A stretch of 64,000 nt of DNA, from positions 868,001 through 932,000 of the forward strand of contig NZ_CP132294.1 in NCBI RefSeq assembly GCF_030734285.1, read 5' to 3'. The notes under the pieces are model-generated. The model was not told where the DNA came from. It saw only the letters and a program-made list of their open reading frames with translations, and made no database searches. The position numbers and the translations under genes were made by a program. The DNA comes from Natronococcus sp. AD-5 (lineage in GTDB: Archaea; Halobacteriota; Halobacteria; Halobacteriales; Natrialbaceae). Shown here in pieces: positions 1-64,000 of the stretch. Each line of letters starts with the position of its first letter. The first letter of the stretch is position 1.

Positions 1-371
1 CACACCCTCACGGCCGCCGTGTGAGCGCTCCGAATCGTCTTCGACTTCAATCCGGAGTTCGGTCGCGGTGGCGGGCTCGAGGTGCTCGAGCGGGCGGTCG
101 CCGAAGGCGCGGGCGAACCGTTCGGCGCTCGATTCGTCCCTTCGGACGCGGGCAACTCGTTGAGCAACTGATCGCGGTCGTACTCCGCGAGGCGTGTCCA
201 TCGCCGCGTTCAGGTCGTCGGTGTCGACGAGATACTCGAACGCGTCCAGTTCCGGTCCCCGGAAGGGCGCCTCGACGGTGAAGCGGTGGGAGTGTGGCGT
301 CCCCGCGGGACCGGAATCGGGTCCCGTCAGATAGTGCTGGCGACGGACCGGGCGACCGAGACGGCGTACAG
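1..371 (-). pseudogene. Decayed 6-pyruvoyl-tetrahydropterin-synthase-family gene (partial, runs off the left edge)
   Basis: On the minus strand three frames must be joined to read a pterin-synthase (PTPS/QueD fold) protein. The order is YAVSVARSVA, then QHYLTGPDSG...HSHRFTVEA...LVDTDDLNAAMDT, then LAEYDRDQLLNELPASEGTN, then SAERFARAFGDRPLEHL. The HSH metal-ligand motif and the SAERFAR segment are typical of the family. One base is missing before QHYL, one base is extra after MDT, and one base is missing after EGTN. The expected ATG reads CTG (369-371). The 3' end lies outside the window. Three indels and a lost start in under 400 bp make this a pseudogene unless the assembly is poor here. Family assignment is from memory of haloarchaeal homologues. 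Confidence 0.7.
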
Positions 372-453
372 ACGTCAACCTGCGACGGGGATCGTGTAAA
401 CTGCTCTACCGGCCGGCACTCGGTGGAAGCCGTGCGGAGAAAACTGGCGGGCG

Positions 454-603
454 CTACTCGAATCGGAGGACGTGCGTCCATTCGTTGTCGCACTCGTCGC
501 ACGTCAGCGTCGCCGTTACCTCCTCGCCCTGGCGTTCCTTTTCCACACGCTCCGCCGTTCCGGTCTCGCAGTTCGGGCACCGAGTCGTTATCTCCTCTTT
601 CAT
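454..603 (-). CDS. 49-residue zinc-ribbon protein (CPNC/CDEC)
   Basis: A 49-residue frame begins MKEEITTRCPNCETGTAERV and ends WTHVLRFE. Two CxxC knuckles (C9/C12 and C35/C38) are separated by a short acidic stretch, which is the layout of a single zinc ribbon. The first knuckle, CPNCETG, resembles the CPxCG-type micro-proteins that are abundant in haloarchaea. Such proteins usually act through protein or nucleic-acid contacts, but a role cannot be read here. The frame is complete with ATG and TAG, and a TATA-like stretch lies upstream around 640-655. It stands intact between decayed genes, which argues that it is under selection. Confidence 0.75.
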   Translation of the reverse strand: MKEEITTRCPNCETGTAERVEKERQGEEVTATLTCDECDNEWTHVLRFE

Positions 604-737
604 GCTCTGGCCTCGATTCTCACCCTCCATCAAGGACCTGCTTGCATAGTACTAAGTCGCGACGAAGCGACTGTTCGGGCATCCGAGAAGGGGTTCGGTC
701 GACGAGCGTCAGCGACGGTCGGAGCGCCGATCTACGG

Positions 738-902
738 CTACTTTCCGTAGCGGATCGCCTGAAGTATCCAGAACAGGACGTAGCCGCCTTCGAAGAGCGC
801 GGCGACGAACGCACCTCGGTCGGTGAGGGGAAGCAGGGTCGTGAGACTGATCTCGAGAAGCGCGTCTGTATCGTGAGGTACGCGCCGAACGAGAATCCAC
901 AC
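738..902 (-). CDS. Possible 54-residue hydrophobic protein or gene fragment
   Basis: A minus-strand frame with a GTG start at 902 encodes 54 residues. The C-terminal half is a plausible membrane helix (GAFVAALFEGGYVLFWILQA) followed by the basic tail IRYGK and a stop. The frame stays open upstream of the GTG without another start codon, so it may be the C-terminal remnant of a longer membrane-protein gene. That would fit the surrounding decay. No family is recognised. Confidence 0.3.
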   Translation of the reverse strand: MWILVRRVPHDTDALLEISLTTLLPLTDRGAFVAALFEGGYVLFWILQAIRYGK

Positions 903-932
903 CGCTCGAGAACCGGAGGCGATAGCCGAACG

Positions 933-1286
933 CTACTCCCCGCTGCCGATCGAGATGTCAGAGAGCGTAATCTCGACGTTCTCGACGGTGACGTCGAGCC
1001 GGCACACCTCGTAGGTCGTGTCGTCGTACTCGACCGTCAGCCCCTCGGTCTGGATCGACAGCGAGTCGATCGTATGTGTTCGTTCTTCGATCGTTACCGA
1101 CGGGAGTCCGTCGCCCGTAATTTCAGCGCCGTCGATATGATACTCGTTGTCCTCGACCGAGACGACGACGCTGCCGAGTTGTTCGACGTCCGTTTCGCCG
1201 GTATCAGCGACTGCCGCCGTCGATAATCCGCCGAGGGTCATGGCGACGACGAGCGCTACTACGACGATTTGCGTGTACGAGCGCAT
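933..1286 (-). CDS. Small secreted protein of unknown function
   Basis: This 117-residue protein starts MRSYTQIVVVALVVAMTLGG and has a clear Sec-type signal peptide with cleavage likely after an Ala-rich stretch near residue 27. The mature part is about 90 residues, acidic, with alternating beta-strand character (VSVEDNEYHI, VEYDDTTYEV, VENVEITLSD) and one cysteine. An AT-rich promoter candidate (ACTTATTG on the plus strand, 1307-1314) lies about 25 bases upstream of the ATG, consistent with a leaderless transcript. It has no recognised domain. It is probably an exported beta-sandwich protein. Confidence 0.65.
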   Translation of the reverse strand: MRSYTQIVVVALVVAMTLGGLSTAAVADTGETDVEQLGSVVVSVEDNEYHIDGAEITGDGLPSVTIEERTHTIDSLSIQTEGLTVEYDDTTYEVCRLDVTVENVEITLSDISIGSGE

Positions 1287-1499
1287 ACCTATATCTATTC
1301 ACCACAAACTTATTGACTGAATCGTCTGCATTATCAACGAATATAATACCTGTCTCGAACGAATATACAATCTCTTTCACACGATCGCGGTCGGCGTCCG
1401 AGCGCCGCCGGTCGGAGCGAGGGCGCACCGTGTGCGTTCGGACGACCGTGAAGAGGAGCGAACGCGTCGCAACCGGAGGAAACGGTCGGTACAGTGATC

Positions 1500-2210
1500 G
1501 TTCGCTCGTAAGTTAACAATACCTGCACCGCCTCGTCGGGATTTGCTTCGAGCGGTTCGTACGCCTCGCTCGCGTCCTCGAGCGGGAACTCGTGCGTGTA
1601 CAGCGGACGAGATCGAGGCGCTGCAACCAGTTCCAGACCGTCTCACGGCGGCGCTCGCGGCTCCACTGACCGGAGAGGCGGGGAGCGATCGCGCTCACCC
1701 GGCTGCTCCGGACGTCGATCCGGGCGGTGGAAGCGGCCCTCGAAGTCGACCGTCGCCGGCTTCGTCCCGTACCAGGAGCCGACGAGGACGCGTCCGTCGA
1801 ACCCGTCCTCGCCACGGCGCCGTCGAGCACATCCGGGTCACCGGAGAGTTCGTGGGTGAGATCAGCCGGTGAGACGGCGACGCCGTCGTCAGGAAGCCGA
1901 CGATTCCCCGACCGAAGACGGCGACGCGCTCGCCGAGCAGCGGTTGCCCGTCCAGCACGAACGTGACCGCCGTCTCGAGCGTGACGTAGCCGTACGAGAG
2001 GGGAGGAGAGGTCGCCTTCGAGGTCCTCGAGTTCGGTGTCCGCGGCGAGATCGGTGGGTGCTTCTCCCGGTAGAGCGACCCCTCGGTGCCGGCGCTGATC
2101 GCGGAGACCGTCGTTCGGACGCGAACCTCGTCCGGACCGGGTCCGGGGACGGGACGCGTACGGATCGCCACCGTCCGCGGCGCGGTAAACGAAAGCGTAC
2201 GCGCGTTCAT
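1500..2210 (-). pseudogene. Shredded zinc-type alcohol dehydrogenase (threonine-dehydrogenase-like) gene
   Basis: The N-terminus reads MNARTLSFTAPRTVAIRTRP...PDEVRVRTTVSAISAGTEG, the standard start of haloarchaeal zinc-binding dehydrogenases of the MDR superfamily. After that, frames alternate. The stretch TDLAADTELEDLEGDLSSP lies in a shifted frame. PLSYGY is followed at once by TLETAVTFVLDG, which implies loss of roughly 60 codons. GRGIVGFLTTA jumps to a late segment (DLTHELSGDPDVLDGAVA, then FDGRVLVGSWYGTKPATVDF), which implies a second deletion inside the NAD-binding domain. The C-terminal part LYTHEFPLEDASEAYEPL is in yet another frame. The gene is clearly dead. The domain identity is well supported; the boundaries are approximate. 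Confidence 0.8.
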
Positions 2211-2532
2211 CGGCGATGACCTCGTCGACCGGGCGAGAACGCCTGCCTGCGGCCGGGATCGATCACGGTGGGTACGATCGATCGGGAAACGCGCGACTGT
2301 TTGTGCGAGCAGTCGACCTCGCCGTTACATTCATGGCTGTGGTCCTATTTCGTCGATCATACCGAGGAGAAATCGGGCAGTACACCGCACGGGGTGACCG
2401 AAGGAGGACGAGGTGAAGACCTCCCTACAGGACGAATACCGTTACCGTGACCGAGTTACGCGTGATTCAGTCGTTTCGTGTCGACCGATACTGCTCGAAT
2501 AACAAAATCACACGGACCTGTCGGTGGCTGCT
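2211..2532. other. 322-bp intergenic stretch with promoter of the MBL-fold gene
   Basis: No coding frame here looks real. The right end holds an AT-rich element (GAATAACAAAATC, about 2496-2508), 25-35 bases before the ATG at 2533, matching the usual haloarchaeal TATA position for a leaderless transcript. The rest is featureless and may be further remains of the decayed region to the left. Confidence 0.5.
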
Positions 2533-3942
2533 ATGCAGGTCACGTATCTCGAATCGGCCGCGATACTCGTCGAAGACGAAGACGCGTCGATACTCTGCGA
2601 TCCCTGGCTGGTCGACGGCGCGTACTACGGCTCGTGGGCGCACTATCCCGAACCGGAGTTCGTGCCCGAGGATTTCAACCACGTCGACTACATTTACATC
2701 TCGCACATCCATCCGGATCACTTCGATCCCGACACGCTCGAGCGGATGGATACGGACATTCCGATTCTCATCCACGACTACCGGTGGGACTACCTGCGAG
2801 ACGCCATCGAGGAACTGGGGTACGACGTAATCGAGCTTCCGCACGGCCAGCGGACGCACCTGACCGGGGATATGCACATCAACATTCTCGCAGCCGACGG
2901 CTGCGACCCGGAACTGTGCGGAAACTACTTCGGCTGTACCTGGTACGACCCCGAGGCCGAGTCGCCCGGATCGACGCAGGTCGACTCGATGGCCGTCATC
3001 GACAACGGCGAGTTCACCATCGTCGATACTAACGACGTTCCGTTCGCCATGGCGGAATCGGGCTGTCGGAAAGTCAAGCGCGACTACGGGGAGGTCGACC
3101 TCCTCTGTCACCAGTACAGCGCGGCGCAGTTCTACCCGCAGGCCGTGACGAACTACAGTCACGAGCGGAAGATCCGCGAACGCGACCGTGTCATTCGCGA
3201 GAAGCACGAACTCGCCCTCGAGTTCATCGACGTCTTCGAACCGGCCTACTACATGCCGTTCGCCGGGGAGTACGTGCTCGCGGGCGACCTCGTTCACCTG
3301 AACGAGTACACGGCCAATCCGCCGCGGGAGGACGCGCTCGAGTTCTTCGAGAACGCCGTCGACCCCGACGAGCACGAGTGCGTCTTCCTCAACTCCGGGG
3401 AGCACATCGACCTCGAGACCGGCGAGCGCTCCGCCCCGTTCGAGCCCGCCGACCCCGAGGCGAAGCAGCGATACATCGAGGAGGTGCTGGCCGAACGGTC
3501 GTTCGACTACGAGGCGGATCCGATCCCGACGCTGTCGGAGCTGCAGGCGTACGTTCCCTACGCCTACGAGAACCTGGAGGAGAAGCGCGTGAAGATCGGC
3601 TACAGCACCGACACGATGGTGCTCGTCTCGACGGTCGACGACGTCTACCTCGAACTCTCGATGAACGGCGGCGGCTACCGGTACGTCTCGGACCCGGACC
3701 TCGAGGAGTACGACGGCTACGTCAAGATGGAGGTCGACCCGCGACTCCTGAAACGCCTCTTCGAGGGGCCACACAGCGCCTACTGGGCGGACGCGAAGAT
3801 CGGATCTCACCTCGGAATCAGCAAGGTACCGGACATCTACGAGCGGGGGCTGTTCCTCTGTCTCGGCTCGTTCCACGCCCACGGGTACGACGTGAATCCC
3901 GCGTCGAGCGAGACGTCGGACGCGAGGGTCGCACAGGATTGA
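2533..3942 (+). CDS. MBL-fold metallohydrolase (CMP-Neu5Ac-hydroxylase/UlaG-like)
   Basis: This 469-residue protein carries the metallo-beta-lactamase-fold signature HIHPDH at residues 58-63, followed by FDPDTLE. Further candidate metal ligands occur in ADGCDPELCGNYFGC and in STQVDSMAVIDNGEFTIVDT. The N-terminus MQVTYLESAAILVEDEDASI...CDPWL is typical of UlaG/CMAH-like MBL proteins that act on sugar or nucleotide-sugar derivatives. The long C-terminal half (after about 270) has no recognised domain and is roughly twice the usual MBL length. ATG 2533 is preferred over an in-frame GTG at 2524 because of the TATA spacing. It is a stand-alone gene next to decayed neighbours, and the substrate is unknown. 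Confidence 0.8.
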   Translation: MQVTYLESAAILVEDEDASILCDPWLVDGAYYGSWAHYPEPEFVPEDFNHVDYIYISHIHPDHFDPDTLERMDTDIPILIHDYRWDYLRDAIEELGYDVIELPHGQRTHLTGDMHINILAADGCDPELCGNYFGCTWYDPEAESPGSTQVDSMAVIDNGEFTIVDTNDVPFAMAESGCRKVKRDYGEVDLLCHQYSAAQFYPQAVTNYSHERKIRERDRVIREKHELALEFIDVFEPAYYMPFAGEYVLAGDLVHLNEYTANPPREDALEFFENAVDPDEHECVFLNSGEHIDLETGERSAPFEPADPEAKQRYIEEVLAERSFDYEADPIPTLSELQAYVPYAYENLEEKRVKIGYSTDTMVLVSTVDDVYLELSMNGGGYRYVSDPDLEEYDGYVKMEVDPRLLKRLFEGPHSAYWADAKIGSHLGISKVPDIYERGLFLCLGSFHAHGYDVNPASSETSDARVAQD

Positions 3943-3944
3943 AC

Positions 3945-4336
3945 CCCGGGCCCGGCGCCGCGATCGGCGCGAGTGCGCGTCGGACGATCCCGTCGAGTCC
4001 GGCCGCGAGTGCGAAGAGGGCGGCGGGCGCCCACGCGGCGGCCGGCGGCGAGCGAGCGATCACGAACCCGGCGAGCACCGCGACCGCGCCGCCGCGTGCG
4101 AGGGTCACCCACGTCGCGAGTGTAAGCGGCTGCGGATTCGTCCGATCGGCCGCTCGGAAGAACAGCGCCGACTCGAGACCGACGACGCTCGCAACGACCG
4201 CGAGAAACGCGGCGGTCGGTCCGGCGGGCCACGTCGCCTCGAGCGCGAGAGCAGCGGTCGAGGCCGCGGTCGCGCACCCGAGCGCGGCGCGTCCCACCGC
4301 GGAGTCGTGCGGCGAATTCGCCGGATGGTACCGTCG
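3945..4336 (-). pseudogene. Truncated CDP-alcohol phosphatidyltransferase-like gene
   Basis: The minus-strand frame from a GTG at 4297 reads GRAALGCATAASTAALALEA... and then LTLATWVTLARGGAVAVLAG...ALFALAAGLDGIVRRALAPI. This matches the N-terminal half of haloarchaeal CDP-alcohol phosphotransferases, where the helix with a TLARG-like motif precedes the catalytic DGx2ARx8DGx3Dx3D signature. Here the protein breaks exactly at that point: only LDG remains, and the frame then runs antisense into the 3' end of the MBL gene. An EFAARLR segment typical of the start lies upstream in another frame, suggesting one more indel. The catalytic domain is absent, so the gene is dead. Confidence 0.6.
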
Positions 4337-4337
4337 A

Positions 4338-4716
4338 TCACGGCTCCTCGCGGGGATAGAGGACGACGAACGCGACGATCAGCAGCCCAGTGCGACCGTG
4401 TCGACGACCTCGGGAACGGAGAGGTCGTCGACGGCGGTTGGTTCGTTGACGGGATACCAGAAGAGGCTCCGGGCGACGGTGAACGGAATTCCGGCGAGGT
4501 AGACGGGACGACGGCGATACCCGACGAGCACGGGCGCGATTCCGACGAGGAATCCGACGGTCGCGAGCAAGAAAGCCCCGCCCATCCGGTGCGGGAGAAA
4601 CTCCACGCCGAGCGCCGGGTGGACGATCGCGGAGACGGTCGCCAGGGCGATCGCCGCCCGGTGAACGGAAGGGGCGTGAGCGACTCGAACGCGAGGCGTC
4701 CCTCAGAAACGGACAT
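4338..4716 (-). pseudogene. Frameshifted four-helix membrane protein (DUF7475-like)
   Basis: Three frames join into one membrane protein. It begins MSVSEGRLAFESLTPLP, then SVHRAAIALATVSAIVHPAL...GFLVGIAPVLVGYRRRPVYL...PFTVARSLFWYPVNEP...PEVVDTVAL, then LLIVAFVVLYPREEP and a stop at 4338. The pattern of four helices with GYRRR, a YPVNEP-like turn and a final VVLY is familiar from a haloarchaeal family that I recall as DUF7475. One indel sits near 4665 and another near 4380. The family name is from memory; the frame structure is directly visible. Confidence 0.6.
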
Positions 4717-4766
4717 GTAAACGTGCTACCAAGAAGGACGGAAGAACGCGTTCCGGCGGCGAGACG

Positions 4767-5387
4767 TCAAATCTTGTTCGCGGGCGGGATCGTCCGTTCG
4801 TCGGGGTTGGTCGTCCCGCCGGCGCCGAACAGGACCCGCACGCCGGCGCCGGTTCCCAGAATCGCGGCGATTCCGGTGACGACGACGGCTACCGGCACCG
4901 AGAGCGCGGAGAGCCCGCTCAGGAGCGTGCCGACGATCACCCCGACCCACAGCCGGTCCCGGCCGAGTCGCGTCGCGACCGAGACGCCCACGGCGACGAA
5001 GCCGAGCGCCGTCAGGACCGGCAGGGCGGTCGCGCCCACGACGACCATGATGACGCCGAAGAACATCCCGACGTTCGTGTCGAGAAGGAGGTAGCCGCCG
5101 CTCGCGAGGCCGCCGAGAACGAGCGCGGTCGGAACCCCGACGCAGCTCGAGATGACGGGACTCCGACGGGATTTCGCGACGATCCGCGCGCCGTAGCCCT
5201 GGAGCAGCCCGAGGACGACCGTCGCGAGGAGCAACGTCGCGGCGAACTGAACGCCGGCTCGCTCGAGCGGACCGAGCGACTGGAACAGTTCGACCCCACC
5301 CTGAATCGCGGCGAGGTGCCCGACCGTCTCCCGGGCCGGACCGTCAATGGCGTGTAATAAGTTTGTTGGCCACATACACAGATTCAT
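4767..5387 (-). CDS. Multi-pass membrane protein of unknown function
   Basis: This 206-residue protein has a short N-terminal segment (HLAAIQGGVELFQSLGPLER) followed by about five hydrophobic helices: FAATLLLATVVLGLL, VGVPTALVLGGLASGGYLL, MFFGVIMVVVGATALPVL, LWVGVIVGTLLSGLSAL and VPVAVVVTGIAAILGTGAGV. It ends in a polar tail with PDERTIPPANKI. Its general look is like haloarchaeal membrane proteins with bactofilin-linked or unknown roles, and no catalytic motif is evident. A second in-frame ATG lies four codons downstream of the first (MWPTNLL), so the start is uncertain by that much. It is transcribed away from the ribosomal operon and shares its upstream region. Confidence 0.75.
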   Translation of the reverse strand: MNLCMWPTNLLHAIDGPARETVGHLAAIQGGVELFQSLGPLERAGVQFAATLLLATVVLGLLQGYGARIVAKSRRSPVISSCVGVPTALVLGGLASGGYLLLDTNVGMFFGVIMVVVGATALPVLTALGFVAVGVSVATRLGRDRLWVGVIVGTLLSGLSALSVPVAVVVTGIAAILGTGAGVRVLFGAGGTTNPDERTIPPANKI

Positions 5388-5500
5388 TACATTGTCATTG
5401 GTTAATGTTTTCGGTTCGATCGGTGTACGTATCCGATCGACGGCCGGGAGCGGCCCCGCGACGCGTTCGGTCCGGAGACGCGGGCGGTACAGTTCGACGG

Positions 5501-5508
5501 GTTTAAGT
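5501..5508 (+). promoter_or_regulatory. TATA box of the L1-L10-L12 operon
   Basis: GTTTAAGT at 5501-5508 is a good haloarchaeal TATA element. Transcription would start near 5530, leaving a leader of about 65 nt before the rpl1 ATG at 5595. A leader is expected for this operon, although most haloarchaeal mRNAs are leaderless. Confidence 0.6.
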
Positions 5509-5534
5509 CCGGCATGGCACTTCGTTCAACAGAG

Positions 5535-5591
5535 ACAGGCATTGCCTGTTTCACTGACCCGTAGGAGCACTCCTGCGTACTACGGAGGTGA
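5535..5591 (+). promoter_or_regulatory. Structured 5' leader of rpl1: two hairpins and Shine-Dalgarno (putative L1 autoregulation site)
   Basis: Two inverted repeats lie in the leader. ACAGGC-ATT-GCCTGT (5535-5549) forms a 6-bp hairpin with a 3-nt loop. CCGTAG (5559-5564) pairs with CTACGG (5580-5585) and encloses a smaller AGGA/TCCT pairing. The second stem runs into the Shine-Dalgarno GGAGGTGA (5584-5591), so its formation or protein binding would mask the ribosome site. Archaeal L1 is known to repress its own operon by binding an mRNA mimic of its 23S rRNA site, and such a leader was described for Halobacterium. That this leader is that site is an inference from position and structure. Confidence 0.6.
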
Positions 5592-5594
5592 ACG

Positions 5595-6227
5595 ATGGCA
5601 GATTCGGATATTGAAACCGCAGTCACTCGCGCACTCGAGGACGCACCCGATCGGAACTTCACCGAGACGGTCGACCTCGCGATCAACCTGCGCGATCTCG
5701 ACCTGAACGAACCGTCGAACCGTGTTGACGAGTCCGTCGTCCTGCCGTCCGGAACCGGCCAAGAGACGCAAATCGTCGTCATCGCCGAGGGGGAAACCGC
5801 CGTCCGCGCCGAAGAGGTCGCGGACCAGGTTCTCTCGGAGAGCGACGTGGCCGATCTGGACGACGACGAGGCCAAAGACCTCGCAGACGAGACGGACTTC
5901 TTCATCGCCGAAGAGGCGATGATGCAAGACATCGCCCGGCACCTGGGTACCATCCTCGGTCCCCGAGGGAAGATGCCGGACCCGCTCAGTCCCGACGACG
6001 ACGTCGTCGAGACGGTCAACCGGCTCAAGAACACCGTGCAAATCCGTTCGCGCGACCGCCGCACGTTCCACACGCGCGTCGGCGCCGAGGACATGAGCGC
6101 CGAGGACATCAGCGACAACATCGACGTTATCCTCCGGCGTCTGCACGCCGACCTCGAGAAGGGCCCGCAGAACATCGACTCCGTCTTCGTGAAGACGACG
6201 ATGGGGCCGTCCGTGGAGGTGGCCTGA
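5595..6227 (+). CDS. rpl1: Large ribosomal subunit protein uL1
   Basis: A 210-residue archaeal L1 with a full-length two-domain layout. Landmarks are [20 protein letters not shown] near the N-terminus, [20 protein letters not shown] in the middle (the conserved GPRGKMP loop) and TMGPSVEVA at the C-terminus. It forms the L1 stalk near the E site of the 50S subunit and in archaea also acts as a translational repressor of its own operon. It is first gene of a three-gene operon and is separated from rpl10 by one base. The start is fixed by a strong Shine-Dalgarno. The protein is strongly acidic, as expected for a salt-in cytoplasm. Confidence 0.98.
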
Positions 6228-6228
6228 A

Positions 6229-7269
6229 ATGAGCGCAGAGGCCGAACGCAAGACCGAGAACCTTCCCCAGTGGAAGAAAGAGGAAGTCGACGAGCTCACG
6301 GATCTCATCGAGAGCTACGAGAGCGTCGGCGTCGTCGGTATCGCCGGCATTCCGAGCAAACAGCTACAGGACATGCGCCGCGACCTGCACGGCACCGCCG
6401 AGTTGCGCGTCAGCCGCAACACCCTGCAGGTTCGGGCCCTGGAAGCCGCCGGACTCGACGACCTCGTCGAGAACATCGAGCAACAGGTCGGTCTGGTCGG
6501 AACGAACGACAACCCGTTCGCGCTCTACAAGGAGCTCGAGGCGTCGAAGACGCCCGCGCCGATCAACGAGGGCGAAGTCGCCCCGAACGACATCGTGATC
6601 CCCGAAGGGGACACCGGTGTCGACCCGGGGCCGTTCGTCGGCGAACTCCAGAGCGTCGGCGCGAACGCGCGCATCGAGGACGGTTCGATCCAGGTCATGG
6701 AGGACTCGACGGTCCTCGAGGCAGGCGAGGTAGTCTCAGCCGACCTCGCGAACGTCCTCAACGAGCTCGGCATCGAGCCCAAGGAAGTCGGTCTCGACCT
6801 TCGCGCCGTCGTGGCGGAGGGGACGCTCTTCGACCCCGAGGACCTCGACATCGACGTCGAGGCCTACGAGAGCGACATCCAGGCGGCCGCCGCCGGCGCC
6901 CGGAACCTCTCGATCAACGCGAGCTACCCGACCGAGGCGACGGCGCCGACCCTCATCGCCAAGGCCACGGGCGAGGCCAAGAGCCTCGGCCTGCAGGCGG
7001 CGATCGAGGACGAAGACCTGATGCCCGACCTCGTCAGCAAGGCCGACGCGCAGCTGCGCGCGCTCGCGGCCCGGATCGACGACGAGGAAGCCCTGCCTGA
7101 AGAACTGCAGGGCGTCGAGGCGCCCGCCGCCGAGCCGGCTGCGGACGACGACGAAGACGAATCGGCAGACGACCAAGACGAAGCTGAGGCCGACGAGGCC
7201 GACACCGACGATGACGACGACGACGAAGACGGCGGTGGCGGCGAAGGGCTCGGCGCGATGTTCGGATAA
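6229..7269 (+). CDS. rpl10: Large ribosomal subunit protein uL10 (stalk base P0)
   Basis: A 346-residue archaeal P0. The N-terminal rRNA-binding domain contains [20 protein letters not shown] and [13 protein letters not shown]. The middle holds the archaeal insertion domain (roughly 110-200). Alpha-helical spine segments that bind L12 dimers follow (around 240-290). The tail is an acidic hinge of Asp/Glu runs ending [12 protein letters not shown], which is shared with rpl12 and recruits translation GTPases. It lies immediately after rpl1 and 20 bases before rpl12, so the two partners of the stalk pentamer or heptamer are co-translated. Confidence 0.98.
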
Positions 7270-7289
7270 CCACAACTGGAGACACACCA

Positions 7290-7631
7290 ATGGAATACGT
7301 TTACGCTGCACTCATCCTGAACGAAACGGACGAAGAGATCAACGAAGACAACCTGACGAACGTGCTCGACGCCGCCGGCGTCGACGTCGAGGAGTCCCGC
7401 GTCAAGGCGCTCGTCGCCGCGCTCGAGGACGTCGACATCGACGAGGCCGTCTCCGAGGCTGCCGCCGTCCCCGCCGGCGGTGCCGCCGCAGGCGGTGCCG
7501 CGGCCGACGAGGCTGCAGGCGACGAAGCGGAAGAAGAAACCAGCGACGTCCCGGACACGCCGGACGAAGACGAGGACGAGGACGAAGACGAGGAGGCCGG
7601 CGGCGAAGGGCTCGGCGAACTCTTCGGCTAA
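7290..7631 (+). CDS. rpl12: Large ribosomal subunit protein P1 (archaeal L12)
   Basis: This 113-residue archaeal L12/P1 has the N-terminal dimerisation helices [20 protein letters not shown]...[20 protein letters not shown], then an Ala/Gly hinge ([17 protein letters not shown]). The acidic tail ends [12 protein letters not shown], nearly the same as the rpl10 end. It supplies multiple copies to the ribosomal stalk that contacts aEF1 and aEF2. It is last gene of the operon, followed by a hairpin and T-rich stretch. L11, often near this cluster, is not in the window. Confidence 0.98.
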
Positions 7632-7675
7632 GTCGCGACGCGACGATTTCGACGACCCCGATTTTCTTTCGACGC
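7632..7675 (+). terminator. Likely terminator of the ribosomal operon
   Basis: Directly after the rpl12 stop codon, GTCGC-GAC-GCGAC (7632-7644) can form a short 5-bp hairpin. About 20 bases later comes a T-rich run (GATTTTCTTT, about 7663-7672). Archaeal termination depends mostly on T-tracts, so the T-run is the more meaningful part. Confidence 0.4.
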
Positions 7676-7719
7676 AGCGATCCAGTAGTTACTTCTCCGC
7701 GCCGCGTGAGCGATCAGTC

Positions 7720-8412
7720 GTGACAACAGCCGTGTATTTCGACCTCGACGGAACGCTCTGTACGTACGACGTCCCGTTCGAGGAGCAGTTCGCGACGACG
7801 GTTTCGCCGTACGGCGAGCCGACCGACGCGGCCTACGATGCCTACGTCGGCCGGCTGTTCGACGCGCTCGAGGCCTGCGAGTCCGAGCCGTACCGTCGCG
7901 CGTTCGAGGCCGTCGCGGAGACGGCGGAACTCGAGGCGACGCCCGCCGCGCTCGCCCGCGATCACTGCGAGACGGAACTCGAGGCGTCCGTCGTGTCGGC
8001 GGACGCGACGCGCGTCCTCGAGCGCGTCGCGGAGACGAACCCGACCGGCGTTCTGACCAACGGCGACGGAAGCCAGCAGCGGGCGAAACTCGACCGCCAC
8101 GGGCTCGACGAACTCGTCGACGAGGTGCTCGTCTCGAACGACGTCGGCGTACGGAAGCCCGAGTCCGAAATCTTCGACCTCGCGAGGGCGCGGCTTCCCG
8201 CCGACGACCACGTCTACGTCGGCGACAGCTACGAGGAGGATATCGTCGGCGCCCGATCGGCGGGCTTCGGAACGATCTACGTCGACGAGACCGGAAGCGG
8301 AACGGACGGCATCGATGCCGCTGATGCGGTCGTCTCGAGCGTCGGCGAACTCCTCGATCCGAACTCGCTCCCCGCGGCGATCGGTGCGCCGTTCGAGCCG
8401 TCGGAACGATAG
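7720..8412 (+). CDS. HAD-superfamily hydrolase
   Basis: This 230-residue HAD phosphatase contains all four motifs. Motif I is YFDLDGTLC with the nucleophile Asp (about residue 8). Motif II is GVLTNGDGS (about 108). The motif III lysine lies in VRKPESEIF (about 147). Motif IV is VYVGDSYEEDIVGA (about 168). A helical cap (about 15-90) marks subfamily I with a C1 cap, as in phosphoglycolate phosphatase or haloacid dehalogenase relatives. The substrate cannot be read. The GTG start at 7720 places the catalytic motif at the normal distance from the N-terminus. It is an independent gene downstream of the ribosomal operon. Confidence 0.88.
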   Translation: MTTAVYFDLDGTLCTYDVPFEEQFATTVSPYGEPTDAAYDAYVGRLFDALEACESEPYRRAFEAVAETAELEATPAALARDHCETELEASVVSADATRVLERVAETNPTGVLTNGDGSQQRAKLDRHGLDELVDEVLVSNDVGVRKPESEIFDLARARLPADDHVYVGDSYEEDIVGARSAGFGTIYVDETGSGTDGIDAADAVVSSVGELLDPNSLPAAIGAPFEPSER

Positions 8413-8466
8413 CGCTCGAGTCGCCGCCCCGCGAGTTTAAATCCCAGGAGGCGGCCAGACCCGTCG

Positions 8467-9708
8467 ATGGTCGGGATACCGGTCGAGCTCGTCGGCGATC
8501 CGGAGCTAACGCTGCGATTGCTCGCCTGGATTCTGGCCGGCTCGATGCTGGGGACGATGAGCGGACTCGTCCCGGGGCTACACGCCAACAACTTCGCGCT
8601 GTTGCTCGCCGGCGTCGCGCCGTCGGTCCCCGGCCCGCCGCTGTTCGTCGGCTGCGCGATGCTCGCGGCCGGCGTCGTCCACACCTTTCTCAACGCCGTC
8701 CCCGCGATGGCGCTCGGCGTGCCGGACGCCGAGATGGCCGCGACCGCGCTGCCGGGTCATCGAATGGTCCTCGAGGGGCGCGGCCACGAGGCCATCCGGC
8801 TCTCCGCGCTCGGAAGCCTCCTCGCCGTTCTCGCGGCGATCCCTCTCGCCCTGCCGATAACGTGGGGCGTGACGGCCGCGTACCCGACGGTCAGGGACAA
8901 CCTGTCGCTCGTGCTGGCGACGGTCGTCGTGGCGCTGGTGGCGTCGGAACGATCGTGGCGAGCCGGGGCCGGCGGATTGTGCTCGTTCGTGCTCGCCGCA
9001 GCCCTCGGCGCGCTCACCCTCGACCTCTCGCCGGACGCGCCCCTCGAGGCCGGCGGGACGCTCGCGCCGCTCTTCGCGGGGCTGTTCGGGGCGCCCGTTC
9101 TGATCGACGCGATCCGCGGGGGCGGGATTCCGCCGCAGGAGACCGAGACGATCGCCGTCCCACGCTGGCTCGTCGGCGCGACGGCGCTCGCCGGCGCACT
9201 GGCGGGAGCCGTGGTCGGCTACATTCCGGGTATCTCTGCAGCGATCGCCGCCGTCGCGGTGCTCGTATTCGTTCCGGGAAACGCGGGCGATCGGGGCTAC
9301 ATCGTCGCCACGAGCGGCGTCGATACCGCGAACACGATCTTCGCGCTGTTCGCCCTGGTCGCGATCGGCCAGCCCAGAACCGGCGTGATGGTCGCCTTCG
9401 AGAGCGTGAACGCGCCGCTCGAGGTTCCCGCCCTCGTCTCCGGAGTGCTCGTCGCCGGCGTCGTCGGCTTCGTCCTCGTGCTCACGGTCGGCGACGCCTA
9501 CCTCGCCCTCGTCGGCCGGATGGCGTACTGGAAGATCTCGGCCGTCGTGCTCGGCGGGCTGCTCGCGCTGTCCTACCTCTTCGCCGGCGTCCTCGGGATC
9601 GTCGTCTTCGTCGTCGCGGCGGCGATCGGCACGGTCCCGGTTCGATTACGAGCCCGGCGGGTCCACCTGATGGGCGTCCTCATCGGCCCGTTGATGTTCG
9701 ACCTCTAG
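8467..9708 (+). CDS. TctA-family (tripartite tricarboxylate transporter-like) permease
   Basis: A 413-residue integral membrane protein with about 11-12 helices. It has the internal duplication typical of TctA/DUF112 proteins: SGLVPGLHANNFALLLAG near residue 35 and VVGYIPGISAAIAAVAVLV near 250 are the paired G-x-x-PG-x motifs of the two halves. No TctB or TctC (periplasmic binding) gene lies next to it, and archaeal members usually occur alone. The transported substrate is therefore unknown. A TATA-like TTTAAAT sits at about 8438, roughly 29 bases before the ATG. It converges with the BtpA gene with only 11 bases between stops. Confidence 0.85.
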   Translation: MVGIPVELVGDPELTLRLLAWILAGSMLGTMSGLVPGLHANNFALLLAGVAPSVPGPPLFVGCAMLAAGVVHTFLNAVPAMALGVPDAEMAATALPGHRMVLEGRGHEAIRLSALGSLLAVLAAIPLALPITWGVTAAYPTVRDNLSLVLATVVVALVASERSWRAGAGGLCSFVLAAALGALTLDLSPDAPLEAGGTLAPLFAGLFGAPVLIDAIRGGGIPPQETETIAVPRWLVGATALAGALAGAVVGYIPGISAAIAAVAVLVFVPGNAGDRGYIVATSGVDTANTIFALFALVAIGQPRTGVMVAFESVNAPLEVPALVSGVLVAGVVGFVLVLTVGDAYLALVGRMAYWKISAVVLGGLLALSYLFAGVLGIVVFVVAAAIGTVPVRLRARRVHLMGVLIGPLMFDL

Positions 9709-9719
9709 GCTTCGGTCGG

Positions 9720-10544
9720 CTACTCGCCGGGTTCGCTCGAGCGGGCGGCCGAGACGAGTTCGGTCACGCGCTCGCTCGAGACGCGGTTCGTCGTCTCGCC
9801 GCCTTCCTTGAGCGCCGTCCCGACGATGACGCCGTCGGCGCCGGCCTCGAGGCAGTCGCCGACCGTCTCGCTCGCGACGCCGCTGCCGACGAACACGGGC
9901 GCTCGCTCCGGGTCGCGTTCCGCGAGCACGTCGGCGACGCGTTCGACGTCCTCGAGCGCGGTTTCGGCGCCCGTTCCGGACCCCGAGACGATCACGCCGT
10001 CCGCCCTGCCGCGCTCGACCGTCTCGAGCGCCGCCCGCCGGATGTCGGCGTCGCCGACGGGCGTCGCGTGTTTGACGTGGACGTCCGCGAGGATCGCCGC
10101 GTCGGCGTCGATCCGGTCGCGAAGGCGCAGCGTCTCGTGGGCCCGCCCCTCGAGGACGCCCTGATCCGTCGCGGCCGTCCCGACGTGGACGTTCGCCCGG
10201 ACGAAGTCGGCGCCGGCGGCGGCGGCGATCGACAGTGCAGCTTCGGCGTCGTTGCGGAGCACGTTGACGCCGACCGGGACGTCGACGGCGCTCGTCAGCG
10301 CCGTCGCGAGCGCCGCCATCTCCGCGACGGTGGAAGTCGGCACCTCGTCGGGGTAGAACGGCGCGTCGCCGAAGTTCTCGAGCATGATTCCGTCGATACC
10401 GCCGTCCTCGAGCATCCCGGTCCGGATCGCGTCGCGGTCGTCGGTCGCCGGATCGTACCCCGGCGCGCCGGGAAGCGGCGGAAGGTGCACCATTCCGATC
10501 ACCGGGTGGGGCGCGTCGAACCGGTCGCGGAGATCGATAGCCAT
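9720..10544 (-). CDS. BtpA/SgcQ-family TIM-barrel protein
   Basis: A 274-residue (beta/alpha)8-barrel protein of the BtpA family, named for a cyanobacterial photosystem I stability factor. Relatives in other bacteria sit in sugar or nucleoside operons. Family landmarks are VIGMVHLPPLPGAPGYDP at the N-terminus, GIMLENFGDAPFY (about 63-75), VPVGVNVLRNDAEAAL (about 98), FVRANVHVG (about 120) and the C-terminal GVIVGTALKEGG phosphate-binding loop. The ATG at 10544 is preferred because the barrel's first strand follows directly; an upstream in-frame start at 10589 would add 15 atypical residues. Its function in archaea is not established. Confidence 0.85.
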   Translation of the reverse strand: MAIDLRDRFDAPHPVIGMVHLPPLPGAPGYDPATDDRDAIRTGMLEDGGIDGIMLENFGDAPFYPDEVPTSTVAEMAALATALTSAVDVPVGVNVLRNDAEAALSIAAAAGADFVRANVHVGTAATDQGVLEGRAHETLRLRDRIDADAAILADVHVKHATPVGDADIRRAALETVERGRADGVIVSGSGTGAETALEDVERVADVLAERDPERAPVFVGSGVASETVGDCLEAGADGVIVGTALKEGGETTNRVSSERVTELVSAARSSEPGE

Positions 10545-10648
10545 GGCGGAGGTGATTCCGCGAGCGAGATAAACGTACCCGTACCGCACACCGGCAAGGA
10601 CGTCGCCCTCCGCGCCCGTTAACTCCCGGTGGTCGCAACGACCGAGCG

Positions 10649-11734
10649 ATGACCGACCTGTTCGCGCCGCTCTCGATGCGGGATCTCGAGGTTCCGAACC
10701 GGATCGCCGTCTCGCCGATGTGCCAGTACTCCTGCGAGCCCGACGGGCTGCCCACCGAGTGGCACCGCGTCCACCTCGGGAGCCGCGCCGTCGGCGGCGC
10801 CGGCATCGTGATGACCGAGGCGACGGCCGTCGAACCCCGCGGCCGGATCACGCCCGCCGACCTGGGCATCTGGAGCGACGAGCACGCGGCCGCGCTCGAG
10901 CCGATCACCGAGTTCGCTCGCAAGCAGGGTGCGGTGCCGGCGATCCAGCTCGCCCACGCGGGACACAAGGCGAGCAAGACGCGTCCCTGGGGCGGAAACG
11001 AGCCGATCCAGCCCGACGACGGCGGCTGGGAGGTGCTCTCGCCGTCCCCCGACGGGTACCCGCCGTTCCCCGGCGAGCGGCCCGCGCTGCGCGAGATGAG
11101 CCAGGACGACATCGACGCGGTGATCGACTCGTTCCGGGCGGCGGCCGAGCGCTCGCTCGCGGCGGGCTTCGAGATCGCCGAGGTCCACGCCGCCCACGGT
11201 TACCTGCTCCACGAGTTCCTCTCGCCCGCCACGAATCTGCGCGAGGACGAGTACGGCGGAAGCTTCGAGAACCGGACGCGACTCGTCCGCGAAGTGACGG
11301 CGGCCGTCCGCGACGTCTGGCCCGACGACAAGCCCGTCTTCGTGCGGATCTCCGGGACCGACTGGCTGGACGACCGACCCTCCTGGGATCTCGAGCAGTC
11401 CGTCCGGCTGGCTCGCGATCTCGACGAACTCGGCGTCGACCTGATCGACGTCAGTTCGGGCGGGCTCCACCCCGAGCAGAACGCCCCCGTCGGACCGAAC
11501 TTTCAGGTGCCGCTGGCCGAACGGATCCGCGCGGAGACGGACGTCGCCGTCGGCGCGGTCGGCGGCATCACCGAACCCGAACAGGGCGACGCGCTGGTCC
11601 GGAACGGACGCGCCGACGTCGTCCTCGTCGGTCGGGAGTTCCTTCGCGATCCCTACTTCGGCCTTCGCGCTGCGGACGAACTCGACGAGCAGTCGACGCC
11701 GTGGCCGATCCAGTACCGACGCGCCGTCCGGTAG
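10649..11734 (+). CDS. Old-yellow-enzyme-type NADH:flavin oxidoreductase (YqjM-like)
   Basis: A 361-residue FMN-dependent ene-reductase. The N-terminal SPMCQYSCEPDG gives the active-site cysteine of the thermophilic-like (YqjM) class. HAGHK (about 107-111) supplies the His pair that binds the substrate carbonyl. EVHAAHGYLLHEFLSPATN (about 180-198) and YGGSFENRTR are the conserved FMN-barrel signatures. GAVGGI and VLVGREFLRDP at the C-terminus bind the FMN phosphate. It reduces activated C=C bonds using NAD(P)H; the physiological substrate is unknown. It is divergent from the BtpA gene. Confidence 0.92.
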   Translation: MTDLFAPLSMRDLEVPNRIAVSPMCQYSCEPDGLPTEWHRVHLGSRAVGGAGIVMTEATAVEPRGRITPADLGIWSDEHAAALEPITEFARKQGAVPAIQLAHAGHKASKTRPWGGNEPIQPDDGGWEVLSPSPDGYPPFPGERPALREMSQDDIDAVIDSFRAAAERSLAAGFEIAEVHAAHGYLLHEFLSPATNLREDEYGGSFENRTRLVREVTAAVRDVWPDDKPVFVRISGTDWLDDRPSWDLEQSVRLARDLDELGVDLIDVSSGGLHPEQNAPVGPNFQVPLAERIRAETDVAVGAVGGITEPEQGDALVRNGRADVVLVGREFLRDPYFGLRAADELDEQSTPWPIQYRRAVR

Positions 11735-11854
11735 CTCGGCCAGCGACGCGTTAGCGATAATAGATACCCGAACCTGATCGTCCGGTCTCCCAGTCCGTAG
11801 GAGTAGACGGCGTATTTCATCCCTATTCGACCGAAAGCGTCCGGTACAGAAGGT

Positions 11855-12091
11855 ATGACCCGATCGGTACGAACTCGCCGAACGACGCTGAAGGTTGTCG
11901 GCGCGTCGGCCGCCATCGCGGTCGTCGCCGGCTGTCTCAGCGCCGGGGAGGGGGACGGTGACGAGGGGAACGACGGCAACGACGGGATCGGGACCGCCCA
12001 TCAAATGTCCGGCACGAAGTGGTTCGACGGAGAGCCCCGGTTCAATCGTGACTCGTCGATAGCTCGGTCCCTCCGCGATCCGGGCGGCTGA
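11855..12091 (+). pseudogene. Truncated Tat lipoprotein (signal peptide and linker only)
   Basis: The 78-residue frame starts MTRSVRTRRTTLKVVGASAA and contains a Tat motif (RRTTLKV) and a lipobox AGC with lipid-carrying Cys at residue 27. An acidic Gly/Asp/Asn linker follows, which normally precedes a folded domain such as halocyanin or a substrate-binding protein. Here it stops soon afterwards, and the last 50 bases overlap the convergent MscS gene antisense. No folded domain remains. It is best read as the 5' stub of a lipoprotein gene cut by a deletion, though a tiny lipoprotein cannot be excluded. Confidence 0.5.
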
Positions 12092-13199
12092 GTCGGAATC
12101 CGTCCTCTCGCGCCGCGTGAACGCGCTGCGGATAGGGGATCGAAATGCCCTCCCGATCGAACGTCGTCGTGATGGCTTCGATCACGTCGGTTCGGGCATC
12201 GTGCGTCCGTCGCATCGTCGGGTCGCCGATCCAGGCGTGGCACTCGAGGAGGATCGCCGAGTCGCCGAACTCCCTCGTGACGACTTGCGGATTGGGCGTA
12301 CTCTTGATCGACTCGAGGTCGTCGAGGGCGTCGGCGATGACCTCTCGGGCGTACGCGACGTCGGTGTCGTAATCGACGCCGACCTCGACTTCGATCCGGA
12401 GCTGGTCGTTGCGCGAGTAGTTCGTCAGCTGGCTGCTGGTCACCTCGTCGTTCGGGACGAGGACGTGTTTGTCGTCGAACGTCTGGATCCTGGTCGTGAA
12501 GATGGTGACGTCGGTGACGATCCCGGACGTCTCGTTGATCTCGATCCAGTCGCCGACGTGAAACGGTCGGGAGAACAGCAGGACGAAGCCCGCGAGCATC
12601 GCCGCCAGCGTTTCGCGGGCCGTCAGCGCGACGATCGCCGTGATCGCGCCCGCACCGATAAAGATGTTCGTCAGAGCGATCCCCCAGACCGTCAGGATCA
12701 GCATCGCGGCGACGCCGATAATCGCGACGTCTGCGACGTGGTACGCGATCTCGCTCTGGTGCTTCGTGATGGTCCGCGTCTCGGCCAGCTTGTCGATCGA
12801 TCGGTTGACGAATCTGACCGCGAGGTAGGCCGTGGCGATCACGCCGGCGGTCACGATCTGCTGTGCCGCCTCCCACCGCGAGATCGCCAGCGACTCGATC
12901 GCGATCTCGAGCACGTACGTGACGTGCCAGACCACGCTGAACCCGTAGACGACCCCGGCGACGACGAGCACGAGCACGAGGATGGAGCTGACCTCGGCGA
13001 TCTGTCTGCCGTACCGGCGGCGCACGACGTTCTGCGTTCGAATCGCGCCGGCGACGCCGAGAACCGCGACGACGAGCAGACACGCCGTCGCGAGCAGTTG
13101 CGCGTCGGAGGACGAGAAGTACGTTTCCTGGAGCCCGCGAATCGGGTCGGGGCGCAGCGTCGACTGGAGAGGGAGAGCGGACGGGACTGTAGCCGACAT
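12042..13199 (-). CDS. MscS-family small-conductance mechanosensitive channel
   Basis: A 385-residue membrane protein with three to five N-terminal helices (LLATACLLVVAVLGVAGA, SSILVLVLVVAGVVYGFSV, QIVTAGVIATAYLAV). The pore-lining helix is GAGAITAIVALTARETLAAM. The MscS beta domain follows (FSRPFHVGDWIEINETSG...TTRIQTFDDKHVLVPNDEV), then the alpha-beta cage (RIEVEVGVDYDTDVAYAREV). It releases osmolytes during hypo-osmotic shock, which is central for a halophile. The start was set at ATG 13199 because longer versions begin with arginine-rich non-membrane sequence. It is tail-to-tail with the lipoprotein stub. Confidence 0.92.
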   Translation of the reverse strand: MSATVPSALPLQSTLRPDPIRGLQETYFSSSDAQLLATACLLVVAVLGVAGAIRTQNVVRRRYGRQIAEVSSILVLVLVVAGVVYGFSVVWHVTYVLEIAIESLAISRWEAAQQIVTAGVIATAYLAVRFVNRSIDKLAETRTITKHQSEIAYHVADVAIIGVAAMLILTVWGIALTNIFIGAGAITAIVALTARETLAAMLAGFVLLFSRPFHVGDWIEINETSGIVTDVTIFTTRIQTFDDKHVLVPNDEVTSSQLTNYSRNDQLRIEVEVGVDYDTDVAYAREVIADALDDLESIKSTPNPQVVTREFGDSAILLECHAWIGDPTMRRTHDARTDVIEAITTTFDREGISIPYPQRVHAAREDGFRLSRPDRGGTELSTSHD

Positions 13200-13303
13200 T
13201 CGACGTTTGTACCCAGAAACTCCGGCCACTTGAACGCACTCCCGGAACGATACGCGCTCGCCTCCGTCGTGCGCTCGGCGGCGCCGAGGCGCATCACCGC
13301 CGA

Positions 13304-13867
13304 CTACGCATCGGTCCACTTGATCGAACAGCCCCGGGACGGCCGCCACTCGAGGTCGACCGTTTCGCCCGCGAGCACGCCGTCGATCGCTTCGCGGACG
13401 TGGAACCGCGTCGGCTCGTCGTCGGGGTTCGGGGCGTCGTCGAGCCGACCGTGGTAGACCAGTTCGAACTCGTCGCCGGCGCGCTCGAAGAGGAACGGGT
13501 CCGGCGTACAGACCGCCCCGTACTCCCGGGCGACCGTCTGGTTCTCGTCGCGGAGGTAGGCGTCGTACTGGATCGTCCCGTCCTTGACGTACTCGCGCAT
13601 CTTCTCGAGCGAATCCTCGGGATACTCCTCGGCGTCGTTGGGGTTGATGCCGACGATCGCGGCGTCGTCGTACTCGGCGGCCAGGTCGTTCAACAGGTCG
13701 ATCTTCGCTTGCGCGTACGGACAGTGATTACAGGTGAAGACCGCGAGCAGCGCCTCGTCGTCGGCGAACGACTCGAGCGTGTACGTTTCCCCGTCCGCGC
13801 CCTCGAGTTCGAACGCGGGCGCGGCGTCGCCGGCTTCGAGTTCGGAGTCGGATTCTTGCAGGACCAT
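13304..13867 (-). CDS. Thioredoxin-fold peroxiredoxin-like protein
   Basis: A 187-residue AhpC/TSA-type redoxin of the PRX-like-1 group. After an N-terminal strand (GDAAPAFELEGADGETYTL) comes the redox motif FTCNHCPYAQAKIDLLN with C46 and C49. The segments AIVGINPNDAEEYPEDS and GAVCTPDPFLFERAGDEF (cis-Pro region) complete the fold. It probably acts as a thiol oxidoreductase or peroxidase in the cytoplasm; there is no signal peptide. It is transcribed in the same direction as mscS with about 100 bases between them, probably as a separate unit. Confidence 0.88.
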   Translation of the reverse strand: MVLQESDSELEAGDAAPAFELEGADGETYTLESFADDEALLAVFTCNHCPYAQAKIDLLNDLAAEYDDAAIVGINPNDAEEYPEDSLEKMREYVKDGTIQYDAYLRDENQTVAREYGAVCTPDPFLFERAGDEFELVYHGRLDDAPNPDDEPTRFHVREAIDGVLAGETVDLEWRPSRGCSIKWTDA

Positions 13868-13974
13868 ACCGATCGGTTATCGGCGTTCGGTCTTATAGAT
13901 TGATTACCCGCGGCCAGGGGCGAAACCGGGCGCCGTCGATACTCGAAGTGGAAGAGGCGTCCGGATCGGGAACG

Positions 13975-14151
13975 CTACTCCTCGTCGACCGGCGGGTTCA
14001 GGTAACACACGTCGGCGATCACGGCGATTCCGACGAGCGCTGCCGGAACGAGCGTCCGAACTAGACGCAGGTCGGTCGTGACCGAGACGACCAGTGAACC
14101 GACGAGCGCGGTCGGGATCAGCCCGAGCGCGAGGTCGTATCGTCCCGTCAC
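13975..14151 (-). CDS. Possible small two-helix membrane protein or remnant
   Basis: From a GTG at 14151 the frame encodes 58 residues with two hydrophobic helices (LALGLIPTALVGSLVVSV and TLVPAALVGIAVIADVCYL) and the tail NPPVDEE. Coding-like sequence (ELLFEALEQR...DPLLEGLGVTG) continues upstream in frame to about 14215, but there is no ATG, GTG or TTG for it. Either the true N-terminus was lost or a frameshift separates it. Similar short haloarchaeal two-helix proteins exist, but I cannot name the family. Confidence 0.4.
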   Translation of the reverse strand: MTGRYDLALGLIPTALVGSLVVSVTTDLRLVRTLVPAALVGIAVIADVCYLNPPVDEE

Positions 14152-14427
14152 ACCGAGGCCCTCGAGCAGTGGATCCGGCGGACTCGATCGCTGCTCGAGA
14201 GCCTCGAACAGTAACTCAGCCGTTCCGTCACTTCGCCACGGACGCTGAGGATGTGAACTGGAAAAACCGATCGGCAGGACGCTACAGGTTTTCGATAGAA
14301 ACCGCCGAAGGACGGGTCGAATCCGCGTCTTTCCGTACTATTCGAATCGAGGACGATCCGCGTTCGCCTCGAGGTCCCGCACCGGGGACGACCCACCTAT
14401 TTGTACCAGCACTGTGATCACTCTGCT

Positions 14428-15006
14428 ATGCAAACAATCGAGGTCACGGACGAACAGCACGCGTTCATCCAGCAGTTGCGGGAAGCGATCGGCGAAAACG
14501 TCGTCGGGAAGTACGGATTCGTCCGCGAACGGGACGCGGTCCAGTTCCTGATCGACAACCTGGACGACGAACTCGAGACCGACGGCGAGTCGGCGGGCGC
14601 CGCGAACGTCGCCGACGCGGTCAGCGCCGCGATCGACGAGGGAGCCGACCCGACCGATCTCGAGGAGGTCTCCTACGTCGAGGGAGCGTCCCTCGAGGGT
14701 GACGACGAAGCCGAAGACGACGCGACGAGCGACGAAGGCGGCGCGACGGCGTCGGAGACGGCGACGGACGAGAGCGAGGACGTCGACGGTGGCACCGACG
14801 ACGGTGACGACGCCGACGAGGGCGGCAACACCGACGACGACGACATGCTGGACGAGATGATGAGCCTGCTCGAGACTCACGACGACAAGTGGGAGGAGTC
14901 GTCCTCGGCGGACTACCGGTACACGGTCACGCTGCCGGACGGGTCGACGAAGGACGTCCAGACGAAGGACGACGTTCGCGCGCTGTTGTTCAAGAACTAC
15001 CGGTGA
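14428..15006 (+). CDS. Acidic linker protein of unknown function
   Basis: This 192-residue protein has three parts. The N-terminal 50 residues look like a small helical or ribbon-helix domain (TIEVTDEQHAFIQQLREAIG...VQFLIDNL). The middle, about residues 55-150, is very acidic and probably disordered, rich in Asp, Glu, Gly and Thr. The C-terminal 45 residues (LLETHDDKWEES then YRYTVTLPDGSTKDVQTKDD) form a compact beta-like segment. The N-terminal part resembles haloarchaeal DNA-binding or partner-binding proteins, but no specific function is known. A TATA-like CTATTTG at 14397-14403 lies about 30 bases before the ATG. Confidence 0.75.
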   Translation: MQTIEVTDEQHAFIQQLREAIGENVVGKYGFVRERDAVQFLIDNLDDELETDGESAGAANVADAVSAAIDEGADPTDLEEVSYVEGASLEGDDEAEDDATSDEGGATASETATDESEDVDGGTDDGDDADEGGNTDDDDMLDEMMSLLETHDDKWEESSSADYRYTVTLPDGSTKDVQTKDDVRALLFKNYR

Positions 15007-15094
15007 GCCCCGTTCGCTAGACCCGGCGGCGCCGCCGAGTGCAAAAAACCGGGGATGGGCAACGTTTTACTTCCCGCTCGCGCTTGAGGTGGGT

Positions 15095-15580
15095 ATGAGC
15101 GAACGCGAGGTGCTCGAGTTGCTTCGTGAGAACGCGCGATACGCCACGAGCGATATCGCGCGAATGACCGACCTCGAGGAGCGCGAGGTCGAGGCAGCCA
15201 TCGAGGAACTCGAAGCAGCAGGGGTGGTTCGCGGCTACCAGGCCGTCGTCGACTGGGACGAACTGGAAGACGAACGCGTCCGCGCCGAGGTCGAACTCAA
15301 CGTTCGCCTCGACCGCGAGACCGGCTACGGCGACATCGCGGAGCGCCTCGCGCGGTTCCCCGAGGTGAAAGCCCTGCGGCTGGTCAGCGGCGACTACGAC
15401 TTCGACATGGAGGTCGAGGGCGACTCGATCCGGGAGGTCTCGCAGTTCATCAGCGAAAAGGTCGCGCCCGTCCCCGAGATCACGCAGACGGTCACCCACT
15501 ACGTGATGACCTCCTACAAGGAGAACGGGATCGAACTCGGCGACGGCGACGAGGACGACCGCCTCTCGTTCTCGCCATGA
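15095..15580 (+). CDS. Lrp/AsnC-family transcriptional regulator
   Basis: A 161-residue Lrp-type protein. The winged helix-turn-helix occupies residues 1-50 (LLRENARYATSDIARMTDLE then AAIEELEAAGVVRGYQAVV). The RAM ligand-binding domain follows (VRAEVELNVRL...RFPEVKALRLVSGDYDFDMEV). Such proteins sense amino acids and regulate their metabolism. Its stop codon overlaps the start of the downstream aminotransferase (ATGA), so the two are co-translated and the regulator probably responds to a substrate or product of that enzyme. Start is ATG 15095; a GTG two codons earlier is also in frame. Confidence 0.92.
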   Translation: MSEREVLELLRENARYATSDIARMTDLEEREVEAAIEELEAAGVVRGYQAVVDWDELEDERVRAEVELNVRLDRETGYGDIAERLARFPEVKALRLVSGDYDFDMEVEGDSIREVSQFISEKVAPVPEITQTVTHYVMTSYKENGIELGDGDEDDRLSFSP

Positions 15581-16734
15581 CGATCGAGCTTTCCGATCGC
15601 GTGAAGGCGGTCCCGCCGTCGGGCATCCGGCGGTTCTTCGAGATCGCGGAGGAGCGCGACGAGGTCATCTCGCTCGGCGTCGGCGAACCCGACTTCTCGA
15701 CGCCGTGGGCCGCCCGCGACGCCGCGATCGCCTCCCTCGAGCGGGGGAAGACTTCCTACACGGCGAACCGCGGTACCCGCGAACTCCGCGAAGCGATCGC
15801 CGACTACGCCGCGGATCGCTTCGAACTCGACTACGATCCCGGCGAGGAGATCATCGTCACCGCCGGCGCGAGCGAGGCGGTCGACCTCGCGTTCCGGGCG
15901 TTCGTCGACCCCGGCGACACCGTCGCGATCGCCCAGCCGTCGTACATCTCCTACGAGCCCGGCGTGATCTTCGCCGGCGGCGAGGTGCTGTCCGTGCCGA
16001 CGCGCGAGGAAGACGAGTTCCGGCTCACCGTCGACGCGCTCGAGGCGGCCGGCGCCGACGAGGCAGACCTGCTCGTGCTCTGTTACCCGAACAACCCGAC
16101 GGGCGCGATCATGCGCGAGGAGGACCTCGAGCCGATCGCCGCGTTCGCCCGCGAGCACGACCTGACGGTGCTCTCCGACGAAATCTACGCCGAACTGACG
16201 TACGACGGGGAGCACGCGTCGATCGCGACGCTCGAGGGGATGCGCGAGCGCACTATCGTCTTCAACGGCTTCTCGAAGGCCCACGCGATGACCGGCCTCC
16301 GACTCGGGTACGCGCTCGGCCCCGCCGGCGCGATCGCCGCGATGAACAAGATCCACCAGTACACGATGCTGTCGGCGCCGACGACCGCCCAGCACGCCGC
16401 CCTCGAGGCCCTGGAGTCGTGCGAGAACGACGTCCGAGAGATGGTCGACCAGTACGACCGGCGCCGCCGATTCGTCCTCTCGCGCTTTCGCGAGATCGGA
16501 ATGGACGTCTTCGAGGCCAAGGGTGCGTTCTACTGCTTCCCCGAGGTGCCCGACGGCTGGACCGCCGAGGAGTTCGCCGAGGGCGTCCTCCGCGAACAGG
16601 GCGTCGCCGCCGTCCCCGGCGACGTCTTCGGCGCGGGCGGCGAGGAACACCTCCGGATCTCCTACGCGACCGGTCTCGAGGACCTCCGCGAGGCGCTCGC
16701 CCGAATAGAGGCGTTCGTCGAAGAACGCGCCTGA
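15577..16734 (+). CDS. Class I/II PLP-dependent aminotransferase (aspartate/aromatic type)
   Basis: A 385-residue fold-type I aminotransferase. Recognisable elements are SLGVGEPDFSTPW (substrate arm), SYTANRGTRELREAIADYA, CYPNNPTGAI (Asn contacting PLP), LSDEIYAELTYDGEH (Asp and Tyr contacting the cofactor) and NGFSKAHAMTGLRLGY with the PLP-binding lysine. The C-terminal arginine region is HLRISYATGLEDL. It most likely makes aspartate, aromatic or branched-chain amino acids from 2-oxoacids. It overlaps the Lrp-type regulator by four bases, forming a two-gene operon. Confidence 0.93.
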   Translation: MTIELSDRVKAVPPSGIRRFFEIAEERDEVISLGVGEPDFSTPWAARDAAIASLERGKTSYTANRGTRELREAIADYAADRFELDYDPGEEIIVTAGASEAVDLAFRAFVDPGDTVAIAQPSYISYEPGVIFAGGEVLSVPTREEDEFRLTVDALEAAGADEADLLVLCYPNNPTGAIMREEDLEPIAAFAREHDLTVLSDEIYAELTYDGEHASIATLEGMRERTIVFNGFSKAHAMTGLRLGYALGPAGAIAAMNKIHQYTMLSAPTTAQHAALEALESCENDVREMVDQYDRRRRFVLSRFREIGMDVFEAKGAFYCFPEVPDGWTAEEFAEGVLREQGVAAVPGDVFGAGGEEHLRISYATGLEDLREALARIEAFVEERA

Positions 16735-16793
16735 GTTACGAACCCGATCTGCGAATCGCCGAACCGACGAGAAGTCGTTCGGGACGCCGATTC

Positions 16794-16985
16794 TCACCGG
16801 TCGGACGGAACCGCGACGTACAGCACGTACAGCAGCGCGCCGAAGAACCCGAGAAGCACCGTGAGGAGACTCCACTGCCAGTACGTTCTCACGCCGCGCT
16901 TGCGAGCGTCGGCGCCCACGAGGGCCGCGATTCCGAGCCAGTTGAGGGCGGCGAGGGTGATCGCGTAAGACACCAATACGGACAT
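16794..16985 (-). CDS. Small two-helix membrane protein
   Basis: A 63-residue protein with two hydrophobic helices: VSYAITLAALNWLGIAALVGA and SLLTVLLGFFGALLYVLYVAV. They are joined by a short basic loop (DARKRGVRTYWQW). The DARKRG then W-x(4)-LLG pattern is seen in small archaeal and bacterial membrane proteins that resemble the PLDc_N or DUF-type two-helix family. There is no catalytic residue. ATG 16985 gives a natural start directly before the first helix. Confidence 0.65.
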   Translation of the reverse strand: MSVLVSYAITLAALNWLGIAALVGADARKRGVRTYWQWSLLTVLLGFFGALLYVLYVAVPSDR

Positions 16986-17137
16986 GATTCGGTACGGACA
17001 GATTCACCACCGGTACTTTATCGTGCCGTTCGGATCGGCCGCCGTCCCCGTCGCGGACTGAATCGATCGCGGAATCAGACGGTGGCAGCGCTATCACATC
17101 AGGAACGTTCTTCCCGCTCGCCGCCGCTGTCATCCGC

Positions 17138-18346
17138 ATGGTCGACTACCGTCCGATCCCGGACGAGCGGGAAGTCTTCCACGAGTACCGGAGCTACGCG
17201 TTCAGGCCGGAGGAGGGCGTCCCGCCGTACGATCCCGAGGAGCACGAGAATCCGAGAGCGACTCGCGGCGCTCGCCGCGGCGTCTACGCCGACGACGGCG
17301 ACGAGCGGCCGCGGACCGTCTGTCGGCACTACTGGCTCGAGGCCCGCGTCCGCGGCGACGCCCACCCGACCGCCGGGCTGGCGTCGGTCGCGACGCCGCC
17401 GGAGTACCGCCGGGACGGGTACGTCCGTCGACTGCTGAAACGCTCCCTCGCGGAGTACCGAGACCGCGGCGATCGGTTCTCGGTCCTGTGGCCGTTCCAG
17501 TATCGCTTCTACCGGACGTACGGCTGGGACACCGCGAACCGAATCGCAACCCACGCGTTCGAGCCGAGCGTGCTGTCGTTCGCGAGGGGAGCCGACGCCG
17601 GCGGCTCGTTCCGGCCGCTCGAGGCCGACGATTACGAGGACCTCGAGCCCGCCTACGGCGCCGCTTCCGAGGGCCTCGCGCTCGAGCGCGACGAGGAGTG
17701 GTGGCGCCACCGCGTCTTCGGGGGCCACGACGTCGACCCCTTCGTCTACGCCTACGATCGCGGCGGGGAGGTGGCCGGCTACCTCGTCTACCGGATCGAG
17801 GACGAGGGCGACGGCCGGACGCTGCGCGTCTCGGAACTGACCGCGGCCGATCGCGACGCCCTGCTGGCGCTGCTCGCGTTCTGCGCCGACCACGACTCGC
17901 AGGTCGGGCGGATCGAACTCCGGGTCTCCCGGACGGTTCCGATCCGGGACCTCGCGATGGACCCCGACGAGATCGAGACGACGGTCGTAGACGGTCCGAT
18001 GGTCCGTCTCGTCGACGTCGCGGAGACGCTCCCGGCGCTGTCGCTGCCCGACGCGAGTGCCGCGCTGACGCTCGCGGTCGAGGACCCGCTGGTCGACTGG
18101 AACGACGGCGCGTTCGCGCTCGAGGCCGCGAACGGACGACTCACCTGCGATCGGCTGGGCGGGGCTTCGGAGGCCGATCCCGACGCGACCCTCGAGATCG
18201 GCGCGCTCTCACGGCTCGCCGTCGGCGCGCGGTCTGCAACCGCCCTCGAGCGGACGGGTCGACTCGAGGCGGCGGATCCCGACGTCGTATCGACGCTCGA
18301 GTCCCTGTTCCCGGAGACGGACGTCTACTTCGGCGAGTACTTCTGA
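17138..18346 (+). CDS. Eis-like GNAT acetyltransferase with sterol-carrier-like C-terminus
   Basis: This 402-residue protein has the three-part Eis architecture. The first GNAT domain holds GLASVATPPEYRRDGYVRRL (about 88-107), where the V-x(3)-P-x-YR-x(2)-G-x(2)-R pattern is the acetyl-CoA-binding pyrophosphate loop. A second GNAT-like domain lies around residues 165-285. A C-terminal SCP2-like domain (about 300-402) contains a VYFGEYF end. Eis relatives acetylate amines on peptides, polyamines or aminoglycosides; the haloarchaeal substrate is unknown. It converges with the first FAD oxidoreductase gene with four bases between stops. Confidence 0.88.
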   Translation: MVDYRPIPDEREVFHEYRSYAFRPEEGVPPYDPEEHENPRATRGARRGVYADDGDERPRTVCRHYWLEARVRGDAHPTAGLASVATPPEYRRDGYVRRLLKRSLAEYRDRGDRFSVLWPFQYRFYRTYGWDTANRIATHAFEPSVLSFARGADAGGSFRPLEADDYEDLEPAYGAASEGLALERDEEWWRHRVFGGHDVDPFVYAYDRGGEVAGYLVYRIEDEGDGRTLRVSELTAADRDALLALLAFCADHDSQVGRIELRVSRTVPIRDLAMDPDEIETTVVDGPMVRLVDVAETLPALSLPDASAALTLAVEDPLVDWNDGAFALEAANGRLTCDRLGGASEADPDATLEIGALSRLAVGARSATALERTGRLEAADPDVVSTLESLFPETDVYFGEYF

Positions 18347-18350
18347 GCGA

Positions 18351-19523
18351 TCACACCACGTTCCGCTCGACCCGCTCGGTCCCGGTCTCGAACCGCTCGC
18401 TCGAGAGCGCCTCGATGTCGACCAGCGACGCCTCGCCGTCGACGGTCAGTTCGGCGACGATCCGACCGGTCGCCGGCGCGTGCTGAAAGCCGTGGCCGGA
18501 GAAGCCGGCGGCCGTGACGAGGCCGGGAACGGTCTCCTCGACGATCGCGTTGTCGTCCGGCGTGACGGCGTACAGGCCCGCCCAGCCGCGCTTGATCCGC
18601 GACTCCGGGCCGAAGTAGGTCGCCCACTCGGCGGCCGTCTCGAGGACCTCGGCGGCCCAGTCGAAGTCGATCCCCCGATCGTAGCCGTCCGGATCGCGGT
18701 CCGGATCCGCGCTCGTGAGGTGGCCCCCGACCAGCGCGTCGCCGTCTCGCTCGGGTCGGAAGTAGGTCCCCGTCTCGAGGTCGATCGTCAGCGGATCCGT
18801 TTCGGGCACCGGCTCCTCGGGACCGACGACGACCATCTGGCGTCGCTTCGGGGCGATCGGCAGCGAGACGCCGGCCATCTCCGCGACCCGCCGAGCCCAC
18901 GGTCCCGCGGCGTTGACGACGACGTCGGCCTCGAGTCGACCGTCCGGCGTTTCGACGCCCGTGACGCGTTCCTCGCCGCGGGCCCCTCCTCTTTGACCCT
19001 CTCGGAGCACGTCGGTGACGGGCGTCTGCGTCCGAACATCGACGCCCGTGTCGGCCGCCGCTCGCGCGTACGCCTGCAGCGCGAGGTGGGGATCGGCGAA
19101 GCCGTCGGTCGGGGAGTAGGTCGCCGCCGCGAATTTCTCCGGGTCGATCCCGGGGCAGCGCTCGCGGGCGGCGTCGGGATCGAGCACCTCGCTCGGGACG
19201 CCGCGCTCGTTTTGCATCTCGACCGCCCGCTCGAGGGCCGACGCGGTTTCCGGGGCGCGGGCGAGGAAGAGGTAGCCCGTCTTCCGGTAGTCGATGTCGG
19301 TCCCGAACCGCTCCTCGAACGTGTCCCAGACCTCCATGCTCGCGACGGAGAGGTCGACGTTGGTGGGCGTCGAGAACTGGGCCCGAATGCCGCCCGCGGC
19401 CCGTTCCGTGCTGCCGTTACCGATCGATCCCTTCTCGCAGACGACGACGTCGACCTCGCGCTCGGCCAGCGCGTAGGCGCTCGACAGTCCGACGATCCCA
19501 CCGCCGATAACGACGATACGCAT
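18351..19523 (-). CDS. FAD-dependent oxidoreductase (DadA/GlpA family), copy 1
   Basis: A 390-residue flavoenzyme starting MRIVVIGGGIVGLSSAYALA, the FAD-binding Rossmann loop, followed by the acidic ribose-binding strand end VVCEKGSIG. The middle contains VVNAAGPWARRVAEMAG, the second FAD-contact motif. The C-terminus has GLVTAAGFSGHGFQHAPATG, the closing FAD-binding segment. Relatives oxidise D-amino acids, sarcosine, glycine or hydroxyproline. A second family member lies just upstream (19605-20696) with a strikingly similar promoter, so the pair seems to be an old duplication under common control. Substrate is not determined. Confidence 0.9.
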   Translation of the reverse strand: MRIVVIGGGIVGLSSAYALAEREVDVVVCEKGSIGNGSTERAAGGIRAQFSTPTNVDLSVASMEVWDTFEERFGTDIDYRKTGYLFLARAPETASALERAVEMQNERGVPSEVLDPDAARERCPGIDPEKFAAATYSPTDGFADPHLALQAYARAAADTGVDVRTQTPVTDVLREGQRGGARGEERVTGVETPDGRLEADVVVNAAGPWARRVAEMAGVSLPIAPKRRQMVVVGPEEPVPETDPLTIDLETGTYFRPERDGDALVGGHLTSADPDRDPDGYDRGIDFDWAAEVLETAAEWATYFGPESRIKRGWAGLYAVTPDDNAIVEETVPGLVTAAGFSGHGFQHAPATGRIVAELTVDGEASLVDIEALSSERFETGTERVERNVV

Positions 19524-19566
19524 ACGGGTTTCGTTGGCACGTGTGAGGATAAGCGTTCGTTCCGGC
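19524..19566 (-). promoter_or_regulatory. Promoter of FAD oxidoreductase copy 1
   Basis: On the minus strand CGAACGCTTATCCTC lies 25-35 bases before the ATG, the normal TATA/BRE distance for a leaderless haloarchaeal gene. About four-fifths of the 42 bases upstream of the start are identical to those upstream of the second FAD oxidoreductase gene. Confidence 0.55.
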
Positions 19567-19604
19567 TGCAGTGACTGTCACGCGACGAGTCCGATCCGAT
19601 CGTC

Positions 19605-20696
19605 TCAGAACCGGGCCGGCGAGAGGCGGCTGCGGACCTCGGGATCGACCTCGTCCGCGAGTATTTCGCGGACGACGTCGGCGACGGCCGGCGCGAGGGT
19701 GATCCCCTTCCCCGTCATCCCGACCGCGACGAAGTAGCCGTCGACGGCCGTCTCGCCGACGATCGGCCGCCCGTCCGGCGTGACGGTCCGGTAGCCGACC
19801 CACTCGTCGACGACCGACGCCCCCTCGAGCGCGGGAACGGCGGTCTCGAGGTCCGTCGCCGACTCTACGAAGCCGTCCGGCAGGGAGCGGTCCCGCAGGT
19901 CGTAGCGCTGCCCCTCGGCGTAATCGGTCTGATACGCGCCGATCCACGCCCCCGTTTCGCCGGCGGGGCGAACGTACCGCTTCGACTCGAAGATCGCCGT
20001 CGGGCACTCGAGCGGTTCGCGACACTCGAGCGCTAGCATCGGACCTCGCGTATGACAGAGCGGCAGCGAGACGCCGACCCGCTTGTTCAGCTCCGGCGCC
20101 CACGGGCCGGTCGCGTTGACGACGCGGTCGGCATCGAGGCGGCCCTCGTCGGTGTCGACCGCCGAGACGGCGCCCGATCGCGTCTCCACGTCGGTCACAC
20201 CGATGCCCGTTCGGACGTCGACTCCCGCATTCCGGGCTCGGTCGGCGAACCAGTTCGCGACCGCCGTCGGGTCACAGATGCGGTCGTCCGGCGTGTAGAG
20301 CCCGCCTTCGACGCCGTCGGGTTCGATGCCGAAGTCGGCGAGTTCCGTCGGCTCGAGGTACGACGCGTCGGTCCCGTGCTCGCGGAGGGTCGTCGCGGAC
20401 TCCTCGAGTCGGTCGGCGAAGGCCGCCGTCTCGGCGACGTAGACGATCCCGATCCGCTCGGCCTCGAGGTCGCCGTTTTCGAACAGGTCGCGGTAGGCCT
20501 CGTGTGCGCGGTCTCGAAAGCGCAGGTCGAACGGCGCCGGATCGACGGCGGTCCGCATCAGGAGGCCGGCGGAGGCGGCCGTCGTCTCCTCGCCGATTCG
20601 GGAGCGCTCGAGCAGGGTCACGTCGTGGTCGGTCGAGCCGAGTCGCGACGCGACGGCCGTGCCGACGATGCCGCCGCCGATGACGACGATTCGCAT
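19605..20696 (-). CDS. FAD-dependent oxidoreductase (DadA/GlpA family), copy 2
   Basis: A 363-residue flavoenzyme. It starts MRIVVIGGGIVGTAVASRLG (Rossmann FAD loop) and then VTLLERSRIGEETTAASAGL, where the TAASAG turn contacts the flavin. VVNATGPWAPELNKRVG is the second FAD motif, and FVAVGMTGKGITLAPAVADV closes the site. It shares the fold and length of copy 1 but differs in sequence along most of its length. Likely substrates are D-amino acids or N-methylated or cyclic amines. The ornithine-cyclodeaminase-family gene 1.5 kb away could handle an imine product such as pyrroline-2-carboxylate, but this link is an inference. Confidence 0.9.
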   Translation of the reverse strand: MRIVVIGGGIVGTAVASRLGSTDHDVTLLERSRIGEETTAASAGLLMRTAVDPAPFDLRFRDRAHEAYRDLFENGDLEAERIGIVYVAETAAFADRLEESATTLREHGTDASYLEPTELADFGIEPDGVEGGLYTPDDRICDPTAVANWFADRARNAGVDVRTGIGVTDVETRSGAVSAVDTDEGRLDADRVVNATGPWAPELNKRVGVSLPLCHTRGPMLALECREPLECPTAIFESKRYVRPAGETGAWIGAYQTDYAEGQRYDLRDRSLPDGFVESATDLETAVPALEGASVVDEWVGYRTVTPDGRPIVGETAVDGYFVAVGMTGKGITLAPAVADVVREILADEVDPEVRSRLSPARF

Positions 20697-20740
20697 ACGA
20701 GTGTCGTTGACGCGAGCGAGAATAAGCGTTCGCTCCCGGC
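20697..20740 (-). promoter_or_regulatory. Promoter of FAD oxidoreductase copy 2
   Basis: CGAACGCTTATTCTC on the minus strand lies 25-35 bases before the ATG at 20696. It matches the copy 1 promoter almost base for base, including the stretch between TATA and ATG. Confidence 0.55.
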
Positions 20741-20800
20741 GTCGCACGGCCGATCGATCCGTCGCTCGGAGCACCGGTCGCGGCGATCTCCGCCGTCGGT

Positions 20801-22015
20801 TCAGTCGAGGCCGAGCGCGGCGGCGACGTCGAGGAGACCGTTGCCCTGTTCGGTGGCGGCGAGGCCGATGTCCTCGGCGGTCTCGTTCAGCCGCTGGCGA
20901 GCCTCCTCGTTCGTGTATCCGTCCTCCATCAGCTGGGCGGCGGCGCCGCTGACGTGCGGACAGGCCATCGACGTGCCATTCCACCGATCGTAGTCGTCGC
21001 CGGGTACCGACGAGAGGACGTCCGCGCCCGGCGCGGCGAGTTCGACCTCTTCCCCGCGCGAGGAGAAGTCGGCGATGTCGTCGTTTTCGGTGGTCGCGCT
21101 CACGGCGATGCACTCCCCGTAGGCCGCCGGGTACGAGACGGTGTCCTCGTCGGGCCCGTCGTTACCCGCGGCGGCGACGAGGAGCGTCCCCTCCGACTGG
21201 GCGTACTCGCACGCGTCTTTGAGCGTCTCGGAGCTTCCGCCGCCGAGACTGAGGCTGCCGACGTCGATCCCCTGGTCGGCGGTCCACTCGATGCCGGCGG
21301 CGACGTCGGACATCGAGCCAGAACCGCGCGAATCCAGCACCTTCACCGCGTACAGGTCGGCTTCGGTGGAGACGCCGACGACGCCGATATCGTTATCCAG
21401 CCCGTTCGCCGTTCCGGCGCAGTGCGTGCCGTGGCCGTGATCGTCGTCCCAGTCCGCCGCGCACCGGCCGCCTCTGCACGAGACGAACGCCTTTCCGCCG
21501 GTCACCTCGAGCGTCTCGTGCTCCGGATCGATCCCCGTGTCAATGATCGAAACGCTCGAGCCGCCGCCGGTCTCGCCGTCGTGGTGGGCGATGTCGGCAT
21601 CTACGCGGTCGATCCCCCACGGGAGTACCTGTTCTTCGGTCGGATCGCCGCCGTCCTCGTCGGTCGAGTGGTCGATCGCGCGCACCTCGCCGTCTTCCTC
21701 GACGTATCGAACGTCGTTTCGCCGTCGGAGGTTCTCCCGCGCTCGTTCGGAGAACTTGCCGGCGACCGCCCAGCCGATGTCGCCGAAATGGAGGACGTGG
21801 CGGACCGAATCCGCCCGTCGACGGGCCTCGTCGCGACCTTCTCGATTGGCCGTCCCGACGATGTACGGTTCGGAGTCCGATCCTTCATCGCCGGCGGCCG
21901 TACCCACGGCACCGATCGTCCCGGCGGCCCCGACTACCTGGAGCACCCGGCGTCGAGGAACGTCCCGGCTCTTCGTCGAAACGATCGATTTACCGTGAAT
22001 GTCATCCTCTGACAT
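20801..22015 (-). CDS. Halolysin-like subtilisin-family (S8) serine protease, Tat-exported
   Basis: A 404-residue pre-pro-protease. A Tat signal occurs at residues 21-45 (RRRVLQVVGAAGTIGAVGTA). An inhibitor-I9-like propeptide spans about 48-115 and ends near VRYVEEDGEVRA. The catalytic domain follows, with Asp159 (IIDTGID), His195 (DDHGHGTHCAG), oxyanion-hole Asn285 (AAAGNDG) and Ser349 (NGTSMACPH). No C-terminal extension of the classic halolysin type is present, so the enzyme ends with the catalytic domain. Six cysteines in the catalytic domain (for example C180, C185, C199) could form disulfides. It is secreted, probably folded before export. Confidence 0.95.
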   Translation of the reverse strand: MSEDDIHGKSIVSTKSRDVPRRRVLQVVGAAGTIGAVGTAAGDEGSDSEPYIVGTANREGRDEARRRADSVRHVLHFGDIGWAVAGKFSERARENLRRRNDVRYVEEDGEVRAIDHSTDEDGGDPTEEQVLPWGIDRVDADIAHHDGETGGGSSVSIIDTGIDPEHETLEVTGGKAFVSCRGGRCAADWDDDHGHGTHCAGTANGLDNDIGVVGVSTEADLYAVKVLDSRGSGSMSDVAAGIEWTADQGIDVGSLSLGGGSSETLKDACEYAQSEGTLLVAAAGNDGPDEDTVSYPAAYGECIAVSATTENDDIADFSSRGEEVELAAPGADVLSSVPGDDYDRWNGTSMACPHVSGAAAQLMEDGYTNEEARQRLNETAEDIGLAATEQGNGLLDVAAALGLD

Positions 22016-22030
22016 AAGTACACTTTCCCT

Positions 22031-22047
22031 TATTTATAATATAAAAG
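22031..22047 (-). promoter_or_regulatory. AT-rich TATA region of the protease gene
   Basis: An unusually AT-rich run (TATTTATAATATAAAAG on the plus strand) lies 16-32 bases before the protease ATG. It gives a strong TATA element for a leaderless transcript. The divergent ornithine-cyclodeaminase-family gene starts about 145 bases further on and has no comparably AT-rich element. Confidence 0.6.
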
Positions 22048-22191
22048 TTAGGTGAATTTTCACTGAGAGAATCGGCCGAGGACCGTTCTAACGCCTCATC
22101 CGGCGTCGCCGGGATCGAGCCGTTGGATCCGCGAGAGGCGTCCTCGAAGGCTCGACACAGACTGAAGTGTTCCCCCCGCGATGCTCGCGAC

Positions 22192-23178
22192 ATGGTGCGC
22201 ATACTCTCCGACGAGGACGTCGCGTCGGTGCTCGACCTCGAGGAACTCCTCCCCGTCGTGGCCGACGCCTTCGAGAAGCAGCACGCAGGGGCGGTCGAAC
22301 GACCGGAGCGGCCACACTACCCGATCGGGACGGGGCTCGATCCGGACGCGCCGACGGACCCGACCGGGACGGGCCTCTGCATGCCGGCCTACGTCCACGG
22401 CGCGTCCTACGCCGCCACGAAACTCGTCGCCGTCTGCGAGGACAACCCGGAGCGCGGCCTGCCGACCGTCGCCGCCCAGATCGCGCTCACCGACGCCGAA
22501 ACCGGTCAGCCCGTCGGCTACCTGGCGGGGAATCGGGTCACCAGCGCCCGAACCGGCTGTATCGGCGGCCTCGCCGCGCGCGAACTGGCGACGGACGGCC
22601 CGATCGACCTCGGCGTGATCGGCGCCGGGACGCAGGCTCGGTGGCAGACGCGAGCGATCGCCGCGGCGGTTGGCTCCGACCTCGAGTCGATCCGGGTCTA
22701 CTCGCCGAGCGATTCCCGCGTCGCCTGCGCCGACGAACTCGAGTCGGAACTCGACGCTCCGGCGGCGCCCGTCGAGAGCCCCCGCGAAGCGGTCTCCGAC
22801 GCGGCAGTCGTCGTCACGGCGACGACGAGCACCGAGCCGGTCTTCCCCGGCGACGCCCTCGAGGACGGAACGCTCGTCGTCGCGGTCGGCGCGTACACGC
22901 CGGAGATGCGCGAACTGGACGACGAAACCGTCGAGCGCGCGGATCGGATCGTCGCCGACGTCCCGTCGGAGGCGGCCGAAACCGGCGACCTTCGCACCCA
23001 CTCCGGCCGCGAGATCCGACCGCTCGGCGGCGTGCTCGCCGACGAATTCGGCCGCGAATCGGCGGACGAACGCATCGTGATGGCGAGCGTCGGAACGGCG
23101 GTGCTCGACGCCGCGGCGGCCGAGTTCGTCTACGACCGGGCCGCCGGAGAGGGAATCGGAACGAGCGTCGCGCTCTGA
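22192..23178 (+). CDS. Ornithine cyclodeaminase/mu-crystallin family NAD(P)-dependent enzyme
   Basis: A 328-residue protein of the OCD/mu-crystallin family. The N-terminus MVRILSDEDVASVLDLEELL forms the dimer domain. CMPAYVHGASYAATKLVAVC and RTGCIGGLAARELA are family-specific. LGVIGAGTQARWQTRAIAAA (about 143-162) is the Rossmann nucleotide loop. Members make proline from ornithine, or reduce cyclic imines such as pyrroline-2-carboxylate, or act as alanine dehydrogenase in archaea. The nearby flavin amine oxidoreductases suggest an imine-reductase role, but this is a guess. Start ATG 22192 fits the family N-terminus; longer frames do not. Confidence 0.9.
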   Translation: MVRILSDEDVASVLDLEELLPVVADAFEKQHAGAVERPERPHYPIGTGLDPDAPTDPTGTGLCMPAYVHGASYAATKLVAVCEDNPERGLPTVAAQIALTDAETGQPVGYLAGNRVTSARTGCIGGLAARELATDGPIDLGVIGAGTQARWQTRAIAAAVGSDLESIRVYSPSDSRVACADELESELDAPAAPVESPREAVSDAAVVVTATTSTEPVFPGDALEDGTLVVAVGAYTPEMRELDDETVERADRIVADVPSEAAETGDLRTHSGREIRPLGGVLADEFGRESADERIVMASVGTAVLDAAAAEFVYDRAAGEGIGTSVAL

Positions 23179-23310
23179 ACGCCCTGCGCGGCCACGACAC
23201 TCAAATAGTGCGTCCGTGAAGTATCCGTCTGAACCGATGATTGTAGCCGGAGTAGGGAGACGCTGCGCTCGTCGCGGCGATCGATCGCGACGAGAGCGGG
23301 GGGAGCAGCC

Positions 23311-25179
23311 GTGACGGGGCGGTCGGTCCCGCTCGTCGACCGCGTCACCGACGCCTTCTTCGCGCTCGACACCGACTTCCGGTTTACCTACCTCAACGAG
23401 CAAGCGGCGGCGCTGCTCGAGAGTTCGAGGTGCGAGCTGATCGGCCGAGTCGTCTGGGACGAGTTTCCGTACGCGGTCGAGACGCAGTTCCCCGACGGAT
23501 TTTACCGGGCGATGGACGAGCAGATGCCGGCGACGTTCGAGGTGTACCACGGTCGCCTCGAGACCTGGGTCGAGGTCCGGGCCTACCCCTCCGAAACCGG
23601 GCTCTCGGTCTACATGCTCGACGTCACCGAGCGAAAGGCCCAGGAGACGACGGTCGCCCAGCACGCCGCGGTCATCGAGGCCATCGACGACGGCGTCGTC
23701 ACGCTCGACCGAAACAGACGGATCGTCGCCGTCAACGGCGCGATGATCGCATTCCTCGGCGTCGGGCGGGACGAGTTGATCGGCGAGCACATCGAGGCCG
23801 TCACCGAACTCGCCGGGATCGACGACGAGGACACCCTCGAGATCGGTCGGGGGATCACCGACGTCGACGTGGGCAACGCCGATCAGCGCCGGCTCGAGGT
23901 CTCGTTCACCGACGGCGACGGAATCGATCGGGTCGGCGAATTCAGGATCGTTCCGATCCAAGACGAGACGGCCACCGTCGCGACCGTCGTCCGCGACGTC
24001 ACCGATCGCCGCGAGTACGAACGCGTCGTCACCTCGCTCCACGAGGTCACCCGGTGGCTCCTCGAGTCCGACGACCTCGAGGAGATCTGTGCCATCGCCG
24101 TCCACGCCGGCAGCGACCTGCTCGACCTGCCGATCAGCGGCGTCTGGCTGCTCGAGGAGGAGCGCGGCTACCTCGAACCGGTCGCGGGTACGGCGGGCGC
24201 CTACGAGGAGTTCGGCGGGCTCCCCCGGTTCAACCCCGGCGAAGGGCTCGTCTGGGACGTGTTCGAGTCCGGCGAGGTCGAGCGCTTCGACGACCTCCGG
24301 ACCGTCGACGAGCTGTACAATCCGGGCACGCCGATCCGGTCCGAGATCATCGCACCGATCGGGACCCACGGCGTGCTCATGACCGGCTCGTTCGAACCGC
24401 ACCAGTTCGACGAGACGGACGTCGACCTCCTCTCGACGCTCGTCGAGAACACCCGCGCCGCGCTCGATCGGGCCGACAGGGAGCGCGTCCTCCGCCGACG
24501 GACGAACCAGCTCGAGCAACAGACGAAACGCCTCGAGTCGATCGCGGAAGTCCTCTCGACCGACCTGAAACACCACCTCGAGACGATCGCGGACGCGCTC
24601 GAGGACGACGTCGACGAGGAGTGGGAGTTCCCCCTCGCCGCGGACTCGGTCGAGACGACGCTCGACAGGACCGAACACCTCGTCGACGACGTCCGGGAGT
24701 TCGCCCGCAACGCGTCGGACGTCGGGACGCGGACCCGAATCGACCTCGCCGACGCGATCGAGACGGCCCTCGAGACGTCCCGGCTCGAGGACGACGCGGT
24801 CGTGTTCGACGAGCGGGCGACGCTCCGGGCCGACAGCGAGCGGTTTTGCCACCTCCTCGAATCCGCGTTCGACAACGTCGCGGCCCGCGCCGGCGACGAC
24901 GACGTGACGGTCCGGATCGGACTTTTCGGCTTCGAGAACGACGATCGGCCGCGAGGATTCTTCGTGCTCGACGACGCGGCCGATATTTCGCCCGACGCAC
25001 GGGAACACGCGTTCGAACCGACCGTCGACGACCGCCCCGTCGTCGACGGGCTGGGACTCGCCGTCGTCAGGGCGATCGCTCAGGCGCACGACTGGACCCC
25101 TGCGATCGAAACCGACGATCGCGAGCGAACCCGGGTCGAAATCCGGAACGTGACGACGCTCGAGCGACGGGACCGATGA
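23311..25179 (+). CDS. PAS-PAS-GAF sensor protein with degenerate histidine-kinase module
   Basis: A 622-residue cytoplasmic sensor starting with GTG. PAS domain 1 is about 8-110 and PAS 2 about 120-235. A GAF domain (about 245-385) contains ICAIAVHAGSDLLDLPISGVW and RSEIIAPIGTHGVLMTG. The position of the dimerisation H-box reads VLSTDLKHHLETI (about 412-424), whereas active haloarchaeal kinases have SHDLRNPL; the phosphoacceptor His is replaced by Thr. The ATPase domain keeps an N-box Asn (AFDNVAARA) and GLGLAVVRAIA (G2), but the G1 box reads DDAADI in place of DxGxGI. It is probably a sensor or scaffold without normal autophosphorylation. It converges with the HalX regulator. Confidence 0.88.
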   Translation: MTGRSVPLVDRVTDAFFALDTDFRFTYLNEQAAALLESSRCELIGRVVWDEFPYAVETQFPDGFYRAMDEQMPATFEVYHGRLETWVEVRAYPSETGLSVYMLDVTERKAQETTVAQHAAVIEAIDDGVVTLDRNRRIVAVNGAMIAFLGVGRDELIGEHIEAVTELAGIDDEDTLEIGRGITDVDVGNADQRRLEVSFTDGDGIDRVGEFRIVPIQDETATVATVVRDVTDRREYERVVTSLHEVTRWLLESDDLEEICAIAVHAGSDLLDLPISGVWLLEEERGYLEPVAGTAGAYEEFGGLPRFNPGEGLVWDVFESGEVERFDDLRTVDELYNPGTPIRSEIIAPIGTHGVLMTGSFEPHQFDETDVDLLSTLVENTRAALDRADRERVLRRRTNQLEQQTKRLESIAEVLSTDLKHHLETIADALEDDVDEEWEFPLAADSVETTLDRTEHLVDDVREFARNASDVGTRTRIDLADAIETALETSRLEDDAVVFDERATLRADSERFCHLLESAFDNVAARAGDDDVTVRIGLFGFENDDRPRGFFVLDDAADISPDAREHAFEPTVDDRPVVDGLGLAVVRAIAQAHDWTPAIETDDRERTRVEIRNVTTLERRDR

Positions 25180-25197
25180 CGACCGACCGGGAGCGGT

Positions 25198-25785
25198 TCA
25201 CTCCGGGTGCGAAGCGCCGCGTTCGATTTCCCGATAGAGCTGCCGGTAGTTGGCCCGCTCGAGCAGTTCCGTCCGCGTCTCGTCGACCTGGACGCGAAGC
25301 ACCGCGAGCCGATCCTCGAGTTCGGCGTACTCCTGACTCGACTGCAGTTCGGCTTCGGTCTTCCGGCTATCCAGCACCGCCTTCTTCGAAGCGAGGGCGA
25401 AGAACTCCTGGATCTGCTCGTCGTAGGTGCGTCGCAACAGCAGCTGTTCGATACTGTTCCGGAGTTCGTCTTTGGACACCGGCTTGAGAAGATAGTCGTC
25501 GAATCCCATGTCGACGATGTCGAAGTCGGGTTCGACTGCGGTCACCATCGCCACCCGGGACTCCAGCCCGCGGTCTCGGATCGCATCGAGAACGGCCACG
25601 CCCGACCGGCCGGGAATCCGTCGGTCGAGCAAGATCACGTCGAACGCCTCGTCGATAGCCTCGACCGCCTCGGTCCCGTCGCGTGCCGTCTCGACGCGAC
25701 ATCGATCTTCGAGCCAGGACGCGTAGAGCTCGGCGAGCCCGGGTTCGTCCTCGACGATCAGTACGGATGCGGTGTCGGCGGCCAT
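25198..25785 (-). CDS. HalX-type response regulator
   Basis: A 195-residue response regulator. The receiver domain (about 5-120) has the acidic pair VLIVEDEPG, the phosphoacceptor Asp in DVILLDRRIPGRSG, the switch Thr in VTAVEP and the conserved Lys in YLLKPVSKDEL. The C-terminal HalX domain (about 125-190) is a coiled-coil-like helix (SKKAVLDSRKTEAELQSSQ) typical of Halobacteria. It has no DNA-binding domain. A TTG 20 codons upstream is in frame but sits in the TATA-like TATTTTGATATA, so ATG 25785 is preferred. Its stop is 19 bases from that of the degenerate kinase. Confidence 0.9.
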   Translation of the reverse strand: MAADTASVLIVEDEPGLAELYASWLEDRCRVETARDGTEAVEAIDEAFDVILLDRRIPGRSGVAVLDAIRDRGLESRVAMVTAVEPDFDIVDMGFDDYLLKPVSKDELRNSIEQLLLRRTYDEQIQEFFALASKKAVLDSRKTEAELQSSQEYAELEDRLAVLRVQVDETRTELLERANYRQLYREIERGASHPE

Positions 25786-25917
25786 CGAACGGAACACTTC
25801 CTCAACTGTCGGTTCGTCGTAGCCCTCGTACCGACGGTATATCAAAATACCGGGCGGCCCGGCGAGTTTTGCGGCGCGTCGACCGGTCCGGTTCGCCGAG
25901 TACGGCCGCTCCCGTCG

Positions 25918-28116
25918 CTACTCGAGTCCGCGTTCGATCGTCCGACGCCAGTCGCCGATGGTGGCGGCGTCGGTCGCGATCGTCCGGTCGCCGACGGCGA
26001 CCTCGAGCGCCCCGTCGGCCGTCGCGCTCCCGAGGTCGTGGACCGGCGCGACGCCGTCGAACGCCTCGCGGACGGTCGCGGGATCCTCGGTCTGGATCAG
26101 CGCGCGACCCGGCTGCTCGTGGAACAGCGCGCCCGCCGGATCGTCGCCGGGAAGCGACGCCTCGAGGCCCGCGTCCGCCGTGATCATCTCGGCGAGCGCG
26201 ACCGCCAGCCCGCCGTGGCTAACGTCGTGGACCGCGAGCGTCGATTCCTCGTTCGCGACGTCGGCGAGCGTCTCGACGACGGCGGCCGGATCTTCCGGCA
26301 GGGCGGGAAACAGATCGCTGCCGTCGAACCGTGCGAGGTACTCGGAGCCGCCGAGTCGGCAGTCTCCCGACTCGAGGCCGACGTCGCCGACGAGTAGCAA
26401 CTCGCCCTCGGGCTCCACCGAGAGCGGCGGCGCGTCGTACCCCTCTTTCGCCCCGACCATCGCGAGCGTCGGCGTCGGCGGGATCGGCCCCGCGACGGAG
26501 TCGTTGTACAGCGAGACGTTTCCGCCGACGACCGGCGTCGAGAGCGTCTCGCACATCTCGGCGAGGCCGTCGACGATCCCCCGGAATCCGCCGTAGACGT
26601 CCGACTTCTCGGGATTGCCGCCGTTGAGGCAGTCCACGGCGGCGAGCGGCGTCGCACCCTTGGCCGCGATGTTCGTCGCGTTCTCGAGGGCGATCGCTCG
26701 AGCCCCCTCGCGCGGCGCGGCGGTCGTCCAGTTCGGCGCGGCGCCGGAGGAGATGGCCAGCCCCTGTTCGGCTTCTCGGACGGCGATAATCGCGGCGTCG
26801 TCGCCCGGTCCCACGCTCGTTCGGACGCCGACCTCGTGATCGTACTGGCGGTACACCCACCGCTTCGAGGCCGTGTTGGGGCTCGAGACGACCGTCTCCA
26901 ACGCGTCCTCGAGGTCGACGCCGGGGAGGTCGGTATCGGGTTCGGTCGGTTCCTCTGCGGGGAGGTCGTTCATCGGCGCACCCTCGCCGAGGAAGTAGGC
27001 GTCGACGTCGACGACCGTTTCTCCCTCGAAGGTACAGGTATAGCTCTCTCCGGTGACCTCGCCGATGACCGAACAGCCCAGCTCGAACCGCTCGGCGATC
27101 TCTCGGACGCGGTCGACGTTTTCGGGTTCGACCTCGTAGCACATCCGCTCCTGGGACTCCGCGAGCAGGATCTCGAGGGCGCTCATGTTCGGCTCGCGCT
27201 GGTGGACGCGCTCGAGTTCGATGTGCGCCCCGAGACCGCCCTTGGCGACCAGTTCGCTCGAGGCCCCGCCGAGGCCGGCGGCGCCGAGGTCGCGGGCGGA
27301 CTCGATCAACTGCTCCTCGACCAGTACCTCGTTTGCCTCGATGAGCAACTTCTCGGCGTAGGGATCGCCGACCTGGACCGCGGGCCGGTCTTCGGTCTCC
27401 GCGTCCTCCGCGAGGTCCTCGCTGGCGAAGCTCGCGCCGCCGAGCCCGTCGCGGCCGGTCGCGTTGCCGACCAGCACCAGCTTGTTGCCGGGCTCCTGCG
27501 CTTCGGCGGTGACGAGTCGCTCCTCGTCCGTGAGGCCGATACAGGCGACGTTCACCAGCGGGTTCCCCTCGTAATCGGGGTGGAAGTCGACGCTGCCCGC
27601 GGCGGTAGGGACGCCGATACAGTTGCCGTAGTGGCTGATCCCCTCGACGACGCCCTCGAGGAGGTACTTCGAGTGCTCGCGGTCGAACTCGCCGAAGTAC
27701 AGCGAGTCCGCGAGCGCGATGGGATAGGCGCCCATCGAGAGGGTGTCCCGGACGATGCCGCCGACGCCCGTGGCGGCGCCGTCGAACGGGTCCACGTAGG
27801 AGGGGTGGTTGTGGCTCTCGATCCCCATCGTGACGTACGTCCGCGCGTCGTCTGCGCGCCCGCTGGCGCGTTCCGAGTCGACTGACGCCGACGAGGCGCC
27901 GTCTCCGTTTTCGGGAAGGGCGACGACCGCCGCGTCGTCACCCGGCCCGACGACGACCTGCTCGCCCTCGCTGTCGAACGCCGACAGCAGGGGTCTCGAG
28001 GAGCGGTACGCGCAGTGTTCGCTCCAGAGATTTTCGAACAACGCCGCCTCGGCCGGCGTCGGCTCTCGCCCCAGCTCGGAAACGACGAGTTCGCGGTCCG
28101 AATCGGCAAGGCTCAT
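25918..28116 (-). CDS. purL: Phosphoribosylformylglycinamidine synthase subunit PurL
   Basis: A 732-residue small-type PurL that converts FGAR to FGAM in purine synthesis, using ATP and ammonia supplied by PurQ, with PurS as third partner. The order of domains is: N-terminal [20 protein letters not shown], then the AIR-synthase-fold ATP domain with [20 protein letters not shown] and [15 protein letters not shown] second pseudo-symmetric half follows, with [20 protein letters not shown] and [16 protein letters not shown]. An insertion of about 25 polar residues ([20 protein letters not shown]) interrupts the first domain near residue 65. purS and purQ are not adjacent. Confidence 0.96.
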
Positions 28117-28528
28117 TCATCTAGGTGATGAAAGTCGGGTGGTAAATGGGTTTCCATATGCACGTTCGTGGGTTTATTCGGGGGAGTGTCGGCGGCCGTC
28201 GGGCCCGTTCGGTTCTGCCGATGAGCGACGGAGTTCCGTCTTGCGTGCAGTGGTTCGCGGTATGACACATGGACCGTTCGCCGGATACAACAGTAATTTC
28301 CTTTAGAAAGGTACTTGTGTCGATCGCGAATAGTCGGACCTGGTCGGGGGGTCCGTCGATGTGCCGCTGACGCGGGTTCCTCCACGCTACGAGCAGTGAT
28401 CCCTCGGCCGGCACCGCCACACTTCGACCAGCGATCCGTTGCGACGAGCCCTCTCGTCGACCGTCCCGTTTTTCCGCTCGCGACCCCGTATCGGGGCGTT
28501 TTTGATCGACCGCGAAAAACGTCCACGC
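28117..28528. other. 412-bp intergenic region between purL and the PHP gene
   Basis: No convincing gene was found on either strand. The purL side carries an AT-rich element (GGTAAATGGG on the plus strand, 28141-28150) about 25-35 bases upstream of the purL ATG. Around 28292-28316 there is a second AT-rich patch (CAGTAATTTCCTTTAGAAAGG) that could serve a transcript in either direction. CCTTT/AAAGG (28302-28313) makes a small inverted repeat. Confidence 0.4.
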
Positions 28529-29215
28529 GTGCTGTCGGTCGAACTCCACGTCCACTCGTCGCTGTCCTACGACGGACGCGACCCCGTCGATCTCATCCTA
28601 GAGCAGGCCGAAGCCGTCGGACTCGACGCGATCGCCGTGACGGACCACGACGAGATCAGCGCGAGTCGCGAGGCCGTCGAACGCGCGCCCGAGTACGGGC
28701 TGATCGGCATTCCCGGGATAGAAATCTCGAGCAAAGCGGGCCACGTCCTCGGCCTGGGCGTCGAGGAGGCGATCCCGCCGGGCCTCACGTACGAGGAGAC
28801 CCTCGAGGAGATCCGCTCCCAGGGCGGGCTGGCGGTGATCCCGCACCCGTTTCAGCAGTCGCGCCACGGCGTAACGGCCCGAATCTCCCGCGAAGAACTC
28901 GCCGAGGGCGACGCCATCGAGGTCTACAACTCGCGGCTGCTGACCGGACGGGCGAACCGACAGGCCGAACGGTTCGCCAAGTCGCGGGATCTACCGATGA
29001 CGGCGGGCAGCGACGCACACATCAGCGAGATGGTCGGGCAGGCGGTCACCCGCGTCGACGCCGACGAGCGCTCCGCCGACGCGATCCTCGAGGCGATCCG
29101 CGAGGGAAAGACCTCGGTCGAAGGGAAGCGGACGCCGTGGCACATCAGCTTCCGCCAGTTCGGCGGCGGCGTCACGCGGCGCATCAGGAACACCGTGCTG
29201 GGAGTTTTTAAATGA
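28529..29215 (+). CDS. PHP-domain metal-dependent phosphoesterase
   Basis: A 228-residue PHP protein. The metal-binding motifs are in order: ELHVHSSLSYDG (HxH), AVTDHDEI, GIEISS, VIPHPFQQSRHG and AGSDAH. They are placed as in YciV/TrpH-type 5'-3' exonucleases and phosphoesterases. The GTG at 28529 (VLSVELHVH) puts the HxH motif at residue 7, as usual; upstream TTG-started versions add 30 residues of poor quality. It overlaps the downstream asparagine-synthase-like gene by four bases (ATGA), a coupling that suggests joint function. The substrate could be a nucleotide or phosphate ester and is unknown. Confidence 0.88.
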   Translation: MLSVELHVHSSLSYDGRDPVDLILEQAEAVGLDAIAVTDHDEISASREAVERAPEYGLIGIPGIEISSKAGHVLGLGVEEAIPPGLTYEETLEEIRSQGGLAVIPHPFQQSRHGVTARISREELAEGDAIEVYNSRLLTGRANRQAERFAKSRDLPMTAGSDAHISEMVGQAVTRVDADERSADAILEAIREGKTSVEGKRTPWHISFRQFGGGVTRRIRNTVLGVFK

Positions 29216-30315
29216 GCCTCCGCGGCACCGACCCCGAAACCGTTCGCGAGGCCCTCCAGACCGGCGATCCGCTCCCCGGAACGTTCGGTTTCGCGGGCGA
29301 GGTCGACGGCCGACTCGTCCGGGACGCGCTCGGACGGGTGCCGCTATTCGTCGAACGCGAGGTCGACGAGTCGACGGGACCGACGTGGGCGTTCGAACCG
29401 GCCGCCCTCGACGATCCGGTTCGCTTTCCCGCGGGGTCGGTCTCGCGGGTAACCGGGACCGAGCCGGAGCGCATCTGGACGCTTCCCGAGCCGACGCCCG
29501 AGAGCGGTCCTGACGACGCGCTCGAGGCCCTCGACCGAGCGATCCGGACGGCCGCCGACCGGGTTCGAGCCGACGACCGCGACGTCGCCGTCGCCTTCTC
29601 CGGCGGCGTCGACTCGGCGCTCGTCGCCGAACTCCTCGACGCCCCGCTGTACGTCGTCGGCTTCCCGGACAGCCACGACGTCGAAGCTGCGCGCACGGCC
29701 GCGGCGGCGATGGGCCGCGACCTCGCGGTCGTCGAACTCGAGCCCGCTGACCTCGAGCGGGCGGTCCCCGAGGTCGCTCGGGCGATCGGACGGACGAACG
29801 CGATGGACGTCCAGATCGCCCTGCCGCTGTACCTGGTCGGCGAGCGCGTCGCCGCCGACGGCTACGACGCGCTGGCGGTCGGCCAGGGCGCCGACGAACT
29901 GTTCGGCGGCTACGAGAAGGTCGTCCGGCTCGATCACCGGGTCAAAGCCGAGACGATTCGCGGCGCCGTTCGCGAACAGATTCGGAGCCTTTCCGAGCAG
30001 CTGCCGCGGGACGTGCTCGCGATCGAGGCGGCGGGACTCGAGCCGGTCGCGCCGCTGCTCCACGACGCCGTGACCGACGCGGCGCTTCGGCTCCCGGACG
30101 AGCTTCTGGCCGACGGGGAGACGCGGAAACGCGGCTTCAGGCGGGTAGCAACACGGTATCTGCCCGAAGAAGTCGCCGCTCGAGACAAGAAGGCGGTCCA
30201 GTACGGCAGCCTCGTCGCCCGCGAACTCGACCGACTCGCCCGGCAGGCCGGCTACAAGCGCCGGATGGACGACCACGTCACGACGTACGTCGAGTCGCTG
30301 TTCGAGGGCGAGTGA
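29212..30315 (+). CDS. Asparagine-synthase-like PP-loop ATPase without a canonical glutaminase nucleophile
   Basis: A 367-residue protein whose C-terminal two-thirds is the asparagine-synthetase domain. The PP-loop VAVAFSGGVDSALVAELL (about 123-140) adenylates a carboxylate, and QGADELFGGYEKVV (about 225-238) is the second conserved motif. The N-terminal 100 residues resemble a shrunken Ntn domain (PLPGTFGFAGEVDGRLVRDA), but there is no Cys at position 2; the protein starts MSLRGTDP. It therefore probably uses free ammonia or another amine. It is translationally coupled with the PHP protein. Whether it makes asparagine or amidates another metabolite is open. Confidence 0.85.
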   Translation: MSLRGTDPETVREALQTGDPLPGTFGFAGEVDGRLVRDALGRVPLFVEREVDESTGPTWAFEPAALDDPVRFPAGSVSRVTGTEPERIWTLPEPTPESGPDDALEALDRAIRTAADRVRADDRDVAVAFSGGVDSALVAELLDAPLYVVGFPDSHDVEAARTAAAAMGRDLAVVELEPADLERAVPEVARAIGRTNAMDVQIALPLYLVGERVAADGYDALAVGQGADELFGGYEKVVRLDHRVKAETIRGAVREQIRSLSEQLPRDVLAIEAAGLEPVAPLLHDAVTDAALRLPDELLADGETRKRGFRRVATRYLPEEVAARDKKAVQYGSLVARELDRLARQAGYKRRMDDHVTTYVESLFEGE

Positions 30316-30318
30316 GCG

Positions 30319-30648
30319 CTACGACGGCAGCGGGCAGAGACTCGCGGTGAAGACCACCGTCTCGTCGGTCTCGTTTTCGGCGCCGTGCTCGGCGCCGCGC
30401 TCGTGCAAGACGACGCCGGGCGCCTCGACCCGTTCTCGTTCGTCGTTCTGCAGGACCGTTACCGTTCCCTCGAGCACGTGAAAGACGTTCGTGCTGTCGC
30501 CGTGCTCGTGGGGCTCGAGCGTCGCGCCCGGTCCGAGCGCGAACGCCTTCACGAGCACGTCGTCTTCGACGACCAGTTCCGCGGTTTCGACCTCGCCGTC
30601 GGCCGGCTCGAGGTCGGCGAGCGCGGCGGCGTATTGATCGAGCGTCAT
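30319..30648 (-). CDS. Cupin-domain protein
   Basis: A 109-residue single-domain cupin. Motif 1 is GATLEPHEHGDSTNVFHVLEG (metal-binding His in PHEHG and a Glu-like position), and motif 2 is APGVVLHERGAEHGAEN with a final His. No catalytic identity can be given; such small cupins may be isomerases, dioxygenases or metabolite binders. Its stop lies three bases from that of the asparagine-synthase-like gene, in tail-to-tail orientation. ATG 30648 is the only reasonable start. Confidence 0.85.
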   Translation of the reverse strand: MTLDQYAAALADLEPADGEVETAELVVEDDVLVKAFALGPGATLEPHEHGDSTNVFHVLEGTVTVLQNDERERVEAPGVVLHERGAEHGAENETDETVVFTASLCPLPS

Positions 30649-30738
30649 CGTCCCGTCGTTCGGACCGGAATCGTATAAATCTCGGACACGTGAGGGTGAC
30701 GTCGTCTTCGAGAAGCGGATCGATTCGAGCGCGGATCG

Positions 30739-31830
30739 TCAGTCTTCGACTTCGGTCGGAAGCGCGTCGTCCGGCTCGTCGGGCGTATTCTCGGCGACCG
30801 TGCGGCGGTTGGTCTCGCCGACGCGATTGGAGACGTTGGCAACCAGTTCCTCGAGGATGTCCTGGACCTCGCTGTCGTCGTCCTTGACGAGCGCGCCCTT
30901 GCTGCCGTCGGCGCCGAAGTCGGGGTGGATCGGGACCCTGCCGACCATCGGCACGTCGTACTTGTCGACGATGGTGTCCGCCCCTTCCGTCCCGAACAGG
31001 CCGTGCTGATCGCCGCAGCTCGGACAGACGAACGAGCTCATGTTCTCGACGATGCCGAGGACGGGCGTGTCGTGCTTGTTGAACATCTGGATCCCTTTCC
31101 GGGTGTCGTCCAGCGCCATCTCCTGGGGGGTCGTGACGACGACCGCACCCGTAACCGGCATCGACTGCAGCAGGTTCAGCGTCGCGTCACCGGTGCCCGG
31201 CGGCAGGTCGACGATGAGGTAGTCGAGTTGACCCCACTCGACGCCATCGAGGAACTTCATCATGAACTTGTTGACCATCGGGCCCCGGAGGATCGCCGGA
31301 TCGTCCTCGTCTTCCATCATGAAGCCCATGCTGATCACCCGGACGCCGTCGGAGCGCGGCGGGACGATGTCCTCGTTCGGCGTGACGCCGGGGTCGCTCT
31401 CGACCGGCAGAATCCGGGGGATGTTCGGCCCGTGAATGTCGGCGTCCAAGATGCCGACCATCGCGCCGCGTTTCTCGAGGCCGGCCGCGAGGTTGGCCGC
31501 GACGGTCGTCTTGCCGACGCCGCCCTTCCCCGAGGCGACCGCGATGACGTTTCGCACCCGCGGCAGGACCTCGTCGTCGAAGCCGTGTTCCGCGCCGGCG
31601 TGGGCGCGCAGGTCGGCCTCGAGTCCGGCCTCGTCGCAAACCTCCCGGATCCGGTTGCCGAGTTCCATCTCGGAGGGTGCGTACGGCGTGTTGAACGCGA
31701 GCGAGATCCGGGCGGTCTCGTCGTCGATCGTGACGTCGTTGACCAGGCCGAGCGTGACGATGTCCTCGCCGATGTCCGGATCTTCGATGCCCTCGAGTTT
31801 GATCTTAAGTTCGTGTTCTGTGATACTCAT
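30739..31830 (-). CDS. apbC: Mrp/NBP35-family Fe-S cluster carrier ATPase
   Basis: A 363-residue P-loop ATPase. An N-terminal MIP18/DUF59 domain (about 1-80, LEGIEDPDIGEDIVTLGLV) precedes the deviant Walker A VIAVASGKGGVGKTTVAANL (about 95-115). Walker B-like motifs are GILDADIHGPNIPR and YLIVDLPPGTGDATL. The CxxC pair that binds a bridging [4Fe-4S] cluster is in SSFVCPSCGDQHG (about 265). It assembles or delivers Fe-S clusters to target proteins in the cytoplasm. It lies downstream of an Fe-S respiratory operon, with about 170 bases between, which may be functional grouping or chance. Confidence 0.95.
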   Translation of the reverse strand: MSITEHELKIKLEGIEDPDIGEDIVTLGLVNDVTIDDETARISLAFNTPYAPSEMELGNRIREVCDEAGLEADLRAHAGAEHGFDDEVLPRVRNVIAVASGKGGVGKTTVAANLAAGLEKRGAMVGILDADIHGPNIPRILPVESDPGVTPNEDIVPPRSDGVRVISMGFMMEDEDDPAILRGPMVNKFMMKFLDGVEWGQLDYLIVDLPPGTGDATLNLLQSMPVTGAVVVTTPQEMALDDTRKGIQMFNKHDTPVLGIVENMSSFVCPSCGDQHGLFGTEGADTIVDKYDVPMVGRVPIHPDFGADGSKGALVKDDDSEVQDILEELVANVSNRVGETNRRTVAENTPDEPDDALPTEVED

Positions 31831-31998
31831 GGTGCGTCGAGATGCTCTACACGAAAGGTAGGGGTGGAACGGGATACGTGTGATGGTTCGGGGGTTGAAA
31901 ACCCCGGTGACGAGAACGAACGACGGTGTACAGAGGCGGACGTGATCAGCGGCTCACAGAACCAGCGCAAAAAACGAGCGAGCCGACGATCGGCCGCG

Positions 31999-32307
31999 TT
32001 AGGGTCCGGGGGCGCTGAGCGGCTCCGGGATCCCGCCGTAGAACACGACGCCGATGAGGACGGTGAGGATGAACATCCCGATCCACATCTGCGCCGTGAT
32101 CGCGACGAGATAGGAGACGCCGAGCAGCCCGGTGCTCGTATCGCGCGGCTCGCCGAGGAACCACGCGGCGACCATGATGTACACCGGAACGAGGATCACG
32201 GCGAAGATGAGCCAGGTCCCGATGTTGGGGAAGCCGGTCAGACCCTCGGTGCCGTCGAACCCGTGGTAGAGGACGTGCGAGAGGGTGTTCGAAAGCGCTG
32301 GAATCAT
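31999..32307 (-). CDS. Small membrane subunit of the Fe-S/NrfD respiratory operon
   Basis: A 102-residue protein with about two helices: IGTWLIFAVILVPVYIMVAAW and AQMWIGMFILTVLIGVVFYG. An amphipathic N-terminus (MIPALSNTLSHVLYHGF) precedes them. It overlaps the nrfD-like gene by four bases, so it is the third gene of the operon. No family name is recognised; it is probably a structural or anchor subunit of the membrane complex. Confidence 0.8.
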   Translation of the reverse strand: MIPALSNTLSHVLYHGFDGTEGLTGFPNIGTWLIFAVILVPVYIMVAAWFLGEPRDTSTGLLGVSYLVAITAQMWIGMFILTVLIGVVFYGGIPEPLSAPGP

Positions 32308-33683
32308 GCTTCAACCTCCGGCTTCTTCGTACTTTCGTTTACCGGTTCGTGTTCGTGCTCGTGTTCGTGACCGTGGTCGCCGCGAAGGTGTTCGATCGCG
32401 TGGAGTTCGACCACGGGCACGACCTTGGAGACGCTGAGGAAGATCAGCGTCACCATGCCGATCGTACCGAGCAGCGAGAGCCACTCGATCGCGCTGGGGA
32501 AGTACTCGCCGGGGGTCGCTCTGTAGAGCTCGAACGTCGGGTGCATGAAGCCCTCGACGACGAACAGGATCTTCTCCATCAGCGTCGCGAACAGCACGGC
32601 TACGCCGGCGATCATGGCGCGTAGTCGCGTAAAGAGCGCCGGCCGAATCGCCTGCGCGAAGATGTACGCGAGCGTACTGAAGACCAGTCCCATCGAGAGG
32701 AGGTAGATGGGCTGGTGGAGGGTAGCTTCCTGCGCGGCACCCACGTCGAGCGGCGCCTTGAACAGGCCGACGACGTTCTGCTGGAGCTGCAGCCAGAGGA
32801 ACAGCAGGCAGAAGAACCCGAGCCAGAGCAACAGTCCCCGGAAGACGTCGTCGGTCATGATGTGCTCCCAGTCGTAGGCGCGGCGGAAGCCGGCCGCGAC
32901 GAGGATGACGCCGCTGATCGCCGACGTCAGGGCGATCGTGAGGAACTGCGGGCCCTGGACGCCGCCGAACCAGGCGGGCATACCCGGCAGCACGGCGAAC
33001 AGCCACGGAATGACGCCGCCGTGAAGCAGCAGCGGCGCCATGATGATGATCGCGAGCGCGAGCCACCAGACCATCCGCTCGATGATCTCGTCTTCCTTCT
33101 CGGAGTAGCCGAGCGTCAGCCCGTCGTAGATCGGATCGAAGCGGTCCGGCAGCTGGTCGCGCAGTCGCGAGACGTCGTAGCGGATCGTCAGCGAGAGGTA
33201 GGTCGCGGTCAGCACGAAGTAGGCCGTGATGACCGTCACGTCCCACACCAGCGGCGAGTTGTTAACCGTGATGTGGTAGTGACCGAGAACGCTCGTGACC
33301 ATCCGGTCCGGACGGCCCATGTGGACGAGAATGTAGAATCCCGCCGCGGAGAGGCCCGCGATCGTCAGGAGTTCGGCCAGCCGGGCGACCGGCATGTACC
33401 GGTCCATCCCGAGCAGTCTGACCGCCGCGGAGAGGATGATCCCGCCGTGGGCGATTCCGACCCACCAGATGAACGCGCCGATGTACAATCCCCACGTAGC
33501 GCCGCCACCGCTCCCCCAATCCGAGAGGCCGGTAACGACGAGTCCCTGTTGGAGCTGGTACGCCCAGGCGACGAGGAACGATCCGAGCGCCAGCGCACAG
33601 ATGCCGAAGAGGATGAAGTACTTCTTCGACGTGTTCTGGATCGGACGGAGGATGTCCGCTTCGGTCGGCGTCTTCGTGCTCAT
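32304..33683 (-). CDS. NrfD/PsrC-family quinone-interacting membrane subunit
   Basis: A 459-residue integral membrane protein with about ten helices. Its N-terminus (RPIQNTSKKYFILFGICALA) and IGAFIWWVGIAHGGIILSAAVRLL are typical of large NrfD-type proteins, as in ActC/HmcC of alternative complex III or polysulfide-reductase-like complexes. These exchange electrons with the quinone pool and pass them to an Fe-S subunit. The C-terminal tail is His-rich and charged (LRGDHGHEHEHEHEPVNE), on one membrane face. It overlaps both neighbouring genes by four bases. The quinone is probably menaquinone, for which synthesis genes lie 12-28 kb away. Confidence 0.92.
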   Translation of the reverse strand: MSTKTPTEADILRPIQNTSKKYFILFGICALALGSFLVAWAYQLQQGLVVTGLSDWGSGGGATWGLYIGAFIWWVGIAHGGIILSAAVRLLGMDRYMPVARLAELLTIAGLSAAGFYILVHMGRPDRMVTSVLGHYHITVNNSPLVWDVTVITAYFVLTATYLSLTIRYDVSRLRDQLPDRFDPIYDGLTLGYSEKEDEIIERMVWWLALAIIIMAPLLLHGGVIPWLFAVLPGMPAWFGGVQGPQFLTIALTSAISGVILVAAGFRRAYDWEHIMTDDVFRGLLLWLGFFCLLFLWLQLQQNVVGLFKAPLDVGAAQEATLHQPIYLLSMGLVFSTLAYIFAQAIRPALFTRLRAMIAGVAVLFATLMEKILFVVEGFMHPTFELYRATPGEYFPSAIEWLSLLGTIGMVTLIFLSVSKVVPVVELHAIEHLRGDHGHEHEHEHEPVNESTKKPEVEA

Positions 33684-35338
33684 ATCGACACCCCGGCGTC
33701 ACCGACCGTCCCTTCGTCGGTAACGTCCTTGCGTTTGTCGACGAGGTTCACAGACTCGCCGTCCGCACGTTCGTAGCTGATGTCGGCGTACTTCTGGCCG
33801 GTCCCGGTCGGCTCGGTCTGCTCGGCGTTCGGACCGGGCTCGTTACCGAGGTAGATGATGTTCGGGTTGGTACCGACGTCCTCGAGGAGTCTGAAGTTCG
33901 ACGCGGGCACGCCGGCGAACTGCTCGAGCCGGGACTGGGCCGCGTCCTCGTCCGGCTCGAACTCCTCTTCTCCCTCGGATTCCTCGTCGGGCTCGTCCGC
34001 GAGGTCGAGTTCGGCGAGAACCTCCTGGCTCTGGAGGTCGAGTCCGTGCTCGGAGAGCGCGTCGAGGGCGTCCTGGACGTCCGTCTCGTAGTCGGCGTGG
34101 TCGCCGTCCGTTTCGCCCAGATCGTCGGTGACGATGTCGATCGCGGCCATGAGCGCGAGTTCATCCTCATCGAGGTCGGCCGCCTCGAGGACCGAATCGA
34201 GGTCGTCGCCGGCGCCCTGGAGGCTCTCCTCGAGTTCGTCCGCCGACGGCGGATTGAGCTGGGCGAGGGTCCGGGCGCGACTCGGATTCTCGGCGTACCG
34301 CTGCGGGTCGCTCTCCGGATCGTTCATGTTGCCGAACTGGATCGCGTCCGGCGGACAGGCATCTTCGCAGGCCGTCGTTCCGACGCGGTCTTCGCCCATC
34401 AGCCCGTCCTGGCGGGACGGGCACATCGTACACTTGCTCATCGTGCCGCGCGGCGAGCGGCTGTCGACCCAGCGGCCGCGGTCGTCGACCATGTGGTCGC
34501 CTTCCGAGCCCATCTCCTCGGCCTGGTCGGCGATCTGGTCCGTGGAAATATCCGGCTCGTCCCACTGGAAGTAGTTGACGCCGTACGGGCAGGCGACCTG
34601 ACAGTACCGACAGCCGATACAGACGTCGTAGTCGGTCAGCACGAGGCCGTCTTTGTCGCGCGTGTGACGGGCGGTCGTCGGACAGACCTTCTCACACGGG
34701 GCGTCGGTACAGTGCTGACACGGGCGAACGAGTCGGTTCCGACTCGTACTGCTGGGAGCACCGGCGTCCTCGTACTCGAGGATGTACATCCAGTTGACAC
34801 CCTGGTCGAGGTTGTTCTCTTGAGAACAGGCCTGGACGCAGGAGAGACAGCCGTCACAGCGCTCGAGGTCGACAGCCATCCCCCACTGGACGCCGTCGCC
34901 GCCGCCCGCGCCGACCTCTTCGTCGTGCTCTTCGGCCGCGGCGAGCGCTTCCTGGTTTCCGTCGTCGACGGTTCCCCAGGCGCCGAGACCGACGGCGGCG
35001 GCGCCGGCACCCATCTTCTTCATCACGTCGCGGCGGGATTCGTCGTCGTCACCCTCGAACTTCGTCAGCATGTTGGCGAACGTACCCTTCGCTTCCTGCT
35101 GCGCGTTTTCGAAGGCTTCCTGTGTCGGACGGTTGTCCTCGCCGAACTCGTCCATCACGTCGTCGTGATACTTCTCGTGGAATTCGGCCTCGGAGAGTTC
35201 ACCCTTCGTGACCCGCATCGCGTCTTCGGCCATCTCCATCCCGAGGTCGGTGTCGTACTCGGTGTCGTCGAGCATCGCCTCGAGATCGGTCTCCCACTCT
35301 TCGCCGAGCGGATGGAACGACTCGTCGTCCGTGCTCAT
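33680..35338 (-). CDS. Large 4Fe-4S ferredoxin-type electron-transfer subunit (NrfC/HmcB-like)
   Basis: A 552-residue Fe-S protein with the first three of four cluster motifs clear: CDGCLSCVQACSQENN, CQHCTDAPCEKVCPTTA and CIGCRYCQVACPYGVN. The fourth is CTMCPSRQDGL...CEDACPPDAIQFG. This layout is that of NrfC/PsrB/DmsB proteins, which relay electrons between NrfD and a catalytic subunit. Two features are odd. A Tat-like motif (SRRDVMKKMGAGAAAVGLGA) lies at about residues 101-120, not at the N-terminus. There is also an acidic insertion (about 385-465, DDDLDSVLEAADLDEDELAL onwards) before the final NFRLLEDVGTNPNIIYLG. No molybdopterin catalytic gene is adjacent. Confidence 0.92.
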   Translation of the reverse strand: MSTDDESFHPLGEEWETDLEAMLDDTEYDTDLGMEMAEDAMRVTKGELSEAEFHEKYHDDVMDEFGEDNRPTQEAFENAQQEAKGTFANMLTKFEGDDDESRRDVMKKMGAGAAAVGLGAWGTVDDGNQEALAAAEEHDEEVGAGGGDGVQWGMAVDLERCDGCLSCVQACSQENNLDQGVNWMYILEYEDAGAPSSTSRNRLVRPCQHCTDAPCEKVCPTTARHTRDKDGLVLTDYDVCIGCRYCQVACPYGVNYFQWDEPDISTDQIADQAEEMGSEGDHMVDDRGRWVDSRSPRGTMSKCTMCPSRQDGLMGEDRVGTTACEDACPPDAIQFGNMNDPESDPQRYAENPSRARTLAQLNPPSADELEESLQGAGDDLDSVLEAADLDEDELALMAAIDIVTDDLGETDGDHADYETDVQDALDALSEHGLDLQSQEVLAELDLADEPDEESEGEEEFEPDEDAAQSRLEQFAGVPASNFRLLEDVGTNPNIIYLGNEPGPNAEQTEPTGTGQKYADISYERADGESVNLVDKRKDVTDEGTVGDAGVSI

Positions 35339-35479
35339 TACTGGAGAACACCTCTGGACGCGATGGTTCGGTTACACGCCAGTACGTAGTTGGATACAGT
35401 CATATGTCTCTTCTATCCCGCACTCACAACTAGACCTTGTTGAAGTATCGAGCCGATTTCCAACTACTGAGAATGGACT

Positions 35480-35510
35480 CGAACATGTTCGCCCATATAT
35501 TTTAAATGGG
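35480..35510. promoter_or_regulatory. Palindrome plus AT-rich inverted repeat upstream of the Fe-S operon
   Basis: CGAACATGTTCG (35480-35491) is a perfect 12-bp palindrome. It abuts CCCAT-ATATTTTAA-ATGGG (35492-35510), a 5-bp inverted repeat around an AT core that could hold a TATA element. The pair lies about 140 bases upstream of the Fe-S gene and just beyond the stop of the Bat-type regulator. It is a candidate operator, possibly for that regulator. Confidence 0.45.
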
Positions 35511-35599
35511 TGTGAGCGACCGCGGTTCTCTCCACACCGAACGGCACACTTCGGTCGACTTCGGATGGGTGCAGGTTCCCGCCGTCGACCGCCGTACGG

Positions 35600-36271
35600 T
35601 CAGTCGCTCGCGAGTCGGTCCTCGAGTCGTTCGGGGCTGCTGTCGGGAATCTCGTCGACGAACCGCTTGACGATCGCCTCTTCCGCCCGGTGAAGCGTCT
35701 CGCTGCAGGTGGACTTGGCGATGCCGAGGTGATCGGCTAACTCCGTCAGCGAACAGCGACGCGGCGTGTCGTAGTACCCCTCGTCGACGGCGGTGACGAC
35801 GACCTCGAGCTGCCGTTCCGAGAGGAGCTGGCTCTCGTACGGTCGCTCCTCGACGCGCTCGATCCGATACCGGAGGCCGACCTGCTCGAGCCGTTCGGCG
35901 AGCGTCGCGAGCTGTTCTCTCGACCCGGTGACGTCGACCGCCGCCTCGCCGTCCCGGATCTCGACCGGCAGGTCGATCGGGATTCCGGACTCGCGAGAGG
36001 AGAACAACAGCAGGGGAGCCGTCGTGTCGAAGTAGACCGTCGCCTCGTCGTCGGTTCGTCCCGCGATCGAGAGATTCGAGACCTGCGGATGGTCGTCGAG
36101 TTCGTCGACCGCCTCGGCGACGTCGGCGCCGGTGAGACGAACGAGCGCGAAGCCGGATCCGGCACCGGGGACTGCCTCGAGCATTCGGAACGTCGTCTCG
36201 GGATAGGCCGTCGAGACCTGCCACATCCAGACCTGCTCGGGCATCGTGATCGTGAGTGTCGCCTGGGCCAT
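35600..36271 (-). CDS. Bat/HTH-10-family transcriptional regulator (DmsR-like)
   Basis: A 223-residue protein of the bacterio-opsin-activator type without PAS or GAF domains. The N-terminal sensory half (about 1-150) is beta-rich. The C-terminal HTH-10 domain holds LSERQLEVVVTAVDEGYYDTP (about 150-170) and CSLTELADHLGIAKSTCSET (about 174-193), ending in LHRAEEAIVKRFVDE. Related regulators (DmsR) activate anaerobic DMSO/TMAO reductase operons in haloarchaea. Its position directly upstream of the Fe-S/NrfD operon and in the same orientation suggests that it controls that operon. Effector unknown. Confidence 0.9.
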   Translation of the reverse strand: MAQATLTITMPEQVWMWQVSTAYPETTFRMLEAVPGAGSGFALVRLTGADVAEAVDELDDHPQVSNLSIAGRTDDEATVYFDTTAPLLLFSSRESGIPIDLPVEIRDGEAAVDVTGSREQLATLAERLEQVGLRYRIERVEERPYESQLLSERQLEVVVTAVDEGYYDTPRRCSLTELADHLGIAKSTCSETLHRAEEAIVKRFVDEIPDSSPERLEDRLASD

Positions 36272-36406
36272 GCGAACGTATCGTCCGTACGCTCGTACCG
36301 ACGAATACCTCCGTCCTCATTCCTACGGAGTGAGAATACTCGGCGAACACGTTCGGTTGATGTCCTTCGTCGCTCCCCGGTGATGACAGTTCAGTCGATC
36401 GAACCG

Positions 36407-37306
36407 TTACAGGTGATCGAGTAACAGGTCGGCCGTTCGTTTCGGTTCCTCGTGGGGAACCCAGTGGCTCGTCTCGGGCAGGCGTTCGAGGCGACCGCGC
36501 TCGCAGAACTGCGCGCTCGCGAGTCCGAGTTCGGGGACGAGCGCCTCGTCCTGCTCGCCCCAGACGACGAGCGTCGGTTGCTCGAGGCGATCCCGCGGCG
36601 CATCCGGCGGGTAGCGTGCGATCGCCCGATACCAGTTCAGCATGCCGGTAAGCGCGCCCTCCCGCCTCCAGGCTCGCCGGTAGTGGGTCAGATCGACGTC
36701 GGTGAACGTCCCGGGCGATGCGGTCTCCCGCAGGGCTCGCTCGAGGACTCGAAAGTCGTCGTACCGACAGACCCGTTCGGGGAACCACGGCACCTGGAAC
36801 GCGAGCACGTACCAGCTTCGTCGGAGCTGTTCCGGATTCGACGCGAGCTGCCGGCGAAACGCGACCGGGTGGGGCGCGTTGACGATGGCGAGTCGATCGG
36901 CGACGTCCGGATACCGCAGTGCGAGATCCCAGGCGACCGCGCCGCCCCAGTCGTGGCCGACGACGTGCGCCGCGTCCCGCCCCTCGCTCGCGATCAGGTC
37001 GACGATATCCCTCGAGAGGTCCCGGAGCTGGTACGCTCGCGCGTTCTGTGGCTTCTCGCTCAGGTTGTACCCCCGCTGGTCGGGAACGACGACGCGATAG
37101 CCGGCCTCGACCAGCGGTTCGATCTGTTCCCGCCACGCGTACCAGAACTCGGGAAAGCCGTGGAGCAACACGACGAGCGGATCGCCCTCGTCGCCGGCGG
37201 AAACGGCGTGCAGCCGGACCCCGTTCACCGTCCGGGACGTCGACGTCGCCCCGGAAAACGAGAGGATCGACGCGTCGGTCTCGAGGGGCGCTGGAGTCTC
37301 GTTCAT
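36407..37306 (-). CDS. Alpha/beta hydrolase (epoxide-hydrolase-like)
   Basis: A 299-residue alpha/beta-hydrolase. The oxyanion motif LLHGFPEFWYAWR (about 48-60) and the nucleophile elbow VVGHDWGGAVAWDLAL with Asp119 are typical of soluble epoxide hydrolases and haloalkane dehalogenases, where Asp replaces Ser. A cap domain spans about 135-235. The acid residue may be Asp in VVWGEQDEAL (about 255), and the catalytic His is in PETSHWVPHEEP near the C-terminus. It is likely to open an epoxide or related ester; the actual substrate is unknown. It is a single gene with a GAACATGTTC palindrome 77 bases upstream. Confidence 0.9.
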   Translation of the reverse strand: MNETPAPLETDASILSFSGATSTSRTVNGVRLHAVSAGDEGDPLVVLLHGFPEFWYAWREQIEPLVEAGYRVVVPDQRGYNLSEKPQNARAYQLRDLSRDIVDLIASEGRDAAHVVGHDWGGAVAWDLALRYPDVADRLAIVNAPHPVAFRRQLASNPEQLRRSWYVLAFQVPWFPERVCRYDDFRVLERALRETASPGTFTDVDLTHYRRAWRREGALTGMLNWYRAIARYPPDAPRDRLEQPTLVVWGEQDEALVPELGLASAQFCERGRLERLPETSHWVPHEEPKRTADLLLDHL

Positions 37307-37382
37307 ACGTTCGGTTCCGGTTCGTCATCGGATTTACGTACCGGTCGCGGAACTCCATCCACCTGCGTAAACAGAGGCGTCC

Positions 37383-37392
37383 GAACATGTTC
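37383..37392. promoter_or_regulatory. GAACATGTTC palindrome upstream of the epoxide-hydrolase-like gene
   Basis: A perfect 10-bp palindrome identical to the core of the one at 35481-35490. It lies about 77 bases upstream of the hydrolase start, a reasonable place for an operator on the minus strand. Confidence 0.35.
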
Positions 37393-37484
37393 CCTCGACT
37401 CACTCCGACGGGGGATCACCTACGGATGGTACCCCAGTGACGTCCGTCTCTTCAACCGAGGAGAAGGCTAATGACTGCAACCAC

Positions 37485-39509
37485 TCAGCGCCCGACGGCG
37501 AATCGACTCTGCTTTCGCTTCCCATCGAACGGGTACACGACGTATCGCAGGGTTCTAAGCGAAGGGAGCCCGAGTCGTCGATCAGTCGCTAATCTGCTCC
37601 TCGTGGAGCAGTTCGCGCTCGCGGAAGACGAGAAGACGACCTCCGGGTCTTCGTCGAGTTCGACCGTCCGGCTGTCGCCCTCATCGACGGTGCCGTCGTC
37701 ACCCCACACCACCGGCTCCGACCGCGCGGGCCGGATGAACAGCTGGACGTCGGCGGCGGCGAGTTCATCGCCGCTCTCGTGGGTGGCGGTTAGCTTCCCG
37801 CTCTCGTCATCGTAGGCGATTTCGAAGTCCGCGTCCGGGGCGACGACGTGGTCGCGAATCTCGATCGGGTCGTCCGGCGCGGTCCACTCGACGGTTAGCT
37901 CCGTGCCGATATCGTAGTCGCCGAGTTCGACGGCGTCGCCGCGCTCTAGGGTGGTCACGAGGTCGGCAATCTGCGTCTCCGCTTCCTGACCGTCGACCAG
38001 CAGACGGAAGTCCGCGGCGTCGCGCGCCTGATCGTCGTGATACTGCGCGACGACGCCCTCTTCCGGCCGCCGGCGAAGGTGGATCCGTGGCGGACGAACC
38101 CGGTGGCTGACCAGCCGCCTCGGTGATCGACGGGGCTCGTTCGGCACGTCGAGTTCCAGCGAGACGCGGTCGCCGACGCCGACGCCTTCAACAGTGACCG
38201 CGTCGCCCGCGGACAGTGCGTCGTACTCGCCGGCGAAGCCGTCGAGCGTCTCCGCGTCGCGATCGGAGCGGTGCCGGAGAGCCAGCTTCTCCGGGTCGGC
38301 CGTCCGATCGCCGACGTACTCGATCTCCAACCGCTCCGCGTCGAAGTCGTAGTCGACCTCGAAGGCGTCCCGTCCGACGAGGGAGGTAGCGTACGTGTAG
38401 AACGCGTTCTCGTCCTCGTCGAACCAGCGGAGCGTTACCGTGGCGATGGGATCGGTGGCGACGGCAAGCTCGTCGCCCGCTTCGAAGACGTCGAACTCCT
38501 CGACCGGCTCGTCGTCGGAGCGCTCGCCGTCGCGCCACAGCTCGAGCTCGTCGGCGTCGACCGGCTCACCCCCGCGGTGGCGGAAGACCACGACGCCCTC
38601 GTCGTGATCGACCTCGGCGTCGATCCGCGCGTCGGGTGCCGCCTCGCGGTCGCGCTCCGGCGGCTCCTCGGCGATCACCGTCGCGTGGACGATGTCGTTT
38701 TCGCGGTCGACGTCGATCTCGGCGGCGACGCCGGGCTCCAGCTCGGTGACGATCTCCTCGACCGTCTCGTCGTCGAGGTCGATGCCGGCCGCCGGGAACA
38801 GGGCGTACCGATTTTCGACGGTGCCTTCGATCATGTTCGGGGCGTCCTGAAAGCCCGCCGCGAACGCGTCGAGGGTACCGGGGTCGATGCCGGGGAAGCC
38901 CGTCTCCTCGACGTCGGGCGCAAAGTAGACGAGCGGCTGGTCGGCGAGCAGTTCGAACGCCGCGCCGGCGTCTTCGCGGGCGTCGAGAAACGCCTCGGTG
39001 TCGCCCGCATCGACGTCGACGGCCGCGGTCGTCAGGTCCGCGGACTCTTCGCCGTGGGCGACCGCCGCACGGTCTTCCGCGGTCGCGTACGCGCGATCGT
39101 TCGCTTCCGCGAGACGCCAGTCGTCCCGCTCGCCGGTCTTCTCGCCCGGGTCGGGCCGGTCGAAGGATCCGACTGCGACGCCGATCAGACCGCCCGGATC
39201 CGCGACGCGAGCCACGGCGACGTGGGAGACGTCGTCGGCCTCGAGGTCGTCGAACGACCGGAGGACCTCCCGCACCTCGTAGCCGTACTCGTCCTCGGCG
39301 CCCTCGACGTCGGCGAGGAGCACCATCCGATAGTTACCGTCCGCGGCCGACTCCGCGGGGACCAACATGAGTGCGCTCTCGGCACCGTCGGCGGACTCGG
39401 AGTCGGCGCTCGAGAACTGCTTCGCGTGCGATCCGCCCGTGATGCCGGCGAGGCCGGCGGCTGTGACGGCGCTGCCGGTGAGGAAGCTCCGCCTGGAAGG
39501 CAATTTCAC
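37485..39509 (-). CDS. Tat-exported repeat protein with a 3' frameshift
   Basis: The open frame gives 674 residues starting with GTG. A Tat signal is MKLPSRRSFLTGSAVTAAGL. Residues about 45-290 form a first acidic domain. After that come about four beta-sandwich repeats with the pattern V-x-H-x-GG-x-VDADxL...dG (HRGGEPVDADELELWRDGE and similar), as in haloarchaeal pilin-like or surface proteins. The frame ends in an atypical basic tail (CSTRSRLATDRRLG...). One base out of frame, DPEVV continues as LLVFRERELLHEEQISD and stops at 37582, which fits the repeats far better. So an indel near 37640 has changed the last 15-20 codons. An Arg-rich stretch near residue 490 may be a second, compensated shift. 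Confidence 0.7.
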   Translation of the reverse strand: MKLPSRRSFLTGSAVTAAGLAGITGGSHAKQFSSADSESADGAESALMLVPAESAADGNYRMVLLADVEGAEDEYGYEVREVLRSFDDLEADDVSHVAVARVADPGGLIGVAVGSFDRPDPGEKTGERDDWRLAEANDRAYATAEDRAAVAHGEESADLTTAAVDVDAGDTEAFLDAREDAGAAFELLADQPLVYFAPDVEETGFPGIDPGTLDAFAAGFQDAPNMIEGTVENRYALFPAAGIDLDDETVEEIVTELEPGVAAEIDVDRENDIVHATVIAEEPPERDREAAPDARIDAEVDHDEGVVVFRHRGGEPVDADELELWRDGERSDDEPVEEFDVFEAGDELAVATDPIATVTLRWFDEDENAFYTYATSLVGRDAFEVDYDFDAERLEIEYVGDRTADPEKLALRHRSDRDAETLDGFAGEYDALSAGDAVTVEGVGVGDRVSLELDVPNEPRRSPRRLVSHRVRPPRIHLRRRPEEGVVAQYHDDQARDAADFRLLVDGQEAETQIADLVTTLERGDAVELGDYDIGTELTVEWTAPDDPIEIRDHVVAPDADFEIAYDDESGKLTATHESGDELAAADVQLFIRPARSEPVVWGDDGTVDEGDSRTVELDEDPEVVFSSSASANCSTRSRLATDRRLGLPSLRTLRYVVYPFDGKRKQSRFAVGR

Positions 39510-39805
39510 ACCCCATTATATTTCAAAAGTAGTGTAAATAACTTTCGATGACATTATTCGAGAACTCGAGCGGTGGACGGGTTCTCTCCCGAATCGGTGC
39601 GCGGCGGGTTGCGACTCCCGTGGTTTTGGACCACCTCTCGTATCGACGTCGAGGATAGACCGCTAGTCGCGGACGCTCCTGTTCAACTCTCCCGCGTCAC
39701 TGCTCGTGAAGAAGGGTGAGACCGCTAATCAAACAGCGGGAGTTCGATCGATTCGTTCTCGAGCGCGGAGACCAACGGGACCGATCACGCGCGACCGAGT
39801 CGTCG
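39510..39805. other. 296-bp intergenic stretch with promoter of the repeat protein
   Basis: The left end has AT-rich TATA candidates for the minus-strand gene (GTGTAAATAAC on the plus strand, about 39532-39542) around 25-30 bases before its GTG. The remainder shows no coding frame that I trust. The right part lies downstream of the 41-residue Cys-motif gene. Confidence 0.45.
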
Positions 39806-39931
39806 TCAGGTCCAGGCTCGAAGGCAGTCCGTCGAACAGAAGTGGAGTTCGACGGACTCCCCCGGCGTAGCGTCGACGTATGTCGTCAGCGTGTACGCGA
39901 CTTCGTCGGTGCGACAGTTGTCACAGTCCAT
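39806..39931 (-). CDS. 41-residue Cys-motif (zinc finger) protein
   Basis: A complete minus-strand frame of 41 residues starts MDCDNCRTDEVAYTLTTYVD and ends FCSTDCLRAWT. The ligands are CDNC (C3, C6) and CSTDC (C32, C36), a treble-clef-like arrangement with a CxxxC second knuckle followed by an aromatic-rich helix (LRAW). This is a widespread haloarchaeal micro-protein layout (similar families are listed as DUF7576-type). It probably binds one zinc ion. It stands alone upstream of the repeat-protein gene and downstream of tfb. Confidence 0.75.
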   Translation of the reverse strand: MDCDNCRTDEVAYTLTTYVDATPGESVELHFCSTDCLRAWT

Positions 39932-40045
39932 ACCGGGTCGGACCACACGACAGGGTTTGACTATGCACTCGTTAGCTCGCGGCTATCGCGGTTAGTGGTC
40001 GATTACGAGAGGATAATCCGACGTTGAGACGGTGCGGTCGCCCCA

Positions 40046-41023
40046 TCAGACCGGCGTCCCGCCCTCGGCTTCGAGCAACTCGTGGTACCGGTTGCGGATG
40101 GTGACCTCGGAGATGCTGGCGACCTCGCTGACGTCGTTCTGGGTCACCTTCTCGTTGGTCAGCAGCGCGGCGGCGTACATGGCGGCGGCGGCGAGGCCGA
40201 CCGGCGACTTGCCGCTGTGGACCTCCTCTTCCTTGGCCGTCTGCAGGAGGCTGCGGGCTCGTCGCTCGGTTTCGTCCGAGAGCTCGAGGTCGCTCGCGAA
40301 TCGCGGCACGTAGCTCTCGGGATCGGCCGGCTGAACCTCGAGGCCGAGTTCCCGGATGACGTACCGGTACGTCCGGGCGACCTCGTCCTTTTCGACGCGG
40401 CTGACGGCCGAGATCTCGTCGAGGCTCCGGGGGGTGCCGGCCTGGCGGGCGGCGGCGTACAGCGACGAGGTCGCGACGCCTTCGATCGACCGGCCGGGCA
40501 GCAGGTCCTCCTCGAGGGCGCGGCGGTAGATGACCGACGCGGTCTCGCGGACGTTCTCGGGAAGGCCGAGTGCGCTCGCCATCCGGTCGATCTCGCCCAG
40601 CGCCTGCTTGAGGTTACGCTCCTTGGAGTCGCGGGTGCGGAACCGCTCGTTCCAGGTGCGCAGGCGCTGCATCTTCTGGCGCTGGCGCGAACTCAGGGAC
40701 TTGCCGTAGGCGTCCTTGTCCTGCCAGCCGATGTTCGTCGACAGCCCCTGGTCGTGCATCATGTTGGTCGTCGGGGCGCCGACGCGGGACTTCTCGTTCT
40801 TCTCGGCGGCGTCGAACGCGCGCCACTCGGGCCCGCGGTCGATCTCGCCCTCGTCGACGACGAGGCCGCAGTCCTCGCAGACGGTCTCGGCGTGCTCGGC
40901 GTCGGAGACGAGTCGGCCGCCGCACTCGGGACACTGCTCTCGCTCCTCCGCTTGCGAGGCCGCCTCTTCCCGCTCGCTCGAGCGTCGCTCGCCGCTCCGG
41001 GTTCGGATAGTGGAGTCTGTCAT
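40046..41023 (-). CDS. tfb: Transcription initiation factor IIB (TFB)
   Basis: A 325-residue TFB. After a haloarchaeal polar N-terminal extension, the zinc ribbon is QCPECGGRL...TVCEDCGLVVDEG (about 34-62). The B-reader region is RGPEWRAFDAAEKNEKSRVG. Two cyclin folds follow (about 125-215 and 225-320), with the signatures GRSIEGVATSSLYAAARQAG and SGKSPVGLAAAAMYAAALLT. The recognition helix of the second repeat reads VTQNDVSEVASISEVTIRNR, which contacts the BRE. It bridges TBP and RNA polymerase. Haloarchaea carry several TFBs with different promoter preferences; which paralogue this is cannot be told here. It is divergent from gatC. Confidence 0.97.
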   Translation of the reverse strand: MTDSTIRTRSGERRSSEREEAASQAEEREQCPECGGRLVSDAEHAETVCEDCGLVVDEGEIDRGPEWRAFDAAEKNEKSRVGAPTTNMMHDQGLSTNIGWQDKDAYGKSLSSRQRQKMQRLRTWNERFRTRDSKERNLKQALGEIDRMASALGLPENVRETASVIYRRALEEDLLPGRSIEGVATSSLYAAARQAGTPRSLDEISAVSRVEKDEVARTYRYVIRELGLEVQPADPESYVPRFASDLELSDETERRARSLLQTAKEEEVHSGKSPVGLAAAAMYAAALLTNEKVTQNDVSEVASISEVTIRNRYHELLEAEGGTPV

Positions 41024-41214
41024 CGTGGGAAAATTCAGTCGGGGAACTGGGTGGAAAACGCTCTACTGCACCGTAATGGAGTCGGTGCACTTAAGTACTT
41101 CGATAGTATCGCGCGCGTTTTGGCGCCCAGCGCGTCGTTACGAGCGGGCCGAGAACCCGCTACGACGCCGGCGGTATCGAAACCCTTACTCTCCGGAGGC
41201 GGGTGGGCTTGCAT

Positions 41215-41493
41215 ATGAGCGACGACGCCGTCAGTCCCGAGGAGGTCCGCCACGTCGCGGAGCTGGCTCGCGTCGACCTCGCCGACGACGAGGTCGACCA
41301 GTTCACCCGGCAGTTCGCGGACATCCTCGAGTACTTCGAGACGCTCGACGAGGTACCGGAGGTCGATCGCGGGGCGGATCTCACGAACGTGATGCGCCCG
41401 GACGAGGAGCGCGACTCGCTCGACCGCGCCGAGGCGCTCCGGAACGCCCCCGAAACCGAGGACGGCTACTTCAAAGGCCCGAACGTCTCCTGA
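41215..41493 (+). CDS. gatC: Aspartyl/glutamyl-tRNA amidotransferase subunit C
   Basis: A 92-residue GatC that wraps around GatA and steadies the GatCAB complex. The N-terminus SPEEVRHVAELARVDLADDE and the C-terminus APETEDGYFKGPNVS are classical. It is followed two bases later by gatA. Start ATG 41215 fits the family N-terminus. A TATA-like ACCCTTACTC lies about 25-30 bases upstream. Confidence 0.96.
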   Translation: MSDDAVSPEEVRHVAELARVDLADDEVDQFTRQFADILEYFETLDEVPEVDRGADLTNVMRPDEERDSLDRAEALRNAPETEDGYFKGPNVS

Positions 41494-41495
41494 TC

Positions 41496-42764
41496 ATGTC
41501 GGCGAACATCTTCATCACCCAGGAGGAGATCGAGGGCGACGGCGACGGCCCGCTGGCCGGCAAGACGGTCGCCGTCAAGGACAACATCTCCACCGAGGGG
41601 CTGCGGACGACCTGCGGCTCGCGGATGCTCGAGGAGTACGTCCCGCCGTACGACGCGACGGTCGTCTCCCGGCTCAAGGACGCGGGGGCGACCATCGTCG
41701 GCAAAGCGAACATGGACGAGTTCGGGATGGGCACGACCAACGAGACCTCCTACTTCGGGCCGACGGACAATCCGGCCGCTCCCGGACGCGTTCCCGGCGG
41801 TTCCTCGGGCGGCTCCGCAGCTGCCGTCGCCGCCGGCGAGGCCGACCTCGCGCTCGGCTCCGATACCGGCGGCTCGATCCGCTGTCCGGCCGCCTTTTGC
41901 GGCGTCGTCGGCATCAAGCCCACGTACGGCCTGGTCTCGCGGTACGGGCTGGTGGCGTACGGCAACAGCCTGGAGCAGATCGGCCCCTTCGCCGAGACCG
42001 TCGAGGACGCCGCGGAACTGCTCGACGCGATCGCAGGCAGCGACGAGCGCGATGCAACAACGCGCACGGAAGGCGACGATTCGAGCTACGCCGACGCCGC
42101 ATCCGGCGACGTCGACGATCTCTCGATCGGCGTTCCGACCGAACTGCTCGAGGGCGCCGACGAGGGCGTCGTCGAGACGTTCTGGGACGCGATCGCGGAG
42201 CTCGAGGACCAGGGCGCCGAGTACCACGAGGTCAGCCTTCCCTCGGTCGAGCACGCCGTCGAAGCCTACTACGTGATCGCGATGTCCGAGGCGTCGTCGA
42301 ACCTCGCCCGGTTCGACGGCGTCCGGTACGGGCACGACGCCGACGCCGACGGTAACTGGAACGAGGCCTTCTCGCAGGCCCGCAAGGAGGGGTTCGGCGA
42401 CGAGGTCAAGCGCCGGATCCTCCTGGGGACGTACGCCCTCTCGGCGGGCTATCACGACAAGTACTACAAGAAGGCCCAGGACGCCAGGGCCTGGGTCAAA
42501 CAGGACTTCGACGAGGCGCTCTCGGAGGCCGACGTGCTCGCGTCGCCGACGATGCCGGTGCCGCCGTTCGAACTCGGCGAGAGCCTCGACGATCCGCTCC
42601 AGATGTACCTCGCCGACGCCAACACGGTGCCGGTCAACCTCGCCGACCTGCCCGCGATCTCGGTACCCGCCGGCGAGACCGACGGCCTCCCCGTCGGCCT
42701 CCAGCTCATCGGTCCGGCGTTCGACGAAGAACGCCTGATTCGCGCCGGCAGCGCGCTCGCCTGA
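41496..42764 (+). CDS. gatA: Aspartyl/glutamyl-tRNA amidotransferase subunit A
   Basis: A 422-residue amidase. It frees ammonia from glutamine or asparagine for the transamidation of mischarged Glu-tRNA(Gln) or Asp-tRNA(Asn). The catalytic triad is Lys28 (VAVKDNI), cis-Ser104 (PGGSSGGSAAA) and Ser127 (SDTGGSIR). The amidase signature continues through GLVSRYGLVAYGNSLEQIGP. The C-terminus PAISVPAGETDGLPVGLQLI is standard. A small acidic insertion (about 185-205) is a halophilic feature. gatB is not in the window, as is common in archaea. Confidence 0.96.
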   Translation: MSANIFITQEEIEGDGDGPLAGKTVAVKDNISTEGLRTTCGSRMLEEYVPPYDATVVSRLKDAGATIVGKANMDEFGMGTTNETSYFGPTDNPAAPGRVPGGSSGGSAAAVAAGEADLALGSDTGGSIRCPAAFCGVVGIKPTYGLVSRYGLVAYGNSLEQIGPFAETVEDAAELLDAIAGSDERDATTRTEGDDSSYADAASGDVDDLSIGVPTELLEGADEGVVETFWDAIAELEDQGAEYHEVSLPSVEHAVEAYYVIAMSEASSNLARFDGVRYGHDADADGNWNEAFSQARKEGFGDEVKRRILLGTYALSAGYHDKYYKKAQDARAWVKQDFDEALSEADVLASPTMPVPPFELGESLDDPLQMYLADANTVPVNLADLPAISVPAGETDGLPVGLQLIGPAFDEERLIRAGSALA

Positions 42765-42846
42765 TTCGCCGTATCAGCAACTCGACGAGTTCTTTTTGTA
42801 CGGCGCTCCCGAACGGAAGGGTGCAAACATATCACCCGATTAACAC

Positions 42847-43269
42847 GTGATAGAGATCGCACCAGATCAGGAGATCGCGTTCGACGAGTTCGCTCGCGTC
42901 TGCGACCTCGTCGACGGCTACTTCGACGAGACGGTCGACGAGGTCGCCGTCCGGACGCCGGTGTCGCGACAGCAGCTCGTGGCCGTGCTCGCAAGGGCGC
43001 AGCTCTCCGGCCGACAGCGCGCGCTCGAGGGGGACGTACGCCAGACGGACGTCGTCTATCGATCGCGCGGGGAGACGTTGCTCTGGTTCGACGACGGGTT
43101 CTGGACCGACGTCGGCCGACAACACGATCTCGACGCCGACGAGCGACGAGCCGCTCGGGCGGTACACAGGCGGGTGATCGACGTCATCGACGGCGACGAC
43201 TCCCGTCGCGTCCGGGACCGCGATCCGTTCGTACTCGTCGAACGATTCGAACCGTACGACTCGCCGTGA
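42847..43269 (+). CDS. Hypothetical cytoplasmic protein (haloarchaeal)
   Basis: This 140-residue acidic protein begins with GTG. It contains two half-similar parts: a helix-rich N-terminus (DEFARVCDLVDGYFDETVDE) and a central strand-rich segment (DVVYRSRGETLLWFDDGFWTDVGRQ), followed by a helical C-terminus (ADERRAARAVHRRVIDVIDG). There is no known catalytic motif. Coding quality is good, with GC-rich third positions throughout. A TATA-like CATATCACC lies about 20 bases upstream. It converges with the winged-helix gene on the minus strand. Confidence 0.7.
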   Translation: MIEIAPDQEIAFDEFARVCDLVDGYFDETVDEVAVRTPVSRQQLVAVLARAQLSGRQRALEGDVRQTDVVYRSRGETLLWFDDGFWTDVGRQHDLDADERRAARAVHRRVIDVIDGDDSRRVRDRDPFVLVERFEPYDSP

Positions 43270-43334
43270 ACGGCGACGGGGCTTCGGGCTGGTGACTCGG
43301 TCGACGAGCGGATCGGGATCGAAAGGCGCAGTTG

Positions 43335-43694
43335 CTACTCTTCGTACGCGAGGTTCATGATCCACTGCGAGAAGGCGTCGCTGTTGGGGTCGACCTCGTC
43401 CTCGCCGATGAACGGCGAGAGCATGTCGCCGGCCATCAGCAGGGTGAAATCGAGATCCCGCGCGGTCGGCGTGATGTAGTATGTGTTGTGCCCGTTGTAG
43501 ATCGTTTCCTCGCGATCGACCAGTTCCTTTTCGACGAGCGACTCGACGATCCGGCTGCCCTTGCGCGAGGAGACGTCGAGTTCCTTCCAGAAGTCGCTCT
43601 GGTGGATACCGCCTGTCTCGCGGACGAGCTCGATTCCGGCGCGTTCGTCCTCGGAGAGCTCTGCTTCGGTCGCAGAGACGCTCACGGTGACCAC
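43335..43694 (-). CDS. Lrs14/MarR-like winged-helix regulator
   Basis: A 119-residue protein with a winged helix-turn-helix: LSEDERAGIELVRETGGIHQ, then SDFWKELDVSSRKGSRIVES, then the wing LVDREETIYNGHNTYYITPT. The C-terminal 35 residues end in an acidic helical segment. The IHQSDFWKELDVSSRKGSRI motif is seen in haloarchaeal small transcription regulators. The ligand is unknown. An alternative start two or three codons downstream cannot be excluded. Confidence 0.85.
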   Translation of the reverse strand: MVTVSVSATEAELSEDERAGIELVRETGGIHQSDFWKELDVSSRKGSRIVESLVEKELVDREETIYNGHNTYYITPTARDLDFTLLMAGDMLSPFIGEDEVDPNSDAFSQWIMNLAYEE

Positions 43695-43757
43695 CTCTCC
43701 GTGCTCGCCGCTACGGGCGGGAGTGCGTTCATACTCGTATGAGGTAGAGCGATCCGC

Positions 43758-44525
43758 TTAAATGTGCCCTTCGCGCTCTTCCAGCGGGTCGGACCCGACC
43801 GCGACCGGTTCGTAGTCCGTCTCGCACGGCGGCCCGGGGGCGAACGCGTACCGCGTCCGCTCGCCGAGCGCGATCAACGACGAGGACCGGGTGCCGAACC
43901 CGTTTCGGTGGATGCAGACGCCGTACTCGTGATCGCCGAGCACCGTTCCGGCTCGCTCGAGCCACTCCGCGGCCGTCTCTCCCGATTCGGCGGCCAGCTC
44001 GCGTCGCACCCTGCGAGCGTTCGCCGCCTGTTCTCGCGCCGCGTCGGGACGGAGCTCCGGAATTCGAGCGTCATCGTCGACCGCGACGTTCACGACGACG
44101 TGAACGCCCGGATCGAAGCCCGTCCGCTCGAGGGTGCCGTTCCACTCGTAACAGAGCGCGTCGGTCTCGTCCGCGATCACGAGGTAGAACCCCTCGTACT
44201 CCCGGGCGTCGATCTCTTCCTCGACGATCGCGGCCGCGTCGGCGGCCGAACGGGCCTCGAGCGCGTCAGCGACGAGCAGTCCGCGCGATCGGTCACCCGC
44301 GAGGTCGGCGTCGCCCCACCGGTTCGTGATGCCGGCGAAGACGCCGAACTCGTTGTAGCCGATCCACGTCCCGCCGGCTTCGGCGTCCCGAGGGGCGACG
44401 ACGCGCGGACCCTCGCGGTAGACGTCGGGCGGCAGGGATTCGCGCTCGAGCGCTTCGTCGCGGTTCGCGGCGACCGCGACAGGCGCCTCGTCGAAGACTT
44501 GCCAGGCGAGCGTGAGCGTACACAC
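43758..44525 (-). CDS. NRDE/TANGO2-family protein
   Basis: A 255-residue NRDE-domain protein. The start MCTLTLAWQVFDEAPVAVAA places Cys at position 2, the N-terminal nucleophile of this Ntn-like fold. It is followed by the eponymous ANRDE motif (about 20-24). GGTWIGYNEFGVFAGITNRW (about 51-70) is the second family signature. TANGO2 relatives are linked to acyl-CoA or haem homeostasis in eukaryotes, but the prokaryotic role is unknown. It is a single gene next to the menE end of the menaquinone operon, on the same strand. Confidence 0.9.
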   Translation of the reverse strand: MCTLTLAWQVFDEAPVAVAANRDEALERESLPPDVYREGPRVVAPRDAEAGGTWIGYNEFGVFAGITNRWGDADLAGDRSRGLLVADALEARSAADAAAIVEEEIDAREYEGFYLVIADETDALCYEWNGTLERTGFDPGVHVVVNVAVDDDARIPELRPDAAREQAANARRVRRELAAESGETAAEWLERAGTVLGDHEYGVCIHRNGFGTRSSSLIALGERTRYAFAPGPPCETDYEPVAVGSDPLEEREGHI

Positions 44526-44585
44526 GGTTCGGGGTAGGGTCGCGAGCGCCTTAACTTCGCGTCCGGACGGCGTTCTCGAGGGCCG

Positions 44586-46208
44586 TCACTTCGATCGCGA
44601 CCAGTCCGAAACGTCCGTCCCCGACTCGAACAGGTGCGCTCGCGTCGCCTCGCGGTCGACGGTCCCCGACGGCGTCCGCGGAAGCGACTCGGCGGCGGCG
44701 AGCGTCTTCGGCCGTTTGAATCCCGCGAGGCGTTCGTCGCAGTGAGCGAGCACGGACTCGAGGTCGAGCGACTCGGCGACGACCTCGCTCCGGCCGGCGG
44801 CCGGCTCGCCGCCCGCCTCGGGAACGACGAGCGCGCCGACGCGCTCGCCCCACTCGGGGTCCTCGAGGCCGACGACGGCCGCGTCCGCGACGGCCGGATG
44901 GGAGCGCAGCGCCCGGACGACCTCGCCGGGATCGACGTTCTCGCCGCCGGTGACGATCCGATCGCTGCGGCGATTGAGCACCCACAGCCGGCCGTCCTCG
45001 TCCGCGTAGCCGACGTCGCCCGTGCGAAGTCCGCGGTCGCCGAACGCCGCGTCAGTTTGCTCGGACTCGAGGTAGCCGGGCGTCACCGTCGGCCCCGAGA
45101 CGACGATTTCGCCGGGTTCGCCGGCGGGAACCGGCGCTCCCTCGTCGTCGACGATCGTAACGTCGGTGAACGCGAGCGGCTGACCGGCGGTCCCCTCGTG
45201 ACGCCGCGTCTCGGCGGGCGTCGCGGTGGCGATCTGGGAGGCCGTCTCGGTCATCCCGTAGGTCGGGTGGACCGGAACGCCGGCCTCGTGACAGCGCTCG
45301 AGCAGGTCGCTCGAGGCGGGTGCACCGCCCAGAAGGACGAACCGGAGCGTCTCGGCGGGGTGCCAGCCGGCGTCGAGCAGGCGCTTGCACATCGTCGGCA
45401 CCAGCGAGACGCCCGTCAGGTCCTCGGTCTCGAGCACGCGCGCCGTCTCGCGCGGCTCGAACGCGCGCTGGATCACGACCGCGGTCCCGTAGAGCACCGA
45501 CCGGACGACGGGAGCCAGTCCGCCCATGTGGTACATCGGGAGGCAGCAGAGCCACCGGTCGTCCGGATCGACGCCGAGCCGGAACGCGGAGGCGGTCGCG
45601 CTGGCGACCAGGTTGCCGAGGGTCAGTCGCACCCCCTTCGGCTCGCCGGACGTCCCGGAGGTGAACATGAGCAGCTGCGTGTCGTCGCGCTCGAGCGAGA
45701 CGGCCTCGACCGCGCGGTCCGCCTCGGACGGCGGTTCCGCTGCGCGCCGGTCCCGGTACAGCGCTCGCGTCCGCTCCGTTTCCGGGTCGTCGACCGACCA
45801 CACGCACCCGTCCTCGAGAGTCGCCTCGCCCGCCAGCTCGAGCGCGCTCGATTCGGTCCCCGCCTCGCAGACGATCGCGGCGAGTTCGGTTCGCTCGACC
45901 TTCGCGGCGAGTTCGCCGGCCGTCTCGCGGACGTTCAGCGGGACGACCGTCGCGCCGAGTCGCATCGCGGCGAAGAAGACCGTCGCGAACGCGGGTCGCG
46001 TGTCCATCAGGATCCCGAGCCGATCGGCGGCGGGGTTCTCGAGCGCTCGCCGGACCCCCCGTGCGGCGTCGTCGACCCGCCGGTCGAGTTCGCGGAAGCT
46101 CCAGGATTCGTTCGTCTCCGTGTCAATCACGGCCGTTCGCTGCGGGGTCGTCCGCGCGCGGTGTGTCACGAGGTCGCGGGTCGGCCAGTCGACCGGCGCG
46201 CCCGTCAC
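44586..46208 (-). CDS. menE: o-Succinylbenzoate-CoA ligase
   Basis: A 540-residue acyl-adenylating enzyme. The P-loop LLMFTSGTSGEPKGVRLTLG and the YGMTETASQ motif bind ATP and substrate. The hinge motif GDVGYADEDGRLWVLNRRSD and TGGENVDPGEV are typical of MenE. The final lysine lies in KTLAAAESLPRTPSGTVDRE, where PRTPSG-V takes the place of the common P-T-G-K. The GTG start at 46208 overlaps the menC stop (GTGA). It is last gene of the menB-menA-menC-menE run and makes OSB-CoA for MenB. Confidence 0.93.
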   Translation of the reverse strand: MTGAPVDWPTRDLVTHRARTTPQRTAVIDTETNESWSFRELDRRVDDAARGVRRALENPAADRLGILMDTRPAFATVFFAAMRLGATVVPLNVRETAGELAAKVERTELAAIVCEAGTESSALELAGEATLEDGCVWSVDDPETERTRALYRDRRAAEPPSEADRAVEAVSLERDDTQLLMFTSGTSGEPKGVRLTLGNLVASATASAFRLGVDPDDRWLCCLPMYHMGGLAPVVRSVLYGTAVVIQRAFEPRETARVLETEDLTGVSLVPTMCKRLLDAGWHPAETLRFVLLGGAPASSDLLERCHEAGVPVHPTYGMTETASQIATATPAETRRHEGTAGQPLAFTDVTIVDDEGAPVPAGEPGEIVVSGPTVTPGYLESEQTDAAFGDRGLRTGDVGYADEDGRLWVLNRRSDRIVTGGENVDPGEVVRALRSHPAVADAAVVGLEDPEWGERVGALVVPEAGGEPAAGRSEVVAESLDLESVLAHCDERLAGFKRPKTLAAAESLPRTPSGTVDREATRAHLFESGTDVSDWSRSK

Positions 46209-47266
46209 TCGTCCCACACCCCCTCGACGCCGAGCCCCTTCGTCTGCGGAACGACCGCCGCGCCGTTCTCGAGCAACACGGGATCCCGGCCGAGATCCTC
46301 GGCAAGCAACTCGCCGGTAGCCAGGCCGCAGGCCGGCACGTCGGGAATCGACGCCGCGAGGTGTGTGGTCCCCGTGCGGGCGACGACGCCGTCGATCGTC
46401 GTCGTCACCAGCGGCGTGATGTCGAGTTCGGCGATCCACGCCGTGACCTGCTGGGCGATGTCGAGGCCGCCGAGGGCCATCGGTTTGATCGTGACGACGT
46501 CCGCGGCCTGCGCCTCGCAGATCGAATCGACGCCGTGCTCGAGCAACCCCTCGTCGAGGGCGATGGCGACGCCCCTCCCCCTGAGTTCGGCGTGGCCCTC
46601 GAGGGCGCCGGCCGGCAGGGGCTGTTCGACGATCGACACGCCGAGGTCGGCGACGGCCTCGATCGCGGCGACGGCCTCGTCGAACGACCAGGCGCCGTTC
46701 GCGTCCGCGCGGAGTTCGACGCCCGGCCCGACGGCCTCCCGGACGCGGCGCAGTCGTTCGACGTCCTCGTCGACGCTCCGGCGGCCGACCTTGAGCTTGC
46801 AGCAGTCGAATCCGCGCTCGACCGCGCGCCGCGCTGCCGTCACGCTCTCGCCGATCGGTCCGTCGCCGATCGTCGTGTTCACCGGAACGCGCGCGACGAG
46901 CGCGTTCGGACTGAAGTACCGGTAGAGCGGGGTCGGCTCGCTCGAGGCCTCGAGGTCGGCGAGCGCGAGCGAGACGCCGTGTCGCGCGGCGACCGCCTCG
47001 TCGACCGCCGCCACCGCGTCCCTCGCGCCGCGGGTTCGGATCGCCGTCCGCGCCCGCTCGAGAGCGGCTTCGCAGTCCGCGTAGGACTCCGTCCAGCCCG
47101 GAAGCGGCGTCGCCTCGCCGTAGCCGACCGCACCGTCGCCGTTTCGGGTGATGCGTACGAGAAAGCCGTCGCGGGAGGCGATCGTTCCGCTCGCGCTCTC
47201 GAGCGGACTGGCTAGCGGCAGCGAGAACGATCGGTACTCGAGGTCGAGGGCCGGTTCGTCGTTCAT
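46205..47266 (-). CDS. menC: o-Succinylbenzoate synthase
   Basis: A 353-residue enolase-superfamily protein. It dehydrates SHCHC to o-succinylbenzoate. The catalytic Lys pair is in CCKLKVGRRSVDED (about 160). Metal ligands lie in LRADANGAWSFD (Asp), SIVEQPLP (Glu) and IALDEGLLEHG (Asp). The second general base is in VVTIKPMALGGLD. The N-terminal capping domain includes GYGEATPLPGWTESY. It overlaps menA and menE by four bases on each side, so expression is tightly coupled. Confidence 0.94.
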   Translation of the reverse strand: MNDEPALDLEYRSFSLPLASPLESASGTIASRDGFLVRITRNGDGAVGYGEATPLPGWTESYADCEAALERARTAIRTRGARDAVAAVDEAVAARHGVSLALADLEASSEPTPLYRYFSPNALVARVPVNTTIGDGPIGESVTAARRAVERGFDCCKLKVGRRSVDEDVERLRRVREAVGPGVELRADANGAWSFDEAVAAIEAVADLGVSIVEQPLPAGALEGHAELRGRGVAIALDEGLLEHGVDSICEAQAADVVTIKPMALGGLDIAQQVTAWIAELDITPLVTTTIDGVVARTGTTHLAASIPDVPACGLATGELLAEDLGRDPVLLENGAAVVPQTKGLGVEGVWDE

Positions 47267-48207
47267 AGCAGAACGAACCCTCCGGCGAACAGCACCGCGT
47301 ACATCGCGAGCAGTTTACCGGTCTGCTCGAGGGCGGGGTTGAGCGCCTCGCCGTCGGTTCGGGTCCAGACGGTTCGGGTGATCAGCGCGGCGTAGGGGAG
47401 CGTCACGAGGGGAAGCAACACTGCGGGGCCGAACCCCTCGCCGAGCCAGAACCACACCGGCGTGAGGTACGCGAGCGCGAGCAGGCCGGCGAACTCGAGG
47501 CGGCTCCACCGGTAGCCGAGTCGGACGGCGAGCGTTCGCTTTCCGGTCTCGGCGTCGGTTTCCCTGTCTCGAACGTTGTTCACGACCAGGACGGCCGTCG
47601 AGACGCCGGCCACCGGGAGGCTGGCGAGGATCGCCTCGCGGGTCACCGTCCCCTCGGGGATCGTCGTCGTGAACGGTTCAGCGAGGTTGGCGGCGGCCTG
47701 AACGTAGTACGTCCCGGTCACGGCGACGAGTCCGAAGAAGACGAAGACGAACGGGTCGCCGAGGCCGTGGTAGCCCAGCGGATACGGCCCGCCGGTGTAC
47801 GCCCATCCGCAACAGACGCTCACGAGTCCGACCACGAGGATCGGCGCGCCGCCGACGTAAACGAGGTAGGTCCCCGACAGGATCGCCAGCGCGAACGTGA
47901 CGATCGTCGCGAGTTTGACCCGTTTCGGCGGGATGAGGCCGGACTGGGTGACGCGAGTGAAGCCCTCGCGATCCTCGGTGTCGGCTCCCTTGATCGCGTC
48001 GTAGTAGTCGTTCGCGAAGTTGGTTCCGATCTGGATCAGTGCGGCTCCGATCACCGCCATCAACGCCGGCAGCGGGGCGAACACGTCCTCGTGAACCGCG
48101 AGTCCGGTCCCGACGATGACGGGCGCCGCCGCTGCGGGCAACGTCTGCGGGCGTGCAGCCATCACCCACGCTTTCGTCCGCGAAATGTCGACTTCCGCCG
48201 TACTCAT
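47263..48207 (-). CDS. menA: 1,4-Dihydroxy-2-naphthoate polyprenyltransferase
   Basis: A 314-residue UbiA-type membrane prenyltransferase with about nine helices. The first Asp-rich motif is NFANDYYDAIKGADTEDREG (about 65-85), which binds the prenyl diphosphate through magnesium. The second is VLVVNNVRDRETDAETGKRT (about 185-205). It attaches the prenyl chain to DHNA in the cytoplasmic membrane. The gene start is 171 bases from the menB stop and overlaps menC at its end. Confidence 0.95.
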   Translation of the reverse strand: MSTAEVDISRTKAWVMAARPQTLPAAAAPVIVGTGLAVHEDVFAPLPALMAVIGAALIQIGTNFANDYYDAIKGADTEDREGFTRVTQSGLIPPKRVKLATIVTFALAILSGTYLVYVGGAPILVVGLVSVCCGWAYTGGPYPLGYHGLGDPFVFVFFGLVAVTGTYYVQAAANLAEPFTTTIPEGTVTREAILASLPVAGVSTAVLVVNNVRDRETDAETGKRTLAVRLGYRWSRLEFAGLLALAYLTPVWFWLGEGFGPAVLLPLVTLPYAALITRTVWTRTDGEALNPALEQTGKLLAMYAVLFAGGFVLL

Positions 48208-48378
48208 TGGTCGAGTAGTCCAACTCGAGGAAGTGTCAACGTTGGCATTGCGATCCGCCGCCGCCCGGCTCCGAACCGTATCGGACGGTTACCCCTCTCC
48301 GGGAGGCGGTCAGAAAACCCGCCGGTCGCATCCGTCAGAAGTGAGACACCCGTACCGGACGGCGCTTTGTGGACCGGT

Positions 48379-49272
48379 TCAGTAGTGCCACGGATAGTCG
48401 TCGAAGTCGGGCTCGCGGCCCTCGACGAACGCGTCCCGGCCCTCCTTCGCCTCGTCGGTCATGTAGCCCAGTCGGGTCGCCTCGCCGGCGAACACCTGCT
48501 GGCCGACCATCCCGTCGTCGGTCATGTTGAACGCGTACTTGAGCATCCGCATCGCGGTCGGGCTCTTCGAGTTGATGCGCTCGCCCCACTCGAGGGCCGT
48601 CTCCTCGAGTTCGTCGTGCGGGACGACTTCGTTGACCATTCCCATCTCCGCCGCCTCTTCGGCGGAGTAGGTCTTCCCGAGGAAGAACACCTCGCGGGCC
48701 TTCTTCTGGCCGATCTGCTTTGCGAGGTACGCCGACCCGAAGCCGGCGTCGTAGCTCGCCACGTCGGGATCGGTCTGGAGGAACTTCGCGTGCTCCTCGC
48801 TCGCGAGCGTCAGGTCGCAGACGACGTGCAGCGAGTGGCCGCCGCCGACGGCCCAGCCCGGGACGACGCAGACCACGACCTTCGGAATGTGGCGGATGAG
48901 GCGCTGGACCTCGAGGATGTGGAGTCGACCCTGTTCCGACGCCCGCTCTTCGCTTCCCTCGTACTGGTAGCCGTCTTCGCCGCGGATCGTCTGATCGCCG
49001 CCGGAACAGAACGCCCAGCCGCCGTCCTTCGGGGAGGGGCCGTTCCCGGTCAGCAGGACGCACCCGACGTCGGTCTGCCGCTTGGCGTGGTCGAGCGCGT
49101 CGTACAGTTCGTCGACCGTCCCCGGCCGGAAGGCGTTGCGAACGTCGGGCCGGTCGAAGGCGATCCGAACCGTCCCGGAGTCGACCGCCCGGTGGTACGT
49201 GATGTCGCGAAAGTCCCGATCGACGTCCTCGACCGGCTCCCATCGTTCCTCGTCGAAGAGTTCCGAAACCAT
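48379..49272 (-). CDS. menB: 1,4-Dihydroxy-2-naphthoyl-CoA synthase
   Basis: A 297-residue crotonase-fold enzyme that ring-closes OSB-CoA. The oxyanion-hole strand is GWAFCSGGDQTIRGEDGYQY (about 92-111). GWAVGGGHSLHVVCDLTLAS is the second crotonase signature. SYDAGFGSAYLAKQIGQKKA contains the Asp and Tyr typical of MenB. It is first gene of the menB-A-C-E run. A separate promoter for menA in the 171-bp gap is possible. Confidence 0.95.
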   Translation of the reverse strand: MVSELFDEERWEPVEDVDRDFRDITYHRAVDSGTVRIAFDRPDVRNAFRPGTVDELYDALDHAKRQTDVGCVLLTGNGPSPKDGGWAFCSGGDQTIRGEDGYQYEGSEERASEQGRLHILEVQRLIRHIPKVVVCVVPGWAVGGGHSLHVVCDLTLASEEHAKFLQTDPDVASYDAGFGSAYLAKQIGQKKAREVFFLGKTYSAEEAAEMGMVNEVVPHDELEETALEWGERINSKSPTAMRMLKYAFNMTDDGMVGQQVFAGEATRLGYMTDEAKEGRDAFVEGREPDFDDYPWHY

Positions 49273-49358
49273 CGGCTCGAGGTTGGTTCCCGTCGTGTGA
49301 AATAGGTTCGTGTCGTCGGCGGGATCGATCTCGCCGCGAAGGGGCGGCTACCGGATCG

Positions 49359-51227
49359 TCAGTCGTCGCGTCCCCCTCCGGTATTCCGGTCGAAGCCGAC
49401 GGCCTGACCGTCGCGGTTCGGGTCGGCAGCGCCGATCAGCCGATCGCCGTCGACCTGAATCGCCTGGACGTTACCGAGTTCGGTGGGTTCGTCGTCCCAG
49501 ACCTGGCCCCACTCCGCGGTCGTCTCGCGGACGCTCTGCGGGACGCCCTCGTCCCAGAGGACGTCCATGCAGTCGTTCGTGAAGATCGTCGGCTCGGTGA
49601 TCGACTCGAGCGGGTCGAGCCCGTAGACGTAGTGGTGAAGCAGCGTCTGCGCGACGGAGGTGATGATCGTCCAGCCGCCGGGGGAGCCCACGGTGAACTC
49701 GGGGACGCCGTCGCGCATGATCACGGTCGGGCTCATGCTGCTCAGCGGGCGCTTCCACGGCTTGACCTGATTCGGGCCGCCGGGCTCGGCGTCGAAGTCC
49801 GTCAGCTCGTTGTTGAGCATGAATCCCCGACCGGGGACCATCATCCCCGAGCCCATGAACTGCTCGATCGTCGAGGTGTAGGAGACGGCGTTGCCGTCCC
49901 CGTCGACGACCGAGAAGTGGGCGGTCGATCCGGGAATCTGGTCGACGAACGCGCCGGTCGCTGCCCCATCCGCGCCCGGCGGGACGCCCGGCTCGACGCA
50001 CTCGTCGGCGCCGTAGTCCGCGAGCGTGCTCTCGGTGCAGACCCGCTCCGCGCGGCTCCGGAGGTAATCGTCGTCCAGCAGCCCCTCGATCGGAACGTCC
50101 ACGAACTCGGGGTCGCCCATGTACTCGTTCCGGTCGGCCCACGCCAGGCGGGTCGTCTCGGCGATCAGGTGGAACGCTTCCGGGGACCGGAGGTCGTACC
50201 GCTCGATCTCGAGGAACTCGAGCGTCCGGAGGATCATCGAAACGACGCTCGGCCCGGAACTCGGGAGCGGCTGGCCGACGATCTCGACGTCGTACCACTC
50301 CTTGCGAACCGGGTCGTCGATCGTGACGTCGTAGTCGGCGAGGTCGTCGACCGTCATGCTGCCGCCGGCGTCCCGGACCGTCGCCGCGAGATCCTCGGCG
50401 ATCGACCCCTCGTAGAAGGCGTCGGCGCCGTCGCGTTCGATCGCTTCGAGCGTCTCCGCGAGGTCGGGGTTGGTCGTGGTGGCGCCTTCCTCGAGCGGCT
50501 CGCCGTTCTCGTCGGAGAAGACCGCCTTCGCGGCGTCGTTGAACTTCCACCAGTTCTCCTCGATCTCCCTGGCCAGGATCGCGTCCACGGTGAACCCGTC
50601 GCGCGCGAGCTTGATCGCCGGCTCGATCAGCCGCTGGCGGGAACAGCTGCCGTGGCGCTCTCGCGACGTCTCGAGCCCCATCACGGTGCCCGGAACGCCG
50701 ACGGCCTGGCCCAGTCGAATTCGTTCGTCGAATGGGATCGGGTCGCCGTCGTCGTCGAGGAACATGTCCGCCGTCGCACCCTGGGGCGCTCGTTCGCGGC
50801 TGTTGACGACGCTAACGTCGTCCTCGTCCGCGTCGTAGATGACCATGAAGCCGCCCCCGCCGATACCCGATCCGTGAGGCTGCGTGACGGTCAGGACGTA
50901 CTGCAGCGCCACGGCAGCGTCGACGGCGTTACCGCCCTCGCGCAGGACCGTCGCGGCGACCCCGGAAGCGATGGGATCGACGCTCGAGACCATCCCGTCG
51001 CCAGCGGTTACCTGCTGGCCGCACGCGAACTGCGGTTGCTCGCAACTGAAGCCGGGGACGTCGGTGACCTCCTGAACGCCCGCACCCGCGACGGTCGAGC
51101 CGCCGATGGCGAGCGCACCGGCGGCGACCCCCGTTCGCGATAAGAACGCCCGGCGTCGGATGCCGGACGACCCGCTCGTATCGTGCGCGTGATTTCCATC
51201 CGCTTGTTCCCTGTGATCTCGTGTCAT
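49359..51227 (-). CDS. ggt: Gamma-glutamyltransferase, Tat-exported
   Basis: A 622-residue Ntn hydrolase precursor. The Tat signal is IRRRAFLSRTGVAAGALAIG (about 23-42). Conserved parts are GGNAVDAAVALQYVLTVTQP, GSGIGGGGFMVIYDADEDD and NSRERAPQGAT, whose Arg binds the glutamyl carboxylate. The autocleavage site is at the Thr of GSTAHFSVVDGDGNAVSYTS (about 453). Downstream are LNNELTDF, SSMSPTVI and GSPGG. It hydrolyses or transfers glutamyl groups from glutathione-like or gamma-glutamylcysteine thiols, the latter being the haloarchaeal thiol. ATG 51227 is preferred over an upstream frame that starts with non-signal sequence. Confidence 0.93.
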   Translation of the reverse strand: MTRDHREQADGNHAHDTSGSSGIRRRAFLSRTGVAAGALAIGGSTVAGAGVQEVTDVPGFSCEQPQFACGQQVTAGDGMVSSVDPIASGVAATVLREGGNAVDAAVALQYVLTVTQPHGSGIGGGGFMVIYDADEDDVSVVNSRERAPQGATADMFLDDDGDPIPFDERIRLGQAVGVPGTVMGLETSRERHGSCSRQRLIEPAIKLARDGFTVDAILAREIEENWWKFNDAAKAVFSDENGEPLEEGATTTNPDLAETLEAIERDGADAFYEGSIAEDLAATVRDAGGSMTVDDLADYDVTIDDPVRKEWYDVEIVGQPLPSSGPSVVSMILRTLEFLEIERYDLRSPEAFHLIAETTRLAWADRNEYMGDPEFVDVPIEGLLDDDYLRSRAERVCTESTLADYGADECVEPGVPPGADGAATGAFVDQIPGSTAHFSVVDGDGNAVSYTSTIEQFMGSGMMVPGRGFMLNNELTDFDAEPGGPNQVKPWKRPLSSMSPTVIMRDGVPEFTVGSPGGWTIITSVAQTLLHHYVYGLDPLESITEPTIFTNDCMDVLWDEGVPQSVRETTAEWGQVWDDEPTELGNVQAIQVDGDRLIGAADPNRDGQAVGFDRNTGGGRDD

Positions 51228-51471
51228 AACGTGGTACGCCACCCGGACTCTCAATATTATTGCTAAAAGCCGTTTCGGGAAATGTAAGTTGTCGAATGTT
51301 TGTATCTTCACCTTTTCGAACGATCGATACGCCGATCGCTCCTGGATTAATCGGCGTCCATCGAGGCTCGAGGCGACGTCGGTTACCCGACCAGTAGCGT
51401 GACTTATTAGTTAGATACCCGATGTGCGTCGGCTATGTAACTTCGACTCGGGTGAGGGGATGGAGGGCCAG

Positions 51472-51627
51472 ATGACCCGGCAGTGCTGGAAGGAAAAATG
51501 GGTCGTCCTCGCGGAAACTGCCACGGGGGCAGAGTTCGATCGGGATCCCGACCGGACGGACGAGATTCCCGACGGTCCGGCCTGGAACGAGGGCGGCGAG
51601 TGCCCCTGGGAGCACAAACCAGTGTAA
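51472..51627 (+). CDS. 51-residue protein of unknown function
   Basis: A complete small frame starts MTRQCWKEKWVVLAETATGA and ends NEGGECPWEHKPV. It has a good Shine-Dalgarno GGAGG at 51462-51466, five bases before ATG 51472, which decides this start over in-frame ATGs at 51424 and 51460. Two cysteines (C5, C44) and three tryptophans in 51 residues suggest a compact fold. Its function is unknown. Composition fits coding DNA. Confidence 0.6.
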   Translation: MTRQCWKEKWVVLAETATGAEFDRDPDRTDEIPDGPAWNEGGECPWEHKPV

Positions 51628-51861
51628 TCGACGGTCGACCGTGACGATCCGACCGTTTCCGCTTTTTCAACGTCGCTGCTCGAGAAGTGCTAATCGAACC
51701 GTTCGGACTTCGTAATCGATGATACGGATAGTACATATAATAAGGTGTATATCGTACTATTATTATCAAATTCTGAACCTAGAATAGAATCTCATTATCG
51801 GCGAACACTATGGGTAGCCTGAATCGCGCGTCGAGTACCCTCCGCGAAACCAACCCAGATA

Positions 51862-53223
51862 ATGAACGCAGATAACTCGGCTCGTCGTGTGTTTTTGAAA
51901 CGACTCGGAATCGCAACCGCAGCGGCCACCGCCGTCGGCACCGGTACCGCGACGGCGTCTCCGCCGGTCCACGCCAACGCACGTACTCGCGGACGGATCG
52001 ACAAGCTCGGGCAGGCGATCCCCGAAGATGCGCCGCGGTACACGTACGGCCACGTCCGCAAGGACGGGTTGTACGGCGCGGTGAGCAGCTTTCCTCGAGG
52101 TGGAAACGACTACGGCAGCACGCTGTACGACCTCGAGGACCTCGAGAACCCCACCGAGGTTCACCGCCTCGAGACCGCCAACGAGGTCACGCGGTCGAAC
52201 AACATCAAGTTCGACGGCACCCGCGACGGCCTCTACTACCGCACGCAGGAGGCCGACGGCGACGGCGGCCTGACGGGCTTCGAAGTGATCGACTACGGCT
52301 GGGGCGAGGGAACCCCCGAGGAGCCGGAGATCATCGCGCAGGTGGACACCCCGAACACGGGCGTTCACACCCTCGCCGAGCACCCCGAGGAGCCGATCAT
52401 CTACGCGATCGACAAGGCCGCGAGCGAGCCGGGTATCGTCCCGGTCGACGTGAGCGATCCGGCGAACCCCGAACTCGCCGGCCTCTACGGGCCGCCGGGG
52501 TACTGCCACGACTGCGAGGTCGATCCGGTTCGGAACGTGCTCCACTGCGCGTACATCGCCGGCGAGTTCGAGGGGTACGCGATCCTCGACCTCGAGGATC
52601 CACTGGCGCCGACGGAAATCGGTCGCTTCGACTACGACGACCACCCCGACTACACCGAGATCGGTACGCCGGGGTTCGAAGACTGCCACCAGGCCAGCTT
52701 CGACCCCGAGCGCGGGCTCGCGATCGTCGGCGACGAGGTCTGCGCGGCGCCCGCGATTCCGGGCGGTAAACACGTCTTCGACATCGGCTGGGACGAGGGC
52801 TCGCTCGAGGATCCCAAACCGATCGGATTTACGCACGCGCCCGACGCCCGGTTCCAGGAGAACTTCTGCTTCTGGACGACCCACTTCCACGACGTCGTTC
52901 ACGCCGACGGCGAGGTGCTTCTCGTCGACGGCGGCTATCGGCAGGGGACGTGGGTCGCGAACGTCACGGACCCGACGAACCCGGTCCCGACCGAGCGGTA
53001 CGCGACGGACGACCGGCTGGACGAAGCGGAAGATCACTCCCCCGGAACGCCGCCGTACTGCTGGTCGGCGGTGTACAACGAGGCGCGAGATTTCGTCTTC
53101 GCCAGCGACACCCTCACCGGCGCGTACACGTTCGACGTCTCCGCGCTTCCGGCCCGCGGCGAGGACGGCGGCGGCCCGGACGGCCACTACGACCTCGAGG
53201 CGATCCTCGAGCGCGGCGAGTGA
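51862..53223 (+). CDS. Tat-exported LVIVD-repeat beta-propeller protein
   Basis: A 453-residue secreted protein. The Tat signal is RRVFLKRLGIATAAATAVGT (about 8-27). The body is a series of roughly 45-residue propeller blades with the LVIVD-like pattern (IVPVDVSDPANPELAGLYGP, AILDLEDPLAPTEIGRF, TWVANVTDPTNPVPTERYA). Conserved His and Cys residues (CHDCEVDP, FEDCHQASF, FWTTHFHDVVHADG) could bind metal. The surface propeller may bind ligands or have an enzymatic role, with no activity assigned. The region before the gene is very AT-rich (51720-51790). Confidence 0.88.
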   Translation: MNADNSARRVFLKRLGIATAAATAVGTGTATASPPVHANARTRGRIDKLGQAIPEDAPRYTYGHVRKDGLYGAVSSFPRGGNDYGSTLYDLEDLENPTEVHRLETANEVTRSNNIKFDGTRDGLYYRTQEADGDGGLTGFEVIDYGWGEGTPEEPEIIAQVDTPNTGVHTLAEHPEEPIIYAIDKAASEPGIVPVDVSDPANPELAGLYGPPGYCHDCEVDPVRNVLHCAYIAGEFEGYAILDLEDPLAPTEIGRFDYDDHPDYTEIGTPGFEDCHQASFDPERGLAIVGDEVCAAPAIPGGKHVFDIGWDEGSLEDPKPIGFTHAPDARFQENFCFWTTHFHDVVHADGEVLLVDGGYRQGTWVANVTDPTNPVPTERYATDDRLDEAEDHSPGTPPYCWSAVYNEARDFVFASDTLTGAYTFDVSALPARGEDGGGPDGHYDLEAILERGE

Positions 53224-53319
53224 GCCGTCGGGTCGGTCCGCGACGACCGACCCGTTCCGGGATCGTCTTCGTCGACGCGACGACCCGGTTCTCCGCGACC
53301 CGCGATCGGTACCGACTCG

Positions 53320-53979
53320 TCAGTAGATCAGTTCGTCGTCGTTTTCGACCATGTACAGCGTCCGCGCGGCGATGTTCACCGCGTGATCGCCGACGCGCTC
53401 GAGGTCGCGGATCGTCAGCAACATCCGGGAAACGTCCTCGAACAGCGGTTCGTCGCCCAGCTCGGCCTCGATGAGGTCCTGGATAACGACCTCGCTCGCC
53501 CGTTCGCAGAGCGCGTCGATCTCGTCGTCGGCGGACGCGATCTCGCGCGTCGCCGCGGCGTCGTCGCTCGCGTAGGCACCCATCGCGTCCTCGATCATTC
53601 CGATCGTCTCCTCGCCGATGTACGCGATGTCGATGTCCGAATACCGATCCCGCTTCGCCCGCTGGGTGTACTCGCCGATGTTCACGGCGAGGTCGCCGAT
53701 GCGCTCGAGGTCGGTGATGATCTTGAACGACGCGGCGACGAACCGCAGGTCGCCCGCGACGGGTTGCTGGAGCGCGAGCAGGTCGATACAGTCCCGCTCG
53801 AGCTCGAGGTACAGGCGGTTGATCTCGTGGTCGGCGGTGATCACCGTCTCGGCGAGCGCGTCGTCTTTCCGCTCGTACGCGTCGAGCGCCTGCCGGAGTC
53901 GCCGGCAGACGGCGTCGCTCATTTCGAGAACGTTCTCGCGTAGCTGTTCGAGTTGCCGTTGGTAGTCCGTTCGTGACAT
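53320..53979 (-). CDS. phoU: Phosphate-signalling regulator PhoU
   Basis: A 219-residue PhoU with two three-helix PhoU repeats. The first has LRFVAASFKIITDLERIGDL (about 77-96) and the second LLTIRDLERVGDHAVNIAAR (about 190-209). These E/DxxRIGDxxxN motifs bind iron or manganese. It couples the Pst transporter to phosphate-responsive regulation. It directly follows the pst genes, where normally the ATPase gene pstB would stand between pstA and phoU. Confidence 0.95.
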   Translation of the reverse strand: MSRTDYQRQLEQLRENVLEMSDAVCRRLRQALDAYERKDDALAETVITADHEINRLYLELERDCIDLLALQQPVAGDLRFVAASFKIITDLERIGDLAVNIGEYTQRAKRDRYSDIDIAYIGEETIGMIEDAMGAYASDDAAATREIASADDEIDALCERASEVVIQDLIEAELGDEPLFEDVSRMLLTIRDLERVGDHAVNIAARTLYMVENDDELIY

Positions 53980-54116
53980 GGGTAGCCGAATGTTCTGGTG
54001 GTGTAGTCTTCGACGCGATCGTACTCGGGATTCCCGATAGCGGTCGCGGCGTCCTCGCAGCGGTCGTGTCGCGGTTCGGTACCGGTGTCGGCTCTGAACG
54101 TTGTATCGGGGCTCAC
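53980..54116 (-). pseudogene. pstB: Remnant of pstB (phosphate ABC transporter ATPase) between pstA and phoU
   Basis: Between the pstA and phoU genes there is only 143 bp, with no ABC ATPase. A GTG frame from 54116 reads SPDTTFRADTGTEPRHDRCE, then NPEYDRVEDYTTRTFG, and then runs on into phoU without a stop. The segment NPEYDRVEDYTTRTFG closely resembles the C-terminal end of haloarchaeal PstB (typically NPxHDRVEDYITGKFG). The first part resembles the polar N-terminus before the Walker A domain. This fits an internal deletion of about 250 codons. Absence of pstB is plain; the remnant reading rests on family memory. Confidence 0.55.
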
Positions 54117-54122
54117 GACGTC

Positions 54123-55841
54123 TCACTCCCGGCGCTGGTACTTGTTTCGCAGGAGGATCGCGGAGCCGTTCAGCATCAACAGTACGACGAGCAGGGTGAC
54201 GACGCCCGCCGCGAGGACGCCGTATCGGAAGTCCGCGTCGATCAGTCGGGACCAGGAGTAGATCTGTCGGGGCATCGCGCTGGATAGACTGAAGAACGAG
54301 TTCGGCGGCACGCGGACGACCGCGGCCATCCCGATCATCAGGAGCGGAGCGGTTTCGCCGATCGCGCGGCCGAGCGCGAGGATCGTCCCCGTCAGAATGC
54401 CGGGCATCGCTCGCGGCAATACGACGTTGCGGACGGTTTGCCACTTCGTCGCTCCCATCCCGTACGAGGCGTTCCGCAGCGAGTCCGGCACGCCGCGGAT
54501 CGCCTCCTGTGCAGCGACGATGACGATCGGCAGGATCAGCAATCCGACGGTCAGCCCGCCGACGATGATGATTCCGGACCGCATCCCGATTCCCCTGACG
54601 AACAGCGCGAGTCCGAGCACGCCGTAGACGACCGACGGCACGCCGGCGAGGTTCGCGATGTTGATCTCGATGAGTTCGACGACCGCGCTGAGTCGTCCCT
54701 GACTCGGGCTGTACTCCTCGAGGTAGACCGCGGCGCCGACTCCGACCGGAAACGCCGTGACGGCGACGACGACGAGCATCATCACCGATCCGACGAGCGC
54801 GGGGTAGATCCCTGCATCGCGCGGTGTCGTATTGTGACCGGACGTCAGGAAATTCCGATTGAGCCAGAGGTCCGGTCCCGCGAATCCGAAGGTCTCGACG
54901 ACGACCGCTCCGAGCAACACGCCGGCGCCGATCACGACTGGGAACGCCAATCCGGCGACCCCCTCGTCCCGACGGAAGACGGACTCGACGTACAGGCCGG
55001 TCGGTACGCCGACGACCGTCGTCGCGACGATCCACGTGGTCGCCGAGAGCCCGACGAGCGGTGCGGCGACGAGGCCGAGGCTGGCGACGGTGACGGGTGC
55101 GGCGCCGGCGATCGCCGCGTTTCGGTCGCTGTTCCGAACGTGCCGGATATGCCAGGCGGCCGCCGCGGCGATCGGGAGCGCGAACGTCAGGAGGAGGGAC
55201 ACCGAGGCGATCGGCAGGACGGGAAGCGAGCGGATCAGGCCCCGCAGACTCGGGACGAGAGTCGGAATCGAGGCCGAGAGGTGGAACAGTTCCTGACCGA
55301 GCATCGGCGTCCGAATCGGGTAGTCCACGCTGAACCCCGGAACGCCGACGATCGCGAGAACCGGGACGAGCACCACGATCGCGGCTCGCTCGAGTTCGGA
55401 ACTCGAGCGAGCCCGGATCCGCGCGTGAAGCGCGAGGGTTCCGTACGCGATCCCGGACGCGACGACGAACGCGAGCCACCCCCGGGGCGTAATAACGTGC
55501 CTGAAGACGATGACGGCGCCCCCTGCGAGCAGTCCCGTCACGATCGGCATACCGAGCGCCGTGTAGGCGACTTCGCCAGCTCGGGTATCGCGCCGGTAGT
55601 AGTAGACGGCGAGGGCGGCCGCCGGCAGCGCGATCGTTCCGGTGACCGTAAGGAGCCAGCCAACGTCGGCCGTGGCCGGCTGGATGGCGTCGTTGAACAC
55701 GTACAACAGGAACACGAACACGAGCGCGAGGGCGAGCACCGTCGCGCCGAGACAGGAGAATTTGAACGCGGTCCCCCGGAGCTGGCTGACCTGCCCTTCC
55801 GCTCCGAACCAGCCGCCGGTTCTCTCGTCGGCAGTTCCCAT
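54123..55841 (-). CDS. pstA: Phosphate ABC transporter permease PstA
   Basis: A 572-residue permease. The N-terminal half (about 1-290) has about seven helices and is an extension typical of haloarchaeal PstA. The C-terminal half is the MetI-like permease domain, with the coupling motif YGMGATKWQTVRNVVLPRAM (about 460-480) that docks on the ATPase. EYSPSQGRLSAVVELIEINI and GVPSVVYGVLGLALFVRG are PstA signatures. It sits 55 bases downstream of pstC. Its ATPase partner is missing here, so it must be provided from another locus if the transporter is active. Confidence 0.93.
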   Translation of the reverse strand: MGTADERTGGWFGAEGQVSQLRGTAFKFSCLGATVLALALVFVFLLYVFNDAIQPATADVGWLLTVTGTIALPAAALAVYYYRRDTRAGEVAYTALGMPIVTGLLAGGAVIVFRHVITPRGWLAFVVASGIAYGTLALHARIRARSSSELERAAIVVLVPVLAIVGVPGFSVDYPIRTPMLGQELFHLSASIPTLVPSLRGLIRSLPVLPIASVSLLLTFALPIAAAAAWHIRHVRNSDRNAAIAGAAPVTVASLGLVAAPLVGLSATTWIVATTVVGVPTGLYVESVFRRDEGVAGLAFPVVIGAGVLLGAVVVETFGFAGPDLWLNRNFLTSGHNTTPRDAGIYPALVGSVMMLVVVAVTAFPVGVGAAVYLEEYSPSQGRLSAVVELIEINIANLAGVPSVVYGVLGLALFVRGIGMRSGIIIVGGLTVGLLILPIVIVAAQEAIRGVPDSLRNASYGMGATKWQTVRNVVLPRAMPGILTGTILALGRAIGETAPLLMIGMAAVVRVPPNSFFSLSSAMPRQIYSWSRLIDADFRYGVLAAGVVTLLVVLLMLNGSAILLRNKYQRRE

Positions 55842-55896
55842 TAGCGGTTCACCTCCGTCGATTGCAGCGGGTCTGTTTCGTCCCGACGAACGGTTT

Positions 55897-56832
55897 TCAT
55901 TGGTACTCCTCCCGGTAACGTGCGGTGATTCGGTTGCTCAGCAGGTTCATGGCGAACGTGATGGAAAACAGCGTCAGCCCGATCGCGAACATCGAGTAGA
56001 ACTCCGGCGTGCCGCCGGTCGCGTCGCTCGTGACCGCGTGAACCATCGCGGCGGTCATCGTCTGGCCGGAGTTGAAGAGGTTCGCGAAGGGGTCGGTTGC
56101 GTTCAGCATTCGCGCCTGCATCCCGCCGGCCATCACGACGATCATCGTCTCGCCGATCGCCCGCGAGAACGCGAGGATGTACGACGAGAAAATCCCGGAG
56201 ATAGAGGCGGGGATGACGACCCCCGTCGAGACCTCGAACTTCGTCGCGCCGAGGCCGTACCCGGCCTCTCGCAGCGAGTCCGGCACCGCGCTCATCGCGT
56301 CCTCGCTGATCGAAGAGACCATCGGAATGATCATGATTCCGACCATGATCGACGCGCTCAGCAGGTTGAACAGGCTCAGATCGAGCCCCGCCATCCGCAG
56401 CCACGGCGTCAGATACACCAGTGCGAGATAGCCGTAGACGACCGTCGGGATTCCCGCGAGGATCTCGAGCGACGGTTTCAGTATCGATCGCGCTCGGTCG
56501 CTCGCGTACTCGCTCAGATAGACCGCGGCCGCGGTTCCGATCGGGATGGCGACCGTCGCCGAGACGACCGTGACGATCAGCGTTGCGGTCACAAGCGGGA
56601 GAACCCCGAACGTGTCCCGGCTCGACTCCCACTCCGTGCCGGTGAGAAACGCGACGGCGTTTACCTGCCGAAAGAACGTGACGGCGTCTATCGCGAGCGT
56701 GACCGCGATGCTGACCGTCACGAACACCGTCAGCGCGGCACAGCCGAACAGCAGCCAGTGGTACAGTCGTTCTTTCGCGATTCGTCCGTCGACCGACCTG
56801 CGAAGGTCGGTACCTATTGAATCAGTACTCAT
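55897..56832 (-). CDS. pstC: Phosphate ABC transporter permease PstC
   Basis: A 311-residue permease with about six helices. The start contains a basic cytoplasmic segment (TDLRRSVDGRIAKERLYHWL). EYASDRARSILKPSLEILAG and GIPTVVYGYLALVYLTPW are PstC signatures. The coupling loop YGLGATKFEVSTGVVIPASI faces the ATPase. AFSRAIGETMIVVMAGGMQA completes the family pattern. It lies between pstS and pstA in the same orientation. Confidence 0.95.
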   Translation of the reverse strand: MSTDSIGTDLRRSVDGRIAKERLYHWLLFGCAALTVFVTVSIAVTLAIDAVTFFRQVNAVAFLTGTEWESSRDTFGVLPLVTATLIVTVVSATVAIPIGTAAAVYLSEYASDRARSILKPSLEILAGIPTVVYGYLALVYLTPWLRMAGLDLSLFNLLSASIMVGIMIIPMVSSISEDAMSAVPDSLREAGYGLGATKFEVSTGVVIPASISGIFSSYILAFSRAIGETMIVVMAGGMQARMLNATDPFANLFNSGQTMTAAMVHAVTSDATGGTPEFYSMFAIGLTLFSITFAMNLLSNRITARYREEYQ

Positions 56833-56880
56833 CCTGAAATAGCGTGTTGAACTGGTTGACGGGGTACTCGATCGGCGCCG

Positions 56881-57864
56881 TTAGTTCCCCGCCGCGTCCT
56901 CGAGCGCAGCCATATTCTTGTCGACCTGGTCTTGGTTCGCCGGCACGTACCTCACCTCATCGGCGATCCAGTCGGCCGAGGAGTTCTCGATGTAGAATTC
57001 CACGAAATCGTAGACCGCGTCTCGTTCGAGGGCTTCCGCGGCGGGGTAGACAAACAGCGGCCGAGCCATCGGGTAGGTTCCGTCGCTCGCCTCCTGGAGT
57101 CCCGGCTCTCCGCACTCGTCGTCCTCGCTCTCTTTCACTTCGAGCGCCTTCACGCGGTCCTCGTTTTCGGCGTAGTAGGCGTAGCCGAAGTAACCGATCG
57201 CGTAGGGATCGTCCTCGAGTCCTTCGACGATGATGTTGTCGTCCTCCGTCGGTTCGTAGTCGGTGCGGTGGTCCCCGGCCTCGCCGACGACGTTCTCCGT
57301 GAACCAGTCGAACGTCCCCGAGGTCGTGTCGGGACCGTAGAGGACGAACTCCTCGTCCGGCCAGTCGTCGTTGACGTCCGCCCACGTCTCGGCGCCGTCT
57401 TCCTGCCAGATCTGGGCCATCTCATCGAAGGACATACAGTCGACCCAGTCGTTCTCCGGGCTGACCGCCATCGTCAGCGCGTCGCCGGCGACCTCCATCT
57501 CGATCGGCGTGACGTCGTTCTCCGCGCAGTGGCCTTCCTCCTCGGATTTGATCGGCCGAGAGGCGCCGTTGATGTCGGCTTCGCCGGGACAGAAGTGGTT
57601 CTCGAACCCCCCACCGCTCCCCGTGGAGTCGACGGTAACGTTGACGTCCGAGTTCTCGTCCATGAACCGCTGGGCCATCGCGTCCGAGATCGGGAACACC
57701 GTGCTGGAACCCTTGACGACTACCTCTCCGCTACCGTTGCTGCCGTTTTCCGCGTCAGTTTCGGAACAGCCGGCGATCGCAACCGCCCCCGCGGAGCCGG
57801 CTGCACCGAGGAACTTGCGTCGCGAGATACCGCCCACCCATTGTCCGTGATGATTGTCAGCCAT
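56881..57864 (-). CDS. pstS: Phosphate-binding lipoprotein PstS
   Basis: A 327-residue periplasmic-type binding protein. A Tat-lipoprotein signal is present: ISRRKFLGAAGSAGAVAIAG, followed by Cys (about residue 34) as lipidation site. The phosphate-binding motifs are VKGSSTVFPISDAMAQRFMD (about 50-69), TGSGGGFENHFCPGEADING and GPDTTSGTFDWFTENVVGEA. It captures phosphate at the cell surface and delivers it to PstC/PstA. A TATA (ATAAAAGT, plus-strand, 57887-57894) lies about 25-30 bases upstream. ATG 57864 is preferred to the GTG directly before it. Confidence 0.96.
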   Translation of the reverse strand: MADNHHGQWVGGISRRKFLGAAGSAGAVAIAGCSETDAENGSNGSGEVVVKGSSTVFPISDAMAQRFMDENSDVNVTVDSTGSGGGFENHFCPGEADINGASRPIKSEEEGHCAENDVTPIEMEVAGDALTMAVSPENDWVDCMSFDEMAQIWQEDGAETWADVNDDWPDEEFVLYGPDTTSGTFDWFTENVVGEAGDHRTDYEPTEDDNIIVEGLEDDPYAIGYFGYAYYAENEDRVKALEVKESEDDECGEPGLQEASDGTYPMARPLFVYPAAEALERDAVYDFVEFYIENSSADWIADEVRYVPANQDQVDKNMAALEDAAGN

Positions 57865-58470
57865 CACGTGATCGATTCGAGAGGTGATAAAAGTATGATT
57901 CTATGTGGTATATATATCTGAAAAGAGCCGCACATTCCGATATAGGTCAATCTTTGGCCCGTTCCATGAATTCACCTCTCGCATCTAAATATCCCAACTC
58001 GGAGGTTCCGAACCTGAACTACCTCTCGAATACCGCTTCGCGTTGTCCCGAATTCGAGGATCGCTACGGTACGAACGATCGTTTCGGTCGAGCCGCAAGG
58101 GGAGCGTCTTCGTCGGCGCCGAGAGTTTTCGTCGCTCGAGCGAGGATCGAGCCGAGTTCCGGCGATACGGCTCCGATCGGCAGAACGAGTTCGTCGGGCC
58201 GTGCAAACCCTAATCGATCCGCGAGACGGCGGAGGAAGGCGATCTCGACGATCAGTGGAGGGAACGCCCCACACGTCCAAGTTCCGAGTACACTAGATCG
58301 TGGCATAGGACTATATAGTCCTATAAACCGATACGATATCTACATATCAGAATGTCTATAAGATTCCAGTACGTTCGGGTACCGGGACGTATATCGCCGT
58401 CACGTTCGGATATCGATCGGACTCTATAGATTCAGTCAATTTTATGTTCCCGCTGTCGCAACCGGCCGGT
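57865..58470. other. 606-bp intergenic region between pstS and the AbrB-PhoU gene
   Basis: This is the longest apparently non-coding gap in the window. It contains the pstS promoter at its left edge, an alternating ATATATAT patch at 57910-57918 and a perfect 20-bp palindrome at 58305-58324. At its right end is a TATA-like CAATTTTATG (58438-58447) for the downstream gene. A minus-strand frame of 80 residues (58064-58306, MPRSSVLGTW...PELGSILARATKTLG) is possible but has no recognisable family, and I do not call it. Confidence 0.5.
58305..58324. promoter_or_regulatory. Perfect 20-bp palindrome (candidate operator)
   Basis: ATAGGACTATATAGTCCTAT reads the same on both strands over all 20 bases. 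It lies about 440 bp upstream of pstS and 147 bp upstream of the AbrB-PhoU gene. Such a site could bind a homodimeric regulator, for instance one controlling phosphate uptake. The palindrome is directly visible; the function is an inference. Confidence 0.55.
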
Positions 58471-59466
58471 ATGGAGACGCGCAAGGTCCAGGTGACGGGC
58501 GGATCGACGTACACGGTTTCGTTACCGAAGACGTGGGCGACGGAGAACGGGATCAGCAGCGGAACGACCGTCGAAATATACTCCGAGGACGAGTCGTTGT
58601 TCGTCACGCCACAGCGCGATACCGACCACCAGGAGGGGAGGCTCGAGGTCGCCGCGCTCGACGACGAGCAACTGAAACGGGCGATCCTGACGATGTACGT
58701 CAGCGGCTTCGACATCATCCGCCTCGAGGCGAACCGAATCACGACGGAGCAACGACGCGCGATCCGGAGCGCGATCCAGGGACTCATCGGCGTCGAAGTC
58801 GTCGAGGAGAAGGGGAACTCCGTCGTCGTTCAGGATTTACTCGACTCCTCGGAGCTCTCGATCGTCAACGCCGTCACTCGAATGCGGCTGATCGCCCGGT
58901 CGATGCTCGACGACGCCGTCACCGCCCTCGTCGAGGACGACGACGACATCGCCCACGACGTCATCGAGCGCGACGACGACGTCGACCGACTCTTCCTCGT
59001 CGTCTCGCGGATCTTCCGTGCGACCCTGCGCTCTCCGCGCGCCGCCGAGGGACTCGGCGTCTCCCGCGAGGACTGTTTCGACTACCACTCGAGCGCCCGC
59101 CAGCTCGAGCGCGTCGCCGACCACGCGGTCAAGATCAGCAAGCTGGCGCTCAAACTCGAGGAGATCCCCGAGAACGTCGCGGAGGCGCTGTTCGATCTGC
59201 ACACCGACGCCTCGGACATCATCGAGAAGTCGATGGACGCGCTGTTCGCCGAGGACGGCGACGAGGCGAACAGACTCGGACACAGTGCGCTCGAAGCCGT
59301 TCCCGAAATAGACGAACACACCCGGCACATCGACGAGATACTGCGCGACCTCGACTCCGTCCAGGCGCAGTCGCTCGGATTGATTCTGGACTCCCTCTCT
59401 CGAAGCGCCGACTACGGCGGGAATATCGCCGAAACCGCGCTCCAGAAGGCGGCACCGAGGCCGTAG
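58471..59466 (+). CDS. AbrB-PhoU fusion regulator
   Basis: A 331-residue protein. The N-terminal SpoVT/AbrB swapped-hairpin DNA-binding domain is METRKVQVTGGSTYTVSLPK to about residue 50. Two PhoU helical repeats follow (about 115-215 and 225-325), with HSSARQLERVADHAVKISKL as the clear metal-binding motif. This architecture is common in archaea near pst genes and may link phosphate status to transcription. Start ATG 58471 is chosen because a TATA-like TTTTATG sits 27 bases upstream, overlapping an alternative ATG at 58444. It is divergent from pstS. Confidence 0.92.
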   Translation: METRKVQVTGGSTYTVSLPKTWATENGISSGTTVEIYSEDESLFVTPQRDTDHQEGRLEVAALDDEQLKRAILTMYVSGFDIIRLEANRITTEQRRAIRSAIQGLIGVEVVEEKGNSVVVQDLLDSSELSIVNAVTRMRLIARSMLDDAVTALVEDDDDIAHDVIERDDDVDRLFLVVSRIFRATLRSPRAAEGLGVSREDCFDYHSSARQLERVADHAVKISKLALKLEEIPENVAEALFDLHTDASDIIEKSMDALFAEDGDEANRLGHSALEAVPEIDEHTRHIDEILRDLDSVQAQSLGLILDSLSRSADYGGNIAETALQKAAPRP

Positions 59467-59807
59467 CCGCTTCCCGGTCGGCCGGCAATTTACCGGTAAT
59501 CGATCGACTCGCACTGCGATCGTTCCCGCACTCGTCGAAATTTTGAAGACTGCCGCCGATACCGGTTCGGCTTCGAGTCGGCCCTGGTCGGACCGCGATG
59601 GCGATCGCGGAACTATTCTATATACCAATATCTAGTTTATCCGTCGCGGGTCGATCACGGCTCGAGGATTTCTGCCGCGAGAAGGCGCCGGCAGTCTCCC
59701 TCCGAAACCCGGGACGAGGGCCGCTCGTTCGCTCCAGGGCGCCGGCTGCTGGCGTATCGGTCGAGAGAATCGAACCCGTCGGGCGCGCACTCGCGGCGCG
59801 AACGGGC
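59467..59807. other. 341-bp intergenic stretch between AbrB-PhoU and menD
   Basis: Both flanking genes end here tail to tail. An AT-rich run (CTATTCTATATACCAATATCTAGTTTAT) lies within 59613-59640 and could include T-tract terminators for the plus-strand transcript. I see no gene and no repeat. The reading frames that cover it are extensions or shadows of menD. Confidence 0.4.
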
Positions 59808-61613
59808 TTACGCGTCCGGATCGCGCTCGAGGCCGTCCGCGACCGCGGCACGGACTCGCGCTTCGAGTTCCTCGCGACGGCGATGACTCGCCTCGGAGTC
59901 GAACTCGACCGAGAGCACCTGCGTTCCCTCGGCCTCGAGCGATCGTCGGTACGCGTCCGAAAACGCGGCAGGGGTAACGCGCTCGAACTCGAGTCCGTAC
60001 AGGTCCGCGAGCGTCTCGAACTCGAGGCCGTGCGGGGTCTTGAACTGGTCCGTAAAGGGCGGATCGAATTCCTCGATCGGGAGTTTGTGAAAGATGCCGC
60101 CGCCGTCGTTGTCCAGCAGGACGATCGTCGCGTCGACCCCGCAGCGGTCGACCGCGAGCAGCCCGTTGGCGTCGTGGTAGAAGGCGAGATCGCCGGTGAC
60201 GAGCACGAGCGGGTCGTCGGTCGCGCTGCCGGCACCGAGTGCCGCGCTCGTGATGCCGTCGATCCCGCTCGCGCCGCGGTTGGCGAGGACGGTGAGATTG
60301 GCGGTTCGCGGGCGACCGAACCGGTCCGCATCTCGGATCGGCATACTGTTCGAGACGAAGACGGTCGCCGGATCGGGGGCGTCCTCGAACGCCGACGCGA
60401 GGATCGACCCTTCGAACGGCGCCGACTCGAGCGCGTCGCCGTCCAACGCGGCGTCTCGAACCCGCCAGTGGATCTCCTCCGCCAGCTCGAATCGCTCGAG
60501 CCACTCGCCGCCGCGGTCCGGTGCGGTCGCTCCGCCGTTCCCGCCGAACCGCTCGAGCAGGGCCGCGACGACCGAGTCCGGCGTCGCAGTCAGGTGATCG
60601 GTGGCGGTGAACGTCGCCTCGCGCCACTCGCCCGCGGGATCGACCAGGTACTGGGCGGCGTCGGCGTCTCGGAGCGCGCGTCGAAGCGGTTTCGACGTCG
60701 GCGAGGCGCCGAGCCGGAGGACGACGTCCGGATCGGGGAGTTCGTCGACGTAGGCGTCGTACCCCCCGAAGACGGGGGCGTCCTCGGTATGCGGGCCGAA
60801 CCGGAGATTCGAGAGCGGGTCGGCGAGAATCGGCGCGCCGACCCGGGTAGCGAGGGCGGCTACCGCTGCGGGCTCGAGATCGACGAGATCTGCGGGATCC
60901 GCCGGGCCGGCGACGAGCAGCGGGCGGTCGGCGCCCGCGAGCGCACGCGTGAGACTTCGAACGGACTCGTCGTCGGGGGTCAGTCGTCCACCGCCGGTTT
61001 CGACGAACGCTTCCTCTCGTCCCCTCGCGGCCGTCGTCTCCGCGAACGCGTCGGGTACCGTTCCCGTCTCGGTCGGCTCGAGCGGCTTCCGGAACGGACA
61101 GTTCAGGTGCACCGGTCCGGGCGGAACGCCCGTGGTCGCCGCGAGCGCTCGAGCGGCCGTCGTCCGGAGGCTTCTGACTTTTCGCTCGTCGGCCTCGGGC
61201 TCGGGGAGTTCCGCGTACCACCGAACGGCGTCGCCGTAGAGCTTGACCTGGTCGATCGTCTGGTTCGCGCCGCTGTCTCGCAACTCTGCCGGTCGGTCGG
61301 CGGTCAACACGAGCAGCGGAACGCGCGCCTGAGCGGCCTCGATGACCGCGGGGTGAAAGTTCGCCGCGGCGGTGCCGGAGGTACAGACCAGCGCGGTCGG
61401 CTCCCCGGTGCGCCGGGCGCGGCCGAGCGCGAAGAAAGCGGCCGACCGCTCGTCCAGGTGCGAGAACACCTCGATGTCGGGGTGCTCGACGAACGCCGCG
61501 GTCAGCGGCGTCGATCGGCTTCCGGGGGCGATACAGACCGCCTCGAGTCCGCCCTTCGCGAGTTCGTCGACGAGGGTGCGACCCCACAGCGTCGCGCGGT
61601 TCGGTGCGCTCAT
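59808..61613 (-). CDS. menD: 2-Succinyl-5-enolpyruvyl-6-hydroxy-3-cyclohexene-1-carboxylate synthase
   Basis: A 601-residue thiamine-diphosphate enzyme. It joins isochorismate and 2-oxoglutarate. The N-terminal Pyr domain has VCIAPGSRSTPLTAAFVEHP (about 27-46) and the family signature FSHLDERSAAFFALGRAR with the ThDP-activating Glu. The C-terminal PP domain has GDLAFYHDANGLLAVDRCGV and LLDNDGGGIFHKLPI. The latter is the ThDP/Mg-binding region with a GD-x(n)-N motif. It overlaps menF by four bases (ATGA). Start ATG 61613 fits the family. Confidence 0.95.
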   Translation of the reverse strand: MSAPNRATLWGRTLVDELAKGGLEAVCIAPGSRSTPLTAAFVEHPDIEVFSHLDERSAAFFALGRARRTGEPTALVCTSGTAAANFHPAVIEAAQARVPLLVLTADRPAELRDSGANQTIDQVKLYGDAVRWYAELPEPEADERKVRSLRTTAARALAATTGVPPGPVHLNCPFRKPLEPTETGTVPDAFAETTAARGREEAFVETGGGRLTPDDESVRSLTRALAGADRPLLVAGPADPADLVDLEPAAVAALATRVGAPILADPLSNLRFGPHTEDAPVFGGYDAYVDELPDPDVVLRLGASPTSKPLRRALRDADAAQYLVDPAGEWREATFTATDHLTATPDSVVAALLERFGGNGGATAPDRGGEWLERFELAEEIHWRVRDAALDGDALESAPFEGSILASAFEDAPDPATVFVSNSMPIRDADRFGRPRTANLTVLANRGASGIDGITSAALGAGSATDDPLVLVTGDLAFYHDANGLLAVDRCGVDATIVLLDNDGGGIFHKLPIEEFDPPFTDQFKTPHGLEFETLADLYGLEFERVTPAAFSDAYRRSLEAEGTQVLSVEFDSEASHRRREELEARVRAAVADGLERDPDA

Positions 61614-62959
61614 CTGAGTTCGTCGAGGATCGGTCGGAACTTCAGTTGTACCTCCTCCCACTCCTCGTTCGGATCGCTGTCGGCGACGATGCCGTTGCCC
61701 GCGAACAGCGTCACCGTCTCGTCGGCGGCGAGTCCCGACCGAATCCCGACCGCGAACTCGCCGTCGCCGGCGGCGTCGAACCAGCCGATCGGGGCGGCGT
61801 ACCAGCCGCGGTCGAACGACTCGGTCTCTCGGATCGTCTCGAGAGCCGCGCGCGGCGGCACCCCGCCGACCGCCGGCGTCGGGTGCAGCGCCTCGACGAG
61901 GTCGAGGACGTGATGGTCGCGCTCGAGCGTCGCCGAAATCGGCGTCTGCAGGTGCTGGATCGTCGCCAGCCGACGGATCGTCTGTTCGTCGATCGCGAGT
62001 TCGCGCGCGAGGGGCGCGAGCTGGTCGCGAATCGCCTCGACCACGAGGCCGTGCTCGCGCTGGAACTTCCGGCTGTCGACCATCCGCTCGACGTGCTCGT
62101 CGTCCTCCTCGGGGGTCTCTCCGCGCGGAACGGAGCCCGCGAGCGCCTCGGTCTCAACGCGGTCGCCGCGTTTCGAGACCAGTCGCTCGGGGGGCGCGCC
62201 GAAGAACGTCCCGCCGCCCTCGCGCCCGATCAGGAACCGATAACAGTTCGGATACTGGCGACGCAGCCGCTCGAGCGTCGCGGGGACGTCGACCGCCCCG
62301 TCGAGTTCGACCGAGAGCGCCTGCGCGAGGACGACCTTCGTGAGGTCGTCGTTCGCGATTCGGTCGAGCGCCGTCTCGACTTGGGCCTGCCACGCCGCGG
62401 GCGCGGTCGTGCGACGCGTCGAGCGAACGCCGGGTCCCGATCCGCTCGGACGCATCGCCGGCAGGTCGATCAGCCGTTCGTGCCAGTCCTCGAGGCGGCG
62501 CGCCGCCTCGTCCGCCTGCCGTGCGACCGTCGTGAGCCACGTGCCGTCGTCGCTCCGGGTGACGAGCACCCGCGGAACGACGAACGACGCCGGCTCGAAG
62601 CCGTTCCAGGGCGGATCGGGCTCGTGGCCGTCGTGAAACGAAAAGCCGCCGAACGCGCGCGGACGAGCGACCGCGGGGCCGACGTGATCGAAGCCGTCGA
62701 ACGCCGCGGCGGCCTGCGTTCGGATCTCGTCGAACCGCTCCGGGCCGCTGGCGGCGAACCGGGCGGCGACGCCGCGTCCGACGACCTCGAGCCCGTCGGG
62801 CGTCGCCCACTGGATGCGACACGCGTCGTCGGCCTCGACGATCGCACCGAAGGAAACGTCCTCGAGTTCGCGACACCGGCTCACCAACTCGGTACTCTCT
62901 CCCGCGCTCGCCGGCCGCGAGTCGCCAATCAGTTGTCGCCCGCCCGACGTTCGATCCAT
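61610..62959 (-). CDS. menF: Isochorismate synthase
   Basis: A 449-residue chorismate-binding enzyme that isomerises chorismate to isochorismate as the entry to menaquinone. The catalytic domain (about 200-449) has NDDLTKVVLAQALSVEL with Lys (general base), FLIGREGGGTFFGAPPERLV, TEALAGSVPRGETPEEDDEH (Mg-binding Glu) and LHPTPAVGGVPPRAAL. GWYAAPIGWFDAAGDGEFAV completes the signature. ATG 62959 is preferred over a GTG three codons upstream. Together with menD it forms a two-gene operon about 12 kb from the other men genes. Confidence 0.94.
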   Translation of the reverse strand: MDRTSGGRQLIGDSRPASAGESTELVSRCRELEDVSFGAIVEADDACRIQWATPDGLEVVGRGVAARFAASGPERFDEIRTQAAAAFDGFDHVGPAVARPRAFGGFSFHDGHEPDPPWNGFEPASFVVPRVLVTRSDDGTWLTTVARQADEAARRLEDWHERLIDLPAMRPSGSGPGVRSTRRTTAPAAWQAQVETALDRIANDDLTKVVLAQALSVELDGAVDVPATLERLRRQYPNCYRFLIGREGGGTFFGAPPERLVSKRGDRVETEALAGSVPRGETPEEDDEHVERMVDSRKFQREHGLVVEAIRDQLAPLARELAIDEQTIRRLATIQHLQTPISATLERDHHVLDLVEALHPTPAVGGVPPRAALETIRETESFDRGWYAAPIGWFDAAGDGEFAVGIRSGLAADETVTLFAGNGIVADSDPNEEWEEVQLKFRPILDELR

Positions 62960-63000
62960 CGAACGCACGTCGGGACTGCCGCGCCTTCAGCCTAACTATT

Positions 63001-63606
63001 CTAGCTGTACCGCTCCTCGTTCCACGGATTCGCCGTCTCGGAGTAACCGCGCCGCTCCCAGTAGCCCGGTTCGGGTTCGGTGAGAAACTCGATGCCGTCG
63101 ACCCACTTTGCGCCCTTGTAGGCGTACTTGTGTGGGGTGACGACCCGCAGCGGACCGCCGTGATCCGCCGGCAGCTCCTCGCCGTCGTAGGCCCACGCGA
63201 AGAGGACCTCGTCGCGGAGACAGTCCTCGAGCGGCAGGTCCGTGGTGTAGTCGTCGAGCGCCGAGAACATGACGTGGACCGCACCCTCACGAACGCCGGC
63301 CCGTTCGGCGATGGTGGGGAAGGGAACTCCCGTGAACGCGCAGTCGAACTTGCTCCAGCCGGTGACGCAGTGAAAGTCCTGACGCTGGGTCACCGTCGGC
63401 AGCTCCCGGAACTCCTCCCAGGAGAAGGAAAGCTCCTCCTCGACGGCGCCGGTGACGGTGAACTCCCAGGTTTCGGGATCCCACTCCGGCGTGCCGCTCT
63501 TCGAGAGCACCGGGAACGCGGACGTTTCGCGCTGTCCCGGCGGCAGCCGCTCCTCGCCGAACTCCCGGTACAGTTCCGTGACGTCGGTCATATCGTTCGT
63601 GCTCAT
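63001..63606 (-). CDS. Sulfite-oxidase-fold molybdopterin oxidoreductase, catalytic-domain-only
   Basis: A 201-residue protein of the SUOX/MsrP-like family (oxidoreductase molybdopterin-binding domain). FHCVTGWSKFDCAFTGVPFP (about 79-98) carries the molybdenum-ligand Cys, and DHGGPLRVVTPHKYAYKGAK is the pterin-binding loop. The C-terminus has WVDGIEFLTEPEPGYWERRG. There is no signal peptide, so it appears cytoplasmic, and no dimerisation or haem domain follows. Substrate is unknown. It lies just upstream of menF on the same strand, with about 40 bases between the two. Confidence 0.9.
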   Translation of the reverse strand: MSTNDMTDVTELYREFGEERLPPGQRETSAFPVLSKSGTPEWDPETWEFTVTGAVEEELSFSWEEFRELPTVTQRQDFHCVTGWSKFDCAFTGVPFPTIAERAGVREGAVHVMFSALDDYTTDLPLEDCLRDEVLFAWAYDGEELPADHGGPLRVVTPHKYAYKGAKWVDGIEFLTEPEPGYWERRGYSETANPWNEERYS

Positions 63607-63892
63607 ACACGGGAGGTGGAACTCCGCTCACGTAGGTGTGACGCTGTGCTGTCAGCGTCGTCGACCGGTGAGCGGTTCTCGATAGCGGTTTCCGGGGTGA
63701 TAGGCCGGCCATACGTTCGTTCAGGGAACCGGTAGTTGCGACCGCGAGACAAACGGCCGGAAGAAATATCGGATTTGCCGGTCGGTACCGCCGGCGAAAC
63801 GGTCTGTAATAGTCGGAACGAGGCCACAACTTGGGGGTACCTCGCGAAACCCTCGCCACCCCTTAGTACGGTGTTATCCACCAGAGCAGTGT

Positions 63893-64000
63893 ATGGAGAG
63901 CAGACAACAGATGACGGAACGAGAGGTCTCCGGACAGGCAGCTGAAGAAGTCGGCGAACAGGCCATGGGCCCCGCGTTTATGGCAGCCGCCGCCTCGGTC
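63893..64000 (+). CDS. N-terminal fragment of an unidentified gene (cut by the right edge)
   Basis: From ATG 63893 a plus-strand frame runs 36 codons to the window end, starting MESRQQMTEREVSGQAAEEV and reaching an Ala-rich hydrophobic stretch (GPAFMAAAASV) that may begin a membrane helix. A TATA-like CCTTAGTACG at about 63861-63870 lies 25-30 bases upstream. Too little is present to name the product. Confidence 0.5.
   Translation, partial: MESRQQMTEREVSGQAAEEVGEQAMGPAFMAAAASV

Follow-up and report, generated by a model that had tools for sequence, protein, structure and literature searches.

Gene Content of the Locus

The window analyzed here is a 64,000-nucleotide stretch of the 5.17-Mb genome (G000) of the haloarchaeon Natronococcus sp. 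AD-5. Its nearest relative in a contig scan, from which very near records may be missing, is Natronococcus pandeyae (L042; best-segment identity 87 %). On the forward strand, a gene with a GTG start (23311..25179) encodes a 622-residue protein that we designate a histidine pseudokinase. Its open reading frame, Pfam domains, and orthologues define the architecture PAS–PAS–GAF–DHp–CA. Pfam detects two PAS stretches, PAS 1 at residues ~8–112 (23332..23646) and PAS 2 at residues ~117–236 (23659..24018; PAS_4/PAS_9, residues 123–235), followed by a GAF domain at residues ~252–388 (24064..24474; GAF_2). A DHp-like two-helix region (residues ~389–476; 24475..24738) and an HATPase_c-like CA domain (residues ~477–618; 24739..25164), the latter placed by Pfam and an AlphaFold model, complete the protein. 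The HATPase_c match lies just above threshold (27.2 bits versus a cut-off of 26.4). Pfam finds no HisKA domain in the 622 residues, and NCBIfam yields nothing above cut-off except a PAS domain model.

Facing this gene on the reverse strand is a receiver–HalX response regulator gene (25198..25785), with 18 nt separating the two stop codons. The initial annotation had likewise described a HalX regulator facing the kinase gene; the longest open reading frame is 25198–25845, and the likely ATG, at 25785, coincides with the end of the region annotated. The assignment rests on Pfam receiver and HalX matches, a structure model, and the presence of pocket residues Asp33, Asp74, Thr102, and Lys121. In 2018, according to an excerpt of PMC5847659, the HalX domain was without documented function. 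An excerpt of PMC7824242 has since linked HVO_1357, a Haloferax volcanii HalX protein with several domains, to motility.

Upstream of the pseudokinase gene, on the same strand, lies a gene of the ornithine cyclodeaminase/mu-crystallin family (OCD; 22123..23178), present in 35 of 62 family loci. Beyond the HalX gene, on the reverse strand, is a purL-like gene with AIRS domains (25918..28116), present in 55 of the 62. A promoter and terminator scan returned nothing useful; its models are of bacterial type, and archaeal promoters fall outside their coverage.

Altered Catalytic Boxes

The H-box of the window protein reads VLSTDLKHHL (LSTDLKHHL being residues 415–423), with Thr417 (codon 24559..24561) at the position of the phosphoacceptor His. 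The initial annotation had reported STDLKHHL instead of SHDLRNPL, and the orthologues extend that observation to the family. Among 63 aligned members, the window counted, residue 417 is Asn in 17, Thr in 14, Ser in 13, Glu in 7, Gly in 5, Arg in 3, Asp in 2, and Lys and Ala in 1 each; His occurs in none. The residue that follows is Asp in 58 of the 63. Nor does His occupy the H-box position in a further set of 72 genomes, which partly overlaps the species of the 63 members (71 were scored, and Asn was read in the alignment for G188). Within G000 itself, a canonical query retrieves 24 other kinase genes (25 loci, two of which are the same gene), and all carry SHDL at the H-box. Together with the absence of His from every orthologue aligned, this indicates that the H-box change in the window is not due to chance. 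Sequencing error or local decay is ruled out by orthologues that share the change and by selection on the gene.

The ATP-binding boxes are altered as well. In G1 (residues 552–560; 24964..24990), LDDAADIS stands where DDGxGI is expected. Across the family, Asp554 is retained in 58/63 members, and Ala replaces the first G1 glycine, at residue 556, in 57/63. The G2-like box (residues 578–586; 25042..25068), DGLGLAVV in the window, is kept (Gly580 in 60/63, Gly582 in 56/63). Thus, the annotated loss of G1 with PAS, GAF, and G2 remaining agrees with both the Pfam matches and the motif itself. To the boxes listed there we add the N-box (residues 517–526; 24859..24888), which is changed family-wide: residue 522 is Asp in 39 members, Ser in 13, Glu in 4, Asn in 3, Trp in 2, and Ala in 1 of the 63, and the window protein is one of the three that retain Asn522. 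A Natronococcus subgroup has, in addition, lost the greater part of G1 along with some of G2. When Pfam was applied at E 0.01 to the C-terminal parts of 52 family proteins, 43 yielded HATPase_c and none yielded HisKA. Measured against a HisKA–HATPase_c histidine kinase, therefore, the protein lacks the phosphoacceptor His and a full set of N, G1, and G2 boxes, while the DHp–CA fold is predicted to be present.

Could another residue have assumed the role of the missing His? The window has HisHis at residues 421–422, and the initial annotation considered that one of the KHH histidines could have taken over. Residue 421, however, is His in only 7 of 63 members and residue 422 in 6. The sole invariant His within residues 390–622 is His593, which lies in the CA domain, and the DHp region of the 63 members contains no conserved Tyr and no other conserved His. 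With no candidate column in the DHp region, we rejected a relocated phospho-His or Tyr. Given also that the ATP boxes are degraded, an active kinase with a relocated phosphoacceptor, at KHH or elsewhere, is barely credible. The same annotation's suggestion of a non-phosphorylating sensor is, by comparison, well supported at the sequence level, since each member read carries the altered boxes.

Extent of the Family

A protein search with the pseudokinase found matches in 59 of 61 genomes, the strongest of them covering the full length. An alignment-based scan of GTDB contigs gave 79 loci from the best 80 of 125; L042–L103 (62 loci) are family members and L104–L120 are outsiders. Two alignment rows (L028 and L030) were removed as the same genes as L040 and L041, and locus counts here and below do not represent independent events. 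A search across 391 genomes of the class gives scores of at least 731 bits for full-length members, 568 bits for the G264 protein, 526 and 481 bits for the split gene of G397, 419 bits for the best canonical kinase, and 376 bits for a short match in G207. Because a canonical kinase outscores the G207 match, score alone sets no family boundary; reading of the boxes does, although membership of most class-wide matches is assigned by score. The divergent G264 and G207 loci (L154 and L158) lack the His and have a facing HalX gene. Conversely, 12 boundary relatives (L155–L157, L159–L162, L165–L169) possess His, N, G1, and G2, and none of these 12 loci has a facing HalX gene of this type, with only weak receiver matches of 31–34 % in L165 and L169.

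In a 55-row tree, built by a quick method and rooted with outsiders, one branch with an SH-aLRT of 100 sets 38 members, as a single clade, apart from 17 canonical kinases. In the class-wide search, 101 of the 102 same-family genomes listed have a match at E 2.5e-157 or better, as judged by score; 26 further genomes without a match stand outside that count. The exception is G014, whose best match is a canonical kinase (L165). As a yardstick, 61 family genomes were searched with a canonical kinase of G000, which has a match at E 1e-90 in 21 of them. The pseudokinase is thus kept more widely than that live kinase. Among the members read, we encountered no orthologue whose H-box is intact, and the open-licence PMC literature contains, among the matches listed, no description of this family.

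Selection and Predicted Fold

Substitution rates were obtained by NG86 counting on hand-picked close pairs. In nine such pairs (eight with the HalX gene and one including L069, whose contig ends just past the pseudokinase gene), dN/dS is 0.07 for PAS1, 0.17 for PAS2, 0.08 for GAF, 0.12 for DHp, and 0.30 for CA. In two pairs (L056/L082 and L049/L098) whose members have lost HalX or carry a truncated copy, the values are 0.05 for DHp (95 % interval 0.02–0.10) and 0.17 for CA (0.10–0.27). The pseudokinase is under purifying selection in these close pairs.

The AlphaFold monomer model of residues 380–622 has a mean pLDDT of 83, and the DHp–CA fold is predicted to be intact. We compared this model with solved structures by re-scored Foldseek matches, counting rows within Z 1 as tied. 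The top match is 4kp4 (Z 16.5), followed among others by DivL (4q20, Z 15.7) and RetS (6dk7, Z 14.7). Nearly all of the 50 structure matches listed are solved histidine kinases, and DivL is not set apart from ordinary kinases. Of the checks that the initial annotation had called for, structural modeling yields this predicted fold, and the boxes prove to be altered in the orthologues too. The protein combines a predicted kinase fold, catalytic residues lost across orthologues, and a gene under selection, as a histidine pseudokinase should. With a single clade, 101 of 102 listed genomes scoring as carriers, purifying selection, and an intact predicted fold, we conclude from comparative sequence evidence that it is an ancient histidine pseudokinase family of haloarchaea.

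An alternative is that the PAS–GAF part works alone and the DHp–CA part is a slowly decaying scaffold. The CA domain does have the highest dN/dS in the nine close pairs, with PAS1 and GAF the lowest, and the Natronococcus subgroup has shed G1 for the most part and G2 in part. But DHp and CA values remain well below 1, the fold is predicted intact, an alignment of 17 members shows Arg474, Arg506, and Thr616 without variation, and residues 480–600 are filled throughout in all 63. We consider such decay quite improbable.

The sensory half has distinctive features of its own. GAF has the lowest mean column entropy among the protein's domains, and residues specific to the pseudokinase family lie mainly within it. 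His265 (35/38 members), Ala295 (37/38), and Gly303 (38/38) each occur in 0 of 17 canonical kinases. These family-specific residues suggest that the GAF domain has a specialized ligand site.

Conservation and Loss of the HalX Neighbor

A HalX gene lies 3' of the pseudokinase gene in 50 of 61 assessable loci (the 62 family loci minus L069, which ends too soon), and in all 50 it is convergent. Its distance from the pseudokinase ranges from 23 to 2347 nt, measured between aligned ends. Pseudokinase, HalX, and purL follow one another as a syntenic block, often preceded by OCD, and adjacency of the first two genes may consequently be mere inheritance. Gene order across these loci identifies the convergent HalX gene as an ancestral neighbor of the pseudokinase.

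The neighbor is not always kept. In L056, L070, L080, L082, L098, and L101, the HalX gene is missing and purL is directly next; in L049 the HalX gene is truncated. No HalX copy above 51 % identity turned up in searches of the whole genomes G020, G017, G023, G021, G009, and G034, some of which are of the same species as the HalX-less loci counted. G012 has a HalX gene (68 %) 22 kb away, adjoining purL. HalX has disappeared from several lineages in which the pseudokinase persists, intact and under selection. The reverse arrangement occurs in G014 and G058, where HalX adjoins purL and the pseudokinase is absent. Twelve wide loci around HalX in genomes without the pseudokinase (L236–L247) show no kinase-domain match nearby; of 28 short HalX loci, two have a kinase-like match close to the gene (a kinase end in L219 and a PAS–GAF part only in L217). 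A kinase-like neighbor is therefore not the rule for HalX.

The initial annotation proposed that the kinase might be a decoy that modulates the convergent regulator. A related possibility, modeled on Caulobacter DivL, is that the dead kinase binds the HalX receiver, perhaps only in its phosphorylated state, and sequesters, stabilizes, or reads it. Consistent with this notion are the convergent HalX gene itself, found also beside the divergent pseudokinases of L154 and L158, and conservation of the receiver: in an alignment that includes the truncated L049, Asp74 is present in 51/51, Thr102 in 51/51, and Lys121 in 50/51. On the other side, a Natronococcus subgroup includes receivers that are losing pocket residues (Asp33 to Ala in L074, L077, and L087; Lys121 to Glu in L075). 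The repeated losses of HalX from loci where the pseudokinase remains under selection, and the two genomes that retain HalX without it, argue against a dedicated reader.

Relaxation of the Docking Face and Tests of Co-evolution

Further evidence on this question comes from column entropies in 25 hand-picked pseudokinases and a single canonical kinase set of 30 rows. From the His position to +15, mean entropy is 1.81 bits in the pseudokinases versus 0.62 in the canonical set. Over the 20 residues before the His position, the values are 1.13 versus 0.68 bits, and on helix 2 they are 0.93 versus 1.12 bits. At +8, +11, and +15, the positions on helix 1 that determine the regulator specificity of HK853 (as taken from PDB titles), the pseudokinases have 1.97, 2.28, and 2.37 bits versus 1.12, 0, and 1.17 in the canonical kinases. 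Whole-protein identity is higher among the pseudokinases (0.54 versus 0.45) but CA-domain identity is lower (0.43 versus 0.49), so the relaxation of helix 1 may stem in part from a C-terminus that changes faster. Helix 2 is as tight as in live kinases, which, with one control family, places the center of relaxation on the phosphotransfer and docking face. In these alignments, the regulator-docking face of helix 1 is relaxed in the pseudokinases.

We also compared evolutionary distances of the pseudokinase and the regulator in a distance-correlation (mirror-tree) test, with species distance taken from purL and with L049 and loci without HalX or purL left out. In 47 loci, the receiver correlates with CA (r 0.44, 0/500 permutations; 0.34 without Natronococcus) and with PAS–GAF (0.60, 0/500 permutations), and with DHp at 0.18 (60/500). 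Two neighboring genes, PHP and 29212, served as controls and were measurable in 31 loci. There, the controls correlate with DHp at 0.36 and 0.51 versus 0.09 for the receiver, and with CA at 0.54 and 0.43 versus 0.30. For PAS–GAF, the receiver value is 0.64 versus 0.59 and 0.39 for the controls, and it falls to 0.09 without Natronococcus loci. To our reading, these results give no sign of specific co-evolution of the pseudokinase with the regulator, which may nevertheless have occurred.

The CA–receiver correlation and the presence of DivL among the structure matches speak for a DivL-like reader or decoy. The relaxed docking positions, and control genes that exceed the receiver for both DHp and CA where measurable, speak against one. 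On balance we regard such a role as unlikely, though it is the alternative that we take most seriously. What stands of the decoy proposal is the ancestral neighborhood with HalX; its mechanistic part is weakened by the repeated losses of HalX, by the genomes with HalX alone, and by the relaxed docking face.

Comparison with Known Systems

According to an excerpt of PMC4211667, DivL is devoid of both kinase and phosphatase activity and engages DivK~P via its regulator-docking face, which supplies the precedent for a reader. Like DivL as described there, the haloarchaeal protein joins PAS sensors to a DHp–CA fold in which the phospho-His is replaced, and DivL signals by contact. Unlike DivL, which has Tyr at the site and a docking face in use, the family has nine residue types at that position, with relaxed docking positions. 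Tyr at 417 occurs in 0/63 members, which places the family outside the DivL family proper; it is, in addition, archaeal, contains a GAF domain, and has lost G1.

Other precedents involve contact with a second kinase. The ChrS pseudokinase, in excerpts of PMC9491836, forms heterodimers with HrrS; that form arose in laboratory evolution through a CA frameshift. RetS, as represented in PDB titles and an excerpt of PMC6944256, is kinase-like and acts through kinase contact, and it matches our model at about Z 14.7. The haloarchaeal protein resembles both in being kinase-like; unlike for them, a kinase partner here is a guess.

Among archaea, an excerpt of PMC11784639 describes Methanosarcina MA_type 2 kinases without an H-box, of which RdmS binds and hydrolyzes ATP and has no autokinase activity. 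With RdmS and MsmS (PMC11784639, PMC6944256, both in excerpt), our family shares an archaeal origin, a kinase-like architecture, and the lack of an H-box, a likeness of description. If it also worked as they do, the CA domain would still bind or hydrolyze ATP and act on another protein. Retention of Asp554 and of most of G2 fits with this idea, as does the ATP use of RdmS itself. Against it stand the Ala at the first G1 glycine, the rarity of the N-box Asn, and a CA dN/dS that is the highest of any domain. With G1 lost and N mostly lost, the sequence argues against ATP use of the RdmS type, and we consider the idea improbable.

Finally, Galperin et al. 2018 (PMC5847659, in excerpt) describe nonenzymatic histidine kinase-like archaeal proteins that have HisKA with its His but no HATPase. 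They resemble the present family in combining PAS/GAF domains with a defective kinase module in an archaeal protein. The present family is not of that group, as it displays the reverse pattern, with HATPase_c recognizable in 43/52 and HisKA in 0/52.

A Proposed Contact-Signaling Role

Several elements are established by computation: conserved loss of catalytic residues, a single clade, purifying selection in close pairs, a predicted fold, synteny, and survival after loss of HalX. Because the broken form is kept under selection across relatives, the protein probably signals by contact instead of by phosphate transfer. Specifically, we favor, by a little over even chances, a PAS/GAF-gated dimer with output by protein contact; a kinase as its partner is itself a guess. 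According to this proposal, PAS and GAF would sense something in the cytoplasm, and the DHp helices would still dimerize and pass on the conformational change. Autophosphorylation would be impossible with the phospho-His and G1 boxes, and mostly the N-box, gone. Depending on ligand occupancy of PAS/GAF, the dimer would then bind or release a signaling partner. That partner may more often be another histidine kinase, with the neighboring HalX regulator an ancestral, dispensable client, and the family would have been inherited vertically.

Several observations weigh against contact signaling through a kinase partner. Most members retain Asp554 and G2, and with them perhaps some capacity to bind nucleotide. 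The convergent placement of HalX and the CA–receiver correlation mean that the regulator could be the real client. The faster change of the CA domain tempers what can be read from the relaxed helix 1. And the canonical kinase checked is patchy (21/61) and hence no obvious candidate for a fixed partner. A bolder form of the contact-signaling proposal is that the DHp region is now a PAS/GAF-driven contact switch, no longer a phosphotransfer or docking surface, in a lineage-wide one-component allosteric hub that outlives its regulator. This we offer tentatively, as a possibility somewhat short of even.

We note that the kinase-like proteins without kinase output in the excerpts of the compared papers are either bacterial (DivL, evolved ChrS, and the kinase-binding RetS) or from a methanogen (RdmS). 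Here, almost all genomes of one haloarchaeal family carry a dead kinase, and the neighboring regulator has been lost again and again. As HalX is present in some of these genomes and naturally absent from others, they lend themselves to a direct comparison that would show whether HalX is the client of the pseudokinase. If our proposal is true, two-component parts would have been rewired into non-phosphorylating signaling in haloarchaea too.

Upstream of the pseudokinase gene lie genes for a GNAT/SCP2 protein, two FAD oxidoreductases (DAO) and a subtilase, along with an ornithine-cyclodeaminase family gene (window 17138-23178). The last of these recurs in 35 of the 62 named family loci, and a DAO match occurs in 22 of the 62.

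The pseudokinase itself terminates in a conserved VTTLE tail (window 25150-25164). Specifically, Thr616 of this tail is present in all 38 pseudokinase members of the tree but in only 2 of the 17 canonical kinases. The tail is a possible contact peptide. One genome (L164 of G397, 3059-4911) has its pseudokinase gene broken across two frames and retains the HalX gene.

Regarding the convergent HalX response regulator (window 25198-25785), its structural model places the predicted HalX domain in a long helical hairpin formed by model residues 106-142 and 152-192. Block pLDDT exceeds 90 to about residue 170. As modeled, the domain bears a closer resemblance to a coiled coil than to a compact HTH.

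The HalX gene does not persist intact beside every pseudokinase. In Haloterrigena sp. H1 (L049:7899-8459), an intact pseudokinase adjoins a truncated HalX gene, with the match limited to the C-terminal half, and the Natrinema loci L056, L082, and L098 have lost the gene. In Halostagnicola sp. A-GB9-2, the 0.77 kb between the pseudokinase and purL (L071:7866-8640) contains neither a recognizable HalX gene nor a long open frame, a picture resembling in-situ decay of the regulator.

In a Natronococcus subgroup (loci L074, L075, L077, L081, and L087), the HalX gene lies inside positions 7812-8428 of the loci, and receiver pocket residues are being lost: Asp33 is replaced by Ala in three loci, and Lys121 by Glu in one. 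The pseudokinases of these same loci retain little of the G1 ATP box, and their G2 box is partly gone as well. Pseudokinase and regulator may be decaying jointly in this subgroup, or the HalX receiver may be turning into a pseudo-receiver.

Follow-up and report, generated by a model that had tools for sequence, protein, structure and literature searches.

Upstream of pst genes, the pho boxes of bacterial PhoB consist of half-sites repeated at intervals of about one helical turn, and members of the AbrB/SpoVT/MazE-type fold often bind their own promoters. For H. salinarum, a Pho-box or P-box has been described in the promoters of pst1 and pst2 (Furtwaengler et al. 2010, cited in PMC6560208); as summarised in the citing paper, the pho-boxes of the two pst promoters are needed for upregulation and are linked to PhoU regulators (PMC6560208).

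The window analysed here, a 64-kb stretch of the Natronococcus sp. AD-5 genome, contains a 606-bp gap (57865-58470) with pstS on the minus strand on one side and an AbrB/MazE-PhoU fusion gene on the plus strand on the other. The features of this region are as follows:

56881..57864, minus strand: PstS phosphate-binding protein (PF12849, E 1e-27), first gene of the pst operon
57887..57892, minus strand: probable pstS TATA box (TTTTAT on the minus strand), recognised by sequence
57901..57916, minus strand: pst phosphate box TATATATACCACATAG, beside the pstS TATA box, best match of the pst-box profile in the window
58305..58324, no strand: perfect 20-bp palindrome ATAGGACTATATAGTCCTAT, its own reverse complement at all 20 bases
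58305..58310, no strand: left arm ATAGGA, which completes the symmetry and is not conserved in relatives
58311..58318, no strand: distal box core CTATATAG, an 8-bp palindrome starting 160 bp upstream of the ATG at 58471
58319..58324, no strand: right arm TCCTAT, at which place relatives have nnCTAYGTT or similar
58424..58430, plus strand: proximal box CTATAGA, its start 16 bp before that of the AbrB-PhoU TATA box
58440..58446, plus strand: probable AbrB-PhoU TATA box (TTTTATG), recognised by sequence, for a leaderless start
58471..59466, plus strand: protein of 331 aa with AbrB/MazE-type DNA-binding and PhoU domains (Pfam)

By description, the palindrome can be likened to the H. salinarum P-box, which PMC6560208 presents as a PhoU-linked cis element of haloarchaeal pst promoters needed for induction; unlike the P-box as presented there, it lies on the AbrB-PhoU side, 440 bp from pstS. 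Its half-site spacing upstream of pst resembles that of the bacterial PhoB boxes, but sequence and lineage differ. As in AbrB/SpoVT/MazE-type autoregulatory systems, the neighbouring gene encodes an AbrB/MazE-type domain; here, however, the domain is fused to PhoU. The site is presumably an ordinary kind of haloarchaeal control site in an unusually tidy copy.

The palindrome and its flanking genes

The AbrB-PhoU protein matched PF04014 (E 1.5e-11) and PF01895 (E 5.2e-21), and a search by sequence found no solved structure covering its AbrB part. Comparison of relatives indicated that pstS likely starts, without a leader, at 57864 and that the true start of the AbrB-PhoU gene is likely the ATG at 58471, not 58444, the METRKVQVTGGSTYTVSLPK start being conserved. 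Relatives carry GATTTATA at the place of the AbrB-PhoU TATA box, and both genes look leaderless. The gap also holds three small ORFs, of 80, 102 and 152 aa; none had a homologue in related loci, and they were rejected as genes.

Three statements of the original prediction were borne out, namely that 58305-58324 is symmetric over all 20 bases, that it lies between divergent phosphate genes (pstS on the minus and AbrB-PhoU on the plus strand), and that it is clear of both TATA boxes (57887-57892 and 58440-58446). Its remark that such a palindrome is very rare by chance was overstated: an order-1 Markov (dinucleotide) model of the window, which has 67% GC, predicts that 64 kb will contain 0.65 perfect palindromes of 20 bp or longer, and a second one is present in the window at 62491-62510, so that the length of 20 bp is weak evidence. 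This second palindrome, CGAGGCGGCGCGCCGCCTCG, is GC-rich and situated in coding DNA, as the composition predicts. To find an AT-centred 20-bp palindrome in a single gap of 606 bp is far less expected: scaled to the length of the gap, the 0.65 falls to about 0.006. Perfect symmetry alone is a poor guide in GC-rich genomes.

With up to three mismatches, ATAGGACTATATAGTCCTAT gave a single match in the 64-kb window (0 expected). The 20-mer has one copy in the 5.17-Mb Natronococcus genome, and its inner 14 bp likewise occur exactly once; among nine genomes of the genus searched with up to three mismatches, the sole other match was at a different place in G003.

Distal and proximal boxes of AbrB-PhoU loci

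The comparison covered 97 AbrB-PhoU loci from relatives, kept if their upstream sequences were non-identical, which were divided into 1) class A, 40 loci in which a pst gene starts within 300 bp of AbrB-PhoU, 2) class B, 38 loci with pst 300-1200 bp away, including the Natronococcus sp. AD-5 window, and 3) 19 loci in which BLAST detected no pst gene up to 1200 bp away. The core CTATATAG, searched with up to one mismatch from 138 to 172 bp before the AbrB-PhoU start codon, was present in 38 of 40 class A loci, 23 of 38 class B loci and 16 of the 19 loci of the third class, the last being an imperfect class in which at least one member is misassigned (L094, with a PstS-like neighbour missed by BLAST) and many others are related Natrinema, so that independent cases number fewer than 16. 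Shuffled sequences gave means of 0.72, 0.75 and 0.36, respectively, and other 34-nt upstream windows mostly scored 0-1, with a maximum of 4. In all three classes the core was located at about -145 to -165 relative to the AbrB-PhoU ATG (about -157 in the loci without detected pst), and the core at 58311, with its 160 bp to the ATG, falls in the same range; 15 of the 38 class B loci had no core there. The site is thereby conserved in sequence and position beside AbrB-PhoU also at loci in which BLAST detected no pst. Several Natrinema loci have an upstream neighbour that is co-oriented, looks unrelated and ends at about -194 to -245, and the core can therefore hardly serve anything but AbrB-PhoU there.

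Conservation around the core differed among the classes: both flanks are conserved in class A, only part of the right side in class B (TA, 1.6 and 1.1 bits), and virtually nothing left of the core in class B or in the loci without detected pst. About 10 bp from the start of the core a right-hand half-site was found, the window having CTATATAG-TC-CTAT versus CTATATAG-nn-CTAYG in relatives. Both the nearest relative, G004, and the other AbrB-PhoU locus in the same genome carry CTATATAGTCCTAT unchanged. This second AbrB-PhoU locus possesses the core and the right arm, without the left arm. The inner 8 bp are palindromic in many relatives. Over the 97 loci, the outer six pairs are fully symmetric in this genome only and mostly reach 0-2 of 6 elsewhere; the full symmetry expected to persist in relatives for the site of a symmetric dimer was thus not found among them. 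The next best locus, L099, has 5 of 6 outer pairs symmetric (ACAGTAATATATAGTACTAT). Since the outer pairs are symmetric only here and the core is widespread, the symmetry is local and the core old. On the strength of these alignments, the perfect 20-bp symmetry is incidental to the presumed regulatory site. What is well supported in the original prediction is thus the regulatory element itself, whose core and right arm keep nearly the same spacing from AbrB-PhoU in most of almost 100 loci, but not the symmetry on which it was based: the proposed check for conservation in relatives turned out negative for the full palindrome and positive for its centre.

In 91 of the 97 loci (up to one mismatch), the TATA box is closely preceded by a second element of the AbrB-PhoU promoter, the proximal box CTATAGA. 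Measured start to start, this box is about 112-113 bp from the distal core in the window and 99-130 bp, mostly 108-117 bp, from it across the loci. Helical phasing of the two boxes was considered and rejected, as the spacings show no clean 10-bp series.

Class A pst genes start some 45-50 bp left of the core. Shortly before their leaderless start, and in the direction of pst, the sequence runs AACATAG-nn-CTATATAG-n4-CATAG-n5-TATTTAG, in which TATTTAG is the TATA box. These loci use the core as the pst phosphate box (TATATAG-N4-CATAG); it lies about 21 bp ahead of the TATA box, GTATTTAG, which in turn is about 26-30 bp before the pst ATG. Similar layouts were seen in other families of the order. 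The pst genes of class B have their own box, TATATAG-n4-YATAG, adjoining their own TATA box. It was also noticed that the word TCTAAATAYCC, which is like the class A pst TATA box, is located at 57984-57994, about 120 bp from pstS, with a counterpart in G004 (L010 1161-1171); among long-gap class B loci these two alone have it exactly, and it was rejected as a remnant pst TATA word of long gaps in general. In these two loci it is perhaps a relic of a compact promoter or a second pst promoter.

Possible roles of the site

We consider it fairly probable, from the comparison of loci, that a conserved distal operator of AbrB-PhoU, belonging to a haloarchaeal phosphate circuit, is represented in this species by the palindrome. 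The functional part would be the 8-bp palindromic core CTATATAG together with the CTAT half-site a helical turn to its right, and the left arm would be an addition specific to the lineage, completing the symmetry by coincidence. In compact loci the same CTATATAG may serve pst as the phosphate box; in Natronococcus sp. AD-5, with its longer gap and a pstS equipped with a box of its own at 57901-57916, 58305-58324 would have been left as the AbrB-PhoU-side site, paired with the proximal box at 58424-58430 beside the AbrB-PhoU TATA box. A phosphate regulator probably binds the distal site. Such a phosphate-dependent regulator would recognise TATAG/CTATA half-sites, acting on pst via the box beside the pst TATA box and on AbrB-PhoU via the distal and proximal boxes, and expression would follow the phosphate supply. 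AbrB-PhoU is a natural candidate for this role because a DNA-binding-type domain is joined in it to a PhoU domain, and its AbrB-type domain and its adjacency to the site suggest that it possibly binds the distal site itself (autoregulation). An AT-rich element in a GC-rich genome could instead reflect promoter architecture or DNA bending. Archaeal phosphate regulation is poorly mapped, and the comparison yields two testable haloarchaeal motifs, the pst box and the distal/proximal pair of AbrB-PhoU, plus a candidate regulator and a case in which one shared site has seemingly been divided between two genes. Rather unlikely, in our estimate, is an extended scheme in which AbrB-PhoU would bind both the distal CTATATAG and the proximal CTATAGA in its own promoter and form a loop, the distal site of compact loci being also the pst operator and the two roles being split in later lineages; if so, a single site in compact loci would set both the transporter and the regulator.

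The distal-operator reading has to be weighed against the core being the TATA box of an additional transcript, either a longer, leadered AbrB-PhoU mRNA or a small RNA from the gap. CTATATAG is TATA-like and nearly fixed in its distance from AbrB-PhoU, and the phosphate-induced sRNA132 acts on a pst operon in Haloferax (PMC6560208); however, sRNA132 is reported for Haloferax only, at a place not adjoining pst (PMC6560208), in class A a different TATA box, GTATTTAG, accounts for where pst starts, and no conserved ORF was found in the gap. Nothing is conserved left of the core in loci lacking a nearby pst gene, and a BRE-like element for a rightward promoter is therefore absent, such conservation being confined to class A. 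We regard an additional transcript as unlikely, and of the two options offered in the original prediction we prefer the upstream regulatory site; for the core of an unannotated promoter, neither a BRE-like element nor ORF homologues were seen. That class A loci use the core as the pst box, and that the TCTAAATAYCC word has been kept in this gap and in G004, would agree with the core being a leftover of a compact pst promoter, a former pst box with little or no function since the gap grew. Yet diverged class B loci and those without detected pst still have the core and the right arm, while the left side has eroded in them, and the exact word is limited to two class B loci, which makes a leftover quite unlikely.

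Both remaining explanations take the full palindrome as the functional unit. Its complete symmetry, its single copy in the genome and the palindromic inner 8 bp of many relatives would suit a species-specific operator bound by a symmetric dimer, but the outer pairs are at chance level in relatives, the second AbrB-PhoU locus lacks the left arm while having core and right arm, and perfect 20-mers are not rare in this DNA; we therefore find such an operator very improbable. A hairpin in RNA or single-stranded DNA, acting as a terminator or attenuator, is hardly credible: ATAGGACTATATAGTCCTAT folds into an 8-bp stem with a 4-nt loop (-5.6 kcal/mol, z -3.6 as DNA), but any palindrome folds so, and, as both flanking genes appear leaderless, the palindrome is outside their transcripts. 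A hairpin function was rejected because the arms of the stem are not conserved.

The pst box in the window and in related genomes

A pst-box profile was built from the class B pst promoters of other genomes and run on the window. The top match was 57899-57918 with 28.6 bits; the runner-up, 51746-51765 (14.9 bits), is AT-rich, about 100 bp before an ORF starting at 51862, and probably due to chance. The palindrome at 58305-58324 was not among the 15 best matches of the profile in the window and so does not count as a pst box proper; it is also separated by about 440 bp from position 57864, where pstS starts, compared with about 50 bp before a pst start for pst boxes. The palindrome and the pst box have TATATAG alone in common, the N4-CATAG half being absent from the palindrome, which may therefore bind a different protein or act differently.

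In the Natronococcus genome the pattern TATATAKNNNNYWTAG (TATATAK-n4-YWTAG) had three exact matches, before pstS, pstS2 and pstB2. With one mismatch allowed, 35 further matches brought the total to 38 versus 63 for the reversed control, and none of the 27 inspected preceded an evident phosphate gene; since these matches are not above control, the extra sites were rejected and no further regulon members are claimed. Over 31 genomes, 51 exact matches were obtained versus 34 for the reversed control pattern. Among the 29 matches retrieved from relatives, 21 precede PstS- or PstB-like genes, the box mostly starting about 50 bp before the start codon, and three others (L171, L173 and L191) are located 36-52 bp before genes for a phosphonate-binding protein and two metallophosphoesterases, which are, by these upstream boxes, candidates for phosphate regulation. 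At the second AbrB-PhoU locus of the Natronococcus genome (G000:C1:1849605-1851136), pst boxes were found before both pstS2 and pstB2 (L168 2606-2621 and 4122-4137), suggesting two separately controlled transcripts.
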